From assembly GCA_900319245.1 (NCBI GenBank), contig ONNQ01000027.1, positions 1-53,094 of the forward strand: 53,094 nt of DNA, read 5' to 3'. Under the pieces are notes generated by a model. That model saw only the letters and a list, made by a program, of their open reading frames with translations, searched no databases and had not been told where the DNA came from. The position numbers were made by a program, and so were the translations under genes. Source of the DNA: an uncultured Lachnospiraceae bacterium. Its GTDB lineage: Bacteria; Bacillota; Clostridia; Lachnospirales; Lachnospiraceae. How positions within the stretch are numbered: the stretch's first letter is position 1; each line of letters begins with the position of its first letter. Below, piece after piece: positions 1-53,094 of the stretch.

Positions 1-26
1 AGAAACTGTCACATACACAAACGGCA
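1..26. repeat. 26-bp terminal direct repeat (left copy)
   Basis: Bases 1-26 are identical to bases 53069-53094. Together with a reading frame that continues exactly across the junction, this shows the molecule is circular, or circularly permuted and assembled as a circle. The length suits an assembler overlap better than a biological terminal repeat, but sequence alone cannot tell these apart. Confidence 0.9.
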
Positions 27-367
27 ATGAATACATTGACTACGATCAAGCGTTAGATTTATTAAATTCGTTGCCGTCCGCACAGCCGGAAACGCACGAT
101 AAACGCACGAAAACGCACGCGTGCGATTTAATCGACAGACGGAAGGTCAGATATAAATTGACCGCTCTTGTTAATGAAGTTGAAGAAATCTTTGCGCATA
201 TTAGGGAGAGAGAGGTGGACGATTCGGTTTGTGGCTTATGCGAATATGACGGTGCATATATAGGACAATCGGGGGATTGGTGCAACGAATGCCCCGGATT
301 CGACAGGGATGACTGCTTCAAACTGAAGGAAAAGTACAGAGAGGAATGGTTGAAGATAGATGGATGA
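2..367 (+). CDS. Small Cys-rich 'SRQAAID' family protein, 3' part (gene starts at 52977)
   Basis: The frame is open from base 2 with no start of its own. Joined to the segment beginning at 52977 it gives a protein of about 152 residues. The N-terminal half (in the right-end segment) has CISRQAAID, followed here by LLNSLPSAQPE, a pairing seen in many small gut-phage proteins of unknown function. The C-terminal half has four Cys in CGLC and CNEC plus a later Cys, suggesting a small zinc-binding module. The next gene carries the same SRQAAID/LPSAQPE pair, so the two are probably paralogues. It overlaps that gene by 8 bp, which suggests coupled translation. No biochemical role can be assigned. 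Confidence 0.75.
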   Translation, partial: ETVTYTNGNEYIDYDQALDLLNSLPSAQPETHDKRTKTHACDLIDRRKVRYKLTALVNEVEEIFAHIREREVDDSVCGLCEYDGAYIGQSGDWCNECPGFDRDDCFKLKEKYREEWLKIDG

Positions 368-659
368 TTTAATCAGCCGTCAGGCGGCGATAGATGCGCT
401 TGACAAGAGGTTTGATTCTATACCTATTGAACAGACAACGGAAATTCTACAGTTGAGAAAAGACCTGCGAGAATTGCCATCCGCACAGCCTGAACGGATT
501 AAGGGGCATTGGATTGAAATAACATCAAGCAATCACACATACAAGTGTTCTGTGTGCGGGAGGCTTCTTGCCAATATCACTGATGGCAAAAACAATGTTG
601 CAAAGAATTATCCGTATTGTCATTGTGGCGCAGATATGAGAGGTGAACAGGATGGCTAA
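360..659 (+). CDS. Small 'SRQAAID' protein with C-terminal zinc ribbon
   Basis: A 99-residue protein beginning MDDLISRQAAIDAL, with LPSAQPE near residue 40 and a treble-clef or zinc-ribbon-like end (KCSVCG ... YPYCHCG). It is a shorter relative of the preceding gene: the SRQAAID helix and LPSAQPE turn are shared, the Cys modules differ. It starts inside the end of the previous gene and its end overlaps the next start, so it sits in a tightly coupled string of small genes. The family is common in gut Bacillota phages and has no established function known to me. A nucleic-acid or protein adaptor role is only a guess. Confidence 0.75.
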   Translation: MDDLISRQAAIDALDKRFDSIPIEQTTEILQLRKDLRELPSAQPERIKGHWIEITSSNHTYKCSVCGRLLANITDGKNNVAKNYPYCHCGADMRGEQDG

Positions 660-954
660 ATACATCATTGAAATTGAAGATGTGCCGTCAATGTTAGAAG
701 ATGGATTTGCGTTTTATAAATGTGTTGATGCTCCGTGGTGGTACATATCAGATATGCATATAAATAGACTGAAACCGTATGAAGATGCGGAACGCAATAC
801 AGGGGAATGGAGAGAACATATCTTTGATGGAATAATGGGTGGCAGACCTAGAGCATTGATGTGTACGAAATGCAATGTCATTAGCATGTATGCATCTAAC
901 TACTGTCCGCATTGCGGCGCAAAGATGGACGAGAGGATAAGGTGTGATTTATGA
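652..954 (+). CDS. Hypothetical protein with C-terminal zinc ribbon
   Basis: About 100 residues. I chose ATG 652 over the in-frame GTG at 643 because a purine-rich AGAGG lies about 8 bases before it. The N-terminal part (MAKYIIEIEDVPSM) is a beta-alpha segment typical of small phage proteins. The C-terminal part has two CxxC knuckles, MCTKCN and YCPHCG, so it probably binds one zinc. Its stop overlaps the next start as ATGA. Function unknown; the pattern of an N-terminal domain plus terminal zinc ribbon repeats in several genes of this region (see 360-659 and 4061-4288). Confidence 0.7.
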   Translation: MAKYIIEIEDVPSMLEDGFAFYKCVDAPWWYISDMHINRLKPYEDAERNTGEWREHIFDGIMGGRPRALMCTKCNVISMYASNYCPHCGAKMDERIRCDL

Positions 955-1160
955 CCGTTATACCCTATGGATTGAGAATACTAAAGACGGATACGTGTGA
1001 ATTATGTAAAGAATATGGAGTTCAGGACTGCAAGCGTTGTCATCTTGGGAACCCATATATAGATTGTGAGGACTACGACCGCGTGAATGATACTTGCAAG
1101 TCCAACGGTGCTTGTCAAGATCCAGCGAACAAACGGAAAGGGGCGGAAGATGAAGGATAA
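951..1160 (+). CDS. Hypothetical Cys-rich small protein
   Basis: A 69-residue protein coupled to the gene before it by an ATGA overlap. Six cysteines (CELCKEYG, CKRCH, then single Cys at YIDCED, DTCKS and ACQD) suggest one or two metal-binding knuckles. No transmembrane segment or signal peptide is visible. It belongs to the string of small Cys-rich early genes and I do not recognise its family. Confidence 0.6.
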   Translation: MTVIPYGLRILKTDTCELCKEYGVQDCKRCHLGNPYIDCEDYDRVNDTCKSNGACQDPANKRKGAEDEG

Positions 1161-1208
1161 AATTCGGGAATCGCAAAAGGTCAAGGTCACACTAAAGGAG
1201 TCGCTGTA

Positions 1209-1874
1209 ATGAATTACATAAGTATTATTACGAACTTTGGGTGTCATTACAAATGCCCCTACTGCATCGTGAAGAAGAATAATCTTCATATTCCAAGAAC
1301 AACACTCGCCGGGTTGGACAGTCTCGAGAAAGCCTTGAAAGAGACTAGATGCAACATTATTTCTATCTCCGGAGGCGGAGACCCACTCTATGAGTATGAG
1401 AAACACGTTGACTGGTATCGAAAGTTATTCGGTATTGTTCGTAAGTGCCACATCAATGGCAGCATATGTTCTGTCCCTGTGGAAATGCATACCAGTTACA
1501 TGACTGACGAGACTTCTTTTCCGTTCTATGACTGCTTCCGGGTTGTATATCATGCAAATAGTATCGACCAGCTTTCGCACATTCGCCGGATTGGTGACGA
1601 AATTACTCGGGCAGTATTTGTAGTAACTGCGGACTACACCATTGCTGACATTATGGACATTGCCCTGTTCGTGAAGAATAGCTCTGAAATTGACGAATTG
1701 AGCTTCCGGCAGTTGGTTGATGATAAATACACTGAACAGCACTACCTTGAGGACTATCTTCGCATGGGCCACAAGAAGTTGTGGTGGTACATCGAGCAGA
1801 ATGATTATAACCTCTACTACGCAGAGAATGAAGTCAGTGGTCGATACCGAGATTTCGAGAAAGAGGAATCGTAA
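1209..1874 (+). CDS. Radical SAM protein
   Basis: A 221-residue protein with the radical SAM 4Fe-4S signature CxxxCxxC at C12, C16 and C19 (GCHYKCPYC), directly after the first beta-strand as in the family. A following SISGGGDPL fits the GGE-like SAM-binding strand. Such enzymes cleave S-adenosylmethionine to a 5'-deoxyadenosyl radical; the substrate cannot be read from sequence. QueE-like phage radical SAM enzymes make 7-deazaguanine precursors, but no queuosine partner genes (queC, queD, folE) are present here, so that role is not supported. The start has a good AAAGGAG site. A possible 19-residue leader ORF (1150-1209) ends on its start codon and could couple translation. Confidence 0.85.
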   Translation: MNYISIITNFGCHYKCPYCIVKKNNLHIPRTTLAGLDSLEKALKETRCNIISISGGGDPLYEYEKHVDWYRKLFGIVRKCHINGSICSVPVEMHTSYMTDETSFPFYDCFRVVYHANSIDQLSHIRRIGDEITRAVFVVTADYTIADIMDIALFVKNSSEIDELSFRQLVDDKYTEQHYLEDYLRMGHKKLWWYIEQNDYNLYYAENEVSGRYRDFEKEES

Positions 1875-1936
1875 TGCAGTTAGCAGAAAAAGCCGTAGGG
1901 ATGATGATACATACCGAAGATTGAGAGGATAGACGA

Positions 1937-2182
1937 ATGAAAGAGGCAACGCTTTATATTTGCGAAATCTGCCAAACAAGATACGCCAGCAAGAAAGAAG
2001 CTGAGAACTGCGAAGCAGCGCACATCAAGCCAAAGAAATTGACAAAGTCAATGAAATTCCACCCGTACAAGAGTGGAAAGGACCCGACCCTTACACGTTA
2101 TGAAGCATCTCAGGGATCTCAGTACCCAGACTTGATAGACATCGAGATGCAGGATGGGAAAACGGTTAGATACAAGCGATAG
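1937..2182 (+). CDS. Small zinc-finger-like protein
   Basis: An 81-residue protein with an N-terminal C2H2-like finger: CEICQTRYASKKEAENCEAAH gives Cys-x2-Cys, then Cys and His at finger spacing. The remainder is basic and polar (KPKKLTKSMKFHPYKSG). DNA or RNA binding is plausible but unproven. AGAGGA lies upstream of the ATG. The 62 bases before it hold only a 16-codon ORF (from 1874) with no other support. Confidence 0.65.
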   Translation: MKEATLYICEICQTRYASKKEAENCEAAHIKPKKLTKSMKFHPYKSGKDPTLTRYEASQGSQYPDLIDIEMQDGKTVRYKR

Positions 2183-2197
2183 GGGGAAAGAGAGGCC

Positions 2198-2722
2198 ATG
2201 GGCAGAATGAAGGAAAGCAAGTACATCCGAGCGGACTTGTTCATGAACAAGATTGCAGAGAGTGCGTTTTTCTCAGCGGCTGAAAAGGGCAAGATTCGGG
2301 CAGCGATTGAGAAGGAACTGGGAGAGGATGTAAAGCCAGTAGTACATATATACCGGGAATGCGGCACGACGATGGATGAGGATGAAAGTTATACAGAAAG
2401 AGGACTTGAAGACGATGCCGTATACGATTTGTGGACTCCTATTCCTGTAAGAATCCCGGCGGGAGGATGGACGACAATCGACACAGGAATACATATTGCG
2501 AGCTCAGAAGGGGCTTTTGTTGTAGGAAAGCTGGAATCCAAGTCAGGCCTGAATGTGAAACGCCATATTGGCAGACTGGGGTGCGTGATAGACGCAGACC
2601 ACACGGGAAACATTGTTATGAAGCTCTATAACCTGGGGAAACAAGATTATATTTTTCGAGCGGGTGACAAGATCGCGCAGATGGTCATACAGCGTGTGCC
2701 TATATCTGCCTCAAACAGATGA
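2198..2722 (+). CDS. dUTPase-superfamily protein lacking motif V
   Basis: A 174-residue protein. After a helical N-terminal segment of about 70 residues it has a trimeric dUTPase-like core: YDLWTP (motif I region), ESKSGL (motif II), CVIDADHTGNI (motif III, with the catalytic-type Asp) and GDKIAQMVI (motif IV). The protein stops soon after motif IV, and the flexible glycine-rich motif V that closes the active site is absent. The neighbouring gene at 2941-3390 is a second family member and keeps motif V. The two might act together, or this one may be regulatory or act on another nucleotide. Some phage dUTPases double as signalling proteins, so loss of motif V is notable. Confidence 0.75.
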   Translation: MGRMKESKYIRADLFMNKIAESAFFSAAEKGKIRAAIEKELGEDVKPVVHIYRECGTTMDEDESYTERGLEDDAVYDLWTPIPVRIPAGGWTTIDTGIHIASSEGAFVVGKLESKSGLNVKRHIGRLGCVIDADHTGNIVMKLYNLGKQDYIFRAGDKIAQMVIQRVPISASNR

Positions 2723-2767
2723 AAGTCCCGGAAGATATAGAACGAGGAAAATCTGTGAGGTGGCAGG

Positions 2768-2944
2768 ATGAAACTAACCAAAGAGGAAAAGGAAATTTGC
2801 AAGGAATATAGCGCACGGGATGAGGTAGGATACGTGCATTGCTCAGAATGCCCGCTGCGCATACCCGAGGAATACATTTTGTGTAAAAGCAATGCGACCG
2901 CAGAGGAATGGCGGGAGCATCTGGAATGGGGGAAAGAACATTGA
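2768..2944 (+). CDS. Hypothetical Cys-containing small protein
   Basis: A 58-residue ORF with an AGGTGGCAGG upstream region. It begins [14 protein letters not shown] and ends [13 protein letters not shown]. The middle has CSECPLR and ILCKS, a possible zinc knuckle. Its stop overlaps the likely TTG start of the next gene (TTGA). The amphipathic, Glu/Lys-rich composition is coding-like and the position in a coupled gene string supports it. Function unknown. Confidence 0.6.
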
Positions 2945-3390
2945 TTTCAGCGGAGAATGAAGCGGTAAAAATCAGAATCCGGTATCATGCCGATATTGAC
3001 CGGGTAGAGAAGATCAGCCAGGGAGACTGGATCGACCTTAGAGCGACTGAAGATGTGGAAATGAAAAAAGGCCAGTTCAAAATGTTCTCATTGGGTGTGT
3101 CAATGGAACTGCCGAAAGGATATGAGGCTCTGTGCGTGCCAAGAAGCAGTACGTTCAGGAAGTATGGAGTCATTCTGGTCAACAGCGTTGGCGTAATTGA
3201 TGAGACGTTCTGCGGAGATGAGGATGTATGGCAGTTTCTTGCCTATGCCATGAGAGATACGGTCATTCCAAAAAATGAGAGGATCTGCCAGTTCAGGATT
3301 ATTGAACACCAGCCTGCGATTGAGTTCGAGGAGGTTGAGAAACTGGGAAATAAAAACAGAGGCGGAATAGGAAGTACAGGGAGGGCCTAA
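2941..3390 (+). CDS. dut: dUTP diphosphatase (dUTPase)
   Basis: About 149 residues if it starts at the TTG coupled to the previous stop; in-frame ATGs at 2926 and 2908 are alternatives. All family motifs are visible: WIDLRA (I), RSSTF (II, variant of RSG), [13 protein letters not shown] (III), NERICQFRI (IV) and [12 protein letters not shown] (V). It hydrolyses dUTP to dUMP and pyrophosphate, keeping uracil out of phage DNA. The variant F-R-K-Y-G-V after motif II is common in Bacillota phage dUTPases. It sits just downstream of a second, motif-V-less family member. Confidence 0.85.
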
Positions 3391-3392
3391 GT

Positions 3393-3947
3393 ATGAGAAT
3401 TCAACGACTGACAACTATCGAAGAACCAACGAACTTTTTGATCGGCGACAAGATCAACATTGACCACTACACGGCAACGTGTCAGGAGATTACGTCAAAG
3501 GGCGCACTGTTTTTGATGGATCAGTATCTCGGTAAACCCTACGCAATGAACGCTAAGGGCACGAACCGGGGCGGTTACGCGGAGAGCGATCTCAGGGAGA
3601 CGCTCAGAAGCAAGAAGATCCTCGACATCTTCAAAGGCATCCGCTACTACATGGTTCCGTTCGACAACGGCGACCTGATCCGGATCCCTTTTGCTGGCGA
3701 AATTTTCGGCGATAAGCTGCCGGAATGGTGCGAGCCGGACGGTCATGAGCAGTGGCCGCTCATGCGGGATAGACGCAACCGATTAGCTTCAAGATGCGGT
3801 GAGTATGATTGGGGATGGCTCCAGAACAAAGACAAAACGTCCTCGACGTATTTCTGCTTTGTCAACGACAACGGCAATGTCGACTACTGGGACGCCTCGA
3901 CTGTCCTCGGGGCCCGGCTGGCTTTCCTGATCGTAACATACAGATAA
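3393..3947 (+). CDS. DUF6273-like phage protein
   Basis: A 184-residue protein whose C-terminal half looks like the DUF6273 family often found in Bacillota phages: LMRDRRNRLAS, a tryptophan-rich WGWLQNKD stretch, then YFCFVNDNGNVDYWDAS and LGARLAFLIV. The repeated aromatic/Gly/Asn pattern resembles a C-type-lectin-like fold. That is the same fold class used by DGR target proteins, but no template copy of this region is seen here. It lies among early/middle genes rather than tail genes. Function unknown. GGGAGGG upstream supports the ATG. Confidence 0.65.
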   Translation: MRIQRLTTIEEPTNFLIGDKINIDHYTATCQEITSKGALFLMDQYLGKPYAMNAKGTNRGGYAESDLRETLRSKKILDIFKGIRYYMVPFDNGDLIRIPFAGEIFGDKLPEWCEPDGHEQWPLMRDRRNRLASRCGEYDWGWLQNKDKTSSTYFCFVNDNGNVDYWDASTVLGARLAFLIVTYR

Positions 3948-3967
3948 AACAAAGAGGAGGCAGAGAC

Positions 3968-4045
3968 GTGTCATTCTTGATATTTATCCTTGGCTACGGT
4001 CTCGGAATGATCGTGACCTTGTGGATCGTGATTAGAAACAGCTAG
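3968..4045 (+). CDS. Single-pass membrane micropeptide
   Basis: A 25-residue ORF starting GTG, preceded by AAAGAGGAGG at ideal spacing. It encodes MSFLIFILGYGLGMIVTLW and ends IVIRNS, a single hydrophobic helix with small-residue (G-x-x-x-G-like) packing positions. Such membrane peptides are common in this part of related phages. Function unknown. It is too short for most gene callers, but the strong ribosome site and membrane profile support it. Confidence 0.6.
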   Translation: MSFLIFILGYGLGMIVTLWIVIRNS

Positions 4046-4060
4046 AGGGAGGTGATGCCG

Positions 4061-4288
4061 ATGGACGTGATAACAACATTGCTGCAGATGGCCGGAGAAG
4101 AATCGTCGGTCATCCGGAAGACCGCAATCATGGACGCAGTGAACGCTGTCGAGAAACAGCGCGAGTATCCGGGGCGGCGGACATTCAAGTGTCCGGTATG
4201 CGGCGCAGACATCCTGCTGACAGACGTATTTTGCCGGCATTGCGGCCAGCGGCTGCCGAGTAGCAAAGAAATGTGGAGGACGCTATGA
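4061..4288 (+). CDS. Zinc-ribbon small protein
   Basis: About 75 residues. Helical N-terminus (MDVITTLLQMAGEE ... AVNAVEKQ) followed by a zinc ribbon with KCPVCGADI and FCRHCGQRL. I chose ATG 4061 because GAGGGAGG ends about 8 bases before it; ATG 4055 would be too close. It is coupled by ATGA overlap to the late-regulator gene. Probable small nucleic-acid-binding or adaptor protein; family not recognised. Confidence 0.65.
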   Translation: MDVITTLLQMAGEESSVIRKTAIMDAVNAVEKQREYPGRRTFKCPVCGADILLTDVFCRHCGQRLPSSKEMWRTL

Positions 4289-4728
4289 CTGTTAAGCAAT
4301 ACTTGTATTCAGTCCGGGACGAACAGAAAGAAATCGAGGAACTGAACGAGCGCATTTATGAAATGCGGATGTCCTTGCTCCCAGGCGCGATGCGGTACGA
4401 CACGGACAAAGTACAAGTATCGCCGAAAGACACAACTGACCGCATGACGGAAATCGCAGACTATGTCACATCGCTTGAGAACAAGATGGAAACACTCGCG
4501 GTAAAACGGCGGAACGCGCAGAAGCTGATCTGGATGCTAGAGGACAGTCGCGAACGGCAGGTCCTTGACAGCTATTTTCTTTCCGTGAAGCGCCCAGCGA
4601 TGCGAAACGTAGCAGCGATGATCAACTACTCGTTGCCGCAGACAGTCCGGATATATGATTCGGGCATCAAACATCTCGAAAAGATGATAACAAATGATAA
4701 CGAGGTTCGTGCTATGATAGTAGCGTGA
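4285..4728 (+). CDS. ArpU/RinA-like (DUF1492) late transcription regulator
   Basis: A 147-residue protein with an N-terminal coiled coil (EEIEELNERIYEMRMSLL-type heptads) and a C-terminal sigma-like helix-turn-helix: MLEDSRERQVLDSYFL and NVAAMINYSLPQTVRIYDSGIKHLEK. This layout and its place immediately upstream of the terminase/packaging block match the DUF1492/ArpU/RinA family, which in Bacillota phages activates transcription of packaging and structural genes. TGGAGGA precedes the ATG. Likely target: a promoter in the 4729-4950 gap or just before the terminase genes. Confidence 0.75.
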   Translation: MTVKQYLYSVRDEQKEIEELNERIYEMRMSLLPGAMRYDTDKVQVSPKDTTDRMTEIADYVTSLENKMETLAVKRRNAQKLIWMLEDSRERQVLDSYFLSVKRPAMRNVAAMINYSLPQTVRIYDSGIKHLEKMITNDNEVRAMIVA

Positions 4729-4775
4729 AAGTTGGTCAAGGACGAAAGCGATTGACCATTTTCCCATCCTGTGTT

Positions 4776-4837
4776 AGCGGTAGACTTTGAGCGATTTGAG
4801 CGATCCTGTATGAGGGATGGCCTCAAAGCCTGCCGCT
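4776..4837 (+). other. Long imperfect stem-loop in the pre-packaging gap
   Basis: The arm at 4776-4790 (AGCGGTAGACTTTGA) pairs with 4823-4837 (TCAAAGCCTGCCGCT); 13 of 15 positions are Watson-Crick and the rest can wobble. Between them is a tandem TTTGAGCGAT-like repeat and a smaller ATCC/GGAT stem. It lies between the late regulator and the packaging genes, where a late promoter leader, terminator or packaging/cos-related site could be. There is no clear T-tract, so a simple terminator is less likely. Confidence 0.5.
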
Positions 4838-4856
4838 TGTTAGTTACTTACTTACC

Positions 4857-4913
4857 ATTGGGACGGATCACGATATCTACAGCAAGGATGGGAAGACAAA
4901 AATGATACCAAAT
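4857..4913 (+). pseudogene. Possible hicA toxin remnant
   Basis: One frame reads G-T-DHDIYSKDGKTKMIPN, which resembles the conserved core of small HicA/YcfA toxins (G-x-DHDIY...IPRH). Neither an N-terminal start nor the rest of the double-stranded RNA-binding-like domain is in frame. It directly precedes a HicB-family gene, the normal hicAB order. I read it as a leftover of a decayed toxin gene; the match is short and needs a profile search. Confidence 0.4.
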
Positions 4914-4950
4914 CTCTTTTCACACAAACAACAGGATGGGGGAAAAGAAC

Positions 4951-5304
4951 ATGAAAGCAGCATATCCGACAATACTTACACGTGATAAAGACATTGTGCT
5001 TGTCGAGGTTCCTGATCTGGGAATACTCACAGAAGGCAAAAGCGTAGTGGATGCTATTTATATGGCGAGGAACGCAATAGGCTTGGCAGGTGTCACATTG
5101 CAGGACAAAAAGCAGGAAATTCCGAAGTCTTCGGCGCTGGAAGATATCGATATAGCTTCCGGAACGTTTGCTGATGTTGGAGGAGGAATCCTGACACTTG
5201 TTGATATTGACTTTAATGCATACCGCAGGAAGCTTGACATGCAGATGATGAGACGGAATATAACACTTCCGGAATGGCTTAAGCGGCAGATGAAGCAAAC
5301 CTGA
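4951..5304 (+). CDS. hicB: HicB-family antitoxin, C-terminus lost by a frameshift
   Basis: A 117-residue ORF with the HicB fold at the N-terminus: YPTILTRD, VPDLGILTEGKSVVDAIYMARNAIGL. The C-terminus should be a ribbon-helix-helix DNA-binding domain. The frame runs through RRNITLPEWLKR and then stops at 5304. In the -1 frame from about 5286 the text continues as ADEANLNVSGVLQEALKDK and ends at 5366, which is what a complete HicB needs. One G missing from a GGG run near 5285 explains this. So this is either a natural pseudogene or a sequencing error. With the toxin also broken, the locus is probably dead. Confidence 0.7.
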   Translation: MKAAYPTILTRDKDIVLVEVPDLGILTEGKSVVDAIYMARNAIGLAGVTLQDKKQEIPKSSALEDIDIASGTFADVGGGILTLVDIDFNAYRRKLDMQMMRRNITLPEWLKRQMKQT

Positions 5305-5381
5305 ATGTATCCGGAGTTCTTCAGGAGGCATTGAAAGATAAGCCCGGGTTTGCAAAAGAGGCATAAGCGATAAGCAGAAGA

Positions 5382-5406
5382 GAATGCTATGTGGCATTCC
5401 CTTTTT
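5382..5406 (+). terminator. Rho-independent terminator after hicB
   Basis: GAATGC (5382-5387) and GCATTC (5394-5399) form a perfect 6-bp stem with a 6-nt loop, followed by CCTTTTT. It is well placed to end transcription of the hicB remnant and isolate it from the packaging operon. Confidence 0.7.
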
Positions 5407-5461
5407 GTGTGGCGGCAGTGCTGCCAAGCGGAAGAGTGCAGGCCGCTATACAAATTCACCC

Positions 5462-5481
5462 GGCGGGGCAAGCGCCCCGCC
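5462..5481 (+). other. GC-rich perfect hairpin upstream of the packaging operon
   Basis: GGCGGGGC AAGC GCCCCGCC forms a perfect 8-bp stem with an AAGC loop, ending 24 bases before the first packaging-operon start. No T-tract follows. It could be a transcript-stabilising leader hairpin or part of a packaging (cos) site, since the terminase is of lambda GpA type. The role is inferred. Confidence 0.5.
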
Positions 5482-5505
5482 ATGCTGACGAAGGAGGCGT
5501 AGCTC

Positions 5506-6120
5506 ATGGCGGACAAAGGTCCAATATATCTTTATATCGACGCGACAGATGTGATGAAAAAAGCGGAAGCGCTACGAAGAAATTTGAGCGATGAGCAAGT
5601 ACACCGCGCCATGCGTCGTGTATACAAACGTGTACCTGGACATGTCAGGATGATTCTGAGACAGGATCTGCCGAAAAAATACTACGTTAAGCCGGGAGAA
5701 ATCAATGCGGCGGTTAAGAAGGGAACTGTTTCGGATTTGAGTTGTTCGATTCCTGTTGTTGGCAGACGGCGCGACATTGGCGGAAAAGGAGTTTCTGCCA
5801 GCGGGGGAGCGCATGGCTGGAAGAGCTTAAAACGGAAATATCGCGTCAAGGCCAAAATCGTAAAGTCTGGCGTAAGCACACTGCCGCAACGTGTCGGGCA
5901 TACAGGGGGCAATGCACCGTTCCGAAATCTCGGCTCGAGTATCATGCCACTTACATGGACGAGACGTTCAAAAAAGCGTCTTCCAATCGAGAAGATGGTA
6001 TCCATTGCGCTTCCGCAGATGCCGACGAACCGAAGCGAGGCTGATGTGCAGAAGGACATCAAGGATTACATGTATCAGCGATTAGAGCATGAGTTTAACC
6101 AGCTTCTCGGAAATGTGTGA
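5506..6120 (+). CDS. Minor tail protein Z-like (gpZ family) protein
   Basis: A 204-residue basic protein. N-terminal MADKGPIYLYIDATDVMKKAEALRR and a helix-rich segment, then a basic beta region (GGKGVSASGGAHGWK, KRKYRVKAKIVKSG) and a TLPQRVGH / PFRNLGSS stretch. This resembles prophage minor tail protein Z and tail-completion proteins. Its place before terS is unusual for a tail gene but is seen in mosaic Bacillota phages. AAGGAGG precedes the ATG. The family call rests on overall pattern only. Confidence 0.5.
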   Translation: MADKGPIYLYIDATDVMKKAEALRRNLSDEQVHRAMRRVYKRVPGHVRMILRQDLPKKYYVKPGEINAAVKKGTVSDLSCSIPVVGRRRDIGGKGVSASGGAHGWKSLKRKYRVKAKIVKSGVSTLPQRVGHTGGNAPFRNLGSSIMPLTWTRRSKKRLPIEKMVSIALPQMPTNRSEADVQKDIKDYMYQRLEHEFNQLLGNV

Positions 6121-6122
6121 TT

Positions 6123-6635
6123 ATGGGATACCCGATGACAAAAAAGGAGCTTGCGACAGTTGCAGGCTATTCATACAGACAACTGTATAACATCGACAGA
6201 GATCTACCGGAAGGCAGAAAGCTGTTTGTGAAAAGCGAGGAAGGGAAATACGACCTCGCTATTTTTGTGCAGAAATGGGTTGCGTACAACATATCGCGTG
6301 AGGCCAGTGATGATGCAGACATTGACACGATCAAGGCCCGGCATGAAAAAGCAAAGGCCGAGAAAACAGAGATCGAAGTCGAGAAGCTGAAAGGTCAGCT
6401 TGTTGATGTGGGCGAAGTTAAGCGGCTTTGGGGAGAGATTGCAAACACCGTCATGCAGAATCTTATTCATCTTCCAAGTAAGCTTGCACCAATGCTGACC
6501 ATGATGGACAACACAGACGTAATTGCCGACATTATCGACAGGGAAATCCGGACAGTCCTGGAAGCATTATCAGAGACACCACTTCCGGAAGGCGCAGCAG
6601 CACAACAGGATGAGGAGACAGATGAAGACAAATGA
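6123..6635 (+). CDS. terS: Terminase small subunit (Nu1-like)
   Basis: A 170-residue protein. The N-terminus has a winged helix-turn-helix-like segment (MTKKELATVAGYSYRQLYNID), as in lambda Nu1. It is followed by a long charged coiled coil (RHEKAKAEKTEIEVEKLKGQ) and a C-terminal alpha-helical region with an acidic tail. It recognises the packaging site and recruits the large subunit. ATG 6123 is preferred over the overlapping GTG 6117. It overlaps terL by 4 bases, the usual coupled arrangement. Confidence 0.8.
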   Translation: MGYPMTKKELATVAGYSYRQLYNIDRDLPEGRKLFVKSEEGKYDLAIFVQKWVAYNISREASDDADIDTIKARHEKAKAEKTEIEVEKLKGQLVDVGEVKRLWGEIANTVMQNLIHLPSKLAPMLTMMDNTDVIADIIDREIRTVLEALSETPLPEGAAAQQDEETDEDK

Positions 6636-8485
6636 ATGCAATATCCGAGCTGGAACGGTATACATACTCAATGTTCAAGCCGTCAGCCAAACAAACAGTA
6701 TCTGAATGGGCTGATAAGAACAGAGTGCTTGTGTCAGAATCCAGTGCTGAACCTGGACGGTGGAGAACAGACAGAGCGCCCTATCAACGTGAGATCATGG
6801 ACAGCTTTACTCAGCCGGGAATCTGGCAGATTGTCATTATGGCGTCTGCTCAGGTTGGTAAATCTGAGATTGAGCTGAACATGATGGGATGCGCAATTGA
6901 CAATGACCCTGGCCCGATGCTGTATATTCAACCAACGGACAACGTAGCAGATGATTATTCCAAACGGCGTATTCAGCCGATGATTGATGCCTGTCCAAGA
7001 CTCAGAAGGAAGGTATATAAACAACGGTCAAGAGACACCACAAACACAATTACCATGAAGACTTTTCCCGGCGGATCCCTTGCTATTATCGGAGCGAACA
7101 GCCCGGCAGACCTTTCAAGTAAGCCCGTGCGATATATCTTCATGGACGAGACAGACCGCTTCCCGCCATCCGCAGGAACTGAAGGTGACCCGCAGGAGTT
7201 GGCAGAGCGAAGAACTGAGACATTCCGGCACAATCGAAAAATAGTCAAAACTTCCACACCGACAATCAAAGGGCATTCGAAAATTGAGGCGGATTACATG
7301 AATGGCACGCAGGAAGAATGGCGCACAGAATGCCCGCATTGCCATAAGTTCAGCTTTATCAAGTTCGAGAATATTAAGTTCGAGAAGGAGACAGTTAAGA
7401 ACGAACAAGGCGAAGAAGATTACAAGGTATTAAGTGTTGGTTGGGAATGCCCAGTGTGCAAGCGAGTGATTCCAGAGCACGAAGCAAAACGGCTCCCCGC
7501 AAAATGGGTGAGCAACAATCCCGGAGCGCTTGATAACGGAATTCGGTCGTTTCGGCTGAATGCTTTTATGTCCCCGTGGTCCTCATGGAAAGACATTGTC
7601 TGGAAATTCTTGAAAGCGAAGAAGGACCCGGACAAGCTGAAGGTTTTTTACAACACTGTTCTCGGCACGACGTGGGAAGTGCATATCAAAAACGGCCTCG
7701 AATATGAGCTGTATAAGCGCAGAGAACATTACGATGCAGAGGTCCCGACAGGCGTTCTTGTCCTTACCATGGGAGTTGATACACAGGATAATCGTCTTGA
7801 GTATGAGGTTGTCGGATGGGACAGAGAAGGTCAGAGCTGGGGCATCAGCCGGGGGATTATCCCGGGCAGAGCCGATGCTCCGGGCGTCTGGGAGGAAATT
7901 GATCAGCTCCTTGATCGCGAGTGGCAGCTTAAAAACGGGATGCAGATGAAAATCCTTGCAACGTTTGTAGACTCCGGCGGACATTTCACTCAGGATGTTT
8001 ACCGGGAATGCGCAAGGCGGCAGACAAAGCGTGTATGGGCAATCAAGGGCGAACCCGGCGAAGGAAAAGAGTATTGCCACCCGATGAAGCGGTCAGGTGA
8101 TGCGGTCAAATTCATGATCGGTGTTGATGACGGCAAAGGCGGGATCATGTACGAAGCAGGCGTGAAGGAGCCTGGTCCGTCATACATGCATTTCCCAATT
8201 GACTACAGAGCTGGATATGACCGCGAATATTTCAAGGGCCTTATCTCTGAGCGGATGATTATTAAGCGGAGAAACGGCCAGAGTGTTGTTACATGGGAGA
8301 AGTTCTACGAGCGGAATGAACCGCTCGACTGCAGAAACTATGCCAGGGCTGCATACCGATATTTCCACTGGCCTTTCAACCGGATTGAACGAGCGCTGAA
8401 GGGCGAAGAAGAAAAGATTATTACACAGGAAGCCGATAAGAAGCGGAAACAGCGCTATGTGATAAGCCAGGGAATCAGGATTTAA
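6632..8485 (+). CDS. terL: Terminase large subunit, lambda GpA family
   Basis: A 617-residue packaging ATPase-nuclease. Walker A-like ASAQVGKSE lies near residues 71-79 and Walker B YIFMDETDRF near 168-177. A CPHC/CPVC zinc-binding insertion is near residues 235-277. The C-terminal half has the nuclease-type motifs MGVDTQDNRLEYEVVGW and TFVDSGGHFT. This architecture is that of GpA terminases, which cut concatemers at cos and drive DNA into the prohead. Partners are the small subunit and the portal, both adjacent. GpA type predicts cos-type ends, although the assembly is circular. Confidence 0.92.
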   Translation: MNAISELERYTYSMFKPSAKQTVSEWADKNRVLVSESSAEPGRWRTDRAPYQREIMDSFTQPGIWQIVIMASAQVGKSEIELNMMGCAIDNDPGPMLYIQPTDNVADDYSKRRIQPMIDACPRLRRKVYKQRSRDTTNTITMKTFPGGSLAIIGANSPADLSSKPVRYIFMDETDRFPPSAGTEGDPQELAERRTETFRHNRKIVKTSTPTIKGHSKIEADYMNGTQEEWRTECPHCHKFSFIKFENIKFEKETVKNEQGEEDYKVLSVGWECPVCKRVIPEHEAKRLPAKWVSNNPGALDNGIRSFRLNAFMSPWSSWKDIVWKFLKAKKDPDKLKVFYNTVLGTTWEVHIKNGLEYELYKRREHYDAEVPTGVLVLTMGVDTQDNRLEYEVVGWDREGQSWGISRGIIPGRADAPGVWEEIDQLLDREWQLKNGMQMKILATFVDSGGHFTQDVYRECARRQTKRVWAIKGEPGEGKEYCHPMKRSGDAVKFMIGVDDGKGGIMYEAGVKEPGPSYMHFPIDYRAGYDREYFKGLISERMIIKRRNGQSVVTWEKFYERNEPLDCRNYARAAYRYFHWPFNRIERALKGEEEKIITQEADKKRKQRYVISQGIRI

Positions 8486-8500
8486 ACGGAGGAATGGGAT

Positions 8501-8743
8501 ATGGCAGTAAGAGTCGCGTATACGCTTGCTGAAGCACAGAAAATGCTTGGGCTTGTCAAAGAAGCTCATATGGAGCTGATAACCGGGCAGGCGAAGAGCT
8601 ACAAGATCGGCACACGCGAATACACGGCGCTTGATCTTGATGACCTGATGAAGCAGATTGAATTTTTTTCAAATGTTGTTGAATCACTGTCCGGCAGTGT
8701 TCGGACGAAGCGTGTAGCGCGGATCGTCCCGCGTGATCTTTAA
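8501..8743 (+). CDS. gpW/DUF6148-like head-tail joining protein
   Basis: An 80-residue protein: YTLAEAQKMLGLVKEAHMEL, then GQAKSYKIGTREYTALDLDDLMKQI, an alpha helix, and a basic tail RTKRVARIVPRDL. This matches the pattern of gpW-like / DUF6148 proteins encoded between terminase and portal in GpA-type phages. In lambda, gpW caps the portal after packaging to allow tail joining. GGAGG precedes the ATG. Confidence 0.75.
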   Translation: MAVRVAYTLAEAQKMLGLVKEAHMELITGQAKSYKIGTREYTALDLDDLMKQIEFFSNVVESLSGSVRTKRVARIVPRDL

Positions 8744-8756
8744 AGGAGAAAGCTGA

Positions 8757-10340
8757 ATGAGCAGAGAACCAACAATTAGAGAACGGATGTTGTATCTGCT
8801 TTCTCCGAGGAGAGGAACAGATGCTTACATCCGCAGGATGTCAAAGGAGCTTCCGGAAGCCGTCCCAGACAGATCAAAAACACCGAAGATGAGCTATGGT
8901 AGCCATGGCGCAAGCCAGATTCTTTCAAGCCTGATCGGGTGGGTGATAGACGGGGGCGACTCCGAAGACAATATTGACCTGTATTCCTCAACGCTCAGAC
9001 AAAGGGCAAGGGATTTGTATGCAGGCGGAGGACTTGCCAGAAGCGGACCTCAGACGCTTACAACGTCGGTTGTAGGTTGGGGGATCCAGCCTAAACCAAA
9101 GCTCGATGGTGAATTCCTTGGCATGAGCGATGATGCCCGGGAAGAAACCGAGAGAACAATCCTGCGGGAATTCCGCCTGTGGGCGGAAAACACGATGTGT
9201 GATGCGGAACGGCAGCAGAACTTCTACGGACTTCAGAGCTTGGCTTTTTTGTCGATGCTGATGTCCGGCGATGTGTTCGCATTGTTCGGGATGAAAGAGA
9301 ACAAGAGAACGCCGTATCAAACAACGATCCGGCTCCTGGAAGCTGACCGGATCAGCACTCCGGAGACTTCCGGGGATAGTGAGAGCCGCGAAACAGATTC
9401 CGGGGGACGCATCATTGACGGTGTGGAGATTGACAAAGAAGGCGAAGTCATCCGCTATTACATCGCCAGCAGAAGCCCGTTGGCACGAGCTAATAATAGC
9501 GAGTTGATCTGGACACCGATCGATGCATTCGGGAAGGACACAGGATATCCCAATATCCTGCACGTTATGACATTTGAGCGGCCGGAGCAGCGCCGCGGTA
9601 TACCGTTTGTTTCAGCAGAGATCGAAGGCGTTAAGCAATTTACACGGTATATGAATTCCGAGCTTGCAGCAAATGTCGTCTCGTCCATGTTGACAGCGTT
9701 TATTGTCAGCGACAGTGATGACGGAAAATTCGGGCTTGAGGATGCTGTAGACGAAGAAGACAAGGTGACGGATGATGATATTCACCTTGAATTGGCACCC
9801 GGAGCGGTTTACAACCTGCCGAAAGGCAAGAAGATCGAGACAGTCAATCCGCTTCGAAGCAACACGCAGTTTGAGTCATTTGTGAATACATCCATCACGA
9901 TCCTTGCTTCCAGCATGGGGATTCCGAAGGAAGTGCTCACAAAGAAGTATGAGAGCAACTACACGGCTGCCAGGGCGGCCCTTCTGGATTTCTGGCGAAC
10001 GGTAAGAGTTTACCGCACGAAGTTTAATGCAAATTTTAACCAGCCCATATATGAGCAATGGCTTTCCGAAGCCGTCGCATCCGGACGTATCAACGCGCCC
10101 GGATTTTTTGATGATCCGGCAATCAGGCAGGCATGGTGCGGGTGCCTTTGGATGGGTGCAAGTATGGGGCACGTTGATCCGCTGAAGGAGGCGAATGCGG
10201 CCGAAAGGCGCATCGCTAACAACATTACAACTCAGGAACAGGAAGCCAGCGAGTACAACGGCAACAACTGGGACGAGAACATCAAGCAGCGCAAGAAGGA
10301 AATCAAGGAGACGCAGCAGATGGGGAGGGAAGAGGAATGA
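8757..10340 (+). CDS. Portal protein, lambda gpB family
   Basis: A 527-residue portal. Family features: an N-terminal YGSHGAS and the SSTLRQRARDLYAGGGLARS block, then GWGIQPKP, a LEADRI beta-strand region, HVMTFERPEQRRGIPFVS, and the C-terminal stem/wing with KEVLTKKYESNYTAARAALLDFW. It forms the dodecameric ring at one capsid vertex through which DNA passes and to which the tail joins. It overlaps the protease gene by 4 bases (ATGA). Confidence 0.92.
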   Translation: MSREPTIRERMLYLLSPRRGTDAYIRRMSKELPEAVPDRSKTPKMSYGSHGASQILSSLIGWVIDGGDSEDNIDLYSSTLRQRARDLYAGGGLARSGPQTLTTSVVGWGIQPKPKLDGEFLGMSDDAREETERTILREFRLWAENTMCDAERQQNFYGLQSLAFLSMLMSGDVFALFGMKENKRTPYQTTIRLLEADRISTPETSGDSESRETDSGGRIIDGVEIDKEGEVIRYYIASRSPLARANNSELIWTPIDAFGKDTGYPNILHVMTFERPEQRRGIPFVSAEIEGVKQFTRYMNSELAANVVSSMLTAFIVSDSDDGKFGLEDAVDEEDKVTDDDIHLELAPGAVYNLPKGKKIETVNPLRSNTQFESFVNTSITILASSMGIPKEVLTKKYESNYTAARAALLDFWRTVRVYRTKFNANFNQPIYEQWLSEAVASGRINAPGFFDDPAIRQAWCGCLWMGASMGHVDPLKEANAAERRIANNITTQEQEASEYNGNNWDENIKQRKKEIKETQQMGREEE

Positions 10341-11461
10341 GTGAGCGGTATCGTCTGATGTACGATCTCGCAGTTGACGGCGAGACCGCAGACGTAAATA
10401 TCTACAGCACGATATCCAGCGAAAAATGGTATCGCGACGACGATCGGGAGTCGTGCAGCGACAATTTTGATAAGGCTCTTAAGCAGGCAAAGCAGGACGG
10501 AGCAAAGAACATATGTATCCATATCAATTCGCCCGGCGGTGAAGTGTATGGAGCGGTTGCTATGCGAAGCATGGTTATAAACTCTAAATTCGATAATGTC
10601 AGCGTTCTGATCGAGGGCTTGTGCGCAAGCGCAGCTACTCTGTTCGCGACAATTCCAGATGCAACTGTGACTATCGCAGACGGCAGCGAATTCATGATTC
10701 ATAATCCGTCATTGTTTACATGGGGGAATGCTGCACAGTTAGAACATGATGCAGAGCACTTGCGCAAGATGGAGCAGCAGTTTCATGCGATGTACGCGGC
10801 GAAAACCGGAAAGGCAGAAGAACAGATTAAGAGCTGGATGGATGCTGAAACCTGGTTCACTGCCAAAGAAGCAGTAGACAATGGCTTTTGCGACAAGCTT
10901 CTGTCAAGCGACAAGAAGGCTGTTGCGTGTGTATCAGACAATGATATGCAGCTGATGAAATCCATTTACGCGCATGTCCCGGAAGATATCGGGACAACAA
11001 TAATTGATGTCAGTAACGGGGCTTCGAATGCCGGAGAACCGACTGAAAATCCACCAAAGGAGGAGGACACAAAAATGGAACTCAACGAAAACACAACGGT
11101 TGAACAGCTCAAGGATGCAAATCCGGCACTGCTTGCGAGTATTCAGCAGGCAGCAATCACAGCAGAGCGTGATCGCCTGTCAGATATCGATGCCCTGACG
11201 CTCCCCGGCTATGAGGAGATGGCGGAAAAGGCGAAGGCTGACGGAACCTCTGCGGCTGACTTCCAGAAACAGCTTGTGAAAGCCATGAAGGAAAAGGGCT
11301 CTGAATTTCTCGATCAGAGAAAAGATGAGACCGCACCGGCGGCAGATGTAACAGGCGGAGCACCGGAAGATAAGGCACCTGAGCAGGAAATTGATGACTT
11401 CGCGAAAGAGATGGCCGTATACACGAAAGAGTATGCGGACGATTCTGAAGGAATGTTTTGA
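10337..11461 (+). CDS. Head maturation protease (ClpP-like) fused to scaffold domain
   Basis: A 374-residue protein. Residues 1-215 are a ClpP/S49-like serine protease: INSPGGEVYGAVAM near 63-76, a catalytic Ser in LCASAATLF (about S98) and catalytic His in FMIHNPS (about H122). Residues 247-374 are a charged helical scaffold-like tail (TVEQLKDANPALLAS; KEMAVYTKEYADDSEGMF). It cleaves scaffold and portal during prohead maturation, as lambda gpC does. A strong internal ribosome site inside the gene would make the scaffold domain separately, like lambda Nu3. Confidence 0.88.
   Translation: MSERYRLMYDLAVDGETADVNIYSTISSEKWYRDDDRESCSDNFDKALKQAKQDGAKNICIHINSPGGEVYGAVAMRSMVINSKFDNVSVLIEGLCASAATLFATIPDATVTIADGSEFMIHNPSLFTWGNAAQLEHDAEHLRKMEQQFHAMYAAKTGKAEEQIKSWMDAETWFTAKEAVDNGFCDKLLSSDKKAVACVSDNDMQLMKSIYAHVPEDIGTTIIDVSNGASNAGEPTENPPKEEDTKMELNENTTVEQLKDANPALLASIQQAAITAERDRLSDIDALTLPGYEEMAEKAKADGTSAADFQKQLVKAMKEKGSEFLDQRKDETAPAADVTGGAPEDKAPEQEIDDFAKEMAVYTKEYADDSEGMF
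11075..11461 (+). CDS. Nested scaffold protein (Nu3-like, internal start)
   Basis: In-frame ATG at codon 247 of the protease gene, preceded by AAAGGAGGAGG with 7 bases of spacing, a much stronger signal than chance. It would give a 128-residue acidic, helical protein beginning MELNENTTVEQLKDANPAL. Lambda makes its scaffold Nu3 from the 3' part of gene C in exactly this way. The scaffold guides capsid assembly and is then removed by the protease. The internal start is seen directly; its use is inferred. Confidence 0.75.
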   Translation: MELNENTTVEQLKDANPALLASIQQAAITAERDRLSDIDALTLPGYEEMAEKAKADGTSAADFQKQLVKAMKEKGSEFLDQRKDETAPAADVTGGAPEDKAPEQEIDDFAKEMAVYTKEYADDSEGMF

Positions 11462-11475
11462 GAGAGGAGCAGAAA

Positions 11476-11901
11476 ATGAGTGAACTGTATGGGACTATCG
11501 GACAGCAGACTTATGCAAATCTCCTGGCTGATCCACAGGGGGCGGATCTGATCACTGTTCCGTGCAAGCCGGGGAATGGTGTTGTAACGGCTGGAACCGT
11601 TCTCTTCCGCGAGACGACCGGGCTTTATTCTCCGGCAGCGGCAGCGAATGTCAAAGCTGACACCCAGCTTGTTGTGCTGAAGGAGACTGTTGACACCGGC
11701 GCAGCTCCGGGATCAGGCGTGACGGCAGTTGCAGAAGATGCGGCGGCATACCGCGCAGGCATCTTCATTGACGGAGCTGTGAAGCTTGCGAATGGCGCGG
11801 TGCTTACTGACGAACTGAAGGCAGTTCTTCGCGGACAGAACATTGTGTTCTCGAAAAAGGAGTCTGCCGATACCTTCCAGAACACAGTATCTGGCACCTG
11901 A
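11476..11901 (+). CDS. Head decoration protein, lambda gpD-like
   Basis: A 141-residue beta-rich, Ala/Gly/Val-rich protein (TVPCKPGNGVVTAGTVLFRE; VVLKETVDTGAAPG; AAYRAGIFIDGAV). Its size, composition and position between protease/scaffold and gpE-type capsid gene match gpD-like trimeric decoration proteins that stabilise the expanded head. GAGAGGAG precedes the ATG. Confidence 0.8.
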   Translation: MSELYGTIGQQTYANLLADPQGADLITVPCKPGNGVVTAGTVLFRETTGLYSPAAAANVKADTQLVVLKETVDTGAAPGSGVTAVAEDAAAYRAGIFIDGAVKLANGAVLTDELKAVLRGQNIVFSKKESADTFQNTVSGT

Positions 11902-11924
11902 TAAGTGAAAGGAGAGCAAAGCAT

Positions 11925-12962
11925 ATGGATATCTATTCTACAAGAGCACAGCTTGCAGCAATTGAGCTGATGCCGCCTGAATATAGCGTATTATATGACT
12001 TTTTCGGCCATGACGCCGGGACTGTCGAGGATGATAAGGCTATCTACGATTACCGTAAGGGCAGCCGCAGAATGGCGCCGATGGTTCATCCTGGTGCAGG
12101 TGGTGTTCTGATGGACAGAGACGGATTCGAGACCAGAGAGATCGGTTTCTGCTGCATCGCTCCGGAGAGAATCATTGAGGATTCCAACCTCAAGAACAGA
12201 TCCTTTGGGGAGAGGATCATCGGCGGAATGACCCCGCAGCAGCGGGAGAAGAAGATGCTTGCAGCCGACCTCATGGAGATGCGCAAAGCTATCCAGAGAA
12301 GGCGTGAGTGGATGGCGAGACAGGTCCTTCTTACCGGAAAGCTTTCCGTGTTTGAGTACACGAATGAAGGCAGAGGAATCAAGGAGTCCAAGATCGCGGA
12401 CTATGGCTTCGAAAACAACTTCACTCCGGCAAAGAAGTGGAACGAGACAGGAGCCGATATCGACGGTGATATGCATAAGATTTTTGATCTTGTGTATGAC
12501 GGAATGGGCGAGGTCTCAAAGATCGTCATGTCTCCGGATGTGGCCAGTGCCATGTTTAAGAATTCTGACTTCATCAAGCAGTACGATCTTCGCAATGTTG
12601 ACATGGGGAAGATCAACACCAAGTATCGCGGAAGCGGGCTCCGGTTCATTGGGTACAACTCCGATGGTGTGGAGATGTACAGCCTTTCTGGAACTTTCAT
12701 TGACGATGATCAGAAAGTGAAGAAGGTGATCCCGGACGGCACTCTGATTGCAGGAAGCGACAATATCCTGAATATCTATCACGGTCCGGTTACGCAGGTA
12801 GAGTCTGAAGGCTCCAACGCGCAGCACATAACCTACATCAAGAAAGAGGTTCCGCTCCGCTATGGCTCCATCGCAAGCAATGCGATCAAGAACCGCCTGA
12901 CCAGCTGCCCGACAATTGTTCCGAAGAACGTTGGTGGATGGTGCGTGGCGAAGGTTGTCTGA
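11925..12962 (+). CDS. Major capsid protein, lambda gpE family
   Basis: A 345-residue capsid protein. It begins MDIYSTRAQLAAIELMPP, has a conserved FETREIGFCCIAPERII region, a helix with RKAIQRRREWMARQVLLTGK, and ends with PLRYGSIASNAIKNRLTSCP, all typical of the phage major capsid protein E family. It forms the icosahedral shell with the HK97-like fold. The strong AAAGGAG ribosome site suits a highly expressed gene. It follows the decoration gene, the lambda order. Confidence 0.92.
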   Translation: MDIYSTRAQLAAIELMPPEYSVLYDFFGHDAGTVEDDKAIYDYRKGSRRMAPMVHPGAGGVLMDRDGFETREIGFCCIAPERIIEDSNLKNRSFGERIIGGMTPQQREKKMLAADLMEMRKAIQRRREWMARQVLLTGKLSVFEYTNEGRGIKESKIADYGFENNFTPAKKWNETGADIDGDMHKIFDLVYDGMGEVSKIVMSPDVASAMFKNSDFIKQYDLRNVDMGKINTKYRGSGLRFIGYNSDGVEMYSLSGTFIDDDQKVKKVIPDGTLIAGSDNILNIYHGPVTQVESEGSNAQHITYIKKEVPLRYGSIASNAIKNRLTSCPTIVPKNVGGWCVAKVV

Positions 12963-12978
12963 TAAGGGAGGTGGCAGT

Positions 12979-13236
12979 ATGCAGTATGTTGCTGCTCATT
13001 ATCTCAGCGTTGAAGGAAAGCTTATTGTCCGGGGAGAATTCATCCCCGGCAAGCTTCCGAAAGAGCAGCTTGACTGGCTGCTCTCAACTGGCGCAGTGAT
13101 AGAAGTCCCGGATGATTCCGGCAAAGAGACTGATGCGGTTAATGAAATGCCCGATACAGATGATCAGGAAATCGAGATCGAGCTTCCAACAGCGGCGAAG
13201 AAGTCAAGGCGTCAGAATAAAGGGAAGGAGGGTTGA
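12979..13236 (+). CDS. Hypothetical protein after capsid gene
   Basis: An 85-residue protein: YVAAHYLSVEGKLIVRGEFIPGKLPKEQLDWLLSTGAVIEV, followed by an acidic linker and a Lys/Arg-rich tail (KKSRRQNKGKEG). The N-terminal half resembles small FI-like or packaging-accessory proteins found between capsid and head-tail genes, but I do not recognise a defined family. GGGAGGTGG precedes the ATG. Confidence 0.65.
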   Translation: MQYVAAHYLSVEGKLIVRGEFIPGKLPKEQLDWLLSTGAVIEVPDDSGKETDAVNEMPDTDDQEIEIELPTAAKKSRRQNKGKEG

Positions 13237-13238
13237 AA

Positions 13239-13376
13239 ATGCTTACTGTAAAGCTAGTAGCTAGCGGTGAAATCCGTACGTATAACGAGAGCTATGCGAT
13301 TCGGATGATCGAACAGGGCAAGGCTGTGCCGCATAGCGAGCCAAGCCCGAAGGCGGACAAGACTCAGAAGAGGTGA
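13239..13376 (+). CDS. Small hypothetical head-region protein
   Basis: A 45-residue ORF with AAGGAGGG before its ATG, filling the gap between two head genes. It encodes MLTVKLVASGEIRTYNESYA, then IRMIEQGKAVPHSEP and a basic end. Spacing, ribosome site and coding-like composition support it. Function unknown. Confidence 0.6.
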   Translation: MLTVKLVASGEIRTYNESYAIRMIEQGKAVPHSEPSPKADKTQKR

Positions 13377-13380
13377 TTGG

Positions 13381-13722
13381 ATGTCCCTGAAAGATCGAAT
13401 CGAAAATGACATATCCCGCACATTCATGCGGGAGGATCACTTCGCGACCACCCATTTTTGGAATGGACAGAAGATTGTTTGTGTGGTTGATGAGGAAGAA
13501 TCGTTGAAACGTAAGAATAACAACGTCAACGATATTTCATGGGATAACAACTCCAGACAGAAATTGATCCATACTCCATTAAAAGGTTTCCCTGGTGGGA
13601 AAGAGCCAGAGCCAAATACACAGATTGTATTTGATAAAAAGCCCATGCTTGTTCTTGAAGTATTGAACAACATGGGCCTTCTTGATATCTGGCTGATTGC
13701 GAGAGACGCGAGGGAGTTCTGA
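13381..13722 (+). CDS. Putative head-tail joining protein (gpFII-like position)
   Basis: A 113-residue protein starting MSLKDRIENDISRTFMREDHFATTHFWNG, a helix then beta strands. The N-terminal pattern and the location between capsid and neck genes are those of gpFII-type head-tail joining proteins. This is assignment by synteny and pattern only. Confidence 0.55.
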   Translation: MSLKDRIENDISRTFMREDHFATTHFWNGQKIVCVVDEEESLKRKNNNVNDISWDNNSRQKLIHTPLKGFPGGKEPEPNTQIVFDKKPMLVLEVLNNMGLLDIWLIARDAREF

Positions 13723-13723
13723 T

Positions 13724-14383
13724 ATGAGGACTGTTGAAAGACTGAAAGGCCTGAAAGCATGGATTGAGAAAAACCTGTGTAATGGTCGGATGATGAAAGC
13801 CCCAGCGCCAGACGGCAATATTACTGTTATCAGACAGCAGAAGCCCCAATGCTATCTCGCGTGGGCACCTTCCAGAAAAGACGCGACGGGATTCTATACC
13901 GATGATTCGATAAGCGTAGCGCCTGGGATCATCGTTATGCCAAGGCCTGCATATGCGGAATACATGGAAGAGAAACGATTTGACCGTTACAACAACGTGC
14001 ATCGTCCGTCTCTTATGGGTTCGCATCTTTCGGTAGATATTTTGTTTATTGTCTATGAGCCTGGCGTCCGGCTCCCCGGATTTATTGACAGTGCGGGAGA
14101 AAACGGCGAACAGTTGGATATGTCGCTCATCAAAGAAGGTACGGAAGAGGGCTTGTTCACCCTGCTCGACTGGATGGACGATTGCAAGGAAGCTCTTCTG
14201 AGAGACGAGGAAATCCCGAATACTGATCTTATGGTTGACAAAGAAACTGTCATAACAAGTTTGTATTCGGATCAAAACTATGTTGTGGACAGACGGCCAT
14301 TATTCTATGGCTTTGTGAGCGTCACATTCAACGGTTATGCCGATCGTGGAAGAGCTCCATCTGTCGATTCATTTCTGCAATAA
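13724..14383 (+). CDS. Neck/tail completion protein (hypothetical)
   Basis: A 219-residue protein immediately before the tail sheath gene. ATG 13724 follows GAGGGAG and the previous stop by one base. It contains ETDSISVAP-type beta regions, and an ending TSLYSDQNYVVDRRPLFYGFVSVTFNGYADR that is strand-rich. Contractile-tailed phages encode a tail terminator/completion protein here, and that is the best guess. Confidence 0.55.
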   Translation: MRTVERLKGLKAWIEKNLCNGRMMKAPAPDGNITVIRQQKPQCYLAWAPSRKDATGFYTDDSISVAPGIIVMPRPAYAEYMEEKRFDRYNNVHRPSLMGSHLSVDILFIVYEPGVRLPGFIDSAGENGEQLDMSLIKEGTEEGLFTLLDWMDDCKEALLRDEEIPNTDLMVDKETVITSLYSDQNYVVDRRPLFYGFVSVTFNGYADRGRAPSVDSFLQ

Positions 14384-14396
14384 GGAGGATTAGATT

Positions 14397-15866
14397 ATGG
14401 CAGAATTCAAACACGGCACATACGGCGAGATCAATGTCGTCGGCACTCGCGTAGTCGAGAAGAGCCAGAGTGCCATTGTTTGTGTAGGGACCGCGCCTGT
14501 GCATATGGTTGCGGGCGGGTCAAAAAATGTCAACATGCCGGTCATTGTCAACAATGAAGCAGAGGCAATGAAGCTTTTTGGCTATTCCGATGACTGGGGA
14601 AGCTATACGCTTTGCGAGCTGATCCACGTTTTCTTCAACAAAATGGGAGTTGGGCCGGCAATATTTATCAATGTTTTTGATCCAGCAAAGCACAAAGCTT
14701 CTGATGTGACAAGTGTCACTAAGACGCCCGAAAATGGGGCAGTTGTCCTTGCTGACGCTGACAAAATCATTACCGATACGATCACGGTTAAGGCTGCAAG
14801 CGTTACGAAGACAGATTATACCGTATCCACCAATTTCAGCAAAAATACCGTCACAATCCGGGAGGCAACTCCCGGCGCTCTTGGTACTTCTGCTTTGACA
14901 ATCACTTACAATACGGCTGATCCGTCTGCTGTAACAGATGAGGATGTTATCGGGACAACTGATAACCTTGGTCTGAATACCGGCATGTACGCGATCAGAA
15001 ATGTCGAGCAAAAGACCGGATATATCCCGTCCTTTATCGTTGCTCCCGGCTTCTCGTCTCATCCGGCTGTACATGCGGCAATGTGCCAGAACAGTTCTAA
15101 GATCAACAGCCACTGGGATGCGTTTGTTCTCGCGGATCTTCCGATTGTGGATAGTAAGGGGACAGCCGTTACACTTGATACGGCTGCAACCTTCAAGGCC
15201 GCAAACGGATACAACAAGGAGAATGAGCGGGTTTATTACCCGCTTGTCAGTGGTGCAGATGGGAACAAATATCATCTTTCCAGCCTGGCTGCGGCGAACT
15301 TCCTGCGCCTGCTTATTGCGCATGATGGCATCCCGTATTACACCGAGAGTAATACCGATTGCGGACTGATTTCGAATCTGTACTTCGGAGAAGATTCTGT
15401 TGGCCGTGTCGTTGATGATCACATCATCAACGAGAAGCTGAACAAATACGGAATCACTTCCGCAGCATATGTCGGCGGACGCTGGGCGATCTGGGGCGCA
15501 AGCTCTGCAGATTACACGCCGGACAATGCGACGCAGATCAATGTGGCCGCAACGAACCTGATGATGCTCTATTACATCAGCAACGATTTTCAGAAAAGAA
15601 GAGTGTTGTATGTAGACCAGCCGCTTTCACCAAACGATATCAAGCAGATCGTTTCCGAGGAGCAGACCAGGCTTGATGCGCTGATCTCGATCGGCGCGCT
15701 TACGTATGGCAATGTTGTGCTGAATGCGAGTGAAGATACGAATAGCGATATCATCGGCGATTGGAAATTTGCCTTCAGTGTGACGACAACGCCGCTTGCG
15801 AAATCCCTGACGGCAGTTGTCACATGGACTGATGACGGGTTCAAGACGTATTACGAGACAGCATAA
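14397..15866 (+). CDS. Tail sheath protein
   Basis: A 489-residue protein. N-terminal MAEFKHGTYGEINVVG and VGTAPVHMV, a middle beta insertion domain (about residues 105-175), and a conserved C-terminal domain with LNKYGITSAAYVGGRWAIWGA, NDIKQIVSEEQTRLDALISIGAL and VTTTPLAKSLTAV. This is the phage contractile sheath family. Sheath subunits contract to drive the tube through the cell envelope. Its presence defines the phage as a myovirus. AAGGAGG precedes the ATG. Confidence 0.9.
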   Translation: MAEFKHGTYGEINVVGTRVVEKSQSAIVCVGTAPVHMVAGGSKNVNMPVIVNNEAEAMKLFGYSDDWGSYTLCELIHVFFNKMGVGPAIFINVFDPAKHKASDVTSVTKTPENGAVVLADADKIITDTITVKAASVTKTDYTVSTNFSKNTVTIREATPGALGTSALTITYNTADPSAVTDEDVIGTTDNLGLNTGMYAIRNVEQKTGYIPSFIVAPGFSSHPAVHAAMCQNSSKINSHWDAFVLADLPIVDSKGTAVTLDTAATFKAANGYNKENERVYYPLVSGADGNKYHLSSLAAANFLRLLIAHDGIPYYTESNTDCGLISNLYFGEDSVGRVVDDHIINEKLNKYGITSAAYVGGRWAIWGASSADYTPDNATQINVAATNLMMLYYISNDFQKRRVLYVDQPLSPNDIKQIVSEEQTRLDALISIGALTYGNVVLNASEDTNSDIIGDWKFAFSVTTTPLAKSLTAVVTWTDDGFKTYYETA

Positions 15867-15877
15867 GGAGGTAACAG

Positions 15878-16396
15878 ATGCCTAAAAAAGTATATTGCAA
15901 CGTGGTCGACCACCGGCTCCTCGATTCGAACACCGTTATCGAGGATGTCACGAAAGTAGGTCTTCCGACAATTAAGCACAAGACAGTCCAGATCACGAAC
16001 GTTGCAGGTGTTGTGATGGATATTGATATGCCGGACATGACGCACTTCGAGGCGTCAGAATACACTATCACACACAACAACGGCGTGAACTGTAACCTGC
16101 TTTCCGCACCGGAGAAACACACGCAGGAATTTAGGGTTGCGCGACAGAAGTACGATACCACCCAGGGCGTTGTAGGCTATGAGAGCGTGAAATACCGTCT
16201 TGTAGGAGCGCATGTACAGACAGAGAAGGGCGATATCGAAACCGGTTCTCCGTATGGTTCCACCGAACATTATTCTCTGCTCCGTTACGAGGAGGAGATT
16301 GATGGAAATGTCGTGACGATTATCGACTCGACTGCAGGTGTCATCAAGTACAACGGAAAGTCCTATACGGATAATGTGCAGAACCTGCTGAAATGA
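15878..16396 (+). CDS. Tail tube protein (P2 gpFII-like)
   Basis: A 172-residue beta-rich protein that directly follows the sheath gene, the standard order. Features: YCNVVDHRLLDSNTVIEDVTKVGLP, DMPDMTHFE, and KYRLVGAHVQTEKGDIETGS. It polymerises into the inner tube. A terminator-like hairpin follows, perhaps tuning expression between tube and chaperone. Confidence 0.88.
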   Translation: MPKKVYCNVVDHRLLDSNTVIEDVTKVGLPTIKHKTVQITNVAGVVMDIDMPDMTHFEASEYTITHNNGVNCNLLSAPEKHTQEFRVARQKYDTTQGVVGYESVKYRLVGAHVQTEKGDIETGSPYGSTEHYSLLRYEEEIDGNVVTIIDSTAGVIKYNGKSYTDNVQNLLK

Positions 16397-16402
16397 TCAT
16401 GA

Positions 16403-16433
16403 GCGGAGGGGCAAAAGCCACCTCCGCATTTTT
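16403..16433 (+). terminator. Rho-independent terminator/attenuator after tail tube gene
   Basis: GCGGAGG (16403-16409) pairs perfectly with CCTCCGC (16421-16427), followed by ATTTTT. It lies inside the tail operon after the highly expressed tube gene, so it probably lets only part of transcription continue. Confidence 0.75.
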
Positions 16434-16453
16434 GACAGGAAGGGAGAAAACAC

Positions 16454-16930
16454 ATGGATGAGAAAAAGACAAACGCTGCAGCAGAGAACATTACTCCGGA
16501 GGAGCGCAAGAAACGCGCTGAAGAGTATATGGAAGCCCTGAAAAAGCAGCTCGAAGAACGTAACGCTAAGCAGAAGATTGCGAATGAAGCAATCCAAGAG
16601 GGCAAAGGAAAGCTCACGCTTGAAACTGCGATAAAAGCAGGCGATGAAGAAATAACGGAGCTTACGTATGACTTCACTGTATTGACTGGCATGGAATATG
16701 CCGCGGCTATGGATTCTGATTCCAATGCGCAGCAGGTTTTTCGCATCACAGACAGACAGGCGCTGGCGCTCTTTGCAAGGGCTGCATCGAAGCAAACACC
16801 CCGCGTTGATACGACTGATATTATTGAGCGAATCGGGATGACTGATGCGGTGGTTGCTATTCAGCTTGCAACGTTTTTTTTCTCAGCCTCGGCGCGGGCG
16901 GGGCAACTTCGTATCTCGAAAAAGTCGTGA
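16454..16930 (+). CDS. Tail assembly chaperone, short form (gpG-like)
   Basis: A 158-residue acidic helical protein (ITPEERKKRAEEYMEALKKQ; ELTYDFTVLTGMEYAAAMD) encoded between tube and tape measure. In long-tailed phages this gene and a -1 frameshifted extension form the G/GT chaperones that coat the tape measure protein during tail assembly. A run of eight T at 16874-16881 lies near its end, followed by an open -1 frame to 17043. Confidence 0.82.
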   Translation: MDEKKTNAAAENITPEERKKRAEEYMEALKKQLEERNAKQKIANEAIQEGKGKLTLETAIKAGDEEITELTYDFTVLTGMEYAAAMDSDSNAQQVFRITDRQALALFARAASKQTPRVDTTDIIERIGMTDAVVAIQLATFFFSASARAGQLRISKKS

Positions 16931-17043
16931 CCGCTGGAATGATTACACATACTTCGATACCCGACTTTCTAAATATGACGGTGCGACAGTTCCATCTCCT
17001 GTACAACACGATCGGAAGAGTGCTTGAAAAACGGGAGGAATGA
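16454..17043 (+). CDS. Tail assembly chaperone, frameshifted long form (gpGT-like)
   Basis: A slip of -1 in the T run at 16874-16881 joins the first about 142 codons to a 54-codon extension in the next frame. It reads LSLGAGGATSYLEKVVTAGM, then THTSIPDFLNMTVRQFHLLY and ends RVLEKREE at 17043. The extension has no start or ribosome site of its own but is clearly protein-like and ends just before the next gene. Position, order and slippery run match the conserved G/GT programmed frameshift. Product about 196 residues. Confidence 0.82.
16874..16882 (+). promoter_or_regulatory. -1 ribosomal frameshift slippery site (T8C)
   Basis: Eight consecutive T then C, read ACG TTT TTT TTC in the 0 frame. 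tRNA-Phe can re-pair after slipping back one base, giving the long chaperone. GC-rich sequence (CCTCGGCGCGGGCGGGGC) follows within a few bases and could stall the ribosome. Confidence 0.8.
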
Positions 17044-17046
17044 CAT

Positions 17047-17949
17047 ATGCAGGTATTTTACCAGGGGACAGATATTACTGATTCAGCGGAAATTACTTCG
17101 TGCATTGTTCATGATACCGTTGGCCGGAGTGACAGCCTGGAGATTGAGTTTAAAAATGCTGCCAGCTGGTATCGCTGGAAGCCAGAAGAGGACGACCGGA
17201 TATCGGTATCACATAAAGGGTATGACAGTGGTGTGATGTATGTGAATCGAGTGATCCCATCGGACGGCAAGTACCAGATCGTTGCAGCATCCCTTCCGTG
17301 TACTGCCAGAAAGAAAGAGTATCGCAGCTATTCAGATAAGACGATCGAGGAGATTATGCGCATATGCGCGAATGTCTCCGGTATGAATTATGGCCTTTAC
17401 GGAATAGACGGAGAGACGAATATCCCGTATATCGAGCAGGATAACGAAAGCTGTGCGGCATTCCTTCAGCGACTTCTTGAGTTGGAGGGAGCGACGCTAA
17501 AGTGCGTAAACGGGAAGTATGCAGCCATCGGTATTGAATATGCGCAAAACCGTGTTTCAAATCAGCAGGCGGCGATTACGGCGAAGCAGAAGGGATTCCA
17601 GTATATCCGGAATGGATCAGCATATCGCAGTCTGACTGTCCGTACGCCGTATGCTTCAGCGACAGCTGAAGATGCTTCAGTTCCGTTGACTCATGCGAGC
17701 CTCACGATAAACAGCCTGCCAGTCATGAACAGTATTCAGGCCGGTAGATGGGCGCGAGGAAAGCTACTGTCATTAAACAGGCAGTGCGAATGTATCAAAA
17801 TGAATAACGACTATAATCCAGGTCTTACGGCATTGTCGAGAGTCGATTTTTCGGGCGGAACAGACGCAGATGGCGCGTGGCTTGTCGACGATGTAGAACA
17901 CGATCTGGTGAATGAAACGACAAAGACAACGCTCAGACGATGCAGGTAA
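17047..17949 (+). CDS. Baseplate hub protein, P2 gpD-like
   Basis: A 300-residue protein: an N-terminal beta domain (MQVFYQGTDITDSAEITSC, DTVGRSDSLEIEFKNAASW), an SYSDKTIEEIMRICANVSGM segment, and a C-terminal beta domain with DVEHDLVNETTKTTLRRC. This order (short tube-like domain, LysM-like/swivel region, tube domain) is that of gpD/gp27-type hubs that bridge tube and spike. The start has GGGAGGAA before it. Confidence 0.68.
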   Translation: MQVFYQGTDITDSAEITSCIVHDTVGRSDSLEIEFKNAASWYRWKPEEDDRISVSHKGYDSGVMYVNRVIPSDGKYQIVAASLPCTARKKEYRSYSDKTIEEIMRICANVSGMNYGLYGIDGETNIPYIEQDNESCAAFLQRLLELEGATLKCVNGKYAAIGIEYAQNRVSNQQAAITAKQKGFQYIRNGSAYRSLTVRTPYASATAEDASVPLTHASLTINSLPVMNSIQAGRWARGKLLSLNRQCECIKMNNDYNPGLTALSRVDFSGGTDADGAWLVDDVEHDLVNETTKTTLRRCR

Positions 17950-18155
17950 CTGAAATGGAGATATTCGGCGGAATTGTAGAACGCGGCGAGGTGTCTCAGG
18001 TGCAGCAGGACGGGTACATTATCTCATCCCTGGACCGAAACGGTATTATCACCCGCCCGATTAAGCCTGTCGGTACAGAGAGCTACAAGGCAGGCGACAG
18101 GGTGTATTACTTCATTTTCAATGACGGGACAGGTCGTATTATCTGCGGCATGTAA
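17940..18155 (+). CDS. Short beta-barrel baseplate protein (hub/spike-associated)
   Basis: A 71-residue protein of regular beta strands: GGIVERGEVSQVQQDGYIIS, RNGIITRPIKP, DRVYYFIFNDGTGRIICGM. This is like the small OB/SH3-type barrels that follow hub genes and mediate spike attachment. It starts within the end of the hub gene (10-base overlap); ATG 17955 is an alternative start. Function inferred from position. Confidence 0.55.
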   Translation: MQVTEMEIFGGIVERGEVSQVQQDGYIISSLDRNGIITRPIKPVGTESYKAGDRVYYFIFNDGTGRIICGM

Positions 18156-18164
18156 GGAGTGGCT

Positions 18165-21100
18165 ATGGCACAGACTCTTCAAACAACAATTCTAATAAAT
18201 GCCGAGCTTGGTAATGGCTTTTCGAAGGTTGGTGCTACGCTGACGGAGCTCGGATCCCTTGCAAGCTCCATGAGCGACAAGCTGATCGATTTCGGCAAAG
18301 AATCAGTTGAGGTCTATCGGAATTACGAGAAGAGTATGAAAGATGCCGAGGTCGCTTTGTCCACGACCTACGGGCGCAATACATCAGAGCTGTCTGGTGT
18401 TATGAAAAATCTTGACGCCTCCGCAACGGAATGGGCGGCGACAACGATATTCCATACAGATGACGTTGCTGATGCTATATCCAATGCGGCACACGCGGGC
18501 TGGGATTTTAACCAGATCATGACAGGTATTCCAGCCGCCATGGAGCTTGCTCAGGCTGGCAGCATTGACCTCTCTGATGCAGTTGACTACATTGTTAAAT
18601 CCGCGAATGCGTTCGGTATTGAATTCGATAAAGATGGCGACAACCTTAAGAATTTCATAGACTTGTGGACATATGCTGCGAACAGCAGTGCCAGTACGGT
18701 CGAGGAATTCGGCGATGCCATGCTGAAGATGGGCAGTACGATGCGATTTGCGTCGGATCCGGAAGAGCTGATGACGCTGATCGCCGTTACTGCTAATGCC
18801 GGACAGACCGGGGAAGCTGCAGGTACACTGATCAGAAACTCAATTCTTCGTATTGTTGCGCCGACAAAGAAGGCCACCAAAGCCATGGGTGAGCTGGGAG
18901 CAACAAGTGATGAAGCGGCTGAACTGATGAACGATCAGGCGCTTGCCGCTGCGAATGCAAGACTTGAACAGGCCGGATTCAGCGCATATGACGAGCAAGG
19001 GAATCTAAAAAGCATCCTGGATGTTTACCGCGAGTTGTACCTTGCTCTTGGCAATATCGCAGGCGGTTTTGACAATATAGACAAGAACAAAGACGCGCTG
19101 CGGATCCTGTCGTCCATATTCCCAACAAGAACGGTCACTGAAGCCCTGACTCTTATCCGGAGCGCTTCGGAAAATTACGAAGGACTCTACGACAAGATGA
19201 AGAAAGGCGCTGCAAGCGGATATGGCGAATATGCCGCTAAGACCATGATGAACACGCTCAATGGCAAGATTGAGACGTTCAAGAGTAAGATGGAGCGCTT
19301 GAAGCAGCTTGTCGGAAAACAGCTCGCGCCTCAGCTTGAAGAAGTCATGGAAGGCGTCGGCGGGATTGTCGATAAAGTTTCCGAGATGGACGACGGGAAA
19401 TTCGGAGCGCTTGTAAGCGGACTTGAAGTTGTCGCAGCTTCAGGCCCGGCACTCCTCGCGGCTGGCGGTGCAGCGCGCATGATCGGAATGCTGTTCACTC
19501 CTACGGGTGCAATCGGCGCAGGTGCAACAGTAGCCCTTGCGGCAGCCGCAGCGTTAAGTAAACTGAGTGAGACTGATTTCGAAAGCAAGTTCGGCAACAT
19601 GGAGCTTGATACGTCTTCCATCAGCAGTTTTGCTTCTGAGGTTACGCAGCAGTTTGATTCTGCTATGGATCCGGTCAACCAGTTTAAGCAGGCGGTTAAT
19701 GACAGCGTTACGGCATATGAGCAGGCCAGCCAGACATTTAAAAGTAAGCTTACGACGTTTGTCATTACGGGAGCAACGCTCACTCCGGAAGATAAAAAGC
19801 AGCTTATGTCTCTCGGAACCGAGATGTACACCGATGTTATGACTGGCGTGCAGAATAGTACGGCCGAGTCACTGAGCTATTTTTCATATTTATTTGGCGG
19901 TGATGAACAAGCAGTAGGGAATCCCACATACCAGGAGATAGCTAAAACTTTCGGGAAGTCCTACGAGGATTCAGTCGCAGCAGTCGAAACGGCGAGTCAA
20001 AATCTGCGCGATGCGATGTCAAGCGCATTCGAAGATGGCAAAGTCAATCAGGAAGAGCTGGAAAAAATCCAGAGCTATATGGATGACTACAACCGGGTTG
20101 TGGCTGAATGTGCGCAAAGAGCAGCAGAAAAGCAGAGCCAGATCAACCTGTTAAAAACACTTAATAAGTACCAGAATTTAGGGCTTGACAGTGTCCAAAA
20201 AGGCGCGGATGAAATTGCTGGTCAGAGAAGCAAAGCTGCAGACCAGCTCGATGATGAGTATTATACGCAGATCGCCCAGCTTGAATACAACAATGAAAAA
20301 CAGGGAGTTTCGCCAGCAGAGACTGAACGTCAAAAAGAAGAAATTCGGAGGCAATACGAGAAAGACAGAGCAGTAAAGCTTTCCGGTTACGACACCGGCC
20401 TGATGAATCTTTACAATACCGCCATAAGAGGAAGTGAACTGGGAGACGCATACAAGGGTCTGGAGTCTCTTGCTCAAAAGGTTATGAGCGGGGAACTCAG
20501 TACAGATGCAGCTTATAAACAGTACAAATCCGCTTATGGGACGAATGCAAATGCCGGGGAAGCTGATTTAGGGCATAACAATGTCCGGACCCAGATCAGT
20601 GAGTACATGGCAGATGAAATCAAAAACCTTGGTGGCTATGATTCCATTCAAAGTTCGATAAAGGCTTTACAGGAAGCAGGGGATACTGAGAAAGCCAGCA
20701 GGCTGATGACTTTATATACCATGCAGCAGCTGAATGACAACTTTGTCAACACAGGGAAAACATATAAGAACTTAATCGGAAAAGATACGCATTTAACTGG
20801 TGCCGACAGATACCTGATCGCGGATACTGGTAACGGTTTCCTTTCCGGAAAATCGGACTGGGAGTCAACCTATAGCACGTATCATCAAAATGAGAGCGGG
20901 GATAATACAAACAGTCAGAATGCGACTCAACCGCAATACGATTTGAGCTTTGACTGGGCGAATCCGCTTCCTACAATCAATCCCAATGTGTCGTATGTTG
21001 CACCAACGATCGATACCGCGAATATTGCGGCGGATATCCAATCGCAGGTAGACGGAACGACTGTGCAGCTGAACCCGCAGATTGATACGAGCATAATCGA

Positions 21101-21743
21101 ACAGCAGCCCGCTATTCCGGTCAACATTATGCCAAAGACAGACAGCGGAAGCGCTGTTGAACAGCTGCAGCAGCAGGGTGTAAAGGTTGACGTTGATGGT
21201 GATGTGCAAAAGCTTTCAGCGACAATCGATGGTGAAGATGGCCAGAATCTGATGGAGTATGTTGATGGCGACGCAACAGATCTACAGATGAGCGTTAAGT
21301 CCGAAGACGGGAAGACGCTTATTGAAAGGGTAACAGGTAATGCGTCGGATCTTGAGCGAATAATCAATTCGTATAACGGAACAACGATTAGAGTCAACAT
21401 TGTCGGACAACGGCTGTTTGCGAATGGCGGCCGTGCAACAACGGCGTCAATCTTCGGCGAAGCCGGTCCTGAGTGGGCGATCCCAGAGGAACATTCTGAG
21501 CGGACAGCAGACCTGCTGAATGCGGCCAGGCAGGCATCGGGCTTCACATGGAGCGATCTGCTGGCGCGTTATGGCGGATTCAATGCGAATCCTTCCAATA
21601 CCGCTACGACTCTTGTATACAGTCCGGTTATCCATGCGAATGACGCTACAGGCGTAGAGCAGGCGCTGATCGCTGACAAGGAGCGGCTTGACAAGTGGTA
21701 TGCACATCGCAAGATGCGGGATGAAGTGGAGGTGTACGCATGA
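18165..21743 (+). CDS. Tail tape measure protein (TP901 family)
   Basis: A 1192-residue protein and the longest gene here. Residues about 90-330 hold the TP901 core: TTIFHTDDVADAISNAAHAG, IMTGIPAAMELAQAGS, EEFGDAMLKMGSTMRFA and TAVTANAGQTG-like text. A hydrophobic segment (LLAAGGAARMIGMLF; TVALAAAAALSKL) near residues 420-460 is probably membrane-active. Coiled-coil and low-complexity regions follow. The C-terminal end has FANGGRATTASIFGEAGPEWAIP, a motif common at tape measure ends. It sets tail length and helps DNA cross the membrane. ATG 18165 follows AAGGAG. Confidence 0.92.
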   Translation: MAQTLQTTILINAELGNGFSKVGATLTELGSLASSMSDKLIDFGKESVEVYRNYEKSMKDAEVALSTTYGRNTSELSGVMKNLDASATEWAATTIFHTDDVADAISNAAHAGWDFNQIMTGIPAAMELAQAGSIDLSDAVDYIVKSANAFGIEFDKDGDNLKNFIDLWTYAANSSASTVEEFGDAMLKMGSTMRFASDPEELMTLIAVTANAGQTGEAAGTLIRNSILRIVAPTKKATKAMGELGATSDEAAELMNDQALAAANARLEQAGFSAYDEQGNLKSILDVYRELYLALGNIAGGFDNIDKNKDALRILSSIFPTRTVTEALTLIRSASENYEGLYDKMKKGAASGYGEYAAKTMMNTLNGKIETFKSKMERLKQLVGKQLAPQLEEVMEGVGGIVDKVSEMDDGKFGALVSGLEVVAASGPALLAAGGAARMIGMLFTPTGAIGAGATVALAAAAALSKLSETDFESKFGNMELDTSSISSFASEVTQQFDSAMDPVNQFKQAVNDSVTAYEQASQTFKSKLTTFVITGATLTPEDKKQLMSLGTEMYTDVMTGVQNSTAESLSYFSYLFGGDEQAVGNPTYQEIAKTFGKSYEDSVAAVETASQNLRDAMSSAFEDGKVNQEELEKIQSYMDDYNRVVAECAQRAAEKQSQINLLKTLNKYQNLGLDSVQKGADEIAGQRSKAADQLDDEYYTQIAQLEYNNEKQGVSPAETERQKEEIRRQYEKDRAVKLSGYDTGLMNLYNTAIRGSELGDAYKGLESLAQKVMSGELSTDAAYKQYKSAYGTNANAGEADLGHNNVRTQISEYMADEIKNLGGYDSIQSSIKALQEAGDTEKASRLMTLYTMQQLNDNFVNTGKTYKNLIGKDTHLTGADRYLIADTGNGFLSGKSDWESTYSTYHQNESGDNTNSQNATQPQYDLSFDWANPLPTINPNVSYVAPTIDTANIAADIQSQVDGTTVQLNPQIDTSIIEQQPAIPVNIMPKTDSGSAVEQLQQQGVKVDVDGDVQKLSATIDGEDGQNLMEYVDGDATDLQMSVKSEDGKTLIERVTGNASDLERIINSYNGTTIRVNIVGQRLFANGGRATTASIFGEAGPEWAIPEEHSERTADLLNAARQASGFTWSDLLARYGGFNANPSNTATTLVYSPVIHANDATGVEQALIADKERLDKWYAHRKMRDEVEVYA

Positions 21744-21988
21744 CATTAAGCGAAACACAGTACCAGTGCGCTGCCGGTGAAACATTTGATTCTGTCGCGC
21801 TTGAAGTATACGGCGATGAGAAGTATGCATGCGAGCTTATGGCAGCCAATCCGCTGTTCTGTACTGTGCCTATGTTTGTTGGCGGAGAGCTGCTTGAACT
21901 GCCTGTCGTGGATATTCCGGACGAGGATGAGACAGAAGATGATCCTGAAGAGGCAGTCGCTCCGGACGAAGCTCCATGGAAGGAGTAA
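21740..21988 (+). CDS. Tail protein X-like (LysM-like) protein
   Basis: An 82-residue protein: YQCAAGETFDSVALEVYGDEKYACELMAAN is a LysM-like fold as in P2 gpX, and the tail is very acidic (DIPDEDETEDDPEEA). P2 gpX is a small essential baseplate/hub protein. It overlaps the tape measure stop by 4 bases. Confidence 0.8.
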   Translation: MTLSETQYQCAAGETFDSVALEVYGDEKYACELMAANPLFCTVPMFVGGELLELPVVDIPDEDETEDDPEEAVAPDEAPWKE

Positions 21989-21991
21989 GGC

Positions 21992-22945
21992 ATGGCACGA
22001 ACATTAAAAAGGGGAAGCAGCGGGAGCGATGTTAAAACGCTTCAGAAAAATCTAAAGAAGCTTGGTTACTATTCTGGCGCGATAAACGGGAGCTTTGGAG
22101 CGGCAGTAGATGCTGCTGTTCGGAAGTTTCAAAAAGCCTGCGGTATTCGTGTTGATGGCGTTGTCGGGACGCAGACACGGGCCGCTTTATCAGCTCGCTT
22201 GAAGAAGAAAAAGAAATCAGTCAAAAAGAAAAGAGCATCCTCGTTAAGCGGTGCTTCTGGGAATGCTCAGGGCCAATGGGGAGGCCATATATTTACAGTG
22301 TCATCTGACAAGATATACAGCTTTACTAGTCTCCAAATCAAAAGTTCTTCGGCACTTGAGACTAAAAGCGATAATGACACCGGGAACGCTTCCAGGAAAA
22401 ATGCAAATCCGACAGAGGTGACGCTTACGATTCCGATGAATGCGTTTGTCGGATGCGATGTAAAAAGTGAAGCAATGGCATTTATCGGAGAAGCTGACGT
22501 AGGGAAGTCGGACTATTTTTATATTTGCGGAAAGAAACTTTTGCCTTGCCAATTGATGCTGGTTGATGCGACTGTGAAAAACGTTGATATTGCGCCTAAT
22601 GCCGGATGGCGGAAAGCCGACGTTTCACTCACATTCAAGCGCAGTAGTGGTGGCGGTGGTTCGTCAGGCGGAAAAAAGAAAAAAGGGAAGAGCAAAAAGT
22701 CATCTGTTAGAAGGTCCTCGCCTCGCGGCGGCTATGGAGGCAGAGGATCGGGAGGACGCTCATCCGGCGGAAGAAACGTCGCAAGCACTATTGCGGGAGT
22801 CTCAAAAGCGGTCAGTAGCAAATTCGGAAAGAAAACAAATGCCGCCAGTTATATCAAGAAAATGGTAGGCCAATCCGCAAGATGCGCGCGTCAGGCACGT
22901 TATTACTCAGCGAAAGCTGCGGCTCTCGAAAGGAATAGGAAGTGA
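21992..22945 (+). CDS. Peptidoglycan-binding/gpU-like tail protein with basic linker
   Basis: A 317-residue protein. Residues 1-70 are a peptidoglycan-binding type 1 domain (GSSGSDVKTLQKNLKKLGYY; DGVVGTQTRAALSARL). A poly-Lys linker follows. Residues about 95-220 are a beta domain (GGHIFTVSSDKIYSFTSLQ; FIGEADVGKSDYFYICGKK) that loosely resembles P2 gpU. The C-terminal 90 residues are Gly/Ser/Lys/Arg-rich and strongly basic. It may anchor the baseplate to the wall during infection. Fusion of a wall-binding domain with a tail protein and a basic low-complexity tail is unusual. Confidence 0.68.
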   Translation: MARTLKRGSSGSDVKTLQKNLKKLGYYSGAINGSFGAAVDAAVRKFQKACGIRVDGVVGTQTRAALSARLKKKKKSVKKKRASSLSGASGNAQGQWGGHIFTVSSDKIYSFTSLQIKSSSALETKSDNDTGNASRKNANPTEVTLTIPMNAFVGCDVKSEAMAFIGEADVGKSDYFYICGKKLLPCQLMLVDATVKNVDIAPNAGWRKADVSLTFKRSSGGGGSSGGKKKKGKSKKSSVRRSSPRGGYGGRGSGGRSSGGRNVASTIAGVSKAVSSKFGKKTNAASYIKKMVGQSARCARQARYYSAKAAALERNRK

Positions 22946-22951
22946 TTGCTT

Positions 22952-23284
22952 ATGGCACAATATCAGATCGATAACATTGCGGATCCTATAGACTTTCAAG
23001 AGGACAATATTGTAAAACGCACGCTTCAGAATGCGAAAAACCTTCTCATGTGTCATACGGGCGAGGTTCCATATGACAGACTGCGAGGACTTGACAGCAG
23101 AGTATACGATCTTCCGATGAATGAACTCAGAACACGACTGATCCCTGAATTAGATCGTGTCATGATGTGGGAGCCAGATGTTGAGGTTGTGGATGCTGAA
23201 GCTACGATTTTGCCAGACGGAGGAGGTCTGTATATCAAAGTCATTATTGATATAGACATCGACGAAGACGCGGAGGAGGTTTGA
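22952..23284 (+). CDS. Baseplate wedge protein, gpW/gp25-like
   Basis: A 110-residue protein with NLLMCHTGEVPYDRLRGLD followed by LIPELDRVMMWEPDVEVVDAE and a final beta hairpin. This is the gp25/P2 gpW pattern (N-terminal helix, ExPxDR-type turn, curved sheet). It forms the inner baseplate sheath initiator. ATG 22952 is chosen from the GAAGTG context. It lies directly before the gpJ-like gene as in P2. Confidence 0.8.
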   Translation: MAQYQIDNIADPIDFQEDNIVKRTLQNAKNLLMCHTGEVPYDRLRGLDSRVYDLPMNELRTRLIPELDRVMMWEPDVEVVDAEATILPDGGGLYIKVIIDIDIDEDAEEV

Positions 23285-23287
23285 TGT

Positions 23288-24388
23288 ATGGATAATACAG
23301 AAATCCATTACTTGACATACGATCCGGATGCGATATGGGAAGACATGATGCTGAATTATGTCGAAGCGGGCGGAGATATTCTCTATCCGGGCGATGAAAA
23401 GGACATGCTCCTCAGAAGCGTTCAGGCTGACATTGTTCAGGTCTTTGCCGGCGTAGACAACGCTTTAAGGATGCAGACATTGCGGTATGCAGTCGGCCCG
23501 TATCTTGATCTTATCGGAGAACGAAGAGACTGTGAGCGGATCACAGCCAGCCCGGCAACAGCTCAAGTTACGATTACGGCCAATGAGGGATTCACTCTTC
23601 CTGAAGGTTCCACGATGACAGCTGACGGGCAAGTCTTCTACCAGACGAAAGAGGATGTTGCACTGACTGGGAATCAGCTGACTGCAACAATTGAGGTGGA
23701 ATGCACAGAGGATGGCATCATAGGAAATGGTTTAACTGCGGGAACTGCATTATCACTTTCAAAAAGCGATTACGAAAAATACATAAGCAGCATTATCACT
23801 GCGACAGATGCTTCCGGAGGAAACGAAGAAGAGGACGACGAGACGTACCGCGACAGAATCCGGGAACATGGTCTTGCGTCCGTGTCTACTGGACCTTATC
23901 AGCAGTACGAATCGGCAGCGGAAGCCGTCAGCAGTGAGATCGCGGACGCAAAAGCGCTGAATATGGGAGGCGGCAATGTCGGAATCTACCTGATATTTGC
24001 GGGAGAAAAGGGTAAAGCCGCGATCATGGCGGCAGTTCTTGCGGCGCTCTCTGCGGAAGACGTGCGGCCGCTCACAGACAAGGTGACGGTATACGAAGCA
24101 ACTGATATCCCGTATGTGCTGAACGTGCAGTATGAATGCGACAATTCAAGTGGCACGATCACGGCGATTGGAAATGCGGTGACGGAGTACCAGGCATGGC
24201 AGGATAACACCATAGGGCGGGCATTTAACCCGGATCGGCTTATGGCGATGCTCTATCAGTCCGGGTGTACCCGCGTCTCTTTCATTAGCGGAAGCATGTT
24301 CGGGAACGGCGGCGCAGTCACATATACAGAGATTGCGAATAACGCGAGGTGCAAGGGAACTATCACCCTGACCGCCGCCGCTTTGTAA
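23288..24388 (+). CDS. Baseplate assembly protein J-like
   Basis: A 366-residue protein. Hallmarks: AVGPYLDLIGERRDCERI, TASPATAQVTITAN, LPEGSTMTADGQVFYQT, NEEEDDETYRDRIREH, and GGGNVGIYLI. These match the gpJ family, which forms baseplate wedges with gpW and gpI. Gene order W-J-I is kept. Confidence 0.9.
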   Translation: MDNTEIHYLTYDPDAIWEDMMLNYVEAGGDILYPGDEKDMLLRSVQADIVQVFAGVDNALRMQTLRYAVGPYLDLIGERRDCERITASPATAQVTITANEGFTLPEGSTMTADGQVFYQTKEDVALTGNQLTATIEVECTEDGIIGNGLTAGTALSLSKSDYEKYISSIITATDASGGNEEEDDETYRDRIREHGLASVSTGPYQQYESAAEAVSSEIADAKALNMGGGNVGIYLIFAGEKGKAAIMAAVLAALSAEDVRPLTDKVTVYEATDIPYVLNVQYECDNSSGTITAIGNAVTEYQAWQDNTIGRAFNPDRLMAMLYQSGCTRVSFISGSMFGNGGAVTYTEIANNARCKGTITLTAAAL

Positions 24389-24400
24389 GGAGGTGGCGCG

Positions 24401-25396
24401 TTGTTTACCTTTGAAGTGAAAGACTGGGTGCCGCAATTTATCCTAGACGATAAGAACGGCTACGCCATAGCAAAAGCCATTGAAGCGGCAATGCAATACC
24501 TGAATACTACAATATCGCAAAGCGTCGATCAGTTCACCGAAGTCGAAGACATGCCAGAATGGAGGCTTGATGAATTAGCCTGGGAAACGAATTGTCTTTA
24601 TGACTATAACGCGGACGTGGAGACAAAGCGGCGATGGATTATAAACGCCATCCCGTATTATCGGCTATACGGCACACCGAAAGCCATCTACAACTACATC
24701 GGCAGCTATTTCGACAGTGTCGAGGTGGAAGAAAACTGGATTTACAACGGGGAGCCGTACCATTTTCGTGTAATTGTGGATGGCGAATGGAACCCAGCAA
24801 ATGAAGCCTGGGCAAGAAGGGCGATTGACAAGGCAAAAAATGTCCGATCAGTCCTGGACGCGCTTGCCATCGGATGCCGGTCATATATCGGCATTATGGC
24901 AGAAGGGGAGGTCGCTGCAAAGTTCGCTTACCCGCTCACGGGACCGTCATATTACGCCGGAAGATGGCCGCAGGAAAATATCGTAGGGGTAATTGACAAT
25001 AGTGCAAAAATGGGCGTCGACAGCCGCGCAGAAGAACATAAATTCCCGTATCCAATGACGGGAACGCGACCGGAAATCAATACGCTCGGTGCAATCAGCG
25101 AAGGGCAGGTAGGAGCCGGGGCGGAAGCTGCCGGGCATAAGTACGACTACCCCATGACGACGGAGGAAATGGCAGCAGGAACACACCCGCAGGAAGCGAC
25201 GTTCGGAGTGGTCGACAGCGCACACGCGGCGGCATCCGGCGATGCTGCGCCGTACAAAATTGCCTATCCGATAACCGGCACAGTTCCGCAGGAAAACATA
25301 CTCGGAATCACCAGTGACAACAACATCCAGTCCGCGCAGGCGGAAGACACATATATGACCATCGCCTACAAACTGTGCGGGCAGGATGAATTTTGA
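24401..25396 (+). CDS. Tail protein I-like with four C-terminal repeats
   Basis: A 331-residue protein starting at TTG with AAGGAGGTG in ideal position. Residues 1-165 match P2 gpI (ETNCLYDYNADVETKRRWI; YYRLYGTPKAIYNYIGSYF). The C-terminal half has four degenerate repeats with the core YP(L/M/I)T followed by P(Q/E) and a downstream G, at AYPLTGPSYY, PYPMTGTRPE, DYPMTTEEMA and AYPITGTVPQ. Such repeats probably form a fibre-attachment shaft. Wedge protein linking the baseplate to receptor-binding proteins. Confidence 0.82.
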   Translation: MFTFEVKDWVPQFILDDKNGYAIAKAIEAAMQYLNTTISQSVDQFTEVEDMPEWRLDELAWETNCLYDYNADVETKRRWIINAIPYYRLYGTPKAIYNYIGSYFDSVEVEENWIYNGEPYHFRVIVDGEWNPANEAWARRAIDKAKNVRSVLDALAIGCRSYIGIMAEGEVAAKFAYPLTGPSYYAGRWPQENIVGVIDNSAKMGVDSRAEEHKFPYPMTGTRPEINTLGAISEGQVGAGAEAAGHKYDYPMTTEEMAAGTHPQEATFGVVDSAHAAASGDAAPYKIAYPITGTVPQENILGITSDNNIQSAQAEDTYMTIAYKLCGQDEF

Positions 25397-25413
25397 AAGG
25401 AGGAAGTGGGAAT

Positions 25414-25773
25414 ATGGCGGACATACTGACCTATGACAGCGCCTATCTTGCAAAGGAGCGAAAGCGCGTGAAAGACGACGTTTCCTATGCGCGGTACAAG
25501 GTAGGTAGCTCATGGTATCAGGCAGATATTCAGTCGGCAGAAATCCTCTCTGATGGGCGCGTAGAAGTCACATTTACCATTGACCACACTGTAAGCGGCA
25601 ACATTACAGTGACGGGCATTGAGTTGTATGACAGAAACGGTATCCGAATCGCAAGCCGCCCGGTGAGTATTACGCGGGCAGCAGCAACAGAGGGAATCAA
25701 GTATGTATGCCGATTGAGCTTATTCCAGGTCGTGCCAAATACGACAGGAACCGGAAAATATGACGCACTTTAA
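25414..25773 (+). CDS. Tail/baseplate protein, hypothetical
   Basis: A 119-residue protein: MADILTYDSAYLAKERKRVKD then a beta-sandwich-like series (VEVTFTIDHTVSGNITVTGI, ELYDRNGIRIASRPV). AAAGGAGG precedes ATG 25414. Its position after gpI suggests a fibre-connector or distal tail protein. Family not recognised. Confidence 0.6.
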   Translation: MADILTYDSAYLAKERKRVKDDVSYARYKVGSSWYQADIQSAEILSDGRVEVTFTIDHTVSGNITVTGIELYDRNGIRIASRPVSITRAAATEGIKYVCRLSLFQVVPNTTGTGKYDAL

Positions 25774-25787
25774 GGAGGTGAAGAACG

Positions 25788-26075
25788 ATGTCTTACAACA
25801 AGCGCGTTGGTTGGTTAGATCATGTTGTGGAGCGTCCGAGGACGTATAAAGAAATCAGTAACAGCGACGGGAGCAAGACTTTCGCGCCAGCGCCGGGCAA
25901 GATCATCCAGCAGGGTACAGCCCAGAGCGCAACCAATTTTGGAGCCATGGACGAAGCCTTGCAGCATTTAAGCATAGCGTACGATATGCTTATGACCATC
26001 ACGCAGGCGGAATTGCGCGACAAAGAAGACCGTATTGCGGCACTGGAAGCGAAGGTCGCGACTTTAAGTTCGTAA
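25788..26075 (+). CDS. Small tail-associated protein with C-terminal coiled coil
   Basis: A 95-residue protein: YNKRVGWLDHVVERPRTYKE, a PAPGKIIQQGT turn, and a C-terminal helix (AELRDKEDRIAALEAKVATL) with leucine heptads. It resembles small fibre-proximal proteins encoded before receptor-binding proteins in Bacillota myophages. AAGGAGGTG gives a strong start. Confidence 0.6.
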   Translation: MSYNKRVGWLDHVVERPRTYKEISNSDGSKTFAPAPGKIIQQGTAQSATNFGAMDEALQHLSIAYDMLMTITQAELRDKEDRIAALEAKVATLSS

Positions 26076-26095
26076 GGAGGTAGAGGAGGTAGAGG

Positions 26096-26323
26096 ATGCC
26101 GAAGAATGAAGAAAACCTGACGGAAGAAATCGCGGCAGGCGCGCCGGATTTTGACCCGGACGAGTGGGAGAAAAAGAGGAAGGAAGCGGCGGAAGCAGAG
26201 CTTGCAGGCGCGAAAGCGGCGGCAGCACAGCGGAAAGAGAGCGCGGCGATCGTCGCAGAGCATGACGAAATGTTTGCTGACATGCTCTTCGAAATGACCA
26301 TGAACGAAATGTCAAATAAATAA
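26096..26323 (+). CDS. Small charged helical protein before DGR target
   Basis: A 75-residue protein, nearly all helix and highly charged (EWEKKRKEAAEAELAGAKAA; MFADMLFEMTMNEMSNK). The start follows GGAGGTAGAGGAGG. It lies in a run of very small genes leading to the receptor-binding protein. Function unknown; an assembly chaperone for the fibre is possible. Confidence 0.6.
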   Translation: MPKNEENLTEEIAAGAPDFDPDEWEKKRKEAAEAELAGAKAAAAQRKESAAIVAEHDEMFADMLFEMTMNEMSNK

Positions 26324-26334
26324 GGAGGTACGAT

Positions 26335-26493
26335 ATGGCCTATAACTTGATGAAACGTATTATCACACGCGGAGGATATAACAAGGATAGTGTGATGGAC
26401 AAGCTCGATGCGTTCCTTGCGGCTGACCGGATCACAACGGAGCAGTACCGGGAACTTGTCGCGCTGATAAACGGAGGTACGGCAAATGAATAA
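26335..26493 (+). CDS. XkdX-like small protein
   Basis: A 52-residue protein: MAYNLMKRIITRGGYNKDSV, then DKLDAFLAADRITTEQYREL and a short end. It has the XkdX pattern (short helical protein with an ITxEQYxEL turn) seen next to tail-fibre genes of Bacillus and Clostridia phages. TAAGGAGG precedes the ATG. It overlaps the DGR target gene by 8 bases. Confidence 0.7.
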   Translation: MAYNLMKRIITRGGYNKDSVMDKLDAFLAADRITTEQYRELVALINGGTANE

Positions 26494-27742
26494 TTCCCCG
26501 CTGGAATTCCTCGCAAAGAAGTACGGCAATGTTGTCAAGGAGCTTTACATTGAGGAAAAGGATCCTGTTACGGGCAAGACCGTCCGCAAAAAGAATGTTG
26601 CCGGTATCTTTGTGAAGTTCCCGAAAATGAAAAGCTCTGACCTTGTGCCGGGGCTGCCGGAGCATACGCACCCGGCATTTATTATCAATGGTGTTGAGCG
26701 GGATTATATTCTGCTCGGCAAATATAAGGCGGGCGAAAACGGTGTATCAAATGACGCGCTTGTGAGTCTGCCGAACATCATGCCTGCACGATCGCTTGGC
26801 GCGGATCAGTGTTTATCACGCATGAAGAAAGCCGGGGCTGGCATAACCGGAATGACGGTTGCCGACTACGGCTTTATTAAGCTGCTGGCACAGAAAAACG
26901 GCTGGGTTCCGAAGGGCAATACCTTCTGGGGGCAGAGCCACAAAGACGGTACAGCGTGGAAAGTCGGCGAGGCATTGACTGTCGGTACGGAAAGAGCCTA
27001 TGAGGGCTATATCTATAAGTGCCTGATTGCGCACACAACGGCAGCAGAGCTGAAGCCAGATATCGCGCCGACGTACTGGCAGAGAGGAAAACTGATCGGC
27101 GGTATATCTCAGGACAACGCCATTGACTCGACGTGGCAGACCGGATACCGGACACTGAACGGGACCGGGCCACTTGACTGGTATCTGGGAAAGGACCCGT
27201 CGAACCTTGCGGACATCATCGGATCAAGTATGGAGCAGCAGTACGGGCTTCGGTACGTCAACTGCGAAATGCAGATTCTTGAAAACAACAACGCCGCCGA
27301 TCCTGACGCGGACCTGTCCGCATCTTCTGTGGCGTGGAAAGCGATCCTTCCGAACAAGAGCAACGACGGCTATACCTTAGTCGCGCCGGGAACTGCGGGG
27401 ACGCTGCACTGGACATGGCAGAACGGAAAATTGACGTTAGATACCGTGGAGCCGGAATTTGATAACGAGTATCGCGGGACGAATTTCAGGGATTTGGCGT
27501 ACAATGCGGCCCATCTTCCGTTCATTCCGTCCATCGTGAAGGAACTCGGCCTTTTCCCGACCGGTTCCGACGACAAAACCGAAGGTTATTATTACCAGCA
27601 GATGACGAAGGACGAGCGCTTCCCGCGTCGTGGCGGTTACTACGGCGGCACCTCGAACGCGGGGCTCGGGTGTGTATACTCCGGCTACCCGCGCGGCGAT
27701 GAGTACACGATCTATGGCTGTCGCCCTCGCTCCCTGGACTGA
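26486..27742 (+). CDS. DGR target protein: tail-tip receptor-binding protein with variable lectin-like C-terminus
   Basis: A 418-residue protein. The N-terminal part (SPLEFLAKKYGNVVKELYIE; LPEHTHPAFIINGVE) probably attaches to the tail. A YGFIKLLAQKNGWVPKGNT region and the last 130 residues look like the C-type-lectin/FGE-sulfatase fold of DGR targets, with RRGGYYGGTSNAGLG and YGCRPRS near the end. Residues 385-409 are the diversified positions: at 12 codons template AAY or an A-containing codon differs from the gene copy. It is the last tail gene, so it probably binds the host receptor. It is followed by a GRNA-loop hairpin, avd, TR and RT. Confidence 0.9.
   Translation: MNNSPLEFLAKKYGNVVKELYIEEKDPVTGKTVRKKNVAGIFVKFPKMKSSDLVPGLPEHTHPAFIINGVERDYILLGKYKAGENGVSNDALVSLPNIMPARSLGADQCLSRMKKAGAGITGMTVADYGFIKLLAQKNGWVPKGNTFWGQSHKDGTAWKVGEALTVGTERAYEGYIYKCLIAHTTAAELKPDIAPTYWQRGKLIGGISQDNAIDSTWQTGYRTLNGTGPLDWYLGKDPSNLADIIGSSMEQQYGLRYVNCEMQILENNNAADPDADLSASSVAWKAILPNKSNDGYTLVAPGTAGTLHWTWQNGKLTLDTVEPEFDNEYRGTNFRDLAYNAAHLPFIPSIVKELGLFPTGSDDKTEGYYYQQMTKDERFPRRGGYYGGTSNAGLGCVYSGYPRGDEYTIYGCRPRSLD
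27615..27734 (+). repeat. DGR variable repeat (VR)
   Basis: This 120-bp segment aligns without gaps to the template repeat at 28275-28394 (offset 660). Thirteen of the 27 template adenines are changed here (8 to G, 5 to T) and only one of 93 non-A bases differs (T to A at 27676, silent in a Val codon). Changes cluster in AAY codons. This is the standard signature of adenine-specific DGR mutagenesis. Confidence 0.95.
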
Positions 27743-27774
27743 AACCCTGATACCTGGATTCTGAATCCCTGACA

Positions 27775-27794
27775 GGCGGCGCGGTAGCGCCGCC
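27775..27794 (+). promoter_or_regulatory. DGR retargeting hairpin (GRNA tetraloop) downstream of VR
   Basis: GGCGGCGC GGTA GCGCCGCC: a perfect 8-bp GC stem closed by a GGTA loop, 40 bases after VR and 32 bases after the target stop. In the Bordetella phage DGR, an 8-10 bp GC hairpin with a GRNA loop just downstream of VR is needed for efficient retrohoming. GGTA fits GRNA. A terminator role is possible, but only TTATT follows. Confidence 0.75.
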
Positions 27795-27826
27795 TTATTG
27801 GGCAACACTTGAAAGAAGGAAAAGCT

Positions 27827-28246
27827 ATGTCGGAGTTTCCGTATGACGCAGGAAATCCGGGGCCATGCTGCCAGAAGATCGAAGACATGCTGGATTATGC
27901 ACGCCCGATTATTCAAAGATGGCCGCCGTTCCACAAGTACACGCTTGGCGAGGAAATCATGCGGGAAATCTATACAATGCTCCGGCTGGCGACGAAAGCC
28001 CGCCTGCGGTACATGAATAAATCGACGCTTGCTGATTTGGACACGAGCAAGGCTATCCTTGACGTGTATCTGCGGCAGGCGAACAAGACAGTTTTTCACG
28101 ACCGGGGCGGCAACGAAAGACGGCTGCTCACCGACCACAGTTACGGTGTATGGTCCGGCATGATGGAAGAAATCGGGAAACTGATAGGCGGCTGGATCAA
28201 GAGCGTATCGGGCCGGAAGAATAGCACTAAAGGGAACGTGCCGTGA
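27827..28246 (+). CDS. avd: DGR accessory variability determinant (Avd)
   Basis: A 139-residue helical protein: CCQKIEDMLDYARPIIQRWP, KYTLGEEIMREIYTMLRLA, RYMNKSTLADLDTSKAIL, and GGNERRLLTDHSYGVWSGMM. This is the four-helix-bundle Avd family (bAvd-like), which forms a basic pentameric barrel that binds the reverse transcriptase and the template RNA. AAGAAGGA precedes the ATG. It lies between target and template, as is usual. Confidence 0.88.
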   Translation: MSEFPYDAGNPGPCCQKIEDMLDYARPIIQRWPPFHKYTLGEEIMREIYTMLRLATKARLRYMNKSTLADLDTSKAILDVYLRQANKTVFHDRGGNERRLLTDHSYGVWSGMMEEIGKLIGGWIKSVSGRKNSTKGNVP

Positions 28247-28274
28247 TTTGGGCGGCCTGGTTGGGGCGCTCATT

Positions 28275-28394
28275 AGCGCTTCCCGCGTCGTGGCGGTAAC
28301 TACAACGACACCTCGAACACGGGGCTCGGGTATGTTAACTCCAACAACCCGCGCGGCAATGAGAACACGAACTATGGCTGTCGCCCTCGCTCCC
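28275..28394 (+). repeat. DGR template repeat (TR)
   Basis: 120-bp invariant donor copy of VR. It is rich in AAC codons in the VR frame (12 AAC/AAT), which under adenine mutagenesis give up to 15 amino acids but no stop codon. The left boundary is AGCGCTTCCC and the right boundary GCTCCC. It overlaps no recognised gene and is probably transcribed as part of the template RNA. Confidence 0.95.
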
Positions 28395-28683
28395 AGCATA
28401 CATCTAAAGATTTGCGAGATTACGAATCAGCAAGCGTCCTTCTGATGGGAGGGGTGCGTTTACCTTGGCGGGGAACCGCCTAAACAAAAATCTCGTTTTG
28501 CCCCGGAACCAACCCGGCGCAGAAAAGGCAGGGCGGGAATCGCTGCGAAGCGCCCGGAAGGGCGTAAGGCTATGATTGTCAGCAGTTATTTACGGGAGGG
28601 GATAAAAACACCATCCGCACATATACAATCTACGCTGAGCGGAAACGCCACGCGCAGCATTTTTCACAGAGCGGGGTAACATT
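28395..28683 (+). ncRNA. DGR template-RNA spacer between TR and RT
   Basis: 289 bases without a convincing gene. It holds two small hairpins with the same GGAA (GNRA) loop: GGCGG GGAA CCGCC at 28467-28480 and CGCCC GGAA GGGCG at 28551-28564. In studied DGRs the region 3' of TR is part of the RNA that folds with RT-Avd and primes cDNA synthesis. Treating this as that RNA is inference from position and structure. Confidence 0.6.
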
Positions 28684-30012
28684 TTGGAAGGACTGCACAA
28701 TCTGAAAGACCGCATCTGTGACTTTGAAAATCTCATGGGCGCGTATCGCGACGCGGCAAAGGCGAAGCGATACCGCAATGAGGTATTGGAATTTACCTTT
28801 AATCTTGGCGACAACCTGCATAAATTGCAGCGCGAACTTCTGGACATGACATACGCGGTAGGACCATACCGGGAGTTTTATGTGCGGTATCCGAAACCCC
28901 GCCTTGTCATGGCGCTTGGATTTCGCGACAGGGTTGTACAGTGGGCAATCTACAGACAGATTAACCCATATCTCGACAAGAGGTACATCAACCACAGTTA
29001 CGGTTGCCGGAGAGATAAGGGGACGCTGAAAGCAGCACGGTGCCTACACAACTGGCAACAGCTTATCAGCAGGAAACCGGATGCGGACGACTGGTATATC
29101 ATCAAAGGCGATATATCAAAATACTTTTACCGTGTGGATCACGGGAAGATAGAAGAAAGTTATGGCGAGGTATCGGACGATATCTGGTTTTCATGGCTTA
29201 TCGGGACGATCATAAACAATCCTAACGTGCCGTTTGGACTGCCTCCGGGGCTGAAACCGGACGACTGCCCGCGCTCCGAGCGGCTGTTTGAAGTCGGTAT
29301 GCCGATAGGCAACCTGACAAGCCAGGAGACGGCAAACCTGTTTCTTGACCGTCTGGATCAGTTTTGCAAGCACGTCCTGCACCTGCATTTCTATGTCCGT
29401 TACATGGATGATTTCTGCACCTATGTGAAGGGAAAGGAGAATGCAAAGCGGATATTCGCCCTGATATCGGAATTTTTGAGGAACGAACTGCATCTTGATA
29501 TCAGCCCGAAAAGCCGGATTCAGAAAGCAACTGCACCAGTTGAGTTTGTCGGATATATACTCACACCGCACGGCATCCGCATGAGGAAAAAGACAACGAA
29601 GCATATCAAGCGCAGCTTAAAGCATATCATGGCGGGCTACGCCGTCGGCGCGGTCAGCTATGAAAAGGCAATCGAGAGTGTCGTTTGCTACATTGGAATG
29701 TGCAAGCAGTGCAACGGCCACAATATGCTCCGCTGGATTCAGGATCACTTCGTCCTGCAAAGGAGTGACAACATGAACACAAATAATATGCCGCCATCCG
29801 GGATGCGTTTTTACTCCATCCACGAGAACGAGGACGGGAACGTTGACATATATCTGCGGCCGGGTGTGCTGCCGAAAACGGCGGAAGGACAGACAAATTA
29901 TGATGTTGTCGTACTGGTCGTAAGGGGCGTGACGCCTTTCGCAGGGATGGAAGACCATATACGAGCACACTTTGACGACTGGTGTGCTGATGCGGAAGCG
30001 ATTTGCCTATGA
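28684..30012 (+). CDS. DGR reverse transcriptase with C-terminal extension
   Basis: A 442-residue protein. Motifs: YINHSYGCRRDKG (about 101-113), KGDISKYF with catalytic Asp near 143, the DGR-diagnostic PIGNLTSQ at 207-214, and YMDD at 240-243. The thumb ends near residue 355. It copies TR RNA with adenine errors into VR. The best start is TTG 28684 (ATT 28681 also possible); the Shine-Dalgarno is weak, suggesting low expression. Residues 364-442 are an extra in-frame domain with its own internal start signal, not usual for DGR RTs. Confidence 0.92.
   Translation: MEGLHNLKDRICDFENLMGAYRDAAKAKRYRNEVLEFTFNLGDNLHKLQRELLDMTYAVGPYREFYVRYPKPRLVMALGFRDRVVQWAIYRQINPYLDKRYINHSYGCRRDKGTLKAARCLHNWQQLISRKPDADDWYIIKGDISKYFYRVDHGKIEESYGEVSDDIWFSWLIGTIINNPNVPFGLPPGLKPDDCPRSERLFEVGMPIGNLTSQETANLFLDRLDQFCKHVLHLHFYVRYMDDFCTYVKGKENAKRIFALISEFLRNELHLDISPKSRIQKATAPVEFVGYILTPHGIRMRKKTTKHIKRSLKHIMAGYAVGAVSYEKAIESVVCYIGMCKQCNGHNMLRWIQDHFVLQRSDNMNTNNMPPSGMRFYSIHENEDGNVDIYLRPGVLPKTAEGQTNYDVVVLVVRGVTPFAGMEDHIRAHFDDWCADAEAICL
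29773..30012 (+). CDS. Internal-start 79-residue protein within the RT frame
   Basis: In-frame ATG at RT codon 364, preceded by AAAGGAG with 7 bases of spacing. It gives MNTNNMPPSGMRFYSIHENE, with GNVDIYLRPG, VVVLVVRGV and a helical acidic end. It looks like a compact alpha/beta phage protein, unrelated to RT folds. Either it is made separately as well as fused, or it was once its own gene and joined the RT by loss of a stop. Function unknown. Confidence 0.6.
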   Translation: MNTNNMPPSGMRFYSIHENEDGNVDIYLRPGVLPKTAEGQTNYDVVVLVVRGVTPFAGMEDHIRAHFDDWCADAEAICL

Positions 30013-30070
30013 CATATTCGATACTTTTTCCGACGGAGGGCGACAGTGCCACACAGAAAGGAGAGAGAAC

Positions 30071-30142
30071 ATGAAGATTGATTTGATGCCGGTTTCGTCG
30101 CCTGAGGCGTACCCGCAGGGATGGGAGGAGGTCACCGAATGA
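30071..30142 (+). CDS. Micropeptide between DGR and lysis genes
   Basis: A 23-residue ORF with AAAGGAGAGAG just before ATG 30071. It encodes MKIDLMPVSSPEAYPQGWEE and ends VTE. It overlaps the next start as ATGA. The strong ribosome site and coupling argue for translation, perhaps as a leader for the next gene. Function unknown. Confidence 0.45.
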   Translation: MKIDLMPVSSPEAYPQGWEEVTE

Positions 30143-30504
30143 GCAACGACATCGTTATCGCAGTCATTACAGCCCTGTCATCCTCTGGGGTGACGGGGCT
30201 GATCACGTATTTGCTGCAGCGGCACGACAAAAAGAAGCGGCACGACAAAAAGAAGGACGCGAAGAACGCCAAAAATAGCGCTCAATCACAGATGGTGATG
30301 GGACTTGGGCATGATCGCATCGTAGCGCTGGCGTCTGACATCATCGGACGCGGATATGTCACCAAAGATGAGTATGAGAACCTGTACAAATATTTGTACA
30401 AGCCATACAAGGCGCTTGGCGGAAACGGCACCGCCGAGAAGATGATCCACGAAGTGAACAATTTGCCGATGAAAACAAGGAGGATTGATGATGAGCAAGG
30501 TTAA
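30139..30504 (+). CDS. Membrane-anchored lysis-region protein
   Basis: A 121-residue protein. One N-terminal transmembrane segment (IVIAVITALSSSGVTGLITY), then a basic coiled region with a tandem RHDKKK repeat, and a cytosolic helical domain (YVTKDEYENLYKYLYKPYKA; AEKMIHEVNNLP). Proteins of this shape often precede phage holins in Bacillota. Holin regulator or accessory is a reasonable guess. Confidence 0.6.
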   Translation: MSNDIVIAVITALSSSGVTGLITYLLQRHDKKKRHDKKKDAKNAKNSAQSQMVMGLGHDRIVALASDIIGRGYVTKDEYENLYKYLYKPYKALGGNGTAEKMIHEVNNLPMKTRRIDDEQG

Positions 30505-30697
30505 ATCATATGTTGTGAGGGCAATTTGGACGGCTGTGCAGACGGCTGCTGCATCCGCAATCGCGGCGATCGGAAGCACGGCGACCATCGGAGCAGTTGA
30601 CTGGCGCGTGGTGGCAAGCACTGCGGGGCTGGCCGGCATCCTGTCCCTGCTGAAGTCAATCGCGGTTGGAACGCCAGAATCGAAGGAAGGCGCATGA
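30491..30697 (+). CDS. Holin (r1t-like)
   Basis: A 68-residue protein with two hydrophobic segments (AIWTAVQTAAASAIAAIGST; VVASTAGLAGILSLLKSIAV) separated by the turn IGAVDW, and a short charged C-terminus. This matches r1t-type phage holins, which open the membrane to let the endolysin out. ATG 30491 sits at best distance from AAGGAGG. It precedes the endolysin by one base. Confidence 0.85.
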   Translation: MSKVKSYVVRAIWTAVQTAAASAIAAIGSTATIGAVDWRVVASTAGLAGILSLLKSIAVGTPESKEGA

Positions 30698-30698
30698 G

Positions 30699-32108
30699 AT
30701 GAATCCATGTAAGAACCAGAGTGAATATCTGCAGCAGATCATTAATCCGGCACGGCGCGTGTGCAAGCGCTACGGCTATCTCCCATCCGTGCTGATCGCA
30801 CAGTCGTGCCTGGAGAACGGCTACGGGATGGCAGCGGACTGCTATCCACTGATCGCCGTAAATAACATGGTCGGGCAAAAGAGCGAGCTGCTGAACAAAT
30901 CGTGGGTGGATGTCGGCTTGTCCGTGTGGCCGGGCAAGTCGATCACGAAGAACACCCCGGAGCAGTACGGCAACAGGATTGTGCGGATTAATGATCAGTT
31001 CCGGAAGTTTGACAGCATTGAGCAGTCATTCGCGGACTTCCTGCTCTTCCTGACTTACGCCTCAAATGCTGGCGCAGGCGAAGCACCGAAGTACGGCAAA
31101 GAAGTGCTGGCATTGAAGGATCCTGAAACGCTGATCCGCGCGGTTGCCACCCGCGGATATGCAACAGGGAAAACGTATCCGACATCTGTGATGCGGATCG
31201 TTCGGGAGCACAATCTGACGCAGTATGACGATTTGACGACCGTCGCGCCGACTGATCAGGTGCCGGCAGCACTGAGGAAGGGGGGCAATGTGACAGAACT
31301 GGAAATTCATAAAAACCCGCTTGGGCTTCGCACACATAATACCAGCCAGAGAATCGGAAAAATCGAATATATCTGCATCCATTATGTTGGAGCATTGGGC
31401 GATGCGAAGGACAACATTGACTATTACAACCAGAAGATCGCAGACGATTCGTCTGCGGATTTTTACTGCGGCCACAATGGCGATATCTGGCAGTACAATG
31501 TCAATCCGTTAGCCCGGTATAGCTGGGCAGTCGGCGGCGATAGGCAAACGCAGTATGGTGGTTCATTCTATCGAAAATGTAAAAATTCAAACAGCGTATC
31601 GATAGAGATGTGCGTGAAGAGCAAAACAGGGAAAGCGCCGAGCAGGCCGAATGATCCCGCATGGTACATCACAGACGCGACGCTCCAAGCGTGCATCAAG
31701 CTGACAAAATACCTGATGCATTTGTATAACATTCCAGCTGATCACGTGATCCGGCATTATGATGTAAACGGCAAGCTATGTCCTGGCGTCATCGGCTGGA
31801 ACGCGCCGAGCGGATCAGAAGCGGAATGGCTGTCCTTCAAGGCCGCGATCCGGGACGAGAAGCAGACCGCAAAGCCGGCAGCGCCTGCGAAAGTGTATCG
31901 TGTGCGTGTAGGGATCTTCCGCACGCAGAAATACATGGAACGGCTGCAGGCGGCGATCAAAAAGAAGACTGGCCTTGCAACCTTCACGGAGAAGGAGTCA
32001 GACGGGATGCATATCTACTGCGGATCGTTCAGCGAGAAAGCGAACGCTGAACAGCGGGTGCAGATCCTGAAGGACTCCGGATTCGATGCAGTGATCATCG
32101 AACGATAA
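30699..32108 (+). CDS. Endolysin: glucosaminidase + amidase + SPOR
   Basis: A 469-residue modular lysin. Residues about 10-165 are a GH73-like glucosaminidase (SVLIAQSCLENGYGMA; RKFDSIEQSFADFLLF). Residues about 205-345 are a type 2 N-acetylmuramoyl-L-alanine amidase (YICIHYVGALGDAKDN; a zinc His in HYDVNGKLCPG). Residues about 395-469 are a SPOR-type wall-binding domain (YRVRVGIFRTQKYMERL; MHIYCGSFSEKANAEQR). Two different bond specificities in one protein plus SPOR binding suit a thick Bacillota wall. A bidirectional terminator follows. Confidence 0.9.
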   Translation: MNPCKNQSEYLQQIINPARRVCKRYGYLPSVLIAQSCLENGYGMAADCYPLIAVNNMVGQKSELLNKSWVDVGLSVWPGKSITKNTPEQYGNRIVRINDQFRKFDSIEQSFADFLLFLTYASNAGAGEAPKYGKEVLALKDPETLIRAVATRGYATGKTYPTSVMRIVREHNLTQYDDLTTVAPTDQVPAALRKGGNVTELEIHKNPLGLRTHNTSQRIGKIEYICIHYVGALGDAKDNIDYYNQKIADDSSADFYCGHNGDIWQYNVNPLARYSWAVGGDRQTQYGGSFYRKCKNSNSVSIEMCVKSKTGKAPSRPNDPAWYITDATLQACIKLTKYLMHLYNIPADHVIRHYDVNGKLCPGVIGWNAPSGSEAEWLSFKAAIRDEKQTAKPAAPAKVYRVRVGIFRTQKYMERLQAAIKKKTGLATFTEKESDGMHIYCGSFSEKANAEQRVQILKDSGFDAVIIER

Positions 32109-32109
32109 T

Positions 32110-32146
32110 AAAAAGCCGTCAGGGGATTAACCCTTGACGGCTTTTT
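32110..32146. terminator. Bidirectional terminator between lysis and leftward operons
   Basis: AAAAAGCCGTCAGGG, loop GATTAA, then CCCTTGACGGCTTTTT with a one-base bulge. A-tract and T-tract flank the stem so it works on both strands. It separates the rightward late operon from the leftward accessory operon. Confidence 0.9.
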
Positions 32147-32318
32147 CTGCTCTGCGAATTGCATTAAAACGCTGAACGAATTCGCGCTGATTCGTTTCAA
32201 CAGATGCGGTCCTATCGAAAAAAGGATTAATTAAATACTTCAGCGCAATCACATCTTCCGCATCCATATTCTCCATTTCGTCGGCTGTCTTGTGCTGATG
32301 CGGCGGCCATAGGCGCAT
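32127..32318 (-). CDS. C-terminal half of a split hypothetical protein (or small gene)
   Basis: A 63-residue leftward ORF. Its later part, DEMENMDAEDVIALKYLINP and NQREFVQRFNAIRRAEKAV, is protein-like. Its first residues overlap the end of the gene at 32227-32460 by 92 bases in another frame. Such a long overlap is rare in phages, so I think both are pieces of one gene broken by a frameshift near 32290-32320. No ribosome site is visible for its ATG. Confidence 0.45.
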   Translation of the reverse strand: MRLWPPHQHKTADEMENMDAEDVIALKYLINPFFDRTASVETNQREFVQRFNAIRRAEKAVKG

Positions 32319-32460
32319 AGCACCATTCCGGCCACTGCATATCAGGATCGCTCCCGCGGAGTGAATGGAAATACGCCATCTGCTCCCAAGCTTCAGGGTA
32401 TTCGCCTTCCACTTTGCGCATCAGATCCAATGGAACGCATCTATATTTTTTCTTACTCAT
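32227..32460 (-). CDS. Hypothetical protein with WPEWCYAPM motif, likely frameshifted
   Basis: A 77-residue leftward ORF: MSKKKYRCVPLDLMRKVEGE, YPEAWEQMAYFHSL, then WPEWCYAPMAAA. The WPxWCYxPM motif occurs at the N-terminus of a longer phage/plasmid protein family in Clostridia. I recall a loose similarity to AcrVA2-like proteins but cannot confirm it. After the motif the frame degenerates (SAQDSRRNGEYGCGRCD) while another frame continues sensibly, so the 3' part is probably shifted. Two copies of the 20-nt leader element precede it. Confidence 0.5.
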   Translation of the reverse strand: MSKKKYRCVPLDLMRKVEGEYPEAWEQMAYFHSLRGSDPDMQWPEWCYAPMAAASAQDSRRNGEYGCGRCDCAEVFN

Positions 32461-32479
32461 GGAATTGCCATCCTGTGCT

Positions 32480-32525
32480 TAAAATGATCCTGCGGCGTCG
32501 CAAATCAAAATGATTCGGCGGCGTT
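32480..32525 (-). repeat. Leader element copies a and b (paired 20-mers)
   Basis: Two copies of a 20-nt element at 32480-32499 and 32506-32525 (plus-strand consensus TAAAATGATTYYSCGGCGTT), separated by only 6 bases. Copy a ends 19 bases before the start codon of the 32227-32460 gene. No hammerhead lies between them, unlike the pairs at 34716-34817 and 35095-35206. Confidence 0.8.
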
Positions 32526-32715
32526 ATTCCTGGCTTCGCTTTATGTCGTCCCGGATAAGCTTTCTGATATATCCAGCGGCATCGCGTCCTTTTGAATCAA
32601 GCCACTTTAGGATATCTTGATCATTAACATTATTAAATTGAATCTCACGCCTAGTTGTATTTTGCTTTCGCCATGAGTTTTGTCTTTCTATCTGGTGATG
32701 TTTTCTCTCGTTCAT
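32524..32715 (-). CDS. Ribbon-helix-helix-like small protein
   Basis: A 63-residue basic protein: MNERKHHQIERQNSWRKQNT then REIQFNNVNDQDILKWLDSK and AAGYIRKLIRDDIKRSQE. The second half has the strand-helix-helix pattern of RHH repressors (short strand, DILKWLD helix, AAGYIRKLIRDDI helix). AGGAGGG precedes the ATG. It may control the leftward operon, for example through the palindrome at 35861-35874. Confidence 0.65.
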   Translation of the reverse strand: MNERKHHQIERQNSWRKQNTTRREIQFNNVNDQDILKWLDSKGRDAAGYIRKLIRDDIKRSQE

Positions 32716-32756
32716 GGTTGTTCCCTCCTGTGCATACATCATAGCACGGAAGGGGC

Positions 32757-33431
32757 TTACGCCCCAACCGAATAACTGTACAGCTTGCCAAATTCTGCGA
32801 GTCTGAGGTAATTTCTCTCAATACGCATAGTCAGCTCGTGATTTTCGTATTTTGTCCGGACGGTGATCGGTTTAGTATTAGTTTTGAATGCGTCGCGGAT
32901 CGGGCGCGTCAGACCGTTGTAGCTTGTTCCTGACAAGCCGCGTTTGGCTTCCAGCTGGCGGAGTACGGCGGTGTGCTTGCCCTTAAGCTGTACTACCTGA
33001 TAAAAGTCAACGTTGGTCTGATCGTAGCCCCATTCAGTATAGTAAATATCACCGATAAATACACCGTCTGCGTTTTGTGACTCAAACTGCCGGGATTTCT
33101 GATAAGCCGCATGAGCAGAAAACTCCTCGGGGGTATATTCCATAAGGCGCTTCTCAACGGCTGAAAGCTCTGTCTTGTCATGTGCATACATGTCCTGAAG
33201 CGCGATCATTTGGGCCGCACATTCATCGTCTGTGAGATATCCCAGGCCTAGCATGTCCCGGTCGTATGCCGTCGCCTCGCGCGCGTAATGCACAACCTCA
33301 TCCGGATGCTTTTCTGCGTATTGTGCAGCTGCCTGTTCAGGCGACTCCGCCAGTTCTGCAGAATATGTATACATGCTGACGATCTTCTTCGATTCTGTTT
33401 TCTTCCCATGCGTAATAATATATCGTGACAT
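32757..33431 (-). CDS. Accessory protein with WGYDQTNVDFYQV motif
   Basis: A 224-residue protein. The start is ATG 33431 (MSRYIITHGKKTESKKIV), close behind leader element c. The N-terminal two thirds are helical and acidic. The C-terminal third has a beta domain with DIYYTEWGYDQTNVDFYQVV and MRIERNYLRLAEFGKLY. The Y/WGYxQTNVDFYQV motif recurs in conserved unknown proteins of gut phages and plasmids, often beside DUF3560 genes as here. No function is established to my knowledge. Its stop region forms a GGGGC/GCCCC hairpin (32752-32765). Confidence 0.7.
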   Translation of the reverse strand: MSRYIITHGKKTESKKIVSMYTYSAELAESPEQAAAQYAEKHPDEVVHYAREATAYDRDMLGLGYLTDDECAAQMIALQDMYAHDKTELSAVEKRLMEYTPEEFSAHAAYQKSRQFESQNADGVFIGDIYYTEWGYDQTNVDFYQVVQLKGKHTAVLRQLEAKRGLSGTSYNGLTRPIRDAFKTNTKPITVRTKYENHELTMRIERNYLRLAEFGKLYSYSVGA

Positions 33432-33448
33432 TGCTTTATCCCCCCATT

Positions 33449-33478
33449 TAAAATGATTCCGGGGCGTTGCTGACGCCC
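33449..33478 (-). other. Leader element c with 5' hairpin
   Basis: Copy c of the 20-nt element (33449-33468) ends 17 bases before the start at 33431. On the minus strand it is preceded by GGGGCGT CAGCA ACGCCCC, so the element's own 5' half is one arm of a perfect 7-bp hairpin. The left arm GGGCGTC resembles the 3' half of the hammerhead at 35120-35181, perhaps a deletion remnant. Confidence 0.7.
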
Positions 33479-33490
33479 CGCGTATAATGT

Positions 33491-34699
33491 TCATGCTGAT
33501 CGCTTGCGCCAGATTCCATCAAAGCCATCTGTAACCTTGATAGCCCATTCATTGGCATTCGCCCAGGGGAGTTGATGTGGTTTTCTGATGAATGGCTTTT
33601 CGGAACCGTGCTGCATGGTAACTGTGCTGGCGGATGATTTTATGATCGTGTATGTTGCATTCTCATAGCTGCTGTTTTCCGGGTTCCATCGATGACAGTT
33701 GAACGTATCTCCGATATTAAAAGGATGCTGCGGAGTTTCTTTCACTGCGTCGCTGACGATCTGAAGAATCTCGGCGTATGCGAATTTGAGAACACTACCA
33801 GTTGACAGCTTGGCAGTGATATTCTTCGGACCGGCCGACACAACAACCGCAGTGCCGAATCGCTGAACTTTTACAGTGTATCCGGGTTTGATGTTGGCCT
33901 TCGAGAATTGCGTCCCGCCCAGATCCTCAAGGCATCCCTGATAGAATCCCAGCTCGTCTAGCTTGTCTTCCATCAGATCAAGTTGATCATTAAGCCATTC
34001 CTGGATTTTTTCAGCCGTATATGGTTCTCCTGCATAATTCGAAAATGTTTTCCCGGCGTTCATTTCCTGCAGCATTTTCTCATTCGATTCAATCCCACGC
34101 TTTAGCGCCCTGATATCACGTTCACGTTCTGCGATCCGGCGCGATACGAATGCCCTGTCTTTTAGTTCTGCCTGTCCCGCCGTTGTTCTGGCGGCTGCAG
34201 CGCGGTCCTTCCAGTATGCAGACTTCCGGAATTCTTCGAATCCCTTATCAAAGGCCGCGAACATTTTATTACGGCGATTTGTAAATGATCTGCCGGCGTT
34301 TGTGTTAATGTTCGGCTGCGTGAAAAATGCAATATCCCCGTGCATATCACGAATGGGTTTTTGCAGGGTTTCACCGCGTGCAGCGGCATTGTCTGCATAT
34401 CCTTCGTAGCGATCCGCGCGACGGTCCGCGCGTTCTGCCTTCTGCTGCATCTGCTCCGCGAAGCTCATCTTTTCGCCCGTTTTCCCGGCGTCTTCCAGCC
34501 CGATTGACTTAGCGATTTCCCGCGGATAATACAGATTCGGACGCTTGCGGCGTGATATCCAGCAGCCTGAATGGCGCCCCCAAAGAAACGCACCTTTTAT
34601 AGCGCTCTTTTGTTCATCAGATAGAGCAGTATAAGTGGATTTTTCAAAATGCAATTCAAGCTTACCTGTTTCCAGGTTCTCAATAAAATAATTGTCCAT
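33491..34699 (-). CDS. DUF3560-domain protein
   Basis: A 402-residue protein. N-terminal FLWGRHSGCWISRRKRPN, then a DUF3560-type region (AERADRRADRYEGYADNAAA; GRSFTNRRNKMFAAFDKGFE; FRKSAYWKDRAAAARTTAG) rich in Arg-Ala helices. The C-terminal part has two small beta domains (KPGYTVKVQRFGTAVVVSAG; FNIGDTFNCHRWNPENSSYE). DUF3560 proteins are common on plasmids and phages of gut bacteria, often with other polyvalent domains; biochemical role unknown. The start is preceded by AAAGGGAG and leader element d, 16 bases upstream. Confidence 0.75.
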   Translation of the reverse strand: MDNYFIENLETGKLELHFEKSTYTALSDEQKSAIKGAFLWGRHSGCWISRRKRPNLYYPREIAKSIGLEDAGKTGEKMSFAEQMQQKAERADRRADRYEGYADNAAARGETLQKPIRDMHGDIAFFTQPNINTNAGRSFTNRRNKMFAAFDKGFEEFRKSAYWKDRAAAARTTAGQAELKDRAFVSRRIAERERDIRALKRGIESNEKMLQEMNAGKTFSNYAGEPYTAEKIQEWLNDQLDLMEDKLDELGFYQGCLEDLGGTQFSKANIKPGYTVKVQRFGTAVVVSAGPKNITAKLSTGSVLKFAYAEILQIVSDAVKETPQHPFNIGDTFNCHRWNPENSSYENATYTIIKSSASTVTMQHGSEKPFIRKPHQLPWANANEWAIKVTDGFDGIWRKRSA

Positions 34700-34715
34700 A
34701 GTCCCACTCCCTTTC

Positions 34716-34735
34716 TAAAATGATTTTGCGGCGTT
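34716..34735 (-). repeat. Leader element d
   Basis: TAAAATGATTTTGCGGCGTT on the plus strand, that is AACGCCGCAAAATCATTTTA in the direction of transcription. It lies 16 bases before the start of the DUF3560 gene and directly after the 3' product end of the hammerhead at 34740-34803. Confidence 0.8.
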
Positions 34736-34739
34736 AGTT

Positions 34740-34803
34740 TTCCGCGACAATCCCCGAAGGGATTGTTTCGGCCGGTCACAGTCCGGCACTCGTCAGGCGG
34801 AAT
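34740..34803 (-). ncRNA. Hammerhead ribozyme (type I), copy 2
   Basis: Read on the minus strand. Core CTGACGA and GAAA; stem II is GCCGG/CCGGC with loop ACTGTGA plus a closing G-C pair and a bulged T. Stem III is ACAATCCC/GGGATTGT closed by a TTCG tetraloop. GTC marks the cleavage site, and stem I is TTCCGC/GCGGAA. All core nucleotides are present. Predicted cleavage falls between plus-strand 34746 and 34745, leaving a 5' end 46 bases before the DUF3560 start. It is open at stem I, so type I. Confidence 0.9.
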
Positions 34804-34817
34804 GATTCGACGGCGTT
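34798..34817 (-). repeat. Leader element e
   Basis: CGGAATGATTCGACGGCGTT on the plus strand. Its 3' end on the minus strand (CATTCCG) supplies part of the 5' strand of hammerhead stem I, so element and ribozyme overlap structurally. With copy d it brackets the ribozyme. Confidence 0.75.
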
Positions 34818-34828
34818 GCCCTGTAGCG

Positions 34829-35029
34829 TTAATTGTCGTCGTATGTATCTGATACCGTTACAACAAGAATGCCGTCCGCTGTTGTCCCGATCTGCAGGAC
34901 ATCGCAATCTTTGTACAGTTCAATATTGGCAGGATCGGTGCACTTGTCTGCAATCTGCCCGCAAACATCAACAATTACTTCGACATTCGTTAATCCGTCG
35001 AGTTTATCCATGATTTCATTAAGCTTCAT
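34829..35029 (-). CDS. Small acidic hypothetical protein
   Basis: A 66-residue acidic protein: MKLNEIMDKLDGLTNVEVIV, DVCGQIADKCTDPANIELYK, then LQIGTTADGILVVTVSDTYD. Predicted beta-alpha-beta. AAAGGA precedes ATG 35029. It is flanked on both sides by ribozyme/element units, so its transcript would be cut both before and after it. Function unknown. Confidence 0.6.
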   Translation of the reverse strand: MKLNEIMDKLDGLTNVEVIVDVCGQIADKCTDPANIELYKDCDVLQIGTTADGILVVTVSDTYDDN

Positions 35030-35094
35030 GATTTTGTCCTTTCTCCCCGTCGTGCCGGTAGGTCAGCAACTGTTAGGATTATGTATTTTGCTGC

Positions 35095-35114
35095 CGGAAT
35101 GATTTCCCGGCGTT
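35095..35114 (-). repeat. Leader element f
   Basis: CGGAATGATTTCCCGGCGTT on the plus strand, 65 bases before the start at 35029 and 5 bases after the 3' end of hammerhead copy 1. Confidence 0.75.
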
Positions 35115-35119
35115 GCGGT

Positions 35120-35181
35120 TTTCCGCGACGCCCTTTCGGGCGTTTCGGGCAGTCACCAACATGCCCCTCATCAGGCGGATT
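35120..35181 (-). ncRNA. Hammerhead ribozyme (type I), copy 1
   Basis: Read on the minus strand. Core CTGATGA and GAAA; stem II is GGCA/TGCC with a closing G-C pair, a bulged G and loop TGTTGGTGAC. Stem III is ACGCCC/GGGCGT closed by GAAA. GTC is the cleavage triplet and stem I is TCCGC/GCGGA. It begins at the stop codon of the J-domain gene, so the cut (between plus-strand 35127 and 35126) would separate that gene's mRNA from the rest of the operon. Different loops from copy 2 but covarying stems. Confidence 0.9.
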
Positions 35182-35678
35182 CAGGCTGAAATGTTTTCGC
35201 GGCGTTCCTGCTCAGCCGCGTATTTTTCCGAACCGTACATATCCCGTATTTCATCCATGCTGCAAATGTGTTTCCCGCGCTTGCGGAACGGCCCTTCATG
35301 CCAGTACCAGCACTGCTTATTGCCGGAAAATCTGAAGCCCATGCCCTTCAGGGCACCTTTAACGGGCCGAGTGTCGCCGGAAACCCATATCCAGGATCCA
35401 CAAACTTCCACATCAACACCCATCCGAAGAAGGGCGTTAATCATGTCCATAAACGATTCCGCCGTCCCCGTCGCGGCCTTCGTGTAGAAGGCTCCTTCGG
35501 CATTCTGGTGAACGTCTTTCAGACGTTCCCACGCAGTGGTAAATTCCTGCTGCATGTCCTGAAATTCCCGGGTTGTATCCCGGTCCGGGTTGTTATCAGG
35601 ATGCAGCTTTCCGGCCGCTTCCCGATATGCCTTTTTCAGTTCTTCAGCTGTTTTACAGTCAGTAAAGTATCTACTCAT
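35181..35678 (-). CDS. J-domain (DnaJ-like) protein
   Basis: A 165-residue protein, first gene of the leftward operon. Residues 1-60 are a J-domain: KTAEELKKAYREAAGKLHPD with the HPD motif, and DMQQEFTTAWERLKDVHQN. The C-terminal part has WIWVSGDTRPVKGALKGMGF and NKQCWYWHEGPF, a small domain common in phage and plasmid J-proteins. It may recruit host DnaK. Its last codons contain a seventh copy (g) of the 20-nt element (35187-35206), encoding RRENISA. Confidence 0.85.
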   Translation of the reverse strand: MSRYFTDCKTAEELKKAYREAAGKLHPDNNPDRDTTREFQDMQQEFTTAWERLKDVHQNAEGAFYTKAATGTAESFMDMINALLRMGVDVEVCGSWIWVSGDTRPVKGALKGMGFRFSGNKQCWYWHEGPFRKRGKHICSMDEIRDMYGSEKYAAEQERRENISA

Positions 35679-35857
35679 AGTTAGTCCTCCTCAACCTCAA
35701 ATCATTAGCAGGTTGTCAGTTCTCTATCAACCTGTTTCACAACCTTTTCGCCGATCACTTCCATTTCCCAGGTGGAAACAATTATGTTTTCATGTTTTTC
35801 TCCTTCCTTTTCGGTACCCTTTCGGGTTCCGTTTGTTTCCTGTTTCGTTCTGGCTGT

Positions 35858-35886
35858 ATAGTACACCGGTGTACGATTCGTGTCAA
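35858..35886 (-). promoter_or_regulatory. Leftward operon promoter with palindromic operator
   Basis: On the minus strand: -35 TTGACA (35886-35881), 17-bp spacer, -10 TACTAT (35863-35858). The spacer and -10 edge contain a perfect 14-bp palindrome, GTACACCGGTGTAC, at 35861-35874. A repressor bound there would block polymerase. The transcript would have a leader of about 170 bases before the J-domain gene. That leader encodes a broken mini-ORF near 35790 (ATG AAA ACA TAA, with sense continuing in the next frame). Confidence 0.82.
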
Positions 35887-36004
35887 CCCCTTTTTTAATT
35901 TTTTTTTGATTTTTTTTTTTCGGATCGGTTGCGGGCCTATGTTTCCGGCCCCTGTTTTATGTAGTGGTAGATATTATCTAGCTATAACAATTATCCCCCT
36001 ATAG

Positions 36005-36425
36005 TCCCCCTTATTCTCCGGCACGTCCTGCAGGCGGCGCGGATCCGGATGCGTTGCGTGCTGGATCCTGCAGCGGGATGCGTGTAGGCCCGCCAGATCT
36101 GTCTATTAGATGGGATGCGCGGCGCGATGCGGCAGGCGGCAGGTATCCGGCATCGCATCCATTTACAGCAGGCGGCAGCTGCAGTGCGGCGCGGCATCGT
36201 GTCGCGGATCCGCGGCAGCTCTGGCAGTGGCAGCAGGTCCGCGGATGCCAGACGCATCCTGCAGGCGCCAGCCTGGCATCGTGTCGGCGCCGATCCGATG
36301 CGACGCGGCGCGTCGATGCGGCAGCTACGGCCCCGGCAGCGGGCCGACGATCCCGCGGGCCGCCCCTGAAGCGCCTGCAGATACCCCTGGCAGCGGTCAG
36401 ATACCCCTTCCGGGTATACGTGCAA
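36005..36425. other. GC-rich low-complexity non-coding block
   Basis: About 420 bases, markedly richer in G+C than the rest, made of recurring short words: GATGC/GCATC at least 12 times, CTGCAG, GGATCC and GCGGCAG. Long ORFs are open on both strands only because stop codons are rare at this composition; they have no ribosome sites and give low-complexity Arg/Ala/Cys-rich translations. It separates the leftward operon promoter from the integrase. Function unknown; possible structured RNA, recombination region or insertion relic. Confidence 0.6.
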
Positions 36426-36451
36426 ACGCACACAATGTAAGAGCATGGCAA

Positions 36452-36519
36452 TGGGTTGCCGTCCGTTAGGTACTGCTAACGGAAACCGCGGAATGCGGTC
36501 CCGGGGAGCCCACAACCCA
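36452..36519. other. Predicted three-way-junction structure next to integrase
   Basis: Outer arms TGGGTTG (36452-36458) and CAACCCA (36513-36519) form 7 bp. Inside are CCGTTA/TAACGG (36463-36482) and ACCGC/GCGGT (36485-36499). A T-rich tract follows at about 36525. It is cloverleaf-like in size, but lacks a T-loop and other tRNA features, so it is not called a tRNA. From 36520 to 36780 I see only AT-rich sequence that could hold attP; no gene. Confidence 0.4.
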
Positions 36520-36780
36520 CCTAGTTTTTACGATTTTTTTGACCATTTCATTCACGGTCCGAGGCGCTAAAATGGGCTGAAAATTGAGGGGGTATTTTTG
36601 ACAACATGCGTATATGTGCGACAATTCAGTTAATAATGCGAATGTATGCAATGAATAGAACCAAATACACGTAATATCTGATAGTATAGACATGTAGCGC
36701 TATTGTGAAATATACGCGCTATTTGATTACATCACTTTTTTATAATGCATGGGCTTGGACGCATAACAAAAAAGTGAGGT

Positions 36781-38352
36781 TTAAAGCGTAATAAAAAGAT
36801 TCACGCCGTCCCATGTACAAGTCTTCACTACAGAGCGAACGATCTCGTTGCGTTCTTTGTCGTTAAATCCATCTAGCCCTGATATTAACCTGGTTATTTC
36901 CGCAATAGCTTTAAGAGAATCTTTTTCGCGTGTCATTTTGCGCTTTGATTCGTGTTCTATATCCGTAAGTTCTTTTTGCAATCTGCTTTTCTCTGAATCG
37001 AGACGCTTTATCTCCGCAATGATGTATTTTGATATAGAAGATGATTCAGCCAGAGCAAGAGATGCAGTTAACCGCCCGATTTTACTGTCGCAGGATGTAA
37101 TTGAAGAGAGAATCGCTTTCGGATCGCGAAGCGGTTTATCCTCGGTTTTCTTCAGATATTGATTTATCAGCCGCGGATCGGCTGCAATGTCCCGAAAGAT
37201 GCTGATCAATCGGCTGTCGAGCTTGTCACACGCCGTCTGGCCCATATCGCAATAGCTGACCCCCTGACGCATCCTTTTGCGGCAGTAGTACCAAGAAGAG
37301 CATGAACCATCGACTCGTTTCTTTCTTGATACCGACATCAATGACCCGCATTTACAACGTAATACGCCCTTCATCAGTGGGACCGGCCATTTAGCATCCT
37401 TTATGCATTTGTGCTCGGAAAAACGGGACTGTACAAGCAGCCACTTATCGGCCTTCATGAATGGCTCATGATGCCCCAAGCAAACGGTCCATTTTTCTGG
37501 AGGCTGAAGCTGATGCTTCTTGTTTTTGCCAGTCGTCCGACCGTAAACCATAACGCCCACAGAACCATCCCATTTTTCACGCGGGGAATCTGGATCCATA
37601 ATGCATCCTTTGTTGGCATAGTAGTCGTATACTTCCGGAGTAGCTTCCACACAGAATGGCATGGTAAGAATCTTGTAGAGCTGCGTTGACGAGAAAAATT
37701 TACCCGACAGAGTTTTGATGCCAGAATTTTTGAATTGTGTTTCCATGCCCTGTAGGCTTCGATTAGATGAAAGAAATGTGTCAAATATACGATTGACATA
37801 GTCAACGCCGTCAGGATCGGGAATGATGGTTACATGCTTCCTCCCGTGTTCAACAATGCTTTTACGGACATATCCCACAGGGGGATTCCCGCCGGTCCAA
37901 TATCCTTTTCGCGCAAGCCCGAGCATGTTGTCCGAGACGCGCTCCGCAATTGTTTCTCTTTCCATCTGAGCAAAAACGGCAGTAACAAACATCATCGCCC
38001 GGCCAATTGGCGTTGTTGTATCAATTGTCTCCTTGATCGAAATGAACATGACTCCATGTTCTTCTAGCATTGCATACATGTTAGAGAAATCGCGGACATT
38101 CCTTGATAGCCTGTCCAGCTGGTAAACAACCAGGGCATCGGCAGCGTTTTCACGAATTCTGGAAAACATAAGCTGCAGCTGGGGCCGATCAGTATTGGCC
38201 CCGGTAAAATCCTCATCTGAGAAACACTCCCAACTGTCAATTTTGCCATGGAACTTCGACTCGCAGTAATCCAGACACATGCGTAGCTGATTATCAACAG
38301 AATCGGATTTGTCAGAGAATACAGATTTACGTCCATAGCAGAAGAAGCGCAC
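36781..38352 (-). CDS. int: Large serine recombinase (integrase)
   Basis: A 523-residue protein starting at GTG 38352 with AGGAGGTGATTCT in perfect position; the longer upstream frame is not needed. Residues 1-150 are the resolvase domain with CYGRKS (catalytic Ser near residue 10), VVYQLDRLSRNVRDFSNMYA and GRAMMFVTAVFAQMERETIAER. Then come the recombinase domain (GYWTGGNPPVGYVRK), a zinc ribbon (CKCGSLMS ... WYYCRKRM ... YCDMG) and a C-terminal coiled coil. It integrates the phage by attP x attB exchange. attP is probably beside the gene, either 36590-36780 or 38353-38537. Confidence 0.92.
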   Translation of the reverse strand: MRFFCYGRKSVFSDKSDSVDNQLRMCLDYCESKFHGKIDSWECFSDEDFTGANTDRPQLQLMFSRIRENAADALVVYQLDRLSRNVRDFSNMYAMLEEHGVMFISIKETIDTTTPIGRAMMFVTAVFAQMERETIAERVSDNMLGLARKGYWTGGNPPVGYVRKSIVEHGRKHVTIIPDPDGVDYVNRIFDTFLSSNRSLQGMETQFKNSGIKTLSGKFFSSTQLYKILTMPFCVEATPEVYDYYANKGCIMDPDSPREKWDGSVGVMVYGRTTGKNKKHQLQPPEKWTVCLGHHEPFMKADKWLLVQSRFSEHKCIKDAKWPVPLMKGVLRCKCGSLMSVSRKKRVDGSCSSWYYCRKRMRQGVSYCDMGQTACDKLDSRLISIFRDIAADPRLINQYLKKTEDKPLRDPKAILSSITSCDSKIGRLTASLALAESSSISKYIIAEIKRLDSEKSRLQKELTDIEHESKRKMTREKDSLKAIAEITRLISGLDGFNDKERNEIVRSVVKTCTWDGVNLFITL

Positions 38353-38537
38353 AGAATCACCTCCTGTGATATAATGAAAAAGGTCAGAGATTGCCCGTAT
38401 AATGCGGCGGGGTACAATGACCATTGCCGTCTGGTGCTGCAACACCGGGCGGCTTTTATAATACAATTCCTAAACGATATTATTCCTGAATTTGCATTTT
38501 AACTACGAAATCTGTGATAATAAGCACAAAGCATACG

Positions 38538-39155
38538 TTATAATCCATCGTCAATTTCTGTTTCTTCCGGAGAAAGAGTATTTGACTGATAGATAAGTAT
38601 GTTTGTAATCGTTCCATTAGAGCCAGATGTCGCAAGCCATAACTCTGTGTCCTCTCCTATCCATTTTCTAAGAAAAACAGCTTTTCCCATAGAAATTGAA
38701 AGAGCATACATTGATGGCGTGTTTTTTATGACATCCGAAGCAAAATCGTCTTTTTTTTCGTCTGGGTCTCCATATTTTTTCTTGAGTGACTTCTCAACAT
38801 CCAAGAAGGTCTGATAATCGTCAGATATTCCGCCCTCTTCTTTATCGAATACATACCCTGCGGAATATAACCCTTTGTATCCGAAATAGAGAATTACACC
38901 AGCCGTCTTCCCGGCAACCTTTACATCTTGAACAGCAATATCATTGTTCGCAGAATCATAAACATAGTCTGAATACTGTAATAGAAAATCAGAATTTTTT
39001 ACCTGTTCTAATGAAGAACCCCACGGGATACCCCGGAAGGTATACTCTTTTTCTGAAGATTCCGCTGCAAAATCTGACATCGGACCTGCAGACGCGATCG
39101 CTGGCATTGCTAATGCGATCGCCAGAGTCATTGTTACGATTGCATGTTTTTTCAT
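38538..39155 (-). CDS. Secreted protein in lysogeny module
   Basis: A 205-residue protein with a clear Sec signal peptide: MKKHAIVTMTLAIALAMPAI, cleavage after ASA. Mature part: YTFRGIPWGSSLEQVKNSDF and GVILYFGYKGLYSAGYVFD, the F.GIPWG-S-xE(Q/E)V pattern of small exported Clostridia proteins. Encoded beside the repressor in the leftward, probably lysogen-expressed direction, it looks like a lysogenic-conversion gene. AAAGGAGGG precedes ATG 39155. Target or role unknown; superinfection exclusion is one option. Confidence 0.7.
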   Translation of the reverse strand: MKKHAIVTMTLAIALAMPAIASAGPMSDFAAESSEKEYTFRGIPWGSSLEQVKNSDFLLQYSDYVYDSANNDIAVQDVKVAGKTAGVILYFGYKGLYSAGYVFDKEEGGISDDYQTFLDVEKSLKKKYGDPDEKKDDFASDVIKNTPSMYALSISMGKAVFLRKWIGEDTELWLATSGSNGTITNILIYQSNTLSPEETEIDDGL

Positions 39156-39192
39156 AGTGTATCCCTCCTTTATAAACCATTTGCTTTCCTTT

Positions 39193-39420
39193 TCATATTG
39201 CGTGAGCATACATCTCTATTAAATCGGCGCTACAACGTTTATCATAATCGCCGGATTGAATATGCCGAAGTTCGTGAAGATAACTTTCTTGTTGCATTTC
39301 ATTTGAAAATTTGGTGTTGATAACAATTGTGAAATATCCATCTTTGGCGACAGTGAATGCGCGAATGGTAGTGGGAAGATCCCTTAATATTATGCTGATT
39401 TCATCAATCATTCTCTCCAT
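39193..39420 (-). CDS. ImmA/IrrE-like short metallopeptidase
   Basis: A 75-residue protein with HELRHIQSGD (an HExxH variant) and downstream IEMYAH, the zinc-peptidase signature of ImmA-like proteins. In ICEBs1, ImmA cleaves the repressor ImmR to induce the element. The gene overlaps the repressor gene, as that pair does. It is about half the length of ICEBs1 ImmA, but short versions are usual in Clostridia phages. Note Leu-Arg between E and H: the motif is H-E-L-R-H. Confidence 0.75.
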   Translation of the reverse strand: MERMIDEISIILRDLPTTIRAFTVAKDGYFTIVINTKFSNEMQQESYLHELRHIQSGDYDKRCSADLIEMYAHAI

Positions 39421-39835
39421 CCTTGCTGCTCATTCTGTCAATGAGCTGTTTTACAAATTCAATATCTTCCTTTTTTACCTTCCTTGAAGCATCGAATAAA
39501 ACCTTGTACTCTGGACTTTTGTGAAGAAATTCTGCTAACTCACGTGCTTCTCGATTGATATAATAGTTTTCTTTATTCGCCCTTGACGGCAAATTCGATA
39601 TCGTTGAATTCATGTCGACCGGAGCATCAAGGAGTTGTGATTTCTCAATTCCCAACCAATTACACAGAGATTGGATTTTGTCGATTCGTGGGATTGATTG
39701 GCCAGTGCACCACTTTGCGGCTGTTGCTGTCGATACACCCATCCTTCTAGCCATATCTGCTTGATTGTATCCATTAAGGGACAGGTAATAAGTTAATCGC
39801 TTAGAAAATTGTCGTCTCAATTCCTCGTCTGCCAT
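39404..39835 (-). CDS. CI/ImmR-like repressor
   Basis: A 143-residue protein from ATG 39835 (AGGAGG upstream). Residues 1-70 are an HTH_3 domain: LTYYLSLNGYNQADMARRMG and STATAAKWCTGQSIPRIDKI. The C-terminal half is helical (SPEYKVLFDASRKVKKEDIE) with no LexA-type peptidase, so induction probably depends on the adjacent ImmA-like protease. Divergent from the cro-like gene across a 151-bp control region. Confidence 0.85.
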   Translation of the reverse strand: MADEELRRQFSKRLTYYLSLNGYNQADMARRMGVSTATAAKWCTGQSIPRIDKIQSLCNWLGIEKSQLLDAPVDMNSTISNLPSRANKENYYINREARELAEFLHKSPEYKVLFDASRKVKKEDIEFVKQLIDRMSSKDGEND

Positions 39836-39860
39836 AATTATCCTCCTATATATTAAGAAC

Positions 39861-39889
39861 ATAATAATATCTAAAGTTAGTTTCCACAA
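39861..39889 (-). promoter_or_regulatory. Repressor-maintenance promoter (leftward)
   Basis: On the minus strand: -35 TTGTGG (39889-39884), 17-bp spacer containing AACTAACTTTAG, -10 TATTAT (39866-39861). It lies 26 bases upstream of the CI start. The AACTTTA word inside the spacer recurs in the rightward promoter region, so both could be bound by the same repressor. Confidence 0.6.
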
Positions 39890-39921
39890 TAGAAATAATT
39901 CACAAATTGCTAACTTATATA

Positions 39922-39951
39922 TTGACAGCACTACTTTAAAGGTAGTATATT
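39922..39951 (+). promoter_or_regulatory. Early rightward promoter with operator
   Basis: -35 TTGACA (39922-39927), 18-bp spacer, -10 TATATT (39946-39951), 36 bases before the cro-like ATG. The spacer holds the near-perfect palindrome CTACTTTAAAGGTAG (39931-39945). A related AACTTTAAAGTAGTA lies at the 3' end of the cro-like gene (40182-40196) and could be a further operator. Confidence 0.75.
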
Positions 39952-39986
39952 TCTTGCAGAGCGAAAGCCGGAAAGGAGGTAGAGAA

Positions 39987-40193
39987 ATGAGCATGACCTT
40001 AAAGGCTGCCAGAATAAATGCAGGACTCAGGCAGTCAGATGTGTCAAAATCCATGCATATTGCGGTTTCCACTCTTATAAAATGGGAAAAAGGAGTAACG
40101 TACCCGACCGCAATTCAATTAATGCATCTTTGCAGGCTTTATGAATGTAAACTCGATGATATTTTTATACCCGAAACGCTAACTTTAAAGTAG
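39987..40193 (+). CDS. Cro-like HTH regulator
   Basis: A 68-residue HTH_3 protein: MTLKAARINAGLRQSDVSKS and VSTLIKWEKGVTYPTAIQLM. AAAGGAGGT precedes ATG 39987 (39993 also possible). First gene of the rightward early operon, divergent from CI; expected to turn down CI synthesis during lytic growth. An operator-like word overlaps its stop. Confidence 0.85.
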   Translation: MSMTLKAARINAGLRQSDVSKSMHIAVSTLIKWEKGVTYPTAIQLMHLCRLYECKLDDIFIPETLTLK

Positions 40194-40212
40194 TACCAGG
40201 AGGGCCGGAAGC

Positions 40213-40374
40213 ATGAAGCGAAAAGAGCAAGAGATCAATGTCGTCGTGACATTCACTGAAGGATACCGGCAGCGATTCACTCAGGCATGTCTTGATCAGC
40301 TTTCCAAAAGAAAACAGGCCGAGCAGGGCATGTGGGCGCTGAAGCAGGAAGCGGAAGCAAGGCCGGTCGCCTGA
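40213..40374 (+). CDS. Small early protein
   Basis: A 53-residue ORF: MKRKEQEINVVVTFTEGYRQ, RFTQACLDQLSKRKQAEQGM. AGGAGG lies 10 bases upstream. It fills the gap between cro-like and the next gene and has the charged helical look common to early phage genes. Function unknown. Confidence 0.6.
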   Translation: MKRKEQEINVVVTFTEGYRQRFTQACLDQLSKRKQAEQGMWALKQEAEARPVA

Positions 40375-40411
40375 AACACTAGAGTACACACAACACAGGA
40401 GGGAAACACAA

Positions 40412-41203
40412 ATGGCAACAGCAGCAGAACTGAATAAAAGAAGGACCAGGGGCGAGAGGCTGAGGAAGGACGCGCTTGTGATGCACGTCCGGCTGACCTT
40501 CATGAACGAGCTTCTGGGGACAGCTTCTGGGAATGAGGATATCCACGGTACCTACGTCGCCGGAAAGATCAAGAAGAAGCAGAAGGCCAGCCAGAAGTAC
40601 ATCAGAGAAGGCCTGACCGATGAACAGCGTGATGCCCTGGTGAATCAAGAACTTGAGGACATCAAGAATCTGAACGCTGAAGAAGAAATCACGAAGGGGA
40701 AGACGTTCTTCCCGCGGAACGACAACGGCGATCCGATCCTGTTCGACTACCAGATCAGGGGGTTTTTCAAATCCGCCTGCGGGGCCTGCCGACAGATTCC
40801 GGAGAGCGAGACGACCGCGAAGAAGTTCACAGCTTACAAGGGCAAGATCGATACGCTAATCCAGGTCTACAGTGACGTTCGGAAGAGCAAGGACGCGATC
40901 GTAAACGGAACGGTTGAAGATAAGACGGTCCGCGAGATCGTGATCCACACGACCAAGCCGATCGGTGACTGCCAGCGGCCACTGCGAGCATCGACCCCGC
41001 AGGGTGACAGAGTGGCAATCAGCGATTCGGAGTCAATTGCTCCGGGAGCGTGGGTGGAGTTCGACATCGTATCCCTGCTGGGAGAAGGAAGCCGCGGGAT
41101 GATCGAGGAATGGCTGGACTACGGTTACGACAACGGAATCGGAGGCTGGCGGAACAGTCGAAAGGGATCCTTCATCTGGGACTATGTGGACCCGGAAGAG
41201 TAA
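40412..41203 (+). CDS. Conserved early phage protein, unknown
   Basis: A 263-residue protein. Middle: FFPRNDNGDPILFDYQIRGF and FKSACGACRQIP; end: PGAWVEFDIVSLLGEG and LDYGYDNGIGGWRNSRKGSF. The GxGxWRNS-x-GxF ending and strand pattern resemble a RAMP-like fold only loosely; I would not assign a function. It precedes a long non-coding low-complexity block. Confidence 0.6.
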   Translation: MATAAELNKRRTRGERLRKDALVMHVRLTFMNELLGTASGNEDIHGTYVAGKIKKKQKASQKYIREGLTDEQRDALVNQELEDIKNLNAEEEITKGKTFFPRNDNGDPILFDYQIRGFFKSACGACRQIPESETTAKKFTAYKGKIDTLIQVYSDVRKSKDAIVNGTVEDKTVREIVIHTTKPIGDCQRPLRASTPQGDRVAISDSESIAPGAWVEFDIVSLLGEGSRGMIEEWLDYGYDNGIGGWRNSRKGSFIWDYVDPEE

Positions 41204-42038
41204 CAGCGCAGCAGCAGCAAGGAAAGGCCCTGATATGTATGCATCAGAATAGATGGGAATTGCTTCGAGAAGGAATAGTTTCGTTCAGCATTGGTTTCGT
41301 TCAGCATTGAAAAACAAGAGAAGAGAATAGTTGCGTCGAGTTCAGCGCTGAAAAAGCAAAGCTAAGCAATGTGCTGTTTGGGCGACGCACAGCGATCATA
41401 GGCATCGCAGAAGAACAGTGCTGCATTGCGGTCCAAAAGAAAAGAGTGGAAATGCGCAGGCAAGGTAGTGTTTAGGATTGCAAGGAGAAGGAAAAGCAGA
41501 GAAAGGTTTTGCGGAGAGAAGCAGAAGCAACGCGACGCATCGATCGGCGAAGCGATAGCAAAGCGCTGACAGGCTACGCAGCTGGAAAAGCGACGAGATA
41601 TGTTACGCGGCAATAGCTCTGCGGGGCATTGTTTGGCAAAAGCAAAAGAATAGAGATGAATAGAGATGCATTGTTATGTAACGCCAAAGCAAAGCCTGGC
41701 GAAGAAACGCACAAGCAATGCATTATGTGGATTCGCAAGAGCCAAGGTAGCAAAGATGAGTGAGGCAGAAGCGCCGAGATGTGTGGCATAGCAATAGCAA
41801 AGTAACGCCAGACAAAGAACTGCACAAGCTATGCATTGTGATGCAATACCGAGCAATGGCAAGGCAAAGACTGGAAAAGTCTAGGCGATGATTTGCGAAG
41901 AGAAGTCTCGCAGCGCCGTAGCGATGCTGTGCCTGGACTGGCCATAGATAAGCTGGGCGCTGATCAGCTAAGGGAAAGTATAGAAGCGTATTGGTTCGCA
42001 GGGGCAAAGCATTGCGCAGCGATGAAAGAGCGCGGGAA
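41204..42038. repeat. Low-complexity block built on roughly 5-nt GCRAN words
   Basis: About 835 bases with no convincing gene. It consists of degenerate short words, mostly GCAAA, GCAAT, GCGAA, GCGAT and GCATT, with local spacing near 5 or multiples (for example 41521-41580). GAATAGAGATGAATAGAGAT repeats at 41649-41668. ORFs on the minus strand translate to low-complexity Ser/Leu/Cys text with no ribosome sites. Flanked by early genes in the same direction, it would be a long untranslated RNA segment. Function unknown. Confidence 0.65.
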
Positions 42039-42212
42039 ATGTGTCGAGTAGCAATAATCACAATCCGGAATGGTGATGTCATCCGCAAGGAGCATATGAG
42101 CTATGCGGCTGCGCGGAGGCATTGCTTAAACCGTAACTGGCGAGATGGTGAATGCCAGCTCGCGATCCAAATCACAGGAGGGGAACATCATGAAAAGAAA
42201 GGTAATCATTAA
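42039..42212 (+). CDS. Small basic early protein
   Basis: A 57-residue ORF: MCRVAIITIRNGDVIRKEHM, YAAARRHCLNRNWRDGECQL, ending GEHHEKKGNH. The upstream GCGGGAAAT is a weak ribosome site. It overlaps the next gene. It marks the return of coding sequence after the low-complexity block. Function unknown. Confidence 0.45.
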   Translation: MCRVAIITIRNGDVIRKEHMSYAAARRHCLNRNWRDGECQLAIQITGGEHHEKKGNH

Positions 42213-42429
42213 GGCCGCATCTGCCGGCATCGCGGCGGGATTCCTAGCACTGGTAAAGCCGGAAAGTCAGCCTGGCATGGGCGTGACTGCGATCATCGCG
42301 ATCGCGTTTTACATGATGAACTGCCGGGCACTGTCATCGTTGATCCGCCAAAAGCATTACTACACGGCGACGACAATCAGCGACCGGTACAGGCTTTCCA
42401 GATGGGCAGACACGAAGGTGGGCGCATGA
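42190..42429 (+). CDS. Small membrane protein
   Basis: A 79-residue protein with two hydrophobic stretches (IIKAASAGIAAGFLALV; GVTAIIAIAFYMM) and a basic cytosolic end (RQKHYYTATTISDRYRLSRW). AGGAGGGG precedes the ATG. It ends one base before the methyltransferase gene. Function unknown. Confidence 0.65.
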   Translation: MKRKVIIKAASAGIAAGFLALVKPESQPGMGVTAIIAIAFYMMNCRALSSLIRQKHYYTATTISDRYRLSRWADTKVGA

Positions 42430-42430
42430 G

Positions 42431-43270
42431 ATGCAGAGACGATTGAAATGCGAATTATACAACGACTCCATGCAGAACTGGAAAGGCTACCCGATCCACA
42501 AGGCACAGCTCATCATCGCGGATGTTCCGTACAACGTCGGGACAAACTTCTACGGCTCTAACCCGATGTGGTACAAGGGCGGAGATAACAAAAACGGCGA
42601 ATCAAAGTTTGCTGGAAAAGCTGCGTTCACATCGGATTTCAACTTCAACCTATACGAATACTTCCATTTTTGTTCGCAACTGATGAAGAAGGACGACACG
42701 AGGCCATGCACAAGAGGAAGATCATCAGACAGCCCATGCATGATTGTGTTTTGCTCCTTTGAGCAGTTTCACACACTCATCAATGCAGCTGCAAAACATG
42801 GATTTATCCACTACATCCCGCTTGTGTTCGTGAAGAATTACAGTCCGCAAGTTCTGAAGGCGAATATGCGGGTTGTCGGAGCGACTGAATATGCGCTGCT
42901 GTTCTATCGTGACAGGCTACCGAAGTTCAGAAACGGGCTGAAGGTGGACGAGAACGGGAAAAACATCCGCGGAACCGGGCACATGATATTTAACTGGTTT
43001 AAATGGGAACGGGATCCGAAAGATATTCCGAAGATTCATCCGGCGCAGAAGCCTGTTTCACTCATAAAACAGCTTGTGCAGATATTCACTGACCCGGGAG
43101 ACGTTGTGATTGATCCGTGCTTCGGTTCCGGAACAACAGCTAGAGCGTGTCAGGAACTGGGAAGAAATTTCTATGGATTCGAAATCAGCAAGACATTTTA
43201 CAGACGCGCAGTCGATGAAATGCTGCTGAAAGATAAAGGAGGAACACAGGATGGCAGTGAAAATCAATGA
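42431..43270 (+). CDS. DNA methyltransferase (N6-adenine or N4-cytosine, beta class)
   Basis: A 279-residue enzyme. Catalytic motif IV is DVPYN (variant of DPPY) near residue 31, and the SAM-binding FxGxG motif I is DPCFGSGTTARAC near residue 238. This order (catalytic first) is the beta class. KIHPAQKPVSLIKQL before motif I is also typical. There is no restriction partner next to it, so it is an orphan phage methylase, likely protecting DNA or regulating replication. Target sequence unknown. Confidence 0.88.
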   Translation: MQRRLKCELYNDSMQNWKGYPIHKAQLIIADVPYNVGTNFYGSNPMWYKGGDNKNGESKFAGKAAFTSDFNFNLYEYFHFCSQLMKKDDTRPCTRGRSSDSPCMIVFCSFEQFHTLINAAAKHGFIHYIPLVFVKNYSPQVLKANMRVVGATEYALLFYRDRLPKFRNGLKVDENGKNIRGTGHMIFNWFKWERDPKDIPKIHPAQKPVSLIKQLVQIFTDPGDVVIDPCFGSGTTARACQELGRNFYGFEISKTFYRRAVDEMLLKDKGGTQDGSENQ

Positions 43271-44546
43271 ACTTGAGATCGAGAACCTTAAACGGGTAAA
43301 AGCCGTACAGGTGACGCCTTCAGCGACTGGGCTGACGATCATCGGCGGAAACAATAACCAGGGCAAAACTTCTGTATTGGATGCGATTGCCTGGGCGCTC
43401 GGAGGTAATTCCTTCCGTCCATCGCAGCCACATAGGGAAGGGTCTGTATCTGATCCGTATCTACATGTGGTTCTCAGCAACGGCCTTGTTGTAGAGCGAA
43501 AGGGCAAGAATTCTGATCTGAAAGTGACTGACCCGACCGGAGGCCGTGCCGGACAGCTGATTCTCGACAGCTTTATCTCTAAGCTGGCACTCGATCTTCC
43601 GAAATTCATGCAGGCCAGTGACAGCGAAAAAGCTAATACCCTGCTGAATATCATCGGAGTAAAGGATAAGCTTACCGCACTGAAAAAACAAGAAGAGGAA
43701 ATTTATCAGGAACGAACGGCAATCGGAAGAATTGCGGACCAGAAAAAGAAATATGCGGAAGAACAGACATATTATCCAGACGTTCCGCAGGCGCCAGTAT
43801 CGGCATCGGAACTGATCAGGCAGCAGCAGGAGATTCTAGCCAGAAACGGCGAAAATCAGCGAAAACGTGACAATCTGGAACACATAAAAGCGGAAAAACG
43901 CAGGCTTGAAATGCAGATCGCAGACCTTCATAAAAAGCTGGAAGCCATTCAAGCACAGTACGTAGCCTGCGTTGAAGATGAACAGACTGCCGAAAAGACG
44001 GTCGCTCAGCTTCAGGACGAGTCAACTGCGGAGCTTGAAGAAAACATCGCACAGATCGACGAGACGAATCGGAAAGTCCGGGCGAATCTCGACAAAGACA
44101 AAGCCGAAGAAGATGCGAAACAGTACGCTGATCAGTACAACAACCTTACGGCTCAGCTCGACAAAGTCCGTAAGCAGAAAAAGCAGCTTTTTGATGGAGC
44201 AAAGCTTCCGCTTCCGGGGCTGACTGTTGAGGATGGGAAACTGCTGTACAACGGTCATCCATGGGATTGCATGAGCGGATCAGATCAGCTGAAGGTTGCG
44301 ACTGCAATCGTGCGGGAACTGAATCCAGAATGCGGCTTTGTTCTGCTCGACAAGCTGGAACAGATGGACAGAAACACGCTTGCCGAGTTCGGTGAATGGC
44401 TGGAAAAAGAGAACCTGCAATGCATTGCCACCAGGGTGAGCAACGGTGATGAATGCAGCATCATCATTACCGATGGATATAGTGAATCAACCGCGTTGAA
44501 AACCGCGAAAGCGCCGTCATCAGCGTGGAAGGAAGGAGAATTTTAA
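43251..44546 (+). CDS. SMC/RecF-like AAA ATPase
   Basis: A 431-residue protein. Walker A GGNNNQGKTSVLDAIAWALG near residues 33-52, then a long coiled coil (about 140-300; KRRLEMQIADLHKKLEAI) and a C-terminal half with MSGSDQLKVATAIVRELNPE (signature-like) and GFVLLDKLEQMD (Walker B). This compact Rad50-like shape is usual next to phage recombination genes. Overlaps the methylase by 20 bases. Confidence 0.85.
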   Translation: MAVKINELEIENLKRVKAVQVTPSATGLTIIGGNNNQGKTSVLDAIAWALGGNSFRPSQPHREGSVSDPYLHVVLSNGLVVERKGKNSDLKVTDPTGGRAGQLILDSFISKLALDLPKFMQASDSEKANTLLNIIGVKDKLTALKKQEEEIYQERTAIGRIADQKKKYAEEQTYYPDVPQAPVSASELIRQQQEILARNGENQRKRDNLEHIKAEKRRLEMQIADLHKKLEAIQAQYVACVEDEQTAEKTVAQLQDESTAELEENIAQIDETNRKVRANLDKDKAEEDAKQYADQYNNLTAQLDKVRKQKKQLFDGAKLPLPGLTVEDGKLLYNGHPWDCMSGSDQLKVATAIVRELNPECGFVLLDKLEQMDRNTLAEFGEWLEKENLQCIATRVSNGDECSIIITDGYSESTALKTAKAPSSAWKEGEF

Positions 44547-45754
44547 TGGAGATAACACGAGGCGTTATCCACAAGGCGACAAAAGTCGTCATCTACGGCC
44601 CGGAAGGGATCGGGAAATCAACACTGGCTTCTAAATTTCCCGATCCGGTATTTATCGATACTGAGGGCAGCACGAACATGATGGATGTGGCGCGGCTTCC
44701 CGCGCCTTCCAGCTGGACAATGCTATTTGAAGAGATCGATTATGTCAAAACGCATCCAGATTGCTGCAAAACGCTGGTCATCGATACAGCTGACTGGGCT
44801 GAGCAGCTCTGCATCCGATATATATGCGAAAGCAGGAAGGTCAACGGAATCGAGGACTTCGGATATGGCAAGGGCTACACCTACGTCAAAGAAGAATTCG
44901 GACGCTTCCTGAACAAGGTATCTGACCTGATTGACATCGGGATCAATGTTGTTCTCACCGCACATGCAGTCATGCGGAAATTTGAACAGCCGGACGAACT
45001 TGGCGCATACGACCGCTGGGAGCTGAAGCTTACAAAACAGTCTGCACCATTGGTGAAAGAGTGGTCGGACATAATGCTGTTTTGCAATTTTAAGACCGTT
45101 GTTATCAATGTCGACAACAAGGGAGCGATAAAAGGCAAGAACAAAGCGCAGGGGAGCCGCCGTGTCATGTACACGCAGCACCATGCCTGCTGGGACGCGA
45201 AGAACCGCTCCGGGCTTCCGGAAGAAATCCCGATGGGATACGACGAGTATTTAAAGCCGATTATCGAAGGGATTGTAAGTGAAACGCAAGCCAATGAAAG
45301 TGAAACGCAAGCTGCAACCTACAAGATTGACGAAGGCAAGCAGATCGATCTGAAGGATTACCAGCACATCGCAAGCGGGGAGAAGGTTGAGACAATCCCG
45401 GCTGAAAAGCCTGCAACAAAAGAAGTACCTGATCCTGGTGTTTCTGCCCTTCCTGAGCCGCAAAAAGCTCCGGAAGAGAAACCTCCGGAACCCATCTCAC
45501 CTGCCGTCGTATCACCGTACCTGTCGGACCCGAACAGGATCCCGAAAGCGCTGAAAGACCTGATGGAAAAGGACCACATCAGCGAATGGAATCTCCAGGA
45601 TGCGGCGTACAGCAAGGGTTATTACCCGCGGGATACCCTGCTTCAGGACATGGATCCGAACTTCTTAACGGGGTGGTTTGTAGCGTTCTGGCCGAAGGTG
45701 AGAGAGCTTGTAGAAAGCTTAAAAAACAAAGACGAAGTACCTTTTAAAGACTAA
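44546..45754 (+). CDS. Sak4-like RecA-fold ATPase (AAA_24)
   Basis: A 402-residue protein. Walker A VVIYGPEGIGKSTLASKFP near residues 13-31; DTEGSTNMMD; Walker B CKTLVIDTADWAEQL near 75-89; NVVLTAHAVMRKF. This is the phage nucleotide-binding AAA_24 family that includes Sak4 single-strand annealing/strand-exchange proteins. The C-terminal 150 residues are a Pro/Glu-rich linker (EPQKAPEEKPPEP) plus a helical domain, longer than typical Sak4. It pairs with the DUF669 protein that follows. Confidence 0.85.
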   Translation: MEITRGVIHKATKVVIYGPEGIGKSTLASKFPDPVFIDTEGSTNMMDVARLPAPSSWTMLFEEIDYVKTHPDCCKTLVIDTADWAEQLCIRYICESRKVNGIEDFGYGKGYTYVKEEFGRFLNKVSDLIDIGINVVLTAHAVMRKFEQPDELGAYDRWELKLTKQSAPLVKEWSDIMLFCNFKTVVINVDNKGAIKGKNKAQGSRRVMYTQHHACWDAKNRSGLPEEIPMGYDEYLKPIIEGIVSETQANESETQAATYKIDEGKQIDLKDYQHIASGEKVETIPAEKPATKEVPDPGVSALPEPQKAPEEKPPEPISPAVVSPYLSDPNRIPKALKDLMEKDHISEWNLQDAAYSKGYYPRDTLLQDMDPNFLTGWFVAFWPKVRELVESLKNKDEVPFKD

Positions 45755-45771
45755 GAGAGGAGATAAAAATC

Positions 45772-46233
45772 ATGGGAGATTTAGCACAGAACAATGACGG
45801 CGCACTGGATTGGGGGAGCACGATTGTAAAAGATGATGAGTATGTCATCCTGCCGGAAGGAACATACAACTTCACTGTTGAATCCATCGAGCGCGGACGC
45901 TTTGAGGGTTCCGAAAAGCTGTCAGCCTGCCCACAGGCAAATTTAACGCTGAGGGTGACAAACCCAATCGACGGTACAGAAGGGAAAGTGTTTGAAAGCC
46001 TGAAGCTCCATTCCAAGATGGAGTGGAAACTGTCACAATTCTTCGCTTCAATCGGCCAGAAAAAGAAGGGTGAACCGCTGGTCATGAACTGGAATACAGT
46101 CCCTGGATCAACCGGAACACTTGAGCTTGAGATCAATCACTATACAAAGAACGACGGATCAAAAGGAGAAAACAACCGGGTAAAGAAATTCCTCCCGAAA
46201 GAGCAGAAGTCTTTTGTTCCGGGAAAGTTTTAA
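45772..46233 (+). CDS. DUF669 protein (probable ssDNA-binding)
   Basis: A 153-residue protein: LPEGTYNFTVESIERGRFEG, SACPQANLTLRVTNP, LHSKMEWKLSQFFASIG and a C-terminal FLPKEQKSFVPGKF. This is DUF669, regularly encoded with Sak4-like ATPases and thought to be a phage single-strand DNA-binding or recombination partner. GAGAGGAG precedes the ATG. Confidence 0.88.
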   Translation: MGDLAQNNDGALDWGSTIVKDDEYVILPEGTYNFTVESIERGRFEGSEKLSACPQANLTLRVTNPIDGTEGKVFESLKLHSKMEWKLSQFFASIGQKKKGEPLVMNWNTVPGSTGTLELEINHYTKNDGSKGENNRVKKFLPKEQKSFVPGKF

Positions 46234-46236
46234 GCC

Positions 46237-47838
46237 ATGGGCGCGGTGACACTGCGCCCCTATCAGGAAGAGGCGCGTAAATCAGTCGAGGACAAATGGT
46301 CCGAAGGAACAAAACGCACTCTGGTTGTTCTACCTACAGGGACGGGAAAGACGGTCATTTTCGCGAAAATCGCAGAGGACATGGTGAAGCAGGGAAATCA
46401 TGTACTGATCCTTGCGCATCGCGGAGAGCTGCTGGAACAAGCGGCTGACAAGATATACAAAACAACCGGGCTAAAATGCAGTGTTGAAAAAGCGGAAGAA
46501 ACCTGTATGGACAGCTGGTTCAGAATCACAGTCGGTTCCGTGCAGTCGCTTCAGCGCGAAACTCGCCTTTCACGGTTTCCCGCGGATTTTTTCGGAACAA
46601 TCATCATTGATGAGGCGCATCATGCAATTTCTCCTGGCTATCAAACGGTACTGCAACATTTTAAGGATGCGCATGTACTTGGCGTCACGGCGACTCCTGA
46701 TCGTGGCGATATGCGCAATCTTGGAGAGTATTTTGACAATCTGGCGTATGAATATACTCTTCCGCGAGCAATCAAGGAAGGTTATCTCTGCCCGATCAAA
46801 GCACTCACAATCCCGCTGAAACTGGATATCAGTCAGGTCGGCATACAGTCCGGAGACTTCGCAGCAGGCGAAATCGGAACCGCGCTTGATCCGTATCTTG
46901 AACAGATCGCGACTGAGATGGAAACCTACTGCAAGGATAGGAAAACGGTCGTTTTCCTTCCGCTGATCAAGACCTCTCAGAAGTTTGTGGAAGTTTTGAC
47001 CGCTCATGGCTTCCGCGCTGCAGAAGTAAACGGCGGATCGGAAGACAGGTCGGAAATCCTGAAAGCATTTGACGCGGGAGAATATGACGTTCTGTGCAAT
47101 TCCATGCTGCTTACCGAAGGCTGGGATTGTCCATCGGTGGACTGCGTTATCGTCCTCCGTCCGACAAAAGTACGAGGTCTTTTTTGTCAGATGGTAGGCC
47201 GTGGGACCCGTCTTTCGCCGGGGAAAAAGGACCTCCTGCTGATCGACTTTCTATGGCTGACTGACAAACACGAACTGTGCCACCCTGCAAGCTTGATATG
47301 TGAAGACAACGATGTGGCGCAGCAGCTGACGAAGAATCTGGAAGATAAAGCGGGTGTCGCTATCGATCTGGAAGAGGCTGAGAAGATGGCAGCCGAGGAT
47401 GTCATCCAGCAGAGAGAGGATGCCCTTGCAAAGAAGCTGGCTGAAATGCGCAGACGGAAAAAGAAGCTTGTTGATCCGCTGCAATATGAGATGTCAATCC
47501 AGGCGGAAGACCTTGCAGGGTATACTCCGGCATTCGGCTGGCAGATGGCTCCTCCATCAGATAAGCAGATTCAGCAGCTGGAAAAGCGCGGCATCTGCCC
47601 AGATGAGATCGAGAATGCAGGCAAGGCAGCACTCCTGTTAGACCGCATCGAAAAGCGCCAGCTGGCGGGACTCACAACCCCGAAACAGATCAGGTTCCTT
47701 GAAGGCCGCGGATTCAAGCATGTTGGCACATGGGAATTTGACACGGCGAGAAAACTGATAGATCGGATCGCGGCAAATGGATGGCGCGTCCCGTTTGATA
47801 TCAACCCGGAAACGTTCGAAGGGAAAGCAAATGTATGA
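46237..47838 (+). CDS. DEAD/DEAH-box superfamily 2 helicase
   Basis: A 533-residue helicase. LRPYQEEARKSVEDKW, Walker A VVLPTGTGKTVIFAKIAEDM, motif II IIIDEAHHAI (DEAH), motif III VTATPDRGD, and C-terminal motifs VCNSMLLTEGWDCPS-like text and QMVGRGTRLSPGKKDLLLID. Type III restriction-like SF2 fold. It probably unwinds DNA in replication or recombination. The last 130 residues hold two helical repeats beginning SDKQIQQLEKRG and TPKQIRFLEGRG. Confidence 0.9.
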   Translation: MGAVTLRPYQEEARKSVEDKWSEGTKRTLVVLPTGTGKTVIFAKIAEDMVKQGNHVLILAHRGELLEQAADKIYKTTGLKCSVEKAEETCMDSWFRITVGSVQSLQRETRLSRFPADFFGTIIIDEAHHAISPGYQTVLQHFKDAHVLGVTATPDRGDMRNLGEYFDNLAYEYTLPRAIKEGYLCPIKALTIPLKLDISQVGIQSGDFAAGEIGTALDPYLEQIATEMETYCKDRKTVVFLPLIKTSQKFVEVLTAHGFRAAEVNGGSEDRSEILKAFDAGEYDVLCNSMLLTEGWDCPSVDCVIVLRPTKVRGLFCQMVGRGTRLSPGKKDLLLIDFLWLTDKHELCHPASLICEDNDVAQQLTKNLEDKAGVAIDLEEAEKMAAEDVIQQREDALAKKLAEMRRRKKKLVDPLQYEMSIQAEDLAGYTPAFGWQMAPPSDKQIQQLEKRGICPDEIENAGKAALLLDRIEKRQLAGLTTPKQIRFLEGRGFKHVGTWEFDTARKLIDRIAANGWRVPFDINPETFEGKANV

Positions 47839-50104
47839 CCTGAAAGATCTACTAGAGTATATCGATCCGGCACAGCTAAGCTATCAGGAATGGTGTTTAG
47901 TCGGAATGGCGCTGAAGCAGGAAGGCTACATGGCGTCTGACTGGGATTCCTGGTCAAAGGCTGACAGCCGATATAAGCCGGGCGAATGCTTCCGGAAATG
48001 GGGCACATTCCGCAACGAGAACGGCGGAGCGCCTGTCACCGGTGGCACTATCGTGGAGCTGGCAAAGCGTGGCGGATTCAGTCCGTTAAAAGGCCGCGAT
48101 TACGCCCTGAATTGGGACAGTACCATCAGTGATGACGGCGACAAGATCATCGATTCCGGATGGCTGGAAGATAAGGAGATTGTCGAGCCGAAGAACTGGA
48201 ATCCTATTCAGGAGCTGATCACATATCTTGAAACGCTGTTCAATTCGTCCGAGAACGTGGGCTATGTCACGACCGTATATCACGGCGAAGACGGACGCCT
48301 GTCGCCTCAGCGTGGTCTGTGGGACCGGACAGCGGGACAGCTGATCGCGGAGCTGAAGAAGTACAACGACATCGGTGCTGCGCTGGGCGACTATAACCCG
48401 GAAGCGGGAGCATGGATCCGGTTCAACCCGCTAGATGGGGAAGGCATCAAGAATGAAAATGTCACAGACTTCAGGTATGCGCTGGTCGAGTCCGATAAGA
48501 TTCCACCAGCACGTCAGAACGCGATAATCCGGGAGCTTGAGCTTCCGGTTGCGGCGCTTGTGTATTCCGGAGGCAAATCGGTCCATGCGATCGTAAAGAT
48601 TCAGGCCGGTGATTATTCGGAATACCGAAAACGTGTCGAGTATCTATACAAAGTCTGCGCAAAAAACGGCCTTCAGGTCGACACGCAGAACAAAAACCCG
48701 TCGAGACTGTCTCGTATGCCTGGCATCATGCGGAAGGGACATAAACAGTTTCTGATGGGAACCAACCTGGGAAAGAAATCCTGGGATGAATGGGCGGAGT
48801 GGATAGATGCAGTAAATGACGATCTTCCGAACCCGGAAGAACTGTCAGACGTGTGGAACAACATTCCTCCGCTGGCGGACTGTCTGATCGATGGCGTCCT
48901 GCGCAAGGGACACAAGATGCTGCTTGCCGGACCGTCCAAAGCAGGTAAGTCATTCGCCCTGATCGAGCTGACCATAGCAGTGGCTGAAGGAACGCGCTGG
49001 CTGGGCTTCAAATGCGCTCAGGGCAAGGTCCTGTACGTCAATCTTGAGCTGGACCGCGCAAGCTGCCTGCACCGTTTCCAGGACGTCTACAAAGCGCTCG
49101 GGATCCCCGCAAAGAACCTCAGAAACATTGATATCTGGAACCTGCGAGGCAAATCTGTACCTATGGACAAACTCGCTCCGAAGCTGATCAGGCGCTCTGA
49201 AAAGAAGAACTACGACGTTATCATCATCGACCCGATCTATAAAGTCATAACTGGCGATGAGAACAGTGCGGACCAGATGGCGAATTTCTGCAACCAGTTC
49301 GACAAGATTTGTACGGAGCTGCACGCTGCGGTTGTTTATTGCCATCACCACAGCAAAGGCGCACAAGGCGGCAAAAAGTCGATGGACAGGGCATCCGGAT
49401 CGGGTGTATTTGCCCGCGATCCTGACGCACTGCTGGACCTTACAGAGCTGGAAGTAACCGACAATATCCGCGAGATGCTGCGGGGAAAAGCCATCATCAG
49501 AGGCACAGAAAAAGCCCTCAATGAGTTCGTCAATGACTGGCAGAACGACGTCGGGCAGGACGACCGGCTGTCTCCTACAGCAATGCAGGAGTACGCCGGA
49601 AGCAAACTTGATTTCGATCAATCGAGCAAAATGGCGGAATATGTTTCCACTGAAATTGCCCGTGAAGAACACTGCACTGCATGGCGGATCGAGGGCACGC
49701 TTCGTGAATTTGCGTCCTTCCCGCCGCTTAATTTGTGGTTCGATTATCCGATTCACAGACCAGATTCCTATGAGGTTTTGAAGGATATCCAGCCTGATGA
49801 TGGTGATCCATGGATAAAACGCAAGCAGGTATTCGCGAAACAGCAGCAGGAAAAAGGCAAAGAAACGCTCAACATGTATCTTGATGCGCTTAAAGAATTG
49901 ATGCCAGAAGGCACGGATTCCATCACGATAGATGAGCTGGCAGAGGTTACGGGAAAGAGTAAAGACCGAATCAGGCATGATTTTAAAGGTTCAAAACGGT
50001 ATCCAGGACGTGCAAAAACGCTCCAAAAAGAGGGCTATAAATACGTCGATGGCACACCAAAAGAGCCTGCAAAAGTCATCAGAATCAATCCGGACAACGA
50101 GTAA
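47831..50104 (+). CDS. Primase-helicase (PriCT_2 + RepA-like AAA_25 ATPase)
   Basis: A 757-residue protein from ATG 47831. N-terminus is PriCT_2-like (LSYQEWCLVGMALKQEGY; WDSWSKADSRYKPGECFRKW). Residues about 180-330 resemble a primase domain (VAALVYSGGKSVHAIVKIQA; NPSRLSRMPGIMRKG). Residues about 360-570 are a RepA/RecA-fold helicase: Walker A LLAGPSKAGKSFALIELTIA, YDVIIIDPIYKV, AVVYCHHHSKGAQG. A winged-helix-like C-terminus (TIDELAEVTGKSKDRIRHD) may bind the adjacent repeat array. The 3' end (CCGGACAACGAG) matches the repeat unit. Confidence 0.88.
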   Translation: MYDLKDLLEYIDPAQLSYQEWCLVGMALKQEGYMASDWDSWSKADSRYKPGECFRKWGTFRNENGGAPVTGGTIVELAKRGGFSPLKGRDYALNWDSTISDDGDKIIDSGWLEDKEIVEPKNWNPIQELITYLETLFNSSENVGYVTTVYHGEDGRLSPQRGLWDRTAGQLIAELKKYNDIGAALGDYNPEAGAWIRFNPLDGEGIKNENVTDFRYALVESDKIPPARQNAIIRELELPVAALVYSGGKSVHAIVKIQAGDYSEYRKRVEYLYKVCAKNGLQVDTQNKNPSRLSRMPGIMRKGHKQFLMGTNLGKKSWDEWAEWIDAVNDDLPNPEELSDVWNNIPPLADCLIDGVLRKGHKMLLAGPSKAGKSFALIELTIAVAEGTRWLGFKCAQGKVLYVNLELDRASCLHRFQDVYKALGIPAKNLRNIDIWNLRGKSVPMDKLAPKLIRRSEKKNYDVIIIDPIYKVITGDENSADQMANFCNQFDKICTELHAAVVYCHHHSKGAQGGKKSMDRASGSGVFARDPDALLDLTELEVTDNIREMLRGKAIIRGTEKALNEFVNDWQNDVGQDDRLSPTAMQEYAGSKLDFDQSSKMAEYVSTEIAREEHCTAWRIEGTLREFASFPPLNLWFDYPIHRPDSYEVLKDIQPDDGDPWIKRKQVFAKQQQEKGKETLNMYLDALKELMPEGTDSITIDELAEVTGKSKDRIRHDFKGSKRYPGRAKTLQKEGYKYVDGTPKEPAKVIRINPDNE

Positions 50105-50110
50105 TTTTTT

Positions 50111-50260
50111 GTCCGGAGTGTTTTGTCCGGGTATCCGGACAAAAGTCCGGACAACGAACTTTCTGTTTTGTCCGGACTACAAGCATCACAGTCCGGACAA
50201 AAGTCCGGACAACGAACTTTCTGTTTTGTCCGGGTATCCGGACAAAAGTCCGGACAAATA
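50111..50260 (+). repeat. Palindromic TCCGGAC repeat array, possible replication origin
   Basis: The 42-bp unit at 50134-50175 recurs at 50192-50233 (period 58), with a partial third copy at 50237-50257. Within it, CCGGACAA and TTGTCCGG alternate. Two perfect hairpins, TTTTGTCCGG GTAT CCGGACAAAA, lie at 50121-50144 and 50224-50247. The word TCCGGAC(A) occurs about ten times. The array follows the primase-helicase gene immediately, a usual place for a phage origin with iterons. Confidence 0.8.
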
Positions 50261-50300
50261 TACCTAACGGTATATATGTGTCCGGATACCGGCCACCCAC

Positions 50301-50380
50301 TGACGTGTGTGCCACCCTAGCCGGGACATGGGGCGATGCTTACGCCCCCATGCCCGGTATCGGGGCCTGACACACAGTCA
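50301..50380 (+). other. 80-nt long hairpin downstream of the repeat array
   Basis: TGAC..GTGTGT (50301-50310) pairs with ACACA..GTCA (50371-50380). The core CCGGGACATGGGGCG (50321-50335) pairs with CGCCCCCATGCCCGG (50343-50357) around the loop ATGCTTA. GC-rich and extended, with few mismatches. No T-tract, so not a simple terminator. Together with the array it may form the origin, or a site for the RusA resolvase encoded next. Confidence 0.65.
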
Positions 50381-50419
50381 GCGTCATACGCGCGAGAATC
50401 CGAGGAGGGAAAATCGAAA

Positions 50420-50809
50420 ATGAAAATCGAGTTTTTTATGCCGATGAAAAATCCGCCGACAATTACGCAGCAGGAGCACAAAGTAACAGTTGTTCGTGGT
50501 AAGCCGGTGTTCTATGAGCCGGCTGAGCTGAAGGCCGCGAGACAGCAGCTTCTCGATCTGGTAGCGCTGCACGCTCCGGAGCAGCCGATGAATGGTCCGC
50601 TTCAGCTGGTGACTAAATGGATCTGGCCAGGAAAGACGACCGAGTACAAGACGACTAAACCAGACACGGACAACCTGATCAAGATGCTTAAGGACTGCAT
50701 GACCCGGGCGCACTTCTGGCACGATGATGCTCAGGTCGCCTCAGAGGTCACGGAAAAGTATTACGACACGGGTGCGACAGGGATATGGGTACAGGTGAGA
50801 GAACTTTAA
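50420..50809 (+). CDS. rusA: RusA-family Holliday junction resolvase
   Basis: A 129-residue protein from ATG 50420 (GAGGAGGG upstream). Hallmark KPDTDNLIKMLKDCMT and FWHDDAQVASEVTEKYY: the conserved Asp residues (D-x-D-N, D-D) coordinate metal in RusA. It cleaves four-way junctions and phage concatemer branches before packaging. Confidence 0.9.
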   Translation: MKIEFFMPMKNPPTITQQEHKVTVVRGKPVFYEPAELKAARQQLLDLVALHAPEQPMNGPLQLVTKWIWPGKTTEYKTTKPDTDNLIKMLKDCMTRAHFWHDDAQVASEVTEKYYDTGATGIWVQVREL

Positions 50810-51048
50810 ACGAGCCGATCCCGGAAGAACAGTTCAAAGCATTCATCCGGGTGACGGTCAACGAATTTTATAACAAATGGCGGCATCGCATCCGGACAGC
50901 GAAGATGCAGCGTGACGAATGGGACGTGCTGATCCTGGAAGCTGATCGGATTGTCAAGCAGGGCAGACAGTATCCGGTGGTATCGGACATTGTATTCGCT
51001 CTGGTCCAGGAGCTGAGTCGGGAAGCGGTAAACCTTGAGGAGAGCTAG
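50785..51048 (+). CDS. Small helical hypothetical protein
   Basis: An 87-residue protein, mostly helix: EEQFKAFIRVTVNEFYNKWR, RDEWDVLILEADRIVKQGR, VSDIVFALVQELSREAV. It overlaps the rusA end by 25 bases. Function unknown; common as a rusA neighbour in this phage type. Confidence 0.6.
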   Translation: MGTGERTLNEPIPEEQFKAFIRVTVNEFYNKWRHRIRTAKMQRDEWDVLILEADRIVKQGRQYPVVSDIVFALVQELSREAVNLEES

Positions 51049-51059
51049 GAGGATGAGAG

Positions 51060-51332
51060 ATGGGATTCGATGAGACATTGAATTGGTTTTACGAATACGT
51101 CTTTATGGGCAGAGGTGGCAGATGGCACAACTTCCCCGACATGGGGAAGGGCGAACAATGGTACAGCTACTACTACGCGGAGAACAGGCTATATATCATC
51201 CGGGACGGAATGACAGATCAGCTGTATTTCGTTAAAGCGGGTTCGCCCAGAGAGGCATACCTGGAATTTTTTCGGAGGATGGAGGAGGCACGAAACGCGG
51301 GAAGCTATGTCGACGAAGATGAGGAGGTATGA
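51060..51332 (+). CDS. Small aromatic-rich hypothetical protein
   Basis: A 90-residue protein: NWFYEYVFMGRGGRWHNFPD, EQWYSYYYAENRLYIIRDGM, then AYLEFFRRMEEARNAG and an acidic end. GAGGATGAGAG lies before the ATG. High Tyr/Trp content and alpha/beta pattern; family not recognised. Confidence 0.6.
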   Translation: MGFDETLNWFYEYVFMGRGGRWHNFPDMGKGEQWYSYYYAENRLYIIRDGMTDQLYFVKAGSPREAYLEFFRRMEEARNAGSYVDEDEEV

Positions 51333-51336
51333 AGAG

Positions 51337-51498
51337 ATGGAAGAGACGAAACCGGTGCATGAGATTATCGAGGATGTGAAGACGGAGATCTGCGACCATT
51401 ACTGCAAATATACTGCCGGGTTCATAGACGTAGACGATGAGACATTCGTGGAACGGGTAAATCAGTATTGCGTTGACTGCCCGCTGAATAGGCTGTGA
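51337..51498 (+). CDS. Small Cys-rich hypothetical protein
   Basis: A 53-residue protein: HEIIEDVKTEICDHYCKYTA, VERVNQYCVDCPLNRL. Two CxxxC/CxxC pairs suggest a zinc knuckle. GAGGAGG sits 8 bases before ATG 51337. It resembles other Cys-rich miniature proteins of this genome. Confidence 0.6.
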   Translation: MEETKPVHEIIEDVKTEICDHYCKYTAGFIDVDDETFVERVNQYCVDCPLNRL

Positions 51499-51510
51499 AA
51501 GGAGGAAACC

Positions 51511-51978
51511 ATGTTTACAGAAACCGAGAGAACAATTCTGAACGCGCTGCCACCGAAATATAAATACATCTTCAGGACTCGCGGTGGCAATTTAAGAATT
51601 AGCGAAAGATTTGACGGTATTGATGATTACTTACCGATTCCAGTATTTAACCATCTTTTCAAAAACGTAATGGCGGATGGTGAACCTGTTCGCTTCCGGG
51701 AACCAATTCTCGATGACGCTGAGCGGGAATATCTGAAAGCAGTGTTCAAGCCGTTTGCAAGCAGAATCAAATTGGTTAAAAAACAGCGCTGCAACGAAAT
51801 GTGGGAAGGCATGGAATACATAAAAGTGCTTATGAAAGACCCTGATGGTGATACTGCGGAATTCCCTGTACTCAAATCAGGAACAATGTTCCCTGTATTC
51901 AAATCAGGAACAATGTATAAATACATGAGTCTCAATGAAGCATACACGCTTGAAGAGTTGGGTATCACATACGACTGA
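51511..51978 (+). CDS. Hypothetical protein with in-frame 9-residue tandem duplication
   Basis: A 155-residue protein: FTETERTILNALPPKYKYIF, RTRGGNLRISERFDG and a long KAVFKPFASRIKLVKKQRCN stretch. Near the end FPVLKSGTM is immediately repeated as FPVFKSGTM. AAAGGAGG precedes the ATG. Function unknown; similar 'LPxKYKYIxRD' proteins occur in gut phages. Confidence 0.65.
   Translation: MFTETERTILNALPPKYKYIFRTRGGNLRISERFDGIDDYLPIPVFNHLFKNVMADGEPVRFREPILDDAEREYLKAVFKPFASRIKLVKKQRCNEMWEGMEYIKVLMKDPDGDTAEFPVLKSGTMFPVFKSGTMYKYMSLNEAYTLEELGITYD
51862..51915 (+). repeat. 27-bp tandem duplication inside a gene
   Basis: TTCCCTGTAC.. (51862-51888) is repeated at 51889-51915 with a single C/T difference. 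The unit is 27 bp, so the frame is kept and nine residues are duplicated. It is probably a recent slippage event. Confidence 0.9.
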
Positions 51979-51991
51979 TGGGGGACGCGGC

Positions 51992-52387
51992 ATGAGATTC
52001 ATTGATTACGACAAGCTGCACCATGCGATTGAAAAGAAATTGCTTGAATACACGCCACCTGCTCTAAGGAATGATTACATGCGCGGATGCGCGGATGGAT
52101 TGCGCATGGCTCTTTGTGTGATCGAGTGTCAGGGTAAGTTCATCAGCTGGGACAGCAAGAAGAAGCTACTCAAACTGCTTCAACCGGAACAATCGGATTT
52201 TGATTGGTCCATTGTCAATGCCATGTTGGAAGGCCTGTCAGACATGCTGCCGGACACAAACAAAGCGCACGGTGGGGACTGGCTGAAGGACTGGTTGAAA
52301 GATTTCATGTGGGAATACGATCTCGATCCTGCTGATCTTCTGATGGAGGAGAAGGATGAAAGTAATGAAAAGGAGATCAGCAGATGA
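51992..52387 (+). CDS. Hypothetical helical protein
   Basis: A 131-residue protein: MRFIDYDKLHHAIEKKLLEY, MRGCADGLRMALCVIECQGK, and MLEGLSDMLPDTNKAHGGDW. Helical, acidic toward the end. ATG 51992 is the first in-frame start after the previous stop. It couples to the next gene by ATGA overlap. Function unknown. Confidence 0.6.
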   Translation: MRFIDYDKLHHAIEKKLLEYTPPALRNDYMRGCADGLRMALCVIECQGKFISWDSKKKLLKLLQPEQSDFDWSIVNAMLEGLSDMLPDTNKAHGGDWLKDWLKDFMWEYDLDPADLLMEEKDESNEKEISR

Positions 52388-52599
52388 ACAGATATTATTC
52401 TATTTCACGTCCTGTATCAATCGGCACGTTTCCTGACAGAATCCATATCACAAAGATTCACAACTTTGAATTCGCAATAGTAGTGCCAGAGATTCATCAT
52501 GTAGCTTGGGGATGTTTTGAAACTCCTGACAAGCTGACAGAGCAGGAGTGCTATCTGTATGACTTGGTAGAAGGAGCAAAACATGAAAATCTGGGTTGA
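52384..52599 (+). CDS. Conserved small protein ('YYSISRPVSIGTFP')
   Basis: A 71-residue protein starting MNRYYSISRPVSIGTFPDRI and continuing VPEIHHVAWGCFETPDKLTE. The RPVSIGTFP opening is widely conserved in small proteins of gut Bacillota phages and mobile elements; no function is known to me. AAGGAGAT precedes the ATG. Confidence 0.65.
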   Translation: MNRYYSISRPVSIGTFPDRIHITKIHNFEFAIVVPEIHHVAWGCFETPDKLTEQECYLYDLVEGAKHENLG

Positions 52600-52864
52600 A
52601 CATGAAGTTTCAAACCATCCTAACTCCTGTTTGTACTCAGATGGTACATTTATGGAAGGGCAAACGCTCTGTAAATACCATAAATTTTTGGTACAGACAC
52701 ACGGAAGAAAAAGACCACCAGATAGGCACAAGCCTAAATGTGTTTTGTTTGACACATGGCTTGAAGAACCATACGAGAAGTGTCCTGAGTGCAGGAACAA
52801 CGTGGGCTATAGCGGCCATAGCCAAGTAGGTGAACTAATACATGGAAGAACTGGAAGGACATGA
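52583..52864 (+). CDS. Hypothetical protein with HxxxC/CPEC zinc-like motifs
   Basis: A 93-residue protein: MKIWVEHEVSNHPNSCLYSD, TLCKYHKFLVQTHGRK, and EKCPECRNNVGYSGHSQVG. Cys/His pairs suggest metal binding. It overlaps the previous gene by 17 bases, with AGAAGGAG before the ATG. Function unknown. Confidence 0.6.
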   Translation: MKIWVEHEVSNHPNSCLYSDGTFMEGQTLCKYHKFLVQTHGRKRPPDRHKPKCVLFDTWLEEPYEKCPECRNNVGYSGHSQVGELIHGRTGRT

Positions 52865-52929
52865 TCGACATAGAGACATACGATCTGACACGGGAGAAGA
52901 TGGCTGAGATTGTAAAACATTATCTTTGA
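52861..52929 (+). CDS. Possible micropeptide
   Basis: A 22-residue ORF (MIDIETYDLTREKMAEIVKH then YL) coupled by ATGA overlap to the gene before, with GGAAGGA upstream. It fills the only gap before the last gene. Weak evidence beyond that. Confidence 0.35.
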   Translation: MIDIETYDLTREKMAEIVKHYL

Positions 52930-52976
52930 GTGAATGGATGAGACTGACGAATGAAGTGGATAAGTAGGAGGAAAGC

Positions 52977-53094
52977 ATGACAAGGGAAGAAGCAGTAAAA
53001 CAAGAACCGTGCGAGGATTGCATAAGCAGACAAGCGGCGATTGATGTGCTTAGAACGTGTTATGACACAGAAACTGTCACATACACAAACGGCA
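52977..53094 (+). CDS. 'SRQAAID' family protein, 5' part (continues at base 2)
   Basis: ATG 52977 follows TAGGAGGAAAGC, an excellent ribosome site. It reads MTREEAVKQEPCEDCISRQA then AIDVLRTCYDTETV and runs off the window. The last 26 bases equal bases 1-26, and the frame continues there to a stop at 365-367. It has an extra CEDC just before SRQAAID, unlike the 360-659 paralogue. Confidence 0.8.
   Translation, partial: MTREEAVKQEPCEDCISRQAAIDVLRTCYDTETVTYTNG
53069..53094. repeat. 26-bp terminal direct repeat (right copy)
   Basis: Identical to bases 1-26; see the left copy. It lies inside the junction-crossing gene, which argues against a regulatory terminal repeat. Confidence 0.9.

Follow-up and report, generated by a model that had tools for sequence, protein, structure and literature searches.

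A hammerhead ribozyme held between two copies of a short polar element, which we call E, is seen in related operons as a module, and comparison of their sequences shows equivalent gene boundaries that carry it, lack it or have a different ribozyme in its place. We think it probable that the unit serves an anti-restriction-type phage operon as a module for processing and regulation between genes, in which the ribozymes would punctuate the RNA into capped mRNAs and E would serve as an oriented site resembling stoperators or the start-associated sequences (SAS) of mycobacteriophages.

The window, that is, the whole stretch of 53,094 b analysed here, is contig C50 of a 2.9 Mb MAG (87% complete) and is identical to an IMG/VR contig. 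The operon runs leftward from 35678 to 32227, with rightward genes on one side and a serine-recombinase gene on the other. It encodes a J-domain protein, a 66-aa protein, a DUF3560 protein, a WGYDQTNVDFYQV protein, a small ribbon-helix-helix (RHH)-like protein and a 77-aa protein. Its features are the following.

36781-38466: serine-recombinase gene, the basis for the prophage context
35181..35678, minus strand: J-domain gene, 165 aa, first in the leftward operon (Pfam DnaJ 5e-8; phrog_15863 4e-42)
35190..35206, minus strand: E copy g, within the 3' end of the J-domain ORF (...ERRENISA*), by motif search
35117..35180, minus strand: hammerhead 2, type I, predicted cut between 35127 and 35126 (GUC^GCGG), by covariance model (66.9 bits) and fold
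35098..35114, minus strand: E copy f, by motif search
34829..35029, minus strand: 66-aa gene (ORF)
34801..34817, minus strand: E copy e, by motif search
34736..34802, minus strand: hammerhead 1, type I, predicted cut between 34746 and 34745, by covariance model (64.8 bits) and fold
34719..34735, minus strand: E copy d, beginning 36 nt before the DUF3560 start codon, by motif search
33491..34699, minus strand: DUF3560 gene, 402 aa (Pfam PF12083 4e-9)
34284..34300, minus strand: E-like copy inside the DUF3560 coding sequence, 1 mismatch, by motif search
34044..34060, minus strand: E copy inside the DUF3560 coding sequence, by motif search
33452..33468, minus strand: lone E without a ribozyme, beginning 37 nt before the next ATG (33431), by motif search and fold
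32757..33431, minus strand: gene with the WGYDQTNVDFYQV motif (phrog_37844 6e-10), start codon picked by eye
32524..32742, minus strand: small ribbon-helix-helix-like gene, member of family F1 (63-72 aa), matched at 4.9e-10 by a profile built without the window, and by alignment
32509..32525, minus strand: E copy over the F1 stop codon (TAACGCC), by motif search
32483..32499, minus strand: second E copy of the tandem pair, degenerate, 26 nt further on, by motif search
32227..32460, minus strand: 77-aa gene, 3' of F1 (ORF)

Two hammerheads in tandem, each between two element copies, had been described here beforehand, and our searches recovered all of these parts where they had been placed, on the minus strand. 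Several details of that preliminary description had to be revised. The element, taken to be a fixed 20-mer, is a 17-nt motif of 6-4-7 layout; copy g, supposed to lie between genes, is contained in the last codons of the J-domain gene; and the list of copies, correct for those it held, lacked the two inside the DUF3560 gene (34060 and 34300). The hairpin at 33449, whose arm was said to resemble the 3' half of the hammerhead, is formed by the element at 33452-33468 pairing with GGGGCG upstream, and the covariance model finds no ribozyme remnant there, so that the resemblance is not supported.

This model, R1, was built from 29 hammerheads of other contigs, the distinct cores among 32 units outside the window. 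On the window it returned hammerhead 2 with an E-value of 2e-14 and hammerhead 1 with 7e-14, and no further match was found in the MAG at an E-value of at most 1, with 150 of 1,596 first-look candidates scored. Both RNAs carry the type I core (CUGANGA ... GAAA, a U-H cleavage site, three stems, stem I open). By their sequences they are type I hammerheads of a distinct subfamily, predicted to self-cleave. The Rfam search of the window gave no hammerhead above the gathering score, which we attribute to insensitivity, because the same search of 17 hammerhead-rich loci likewise gave no Hammerhead_1 at that score. In the 29-sequence alignment, two-sided changes occur in 8 pairs and 54 cells; shuffling gave a mean of 12 cells and equalled the observed count in none of 500 rounds. 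Pairing held in 99.6% of cells, compared with 27-47% when the structure was slid; since stems were required in the selection of the hammerheads, this figure leans towards structure, whereas the two-sided changes do not follow from the selection. A separate stem I-like hairpin lies at 9171-9192 of the window, plus strand (TTCCGCCTG...GCGGAAAACA); it has no ribozyme core, scores 17 bits (E-value 0.03, window search) and is probably due to chance.

The subfamily departs from the usual hammerhead core in two respects: one extra nucleotide stands between A9 and stem II in 32/34 units (U in 30, G in 2), window hammerhead 2 included, and U4C occurs in 3/34. By analogy, the extra core nucleotide may slow cleavage: according to the accessible text of PMC3705267, the plus-strand hammerhead of CChMVd has an extra A at this place, and cleavage by one viroid ribozyme was moderately slower with a related extra A. 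Loop II is complementary to the 3' flank over at least 3 nt in 32 of the 34 units and over at least 4 nt in 23, with the compensating pairs GGUC/GACC, GGUU/AACC, GGCU/AGCC and AGCU/AGCU; window hammerhead 1 has no 3-nt Watson-Crick match of this kind. The same subfamily occurs in the isolated phages Castelnaud (L376, 1215-1279) and FP_Brigit (L377, 3999-4059), whose stretches of 5.3 kb and 8.1 kb hold the hammerhead and neither E nor F1; in Castelnaud, the annotated gene over the hammerhead runs on the opposite strand, and in FP_Brigit, a Faecalibacterium phage, a single such hammerhead lies between two genes.

The common layout is a stop codon, then the hammerhead, then a Shine-Dalgarno sequence and ATG. 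The idea of operon punctuation put forward in the preliminary description is supported. Among the matches listed, 80 of 139 hammerheads have a Shine-Dalgarno sequence and start within 60 nt of the cut, where shuffling gave a mean of 34.6 and a maximum of 50. These hammerhead sets were gathered by pattern scripts with fixed arms, which is a source of bias, and the membership of a few, as in L136, is doubtful.

E is the bipartite motif AACGCC-N4-AAWCATT. Searching the window with AAATGATTNNNCGGCGTT at up to 3 mismatches gave 10 matches, all on one strand and all within 32482-35206 (about 2.7 kb); shuffled windows gave 1.89 on average and 6 at most, and none of 100 reached 10. Nine good copies lie on the sense strand of the operon; coding sequence holds two of these, and another is within the last codons of a gene. 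Elsewhere the orientation is equally strict. Of 18 records picked for holding E, 17 match, with 81 matches confined to a single strand per record and none for the backwards pattern, and 18 loci (195 kb) hold 74 sense and 0 antisense copies. The spacer is 4 nt in 79 of 84 cases, with 0 to 12 tested and again no antisense matches. A strict E was found in 2 of 200 genomes of the host family, the MAG itself being one, and the E leader has no match in named phages. Two other identities were considered for E. A CRISPR-repeat mimic (Racr) was rejected, the exact core pattern occurring 3 times in the 87%-complete MAG, all in the window; an integron attC-like site was weighed and dropped. In the excerpts of the Racr paper, the hammerhead passages concern an engineered hammerhead.

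Placement with respect to genes is varied. Twenty boundaries, some with a ribozyme and some without one, have an E beginning at -33 to -38 relative to the start codon, and the remaining ones have it at -17 to -87, some of the gene starts, taken from a simple caller, being wrong. E also overlaps stop codons (TAACGCC), follows F1 ahead of a terminator-like hairpin in several loci, and forms tandems at 21-28 nt, the distance being exactly 26 in 8 of the 15 pairs closer than 50 nt. Inside ORFs there are 31 copies, read-through ORFs included, and about 20 of them lie in genes judged real, in more than one reading frame; synonymous shuffling predicts 1.6 (maximum 5 in 200 shuffles). At some boundaries of L266 and L240, a recurrent stretch like CCCGCCCCGGAGGTYACGARGGC lies 3' of E; it has no Rfam match and is possibly a further structured RNA. 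This combination of strict orientation with transcription, a rigid spacer, and positions over stops, often about 35 nt before starts and also within genes, appears to be new.

The constant distance at those 20 boundaries, whether or not a ribozyme is present, and the single orientation are what one would expect if E were an RNA or translation element acting in the leader beside the Shine-Dalgarno sequence, as do the SAS of cluster K mycobacteriophages, which according to the available text of PMC3203893 are likewise oriented and are tied to a second motif in about half of the cases. We nevertheless regard this explanation as rather unlikely, in view of the copies at other distances, over stop codons and between F1 and a terminator-like hairpin, and of the excess in coding sequence.

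A second feature, located 3' of the cut, bears directly on the processing that we propose. Cleavage at GUC^GCGG would make GCGG the new 5' end, and a complementary CCGC lies at +8 from the cut in window hammerhead 2 and at +14, within E copy d, in hammerhead 1. Among the matches listed, CCGC occurs at an offset of up to 16 in 42 of 101 hammerheads, against a mean of 5.0 and a maximum of 14 in 500 shuffles; in the units of E contigs, it lies within 26 nt in 31/34. Hammerheads with a GTGG arm (n=32), collected as a test of arm-complement matching, were compared with those having GCGG (n=96). Within 26 nt and among the matches listed, the GCGG arms are accompanied by CCGC in 52/96 and CCAC in 26/96, while the GTGG arms have CCAC in 22/32 and CCGC in 1/32. 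With one hammerhead per locus, arm and complement remain associated (Fisher p 1.6e-5 for CCAC and 8.4e-6 for CCGC). For the GTGG arms, other C-rich words are equally common: within 16 nt, CCAC is present in 11, ACCC in 11 and CCCA in 10 of the 32, and within 26 nt CCAC and CCCA each reach 22/32, partly through their overlap in CCCAC.

Permutation of the arms gave the same picture. The complement of a hammerhead's own arm is found in 74 of the 128 listed hammerheads, where permuted arms gave a mean of 51.6 and a maximum of 66, and for 5-nt arms the count is 34/128 against a mean of 13.9 and a maximum of 24; neither value was reached in 2000 permutations. Restricting the listed hammerheads to one per locus left 57/97 against 39.9 and, for 5-nt arms, 23/97 against 11.3 (0/2000 each), the latter margin being narrow, 23 versus a permuted maximum of 22. 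To judge from these sequences, a hairpin can arise at the 5' end of the mRNA once it is cut. As this second pairing and stem I are mutually exclusive, it is expected only after cutting. We further infer that such a hairpin could protect the mRNA. The repetition of the complement of the downstream stem I arm just 3' of the cut, fitting its own arm better than permuted arms, also appears to be new.

The case for a module comes from matching boundaries in relatives. Between the ArdC-like gene and the GW gene, L005, L008 and L186 have a hammerhead, L235 has RAGATH-5 (Rfam) and L080 has a lone E; empty sites, which the preliminary description had named as its own test, therefore exist for the element-ribozyme-element unit, and the modular presence and absence suggested in the preliminary description is borne out. 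Likewise, in front of the MKLYLEK downstream family, L080 carries a bare E and L075, L110 and L186 carry a hammerhead. Close relatives, too, can differ by a gene and a ribozyme together: L075 and L368, which are 90-95% identical, are set apart by a 122-aa gene and the hammerhead that goes with it. L009 is 96-97% identical to the window and differs from it by a GW gene directly after E copy f, which lies in a stretch of about 1.05 kb just upstream of the 66-aa gene in L009. Occupancy is variable at the ArdC-like to GW boundary and constant at the start of DUF3560, where the hammerhead and E lie upstream in all four E operons (window, L271, L235 and L008), so that some positions are stable. Among 392 genomes surveyed in the order, 2 had a DUF3560 homologue, one of them the MAG itself. 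In another genome of the host family, the 19-kb region around a 44%-identical homologue gave no R1 match, and the DUF3560 protein has no match in named phages.

The architecture of the unit is flexible as well. The gap is 27-34 nt at nine boundaries with E only and 46-85 nt at the other E-only boundaries (simple gene caller), and at boundaries with hammerhead and E it is mostly 106-134 nt (range 88-173, a few with doubtful starts), while the distance of the 3' E to the start codon is often unchanged from one boundary to another. By pattern, 34 hammerhead units have E on both sides in 8, on the 5' side only in 4, on the 3' side only in 11 and on neither side in 11, which argues that the full bracket is not obligatory. 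Other ribozymes occupy further E loci according to Rfam: pistol in L008 and L267, and type II hammerheads in L186, L080 and L263. The unit has no match in plasmids and partial matches in 5 phage records, Castelnaud and FP_Brigit among them. Two matches of the composite search, L004 and L006, were set aside; they have no second half of E and look like chance.

Direct repeats around a ribozyme, together with occupied and empty sites, might recall a mobile RNA cassette, a possibility raised in the preliminary description, and in particular one that is propelled by the chemistry of its ribozyme in the manner of a retrozyme. We hold this to be most improbable. The unit, of about 120 nt, encodes no enzyme, the repeats differ within a unit, and RAGATH-5 takes the same boundary in L235, with pistol and type II hammerheads in other E loci. 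Autonomous mobility is not supported; exchange by recombination through the shared repeats accounts for the pattern. A different view would reduce E to mere boundary homology for cassette recombination, conserved through recent spread and not through function. Near-identical strings of E, hammerhead, E and ribosome-binding site stand ahead of unrelated genes, and relatives that are 90-97% identical differ by a gene or a gene with its hammerhead, as this view would predict; yet the window keeps E while the adjoining leader has diverged, and the coding copies exceed the synonymous null. It is therefore, in our judgement, an unlikely account of E.

A candidate reader of E is family F1. It is present in 19 of 23 E contigs and in 1 of 335 other loci, 8 of the 19 by construction, as the eight F1 seeds were taken from E contigs; with a looser cut, it occurs in 3 of 327 loci without E. 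The GW gene shows a similar distribution (16/23 and 3/335). Of the four E contigs without F1, those in G003 and G565 are truncated and those in G009 and G564 are not. In 8 of 23 rows, E reaches, or all but reaches, the stop codon of F1. The sequence and one predicted model, that of the L080 homologue with helices at 38-46 and 50-65 after an extended stretch, suggest a putative ribbon-helix-helix protein; the predicted model of the window protein has one long helix at 33-62. Pfam and Foldseek gave no match for the fold, and the best PDB sequence match is CopG at an E-value of 0.34. A search based on F1 returned 80 of 93 loci, 71 of them on new contigs, and E was found in only one of these 71 (L402), so that there is no one-to-one link between F1 and E. 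We consider the association of F1 with E, seen at the sequence level, to be a lead, and the finding that a small ribbon-helix-helix-like gene accompanies E to be apparently new.

These observations invite the reading that E is a stoperator-like DNA site, bound in one orientation by the RHH-like F1 protein so as to block elongation or tune the operon, the ribozymes being a separate layer. The asymmetric and rigid 6-4-7 layout places the half-sites about one helical turn apart. E is always oriented with transcription, the J-domain gene that opens the operon has none before it in the window, L009 or L075, and tandem copies as well as the proximity to F1 fit a bound site. In the sections of PMC9283540 available, L5-type stoperators lose their function on reversal. 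A different oriented word, CCGTACC, is present in five further F1 loci (L444, L449, L452, L454 and L457), where the sense/antisense counts are 12/0, 6/0, 8/1, 8/0 and 8/0 (42/1 in total), and at least 4 copies occur in 0/328 control loci. Over all 80 F1 loci, though, CCGTACC gives 43 sense and 6 antisense copies, and oriented repeats as a general property of F1 loci were borne out by neither of two unbiased tests (24/65 F1 loci against 59/157 controls; motif score p 0.10), which gave no separation. The near absence of E from the new F1 loci and the weak fold match also speak against the reading, as do an E in L262 that lies directly after a promoter-like stretch and the tandem spacing of 26, which would put neighbours on opposite faces of the DNA. 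On balance, a purely stoperator-like E is possible but somewhat unlikely.

Further oriented repeats were noted beside these. In L444, L454 and L457, CCGTACC lies in intergenic stretches and at stop codons, and in L444 and L454 also within the F1 gene; the three CCGTACC loci searched with R1 gave no hammerhead. The F1 locus L432 (3695-5584) has a private oriented repeat near stop codons, mostly the doubled GACATTTTCGG (9 sense, 0 antisense), and L392 (5374-5932) has another, TAGTACGCGACTTTT, also near stop codons (5 sense, 0 antisense). The promoter-like stretches of L075, L263, L186 and L262 contain paired operator-like repeats, GGGTGCAAACCCCG in L075, that are unlike E. In hammerhead arrays of Clostridia that have no E, a word of AATCAA type precedes several ribozymes and the next ribosome-binding site. 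One pattern for it gave 32 sense and 0 antisense copies over 13 loci, of which 5 have no match. In the arrays L026, L066, L104, L142, L167 and L244, the word TTCAAATCAAG / TTTTGAATCR lies near the hammerheads, and in L141 and L142 it is also found within the stem III extension.

In the inter-gene processing and regulation module that we favour, the nascent polycistronic RNA would cut itself at GUC^GCGG. On the upstream mRNA, the folded ribozyme body, ending in a 2',3'-cyclic phosphate, would remain as a structured 3' terminus. In the downstream mRNA, GCGG would pair anew with a CCGC close by, in many cases one provided by E, and so build a 5'-terminal hairpin, which may hinder re-ligation and 5' exonucleases and leave the leader with E and the Shine-Dalgarno sequence open. 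E would be a polar site read along transcription, either as DNA by a stoperator-like binder, with the F1 protein as candidate, or as RNA, and units and genes would be swapped by recombination through the shared repeats. A broader and more speculative version, which we ourselves doubt, is a two-layer punctuation code in which a polar, lineage-specific word, read by a small RHH-like protein, would mark gene ends and starts, and interchangeable ribozymes between two word copies would cut the message and cap the downstream mRNA with a hairpin. It would extend to at least three lineages with different words: E with F1 and hammerheads, CCGTACC with F1, and the AATCAA-type word around Clostridia hammerheads.

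The second complement provides a concrete, mutable prediction of what cutting would do, namely generate a capped downstream mRNA, and the empty and ribozyme-swapped boundaries are natural controls. The oriented word and the small gene of DNA-binding type that accompanies it could also help to reach a regulator of anti-restriction operons and serve as a marker in the search for further such operons.

The ribozymes have clear precedents. As far as the text of PMC3088659 available to us goes, Perreault et al. (2011) described clustered hammerheads that flank single prophage genes, with an ardA anti-restriction context, showed cleavage in vitro and in E. coli, suggested processing into gene-length mRNAs, and left open the reason for the rows of hammerheads in prophages. 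The window, with its two same-strand hammerheads beside prophage genes, belongs to this type. The description of the cassette as new hence holds only in part: clustered prophage hammerheads with mRNA processing had been proposed in 2011, whereas the flanking element, the second 3' complement and the empty-site comparison are described here and not in those portions of PMC3088659. In the literature searched, from which subscription journals were mostly absent so that the result carries little weight, we recognised no report of E, the flanking grammar or the 3' complement. The CChMVd hammerhead, as portrayed in the same text of PMC3705267, is that of a viroid and its extra nucleotide is A, in contrast to the U or G of the present units. 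As to RAGATH and pistol ribozymes, Rfam places pistol, type II hammerheads and RAGATH-5 in E loci, where RAGATH-5 replaces the type I unit of relatives.

For E itself, the closest likenesses are two mycobacteriophage systems. The stoperators of cluster A phages, according to the available parts of PMC9283540, are asymmetric sites in short intergenic regions, oriented with transcription, and E resembles them in this. They are 13 bp long, occur throughout the genome and are bound by a two-domain repressor, whereas E is 17 nt long, is confined in the window to one operon, with all ten matches inside the 2.7-kb interval given above, and is also found in coding sequence. The SAS/ESAS of cluster K phages, in the account of PMC3203893 accessible to us, share with E an orientation at gene starts and the frequent company of a second motif; E, unlike them, also occurs at stops and inside genes, and its second motif is a ribozyme. 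The ribozyme class and the prophage context are known, and the modular grammar appears to be new.
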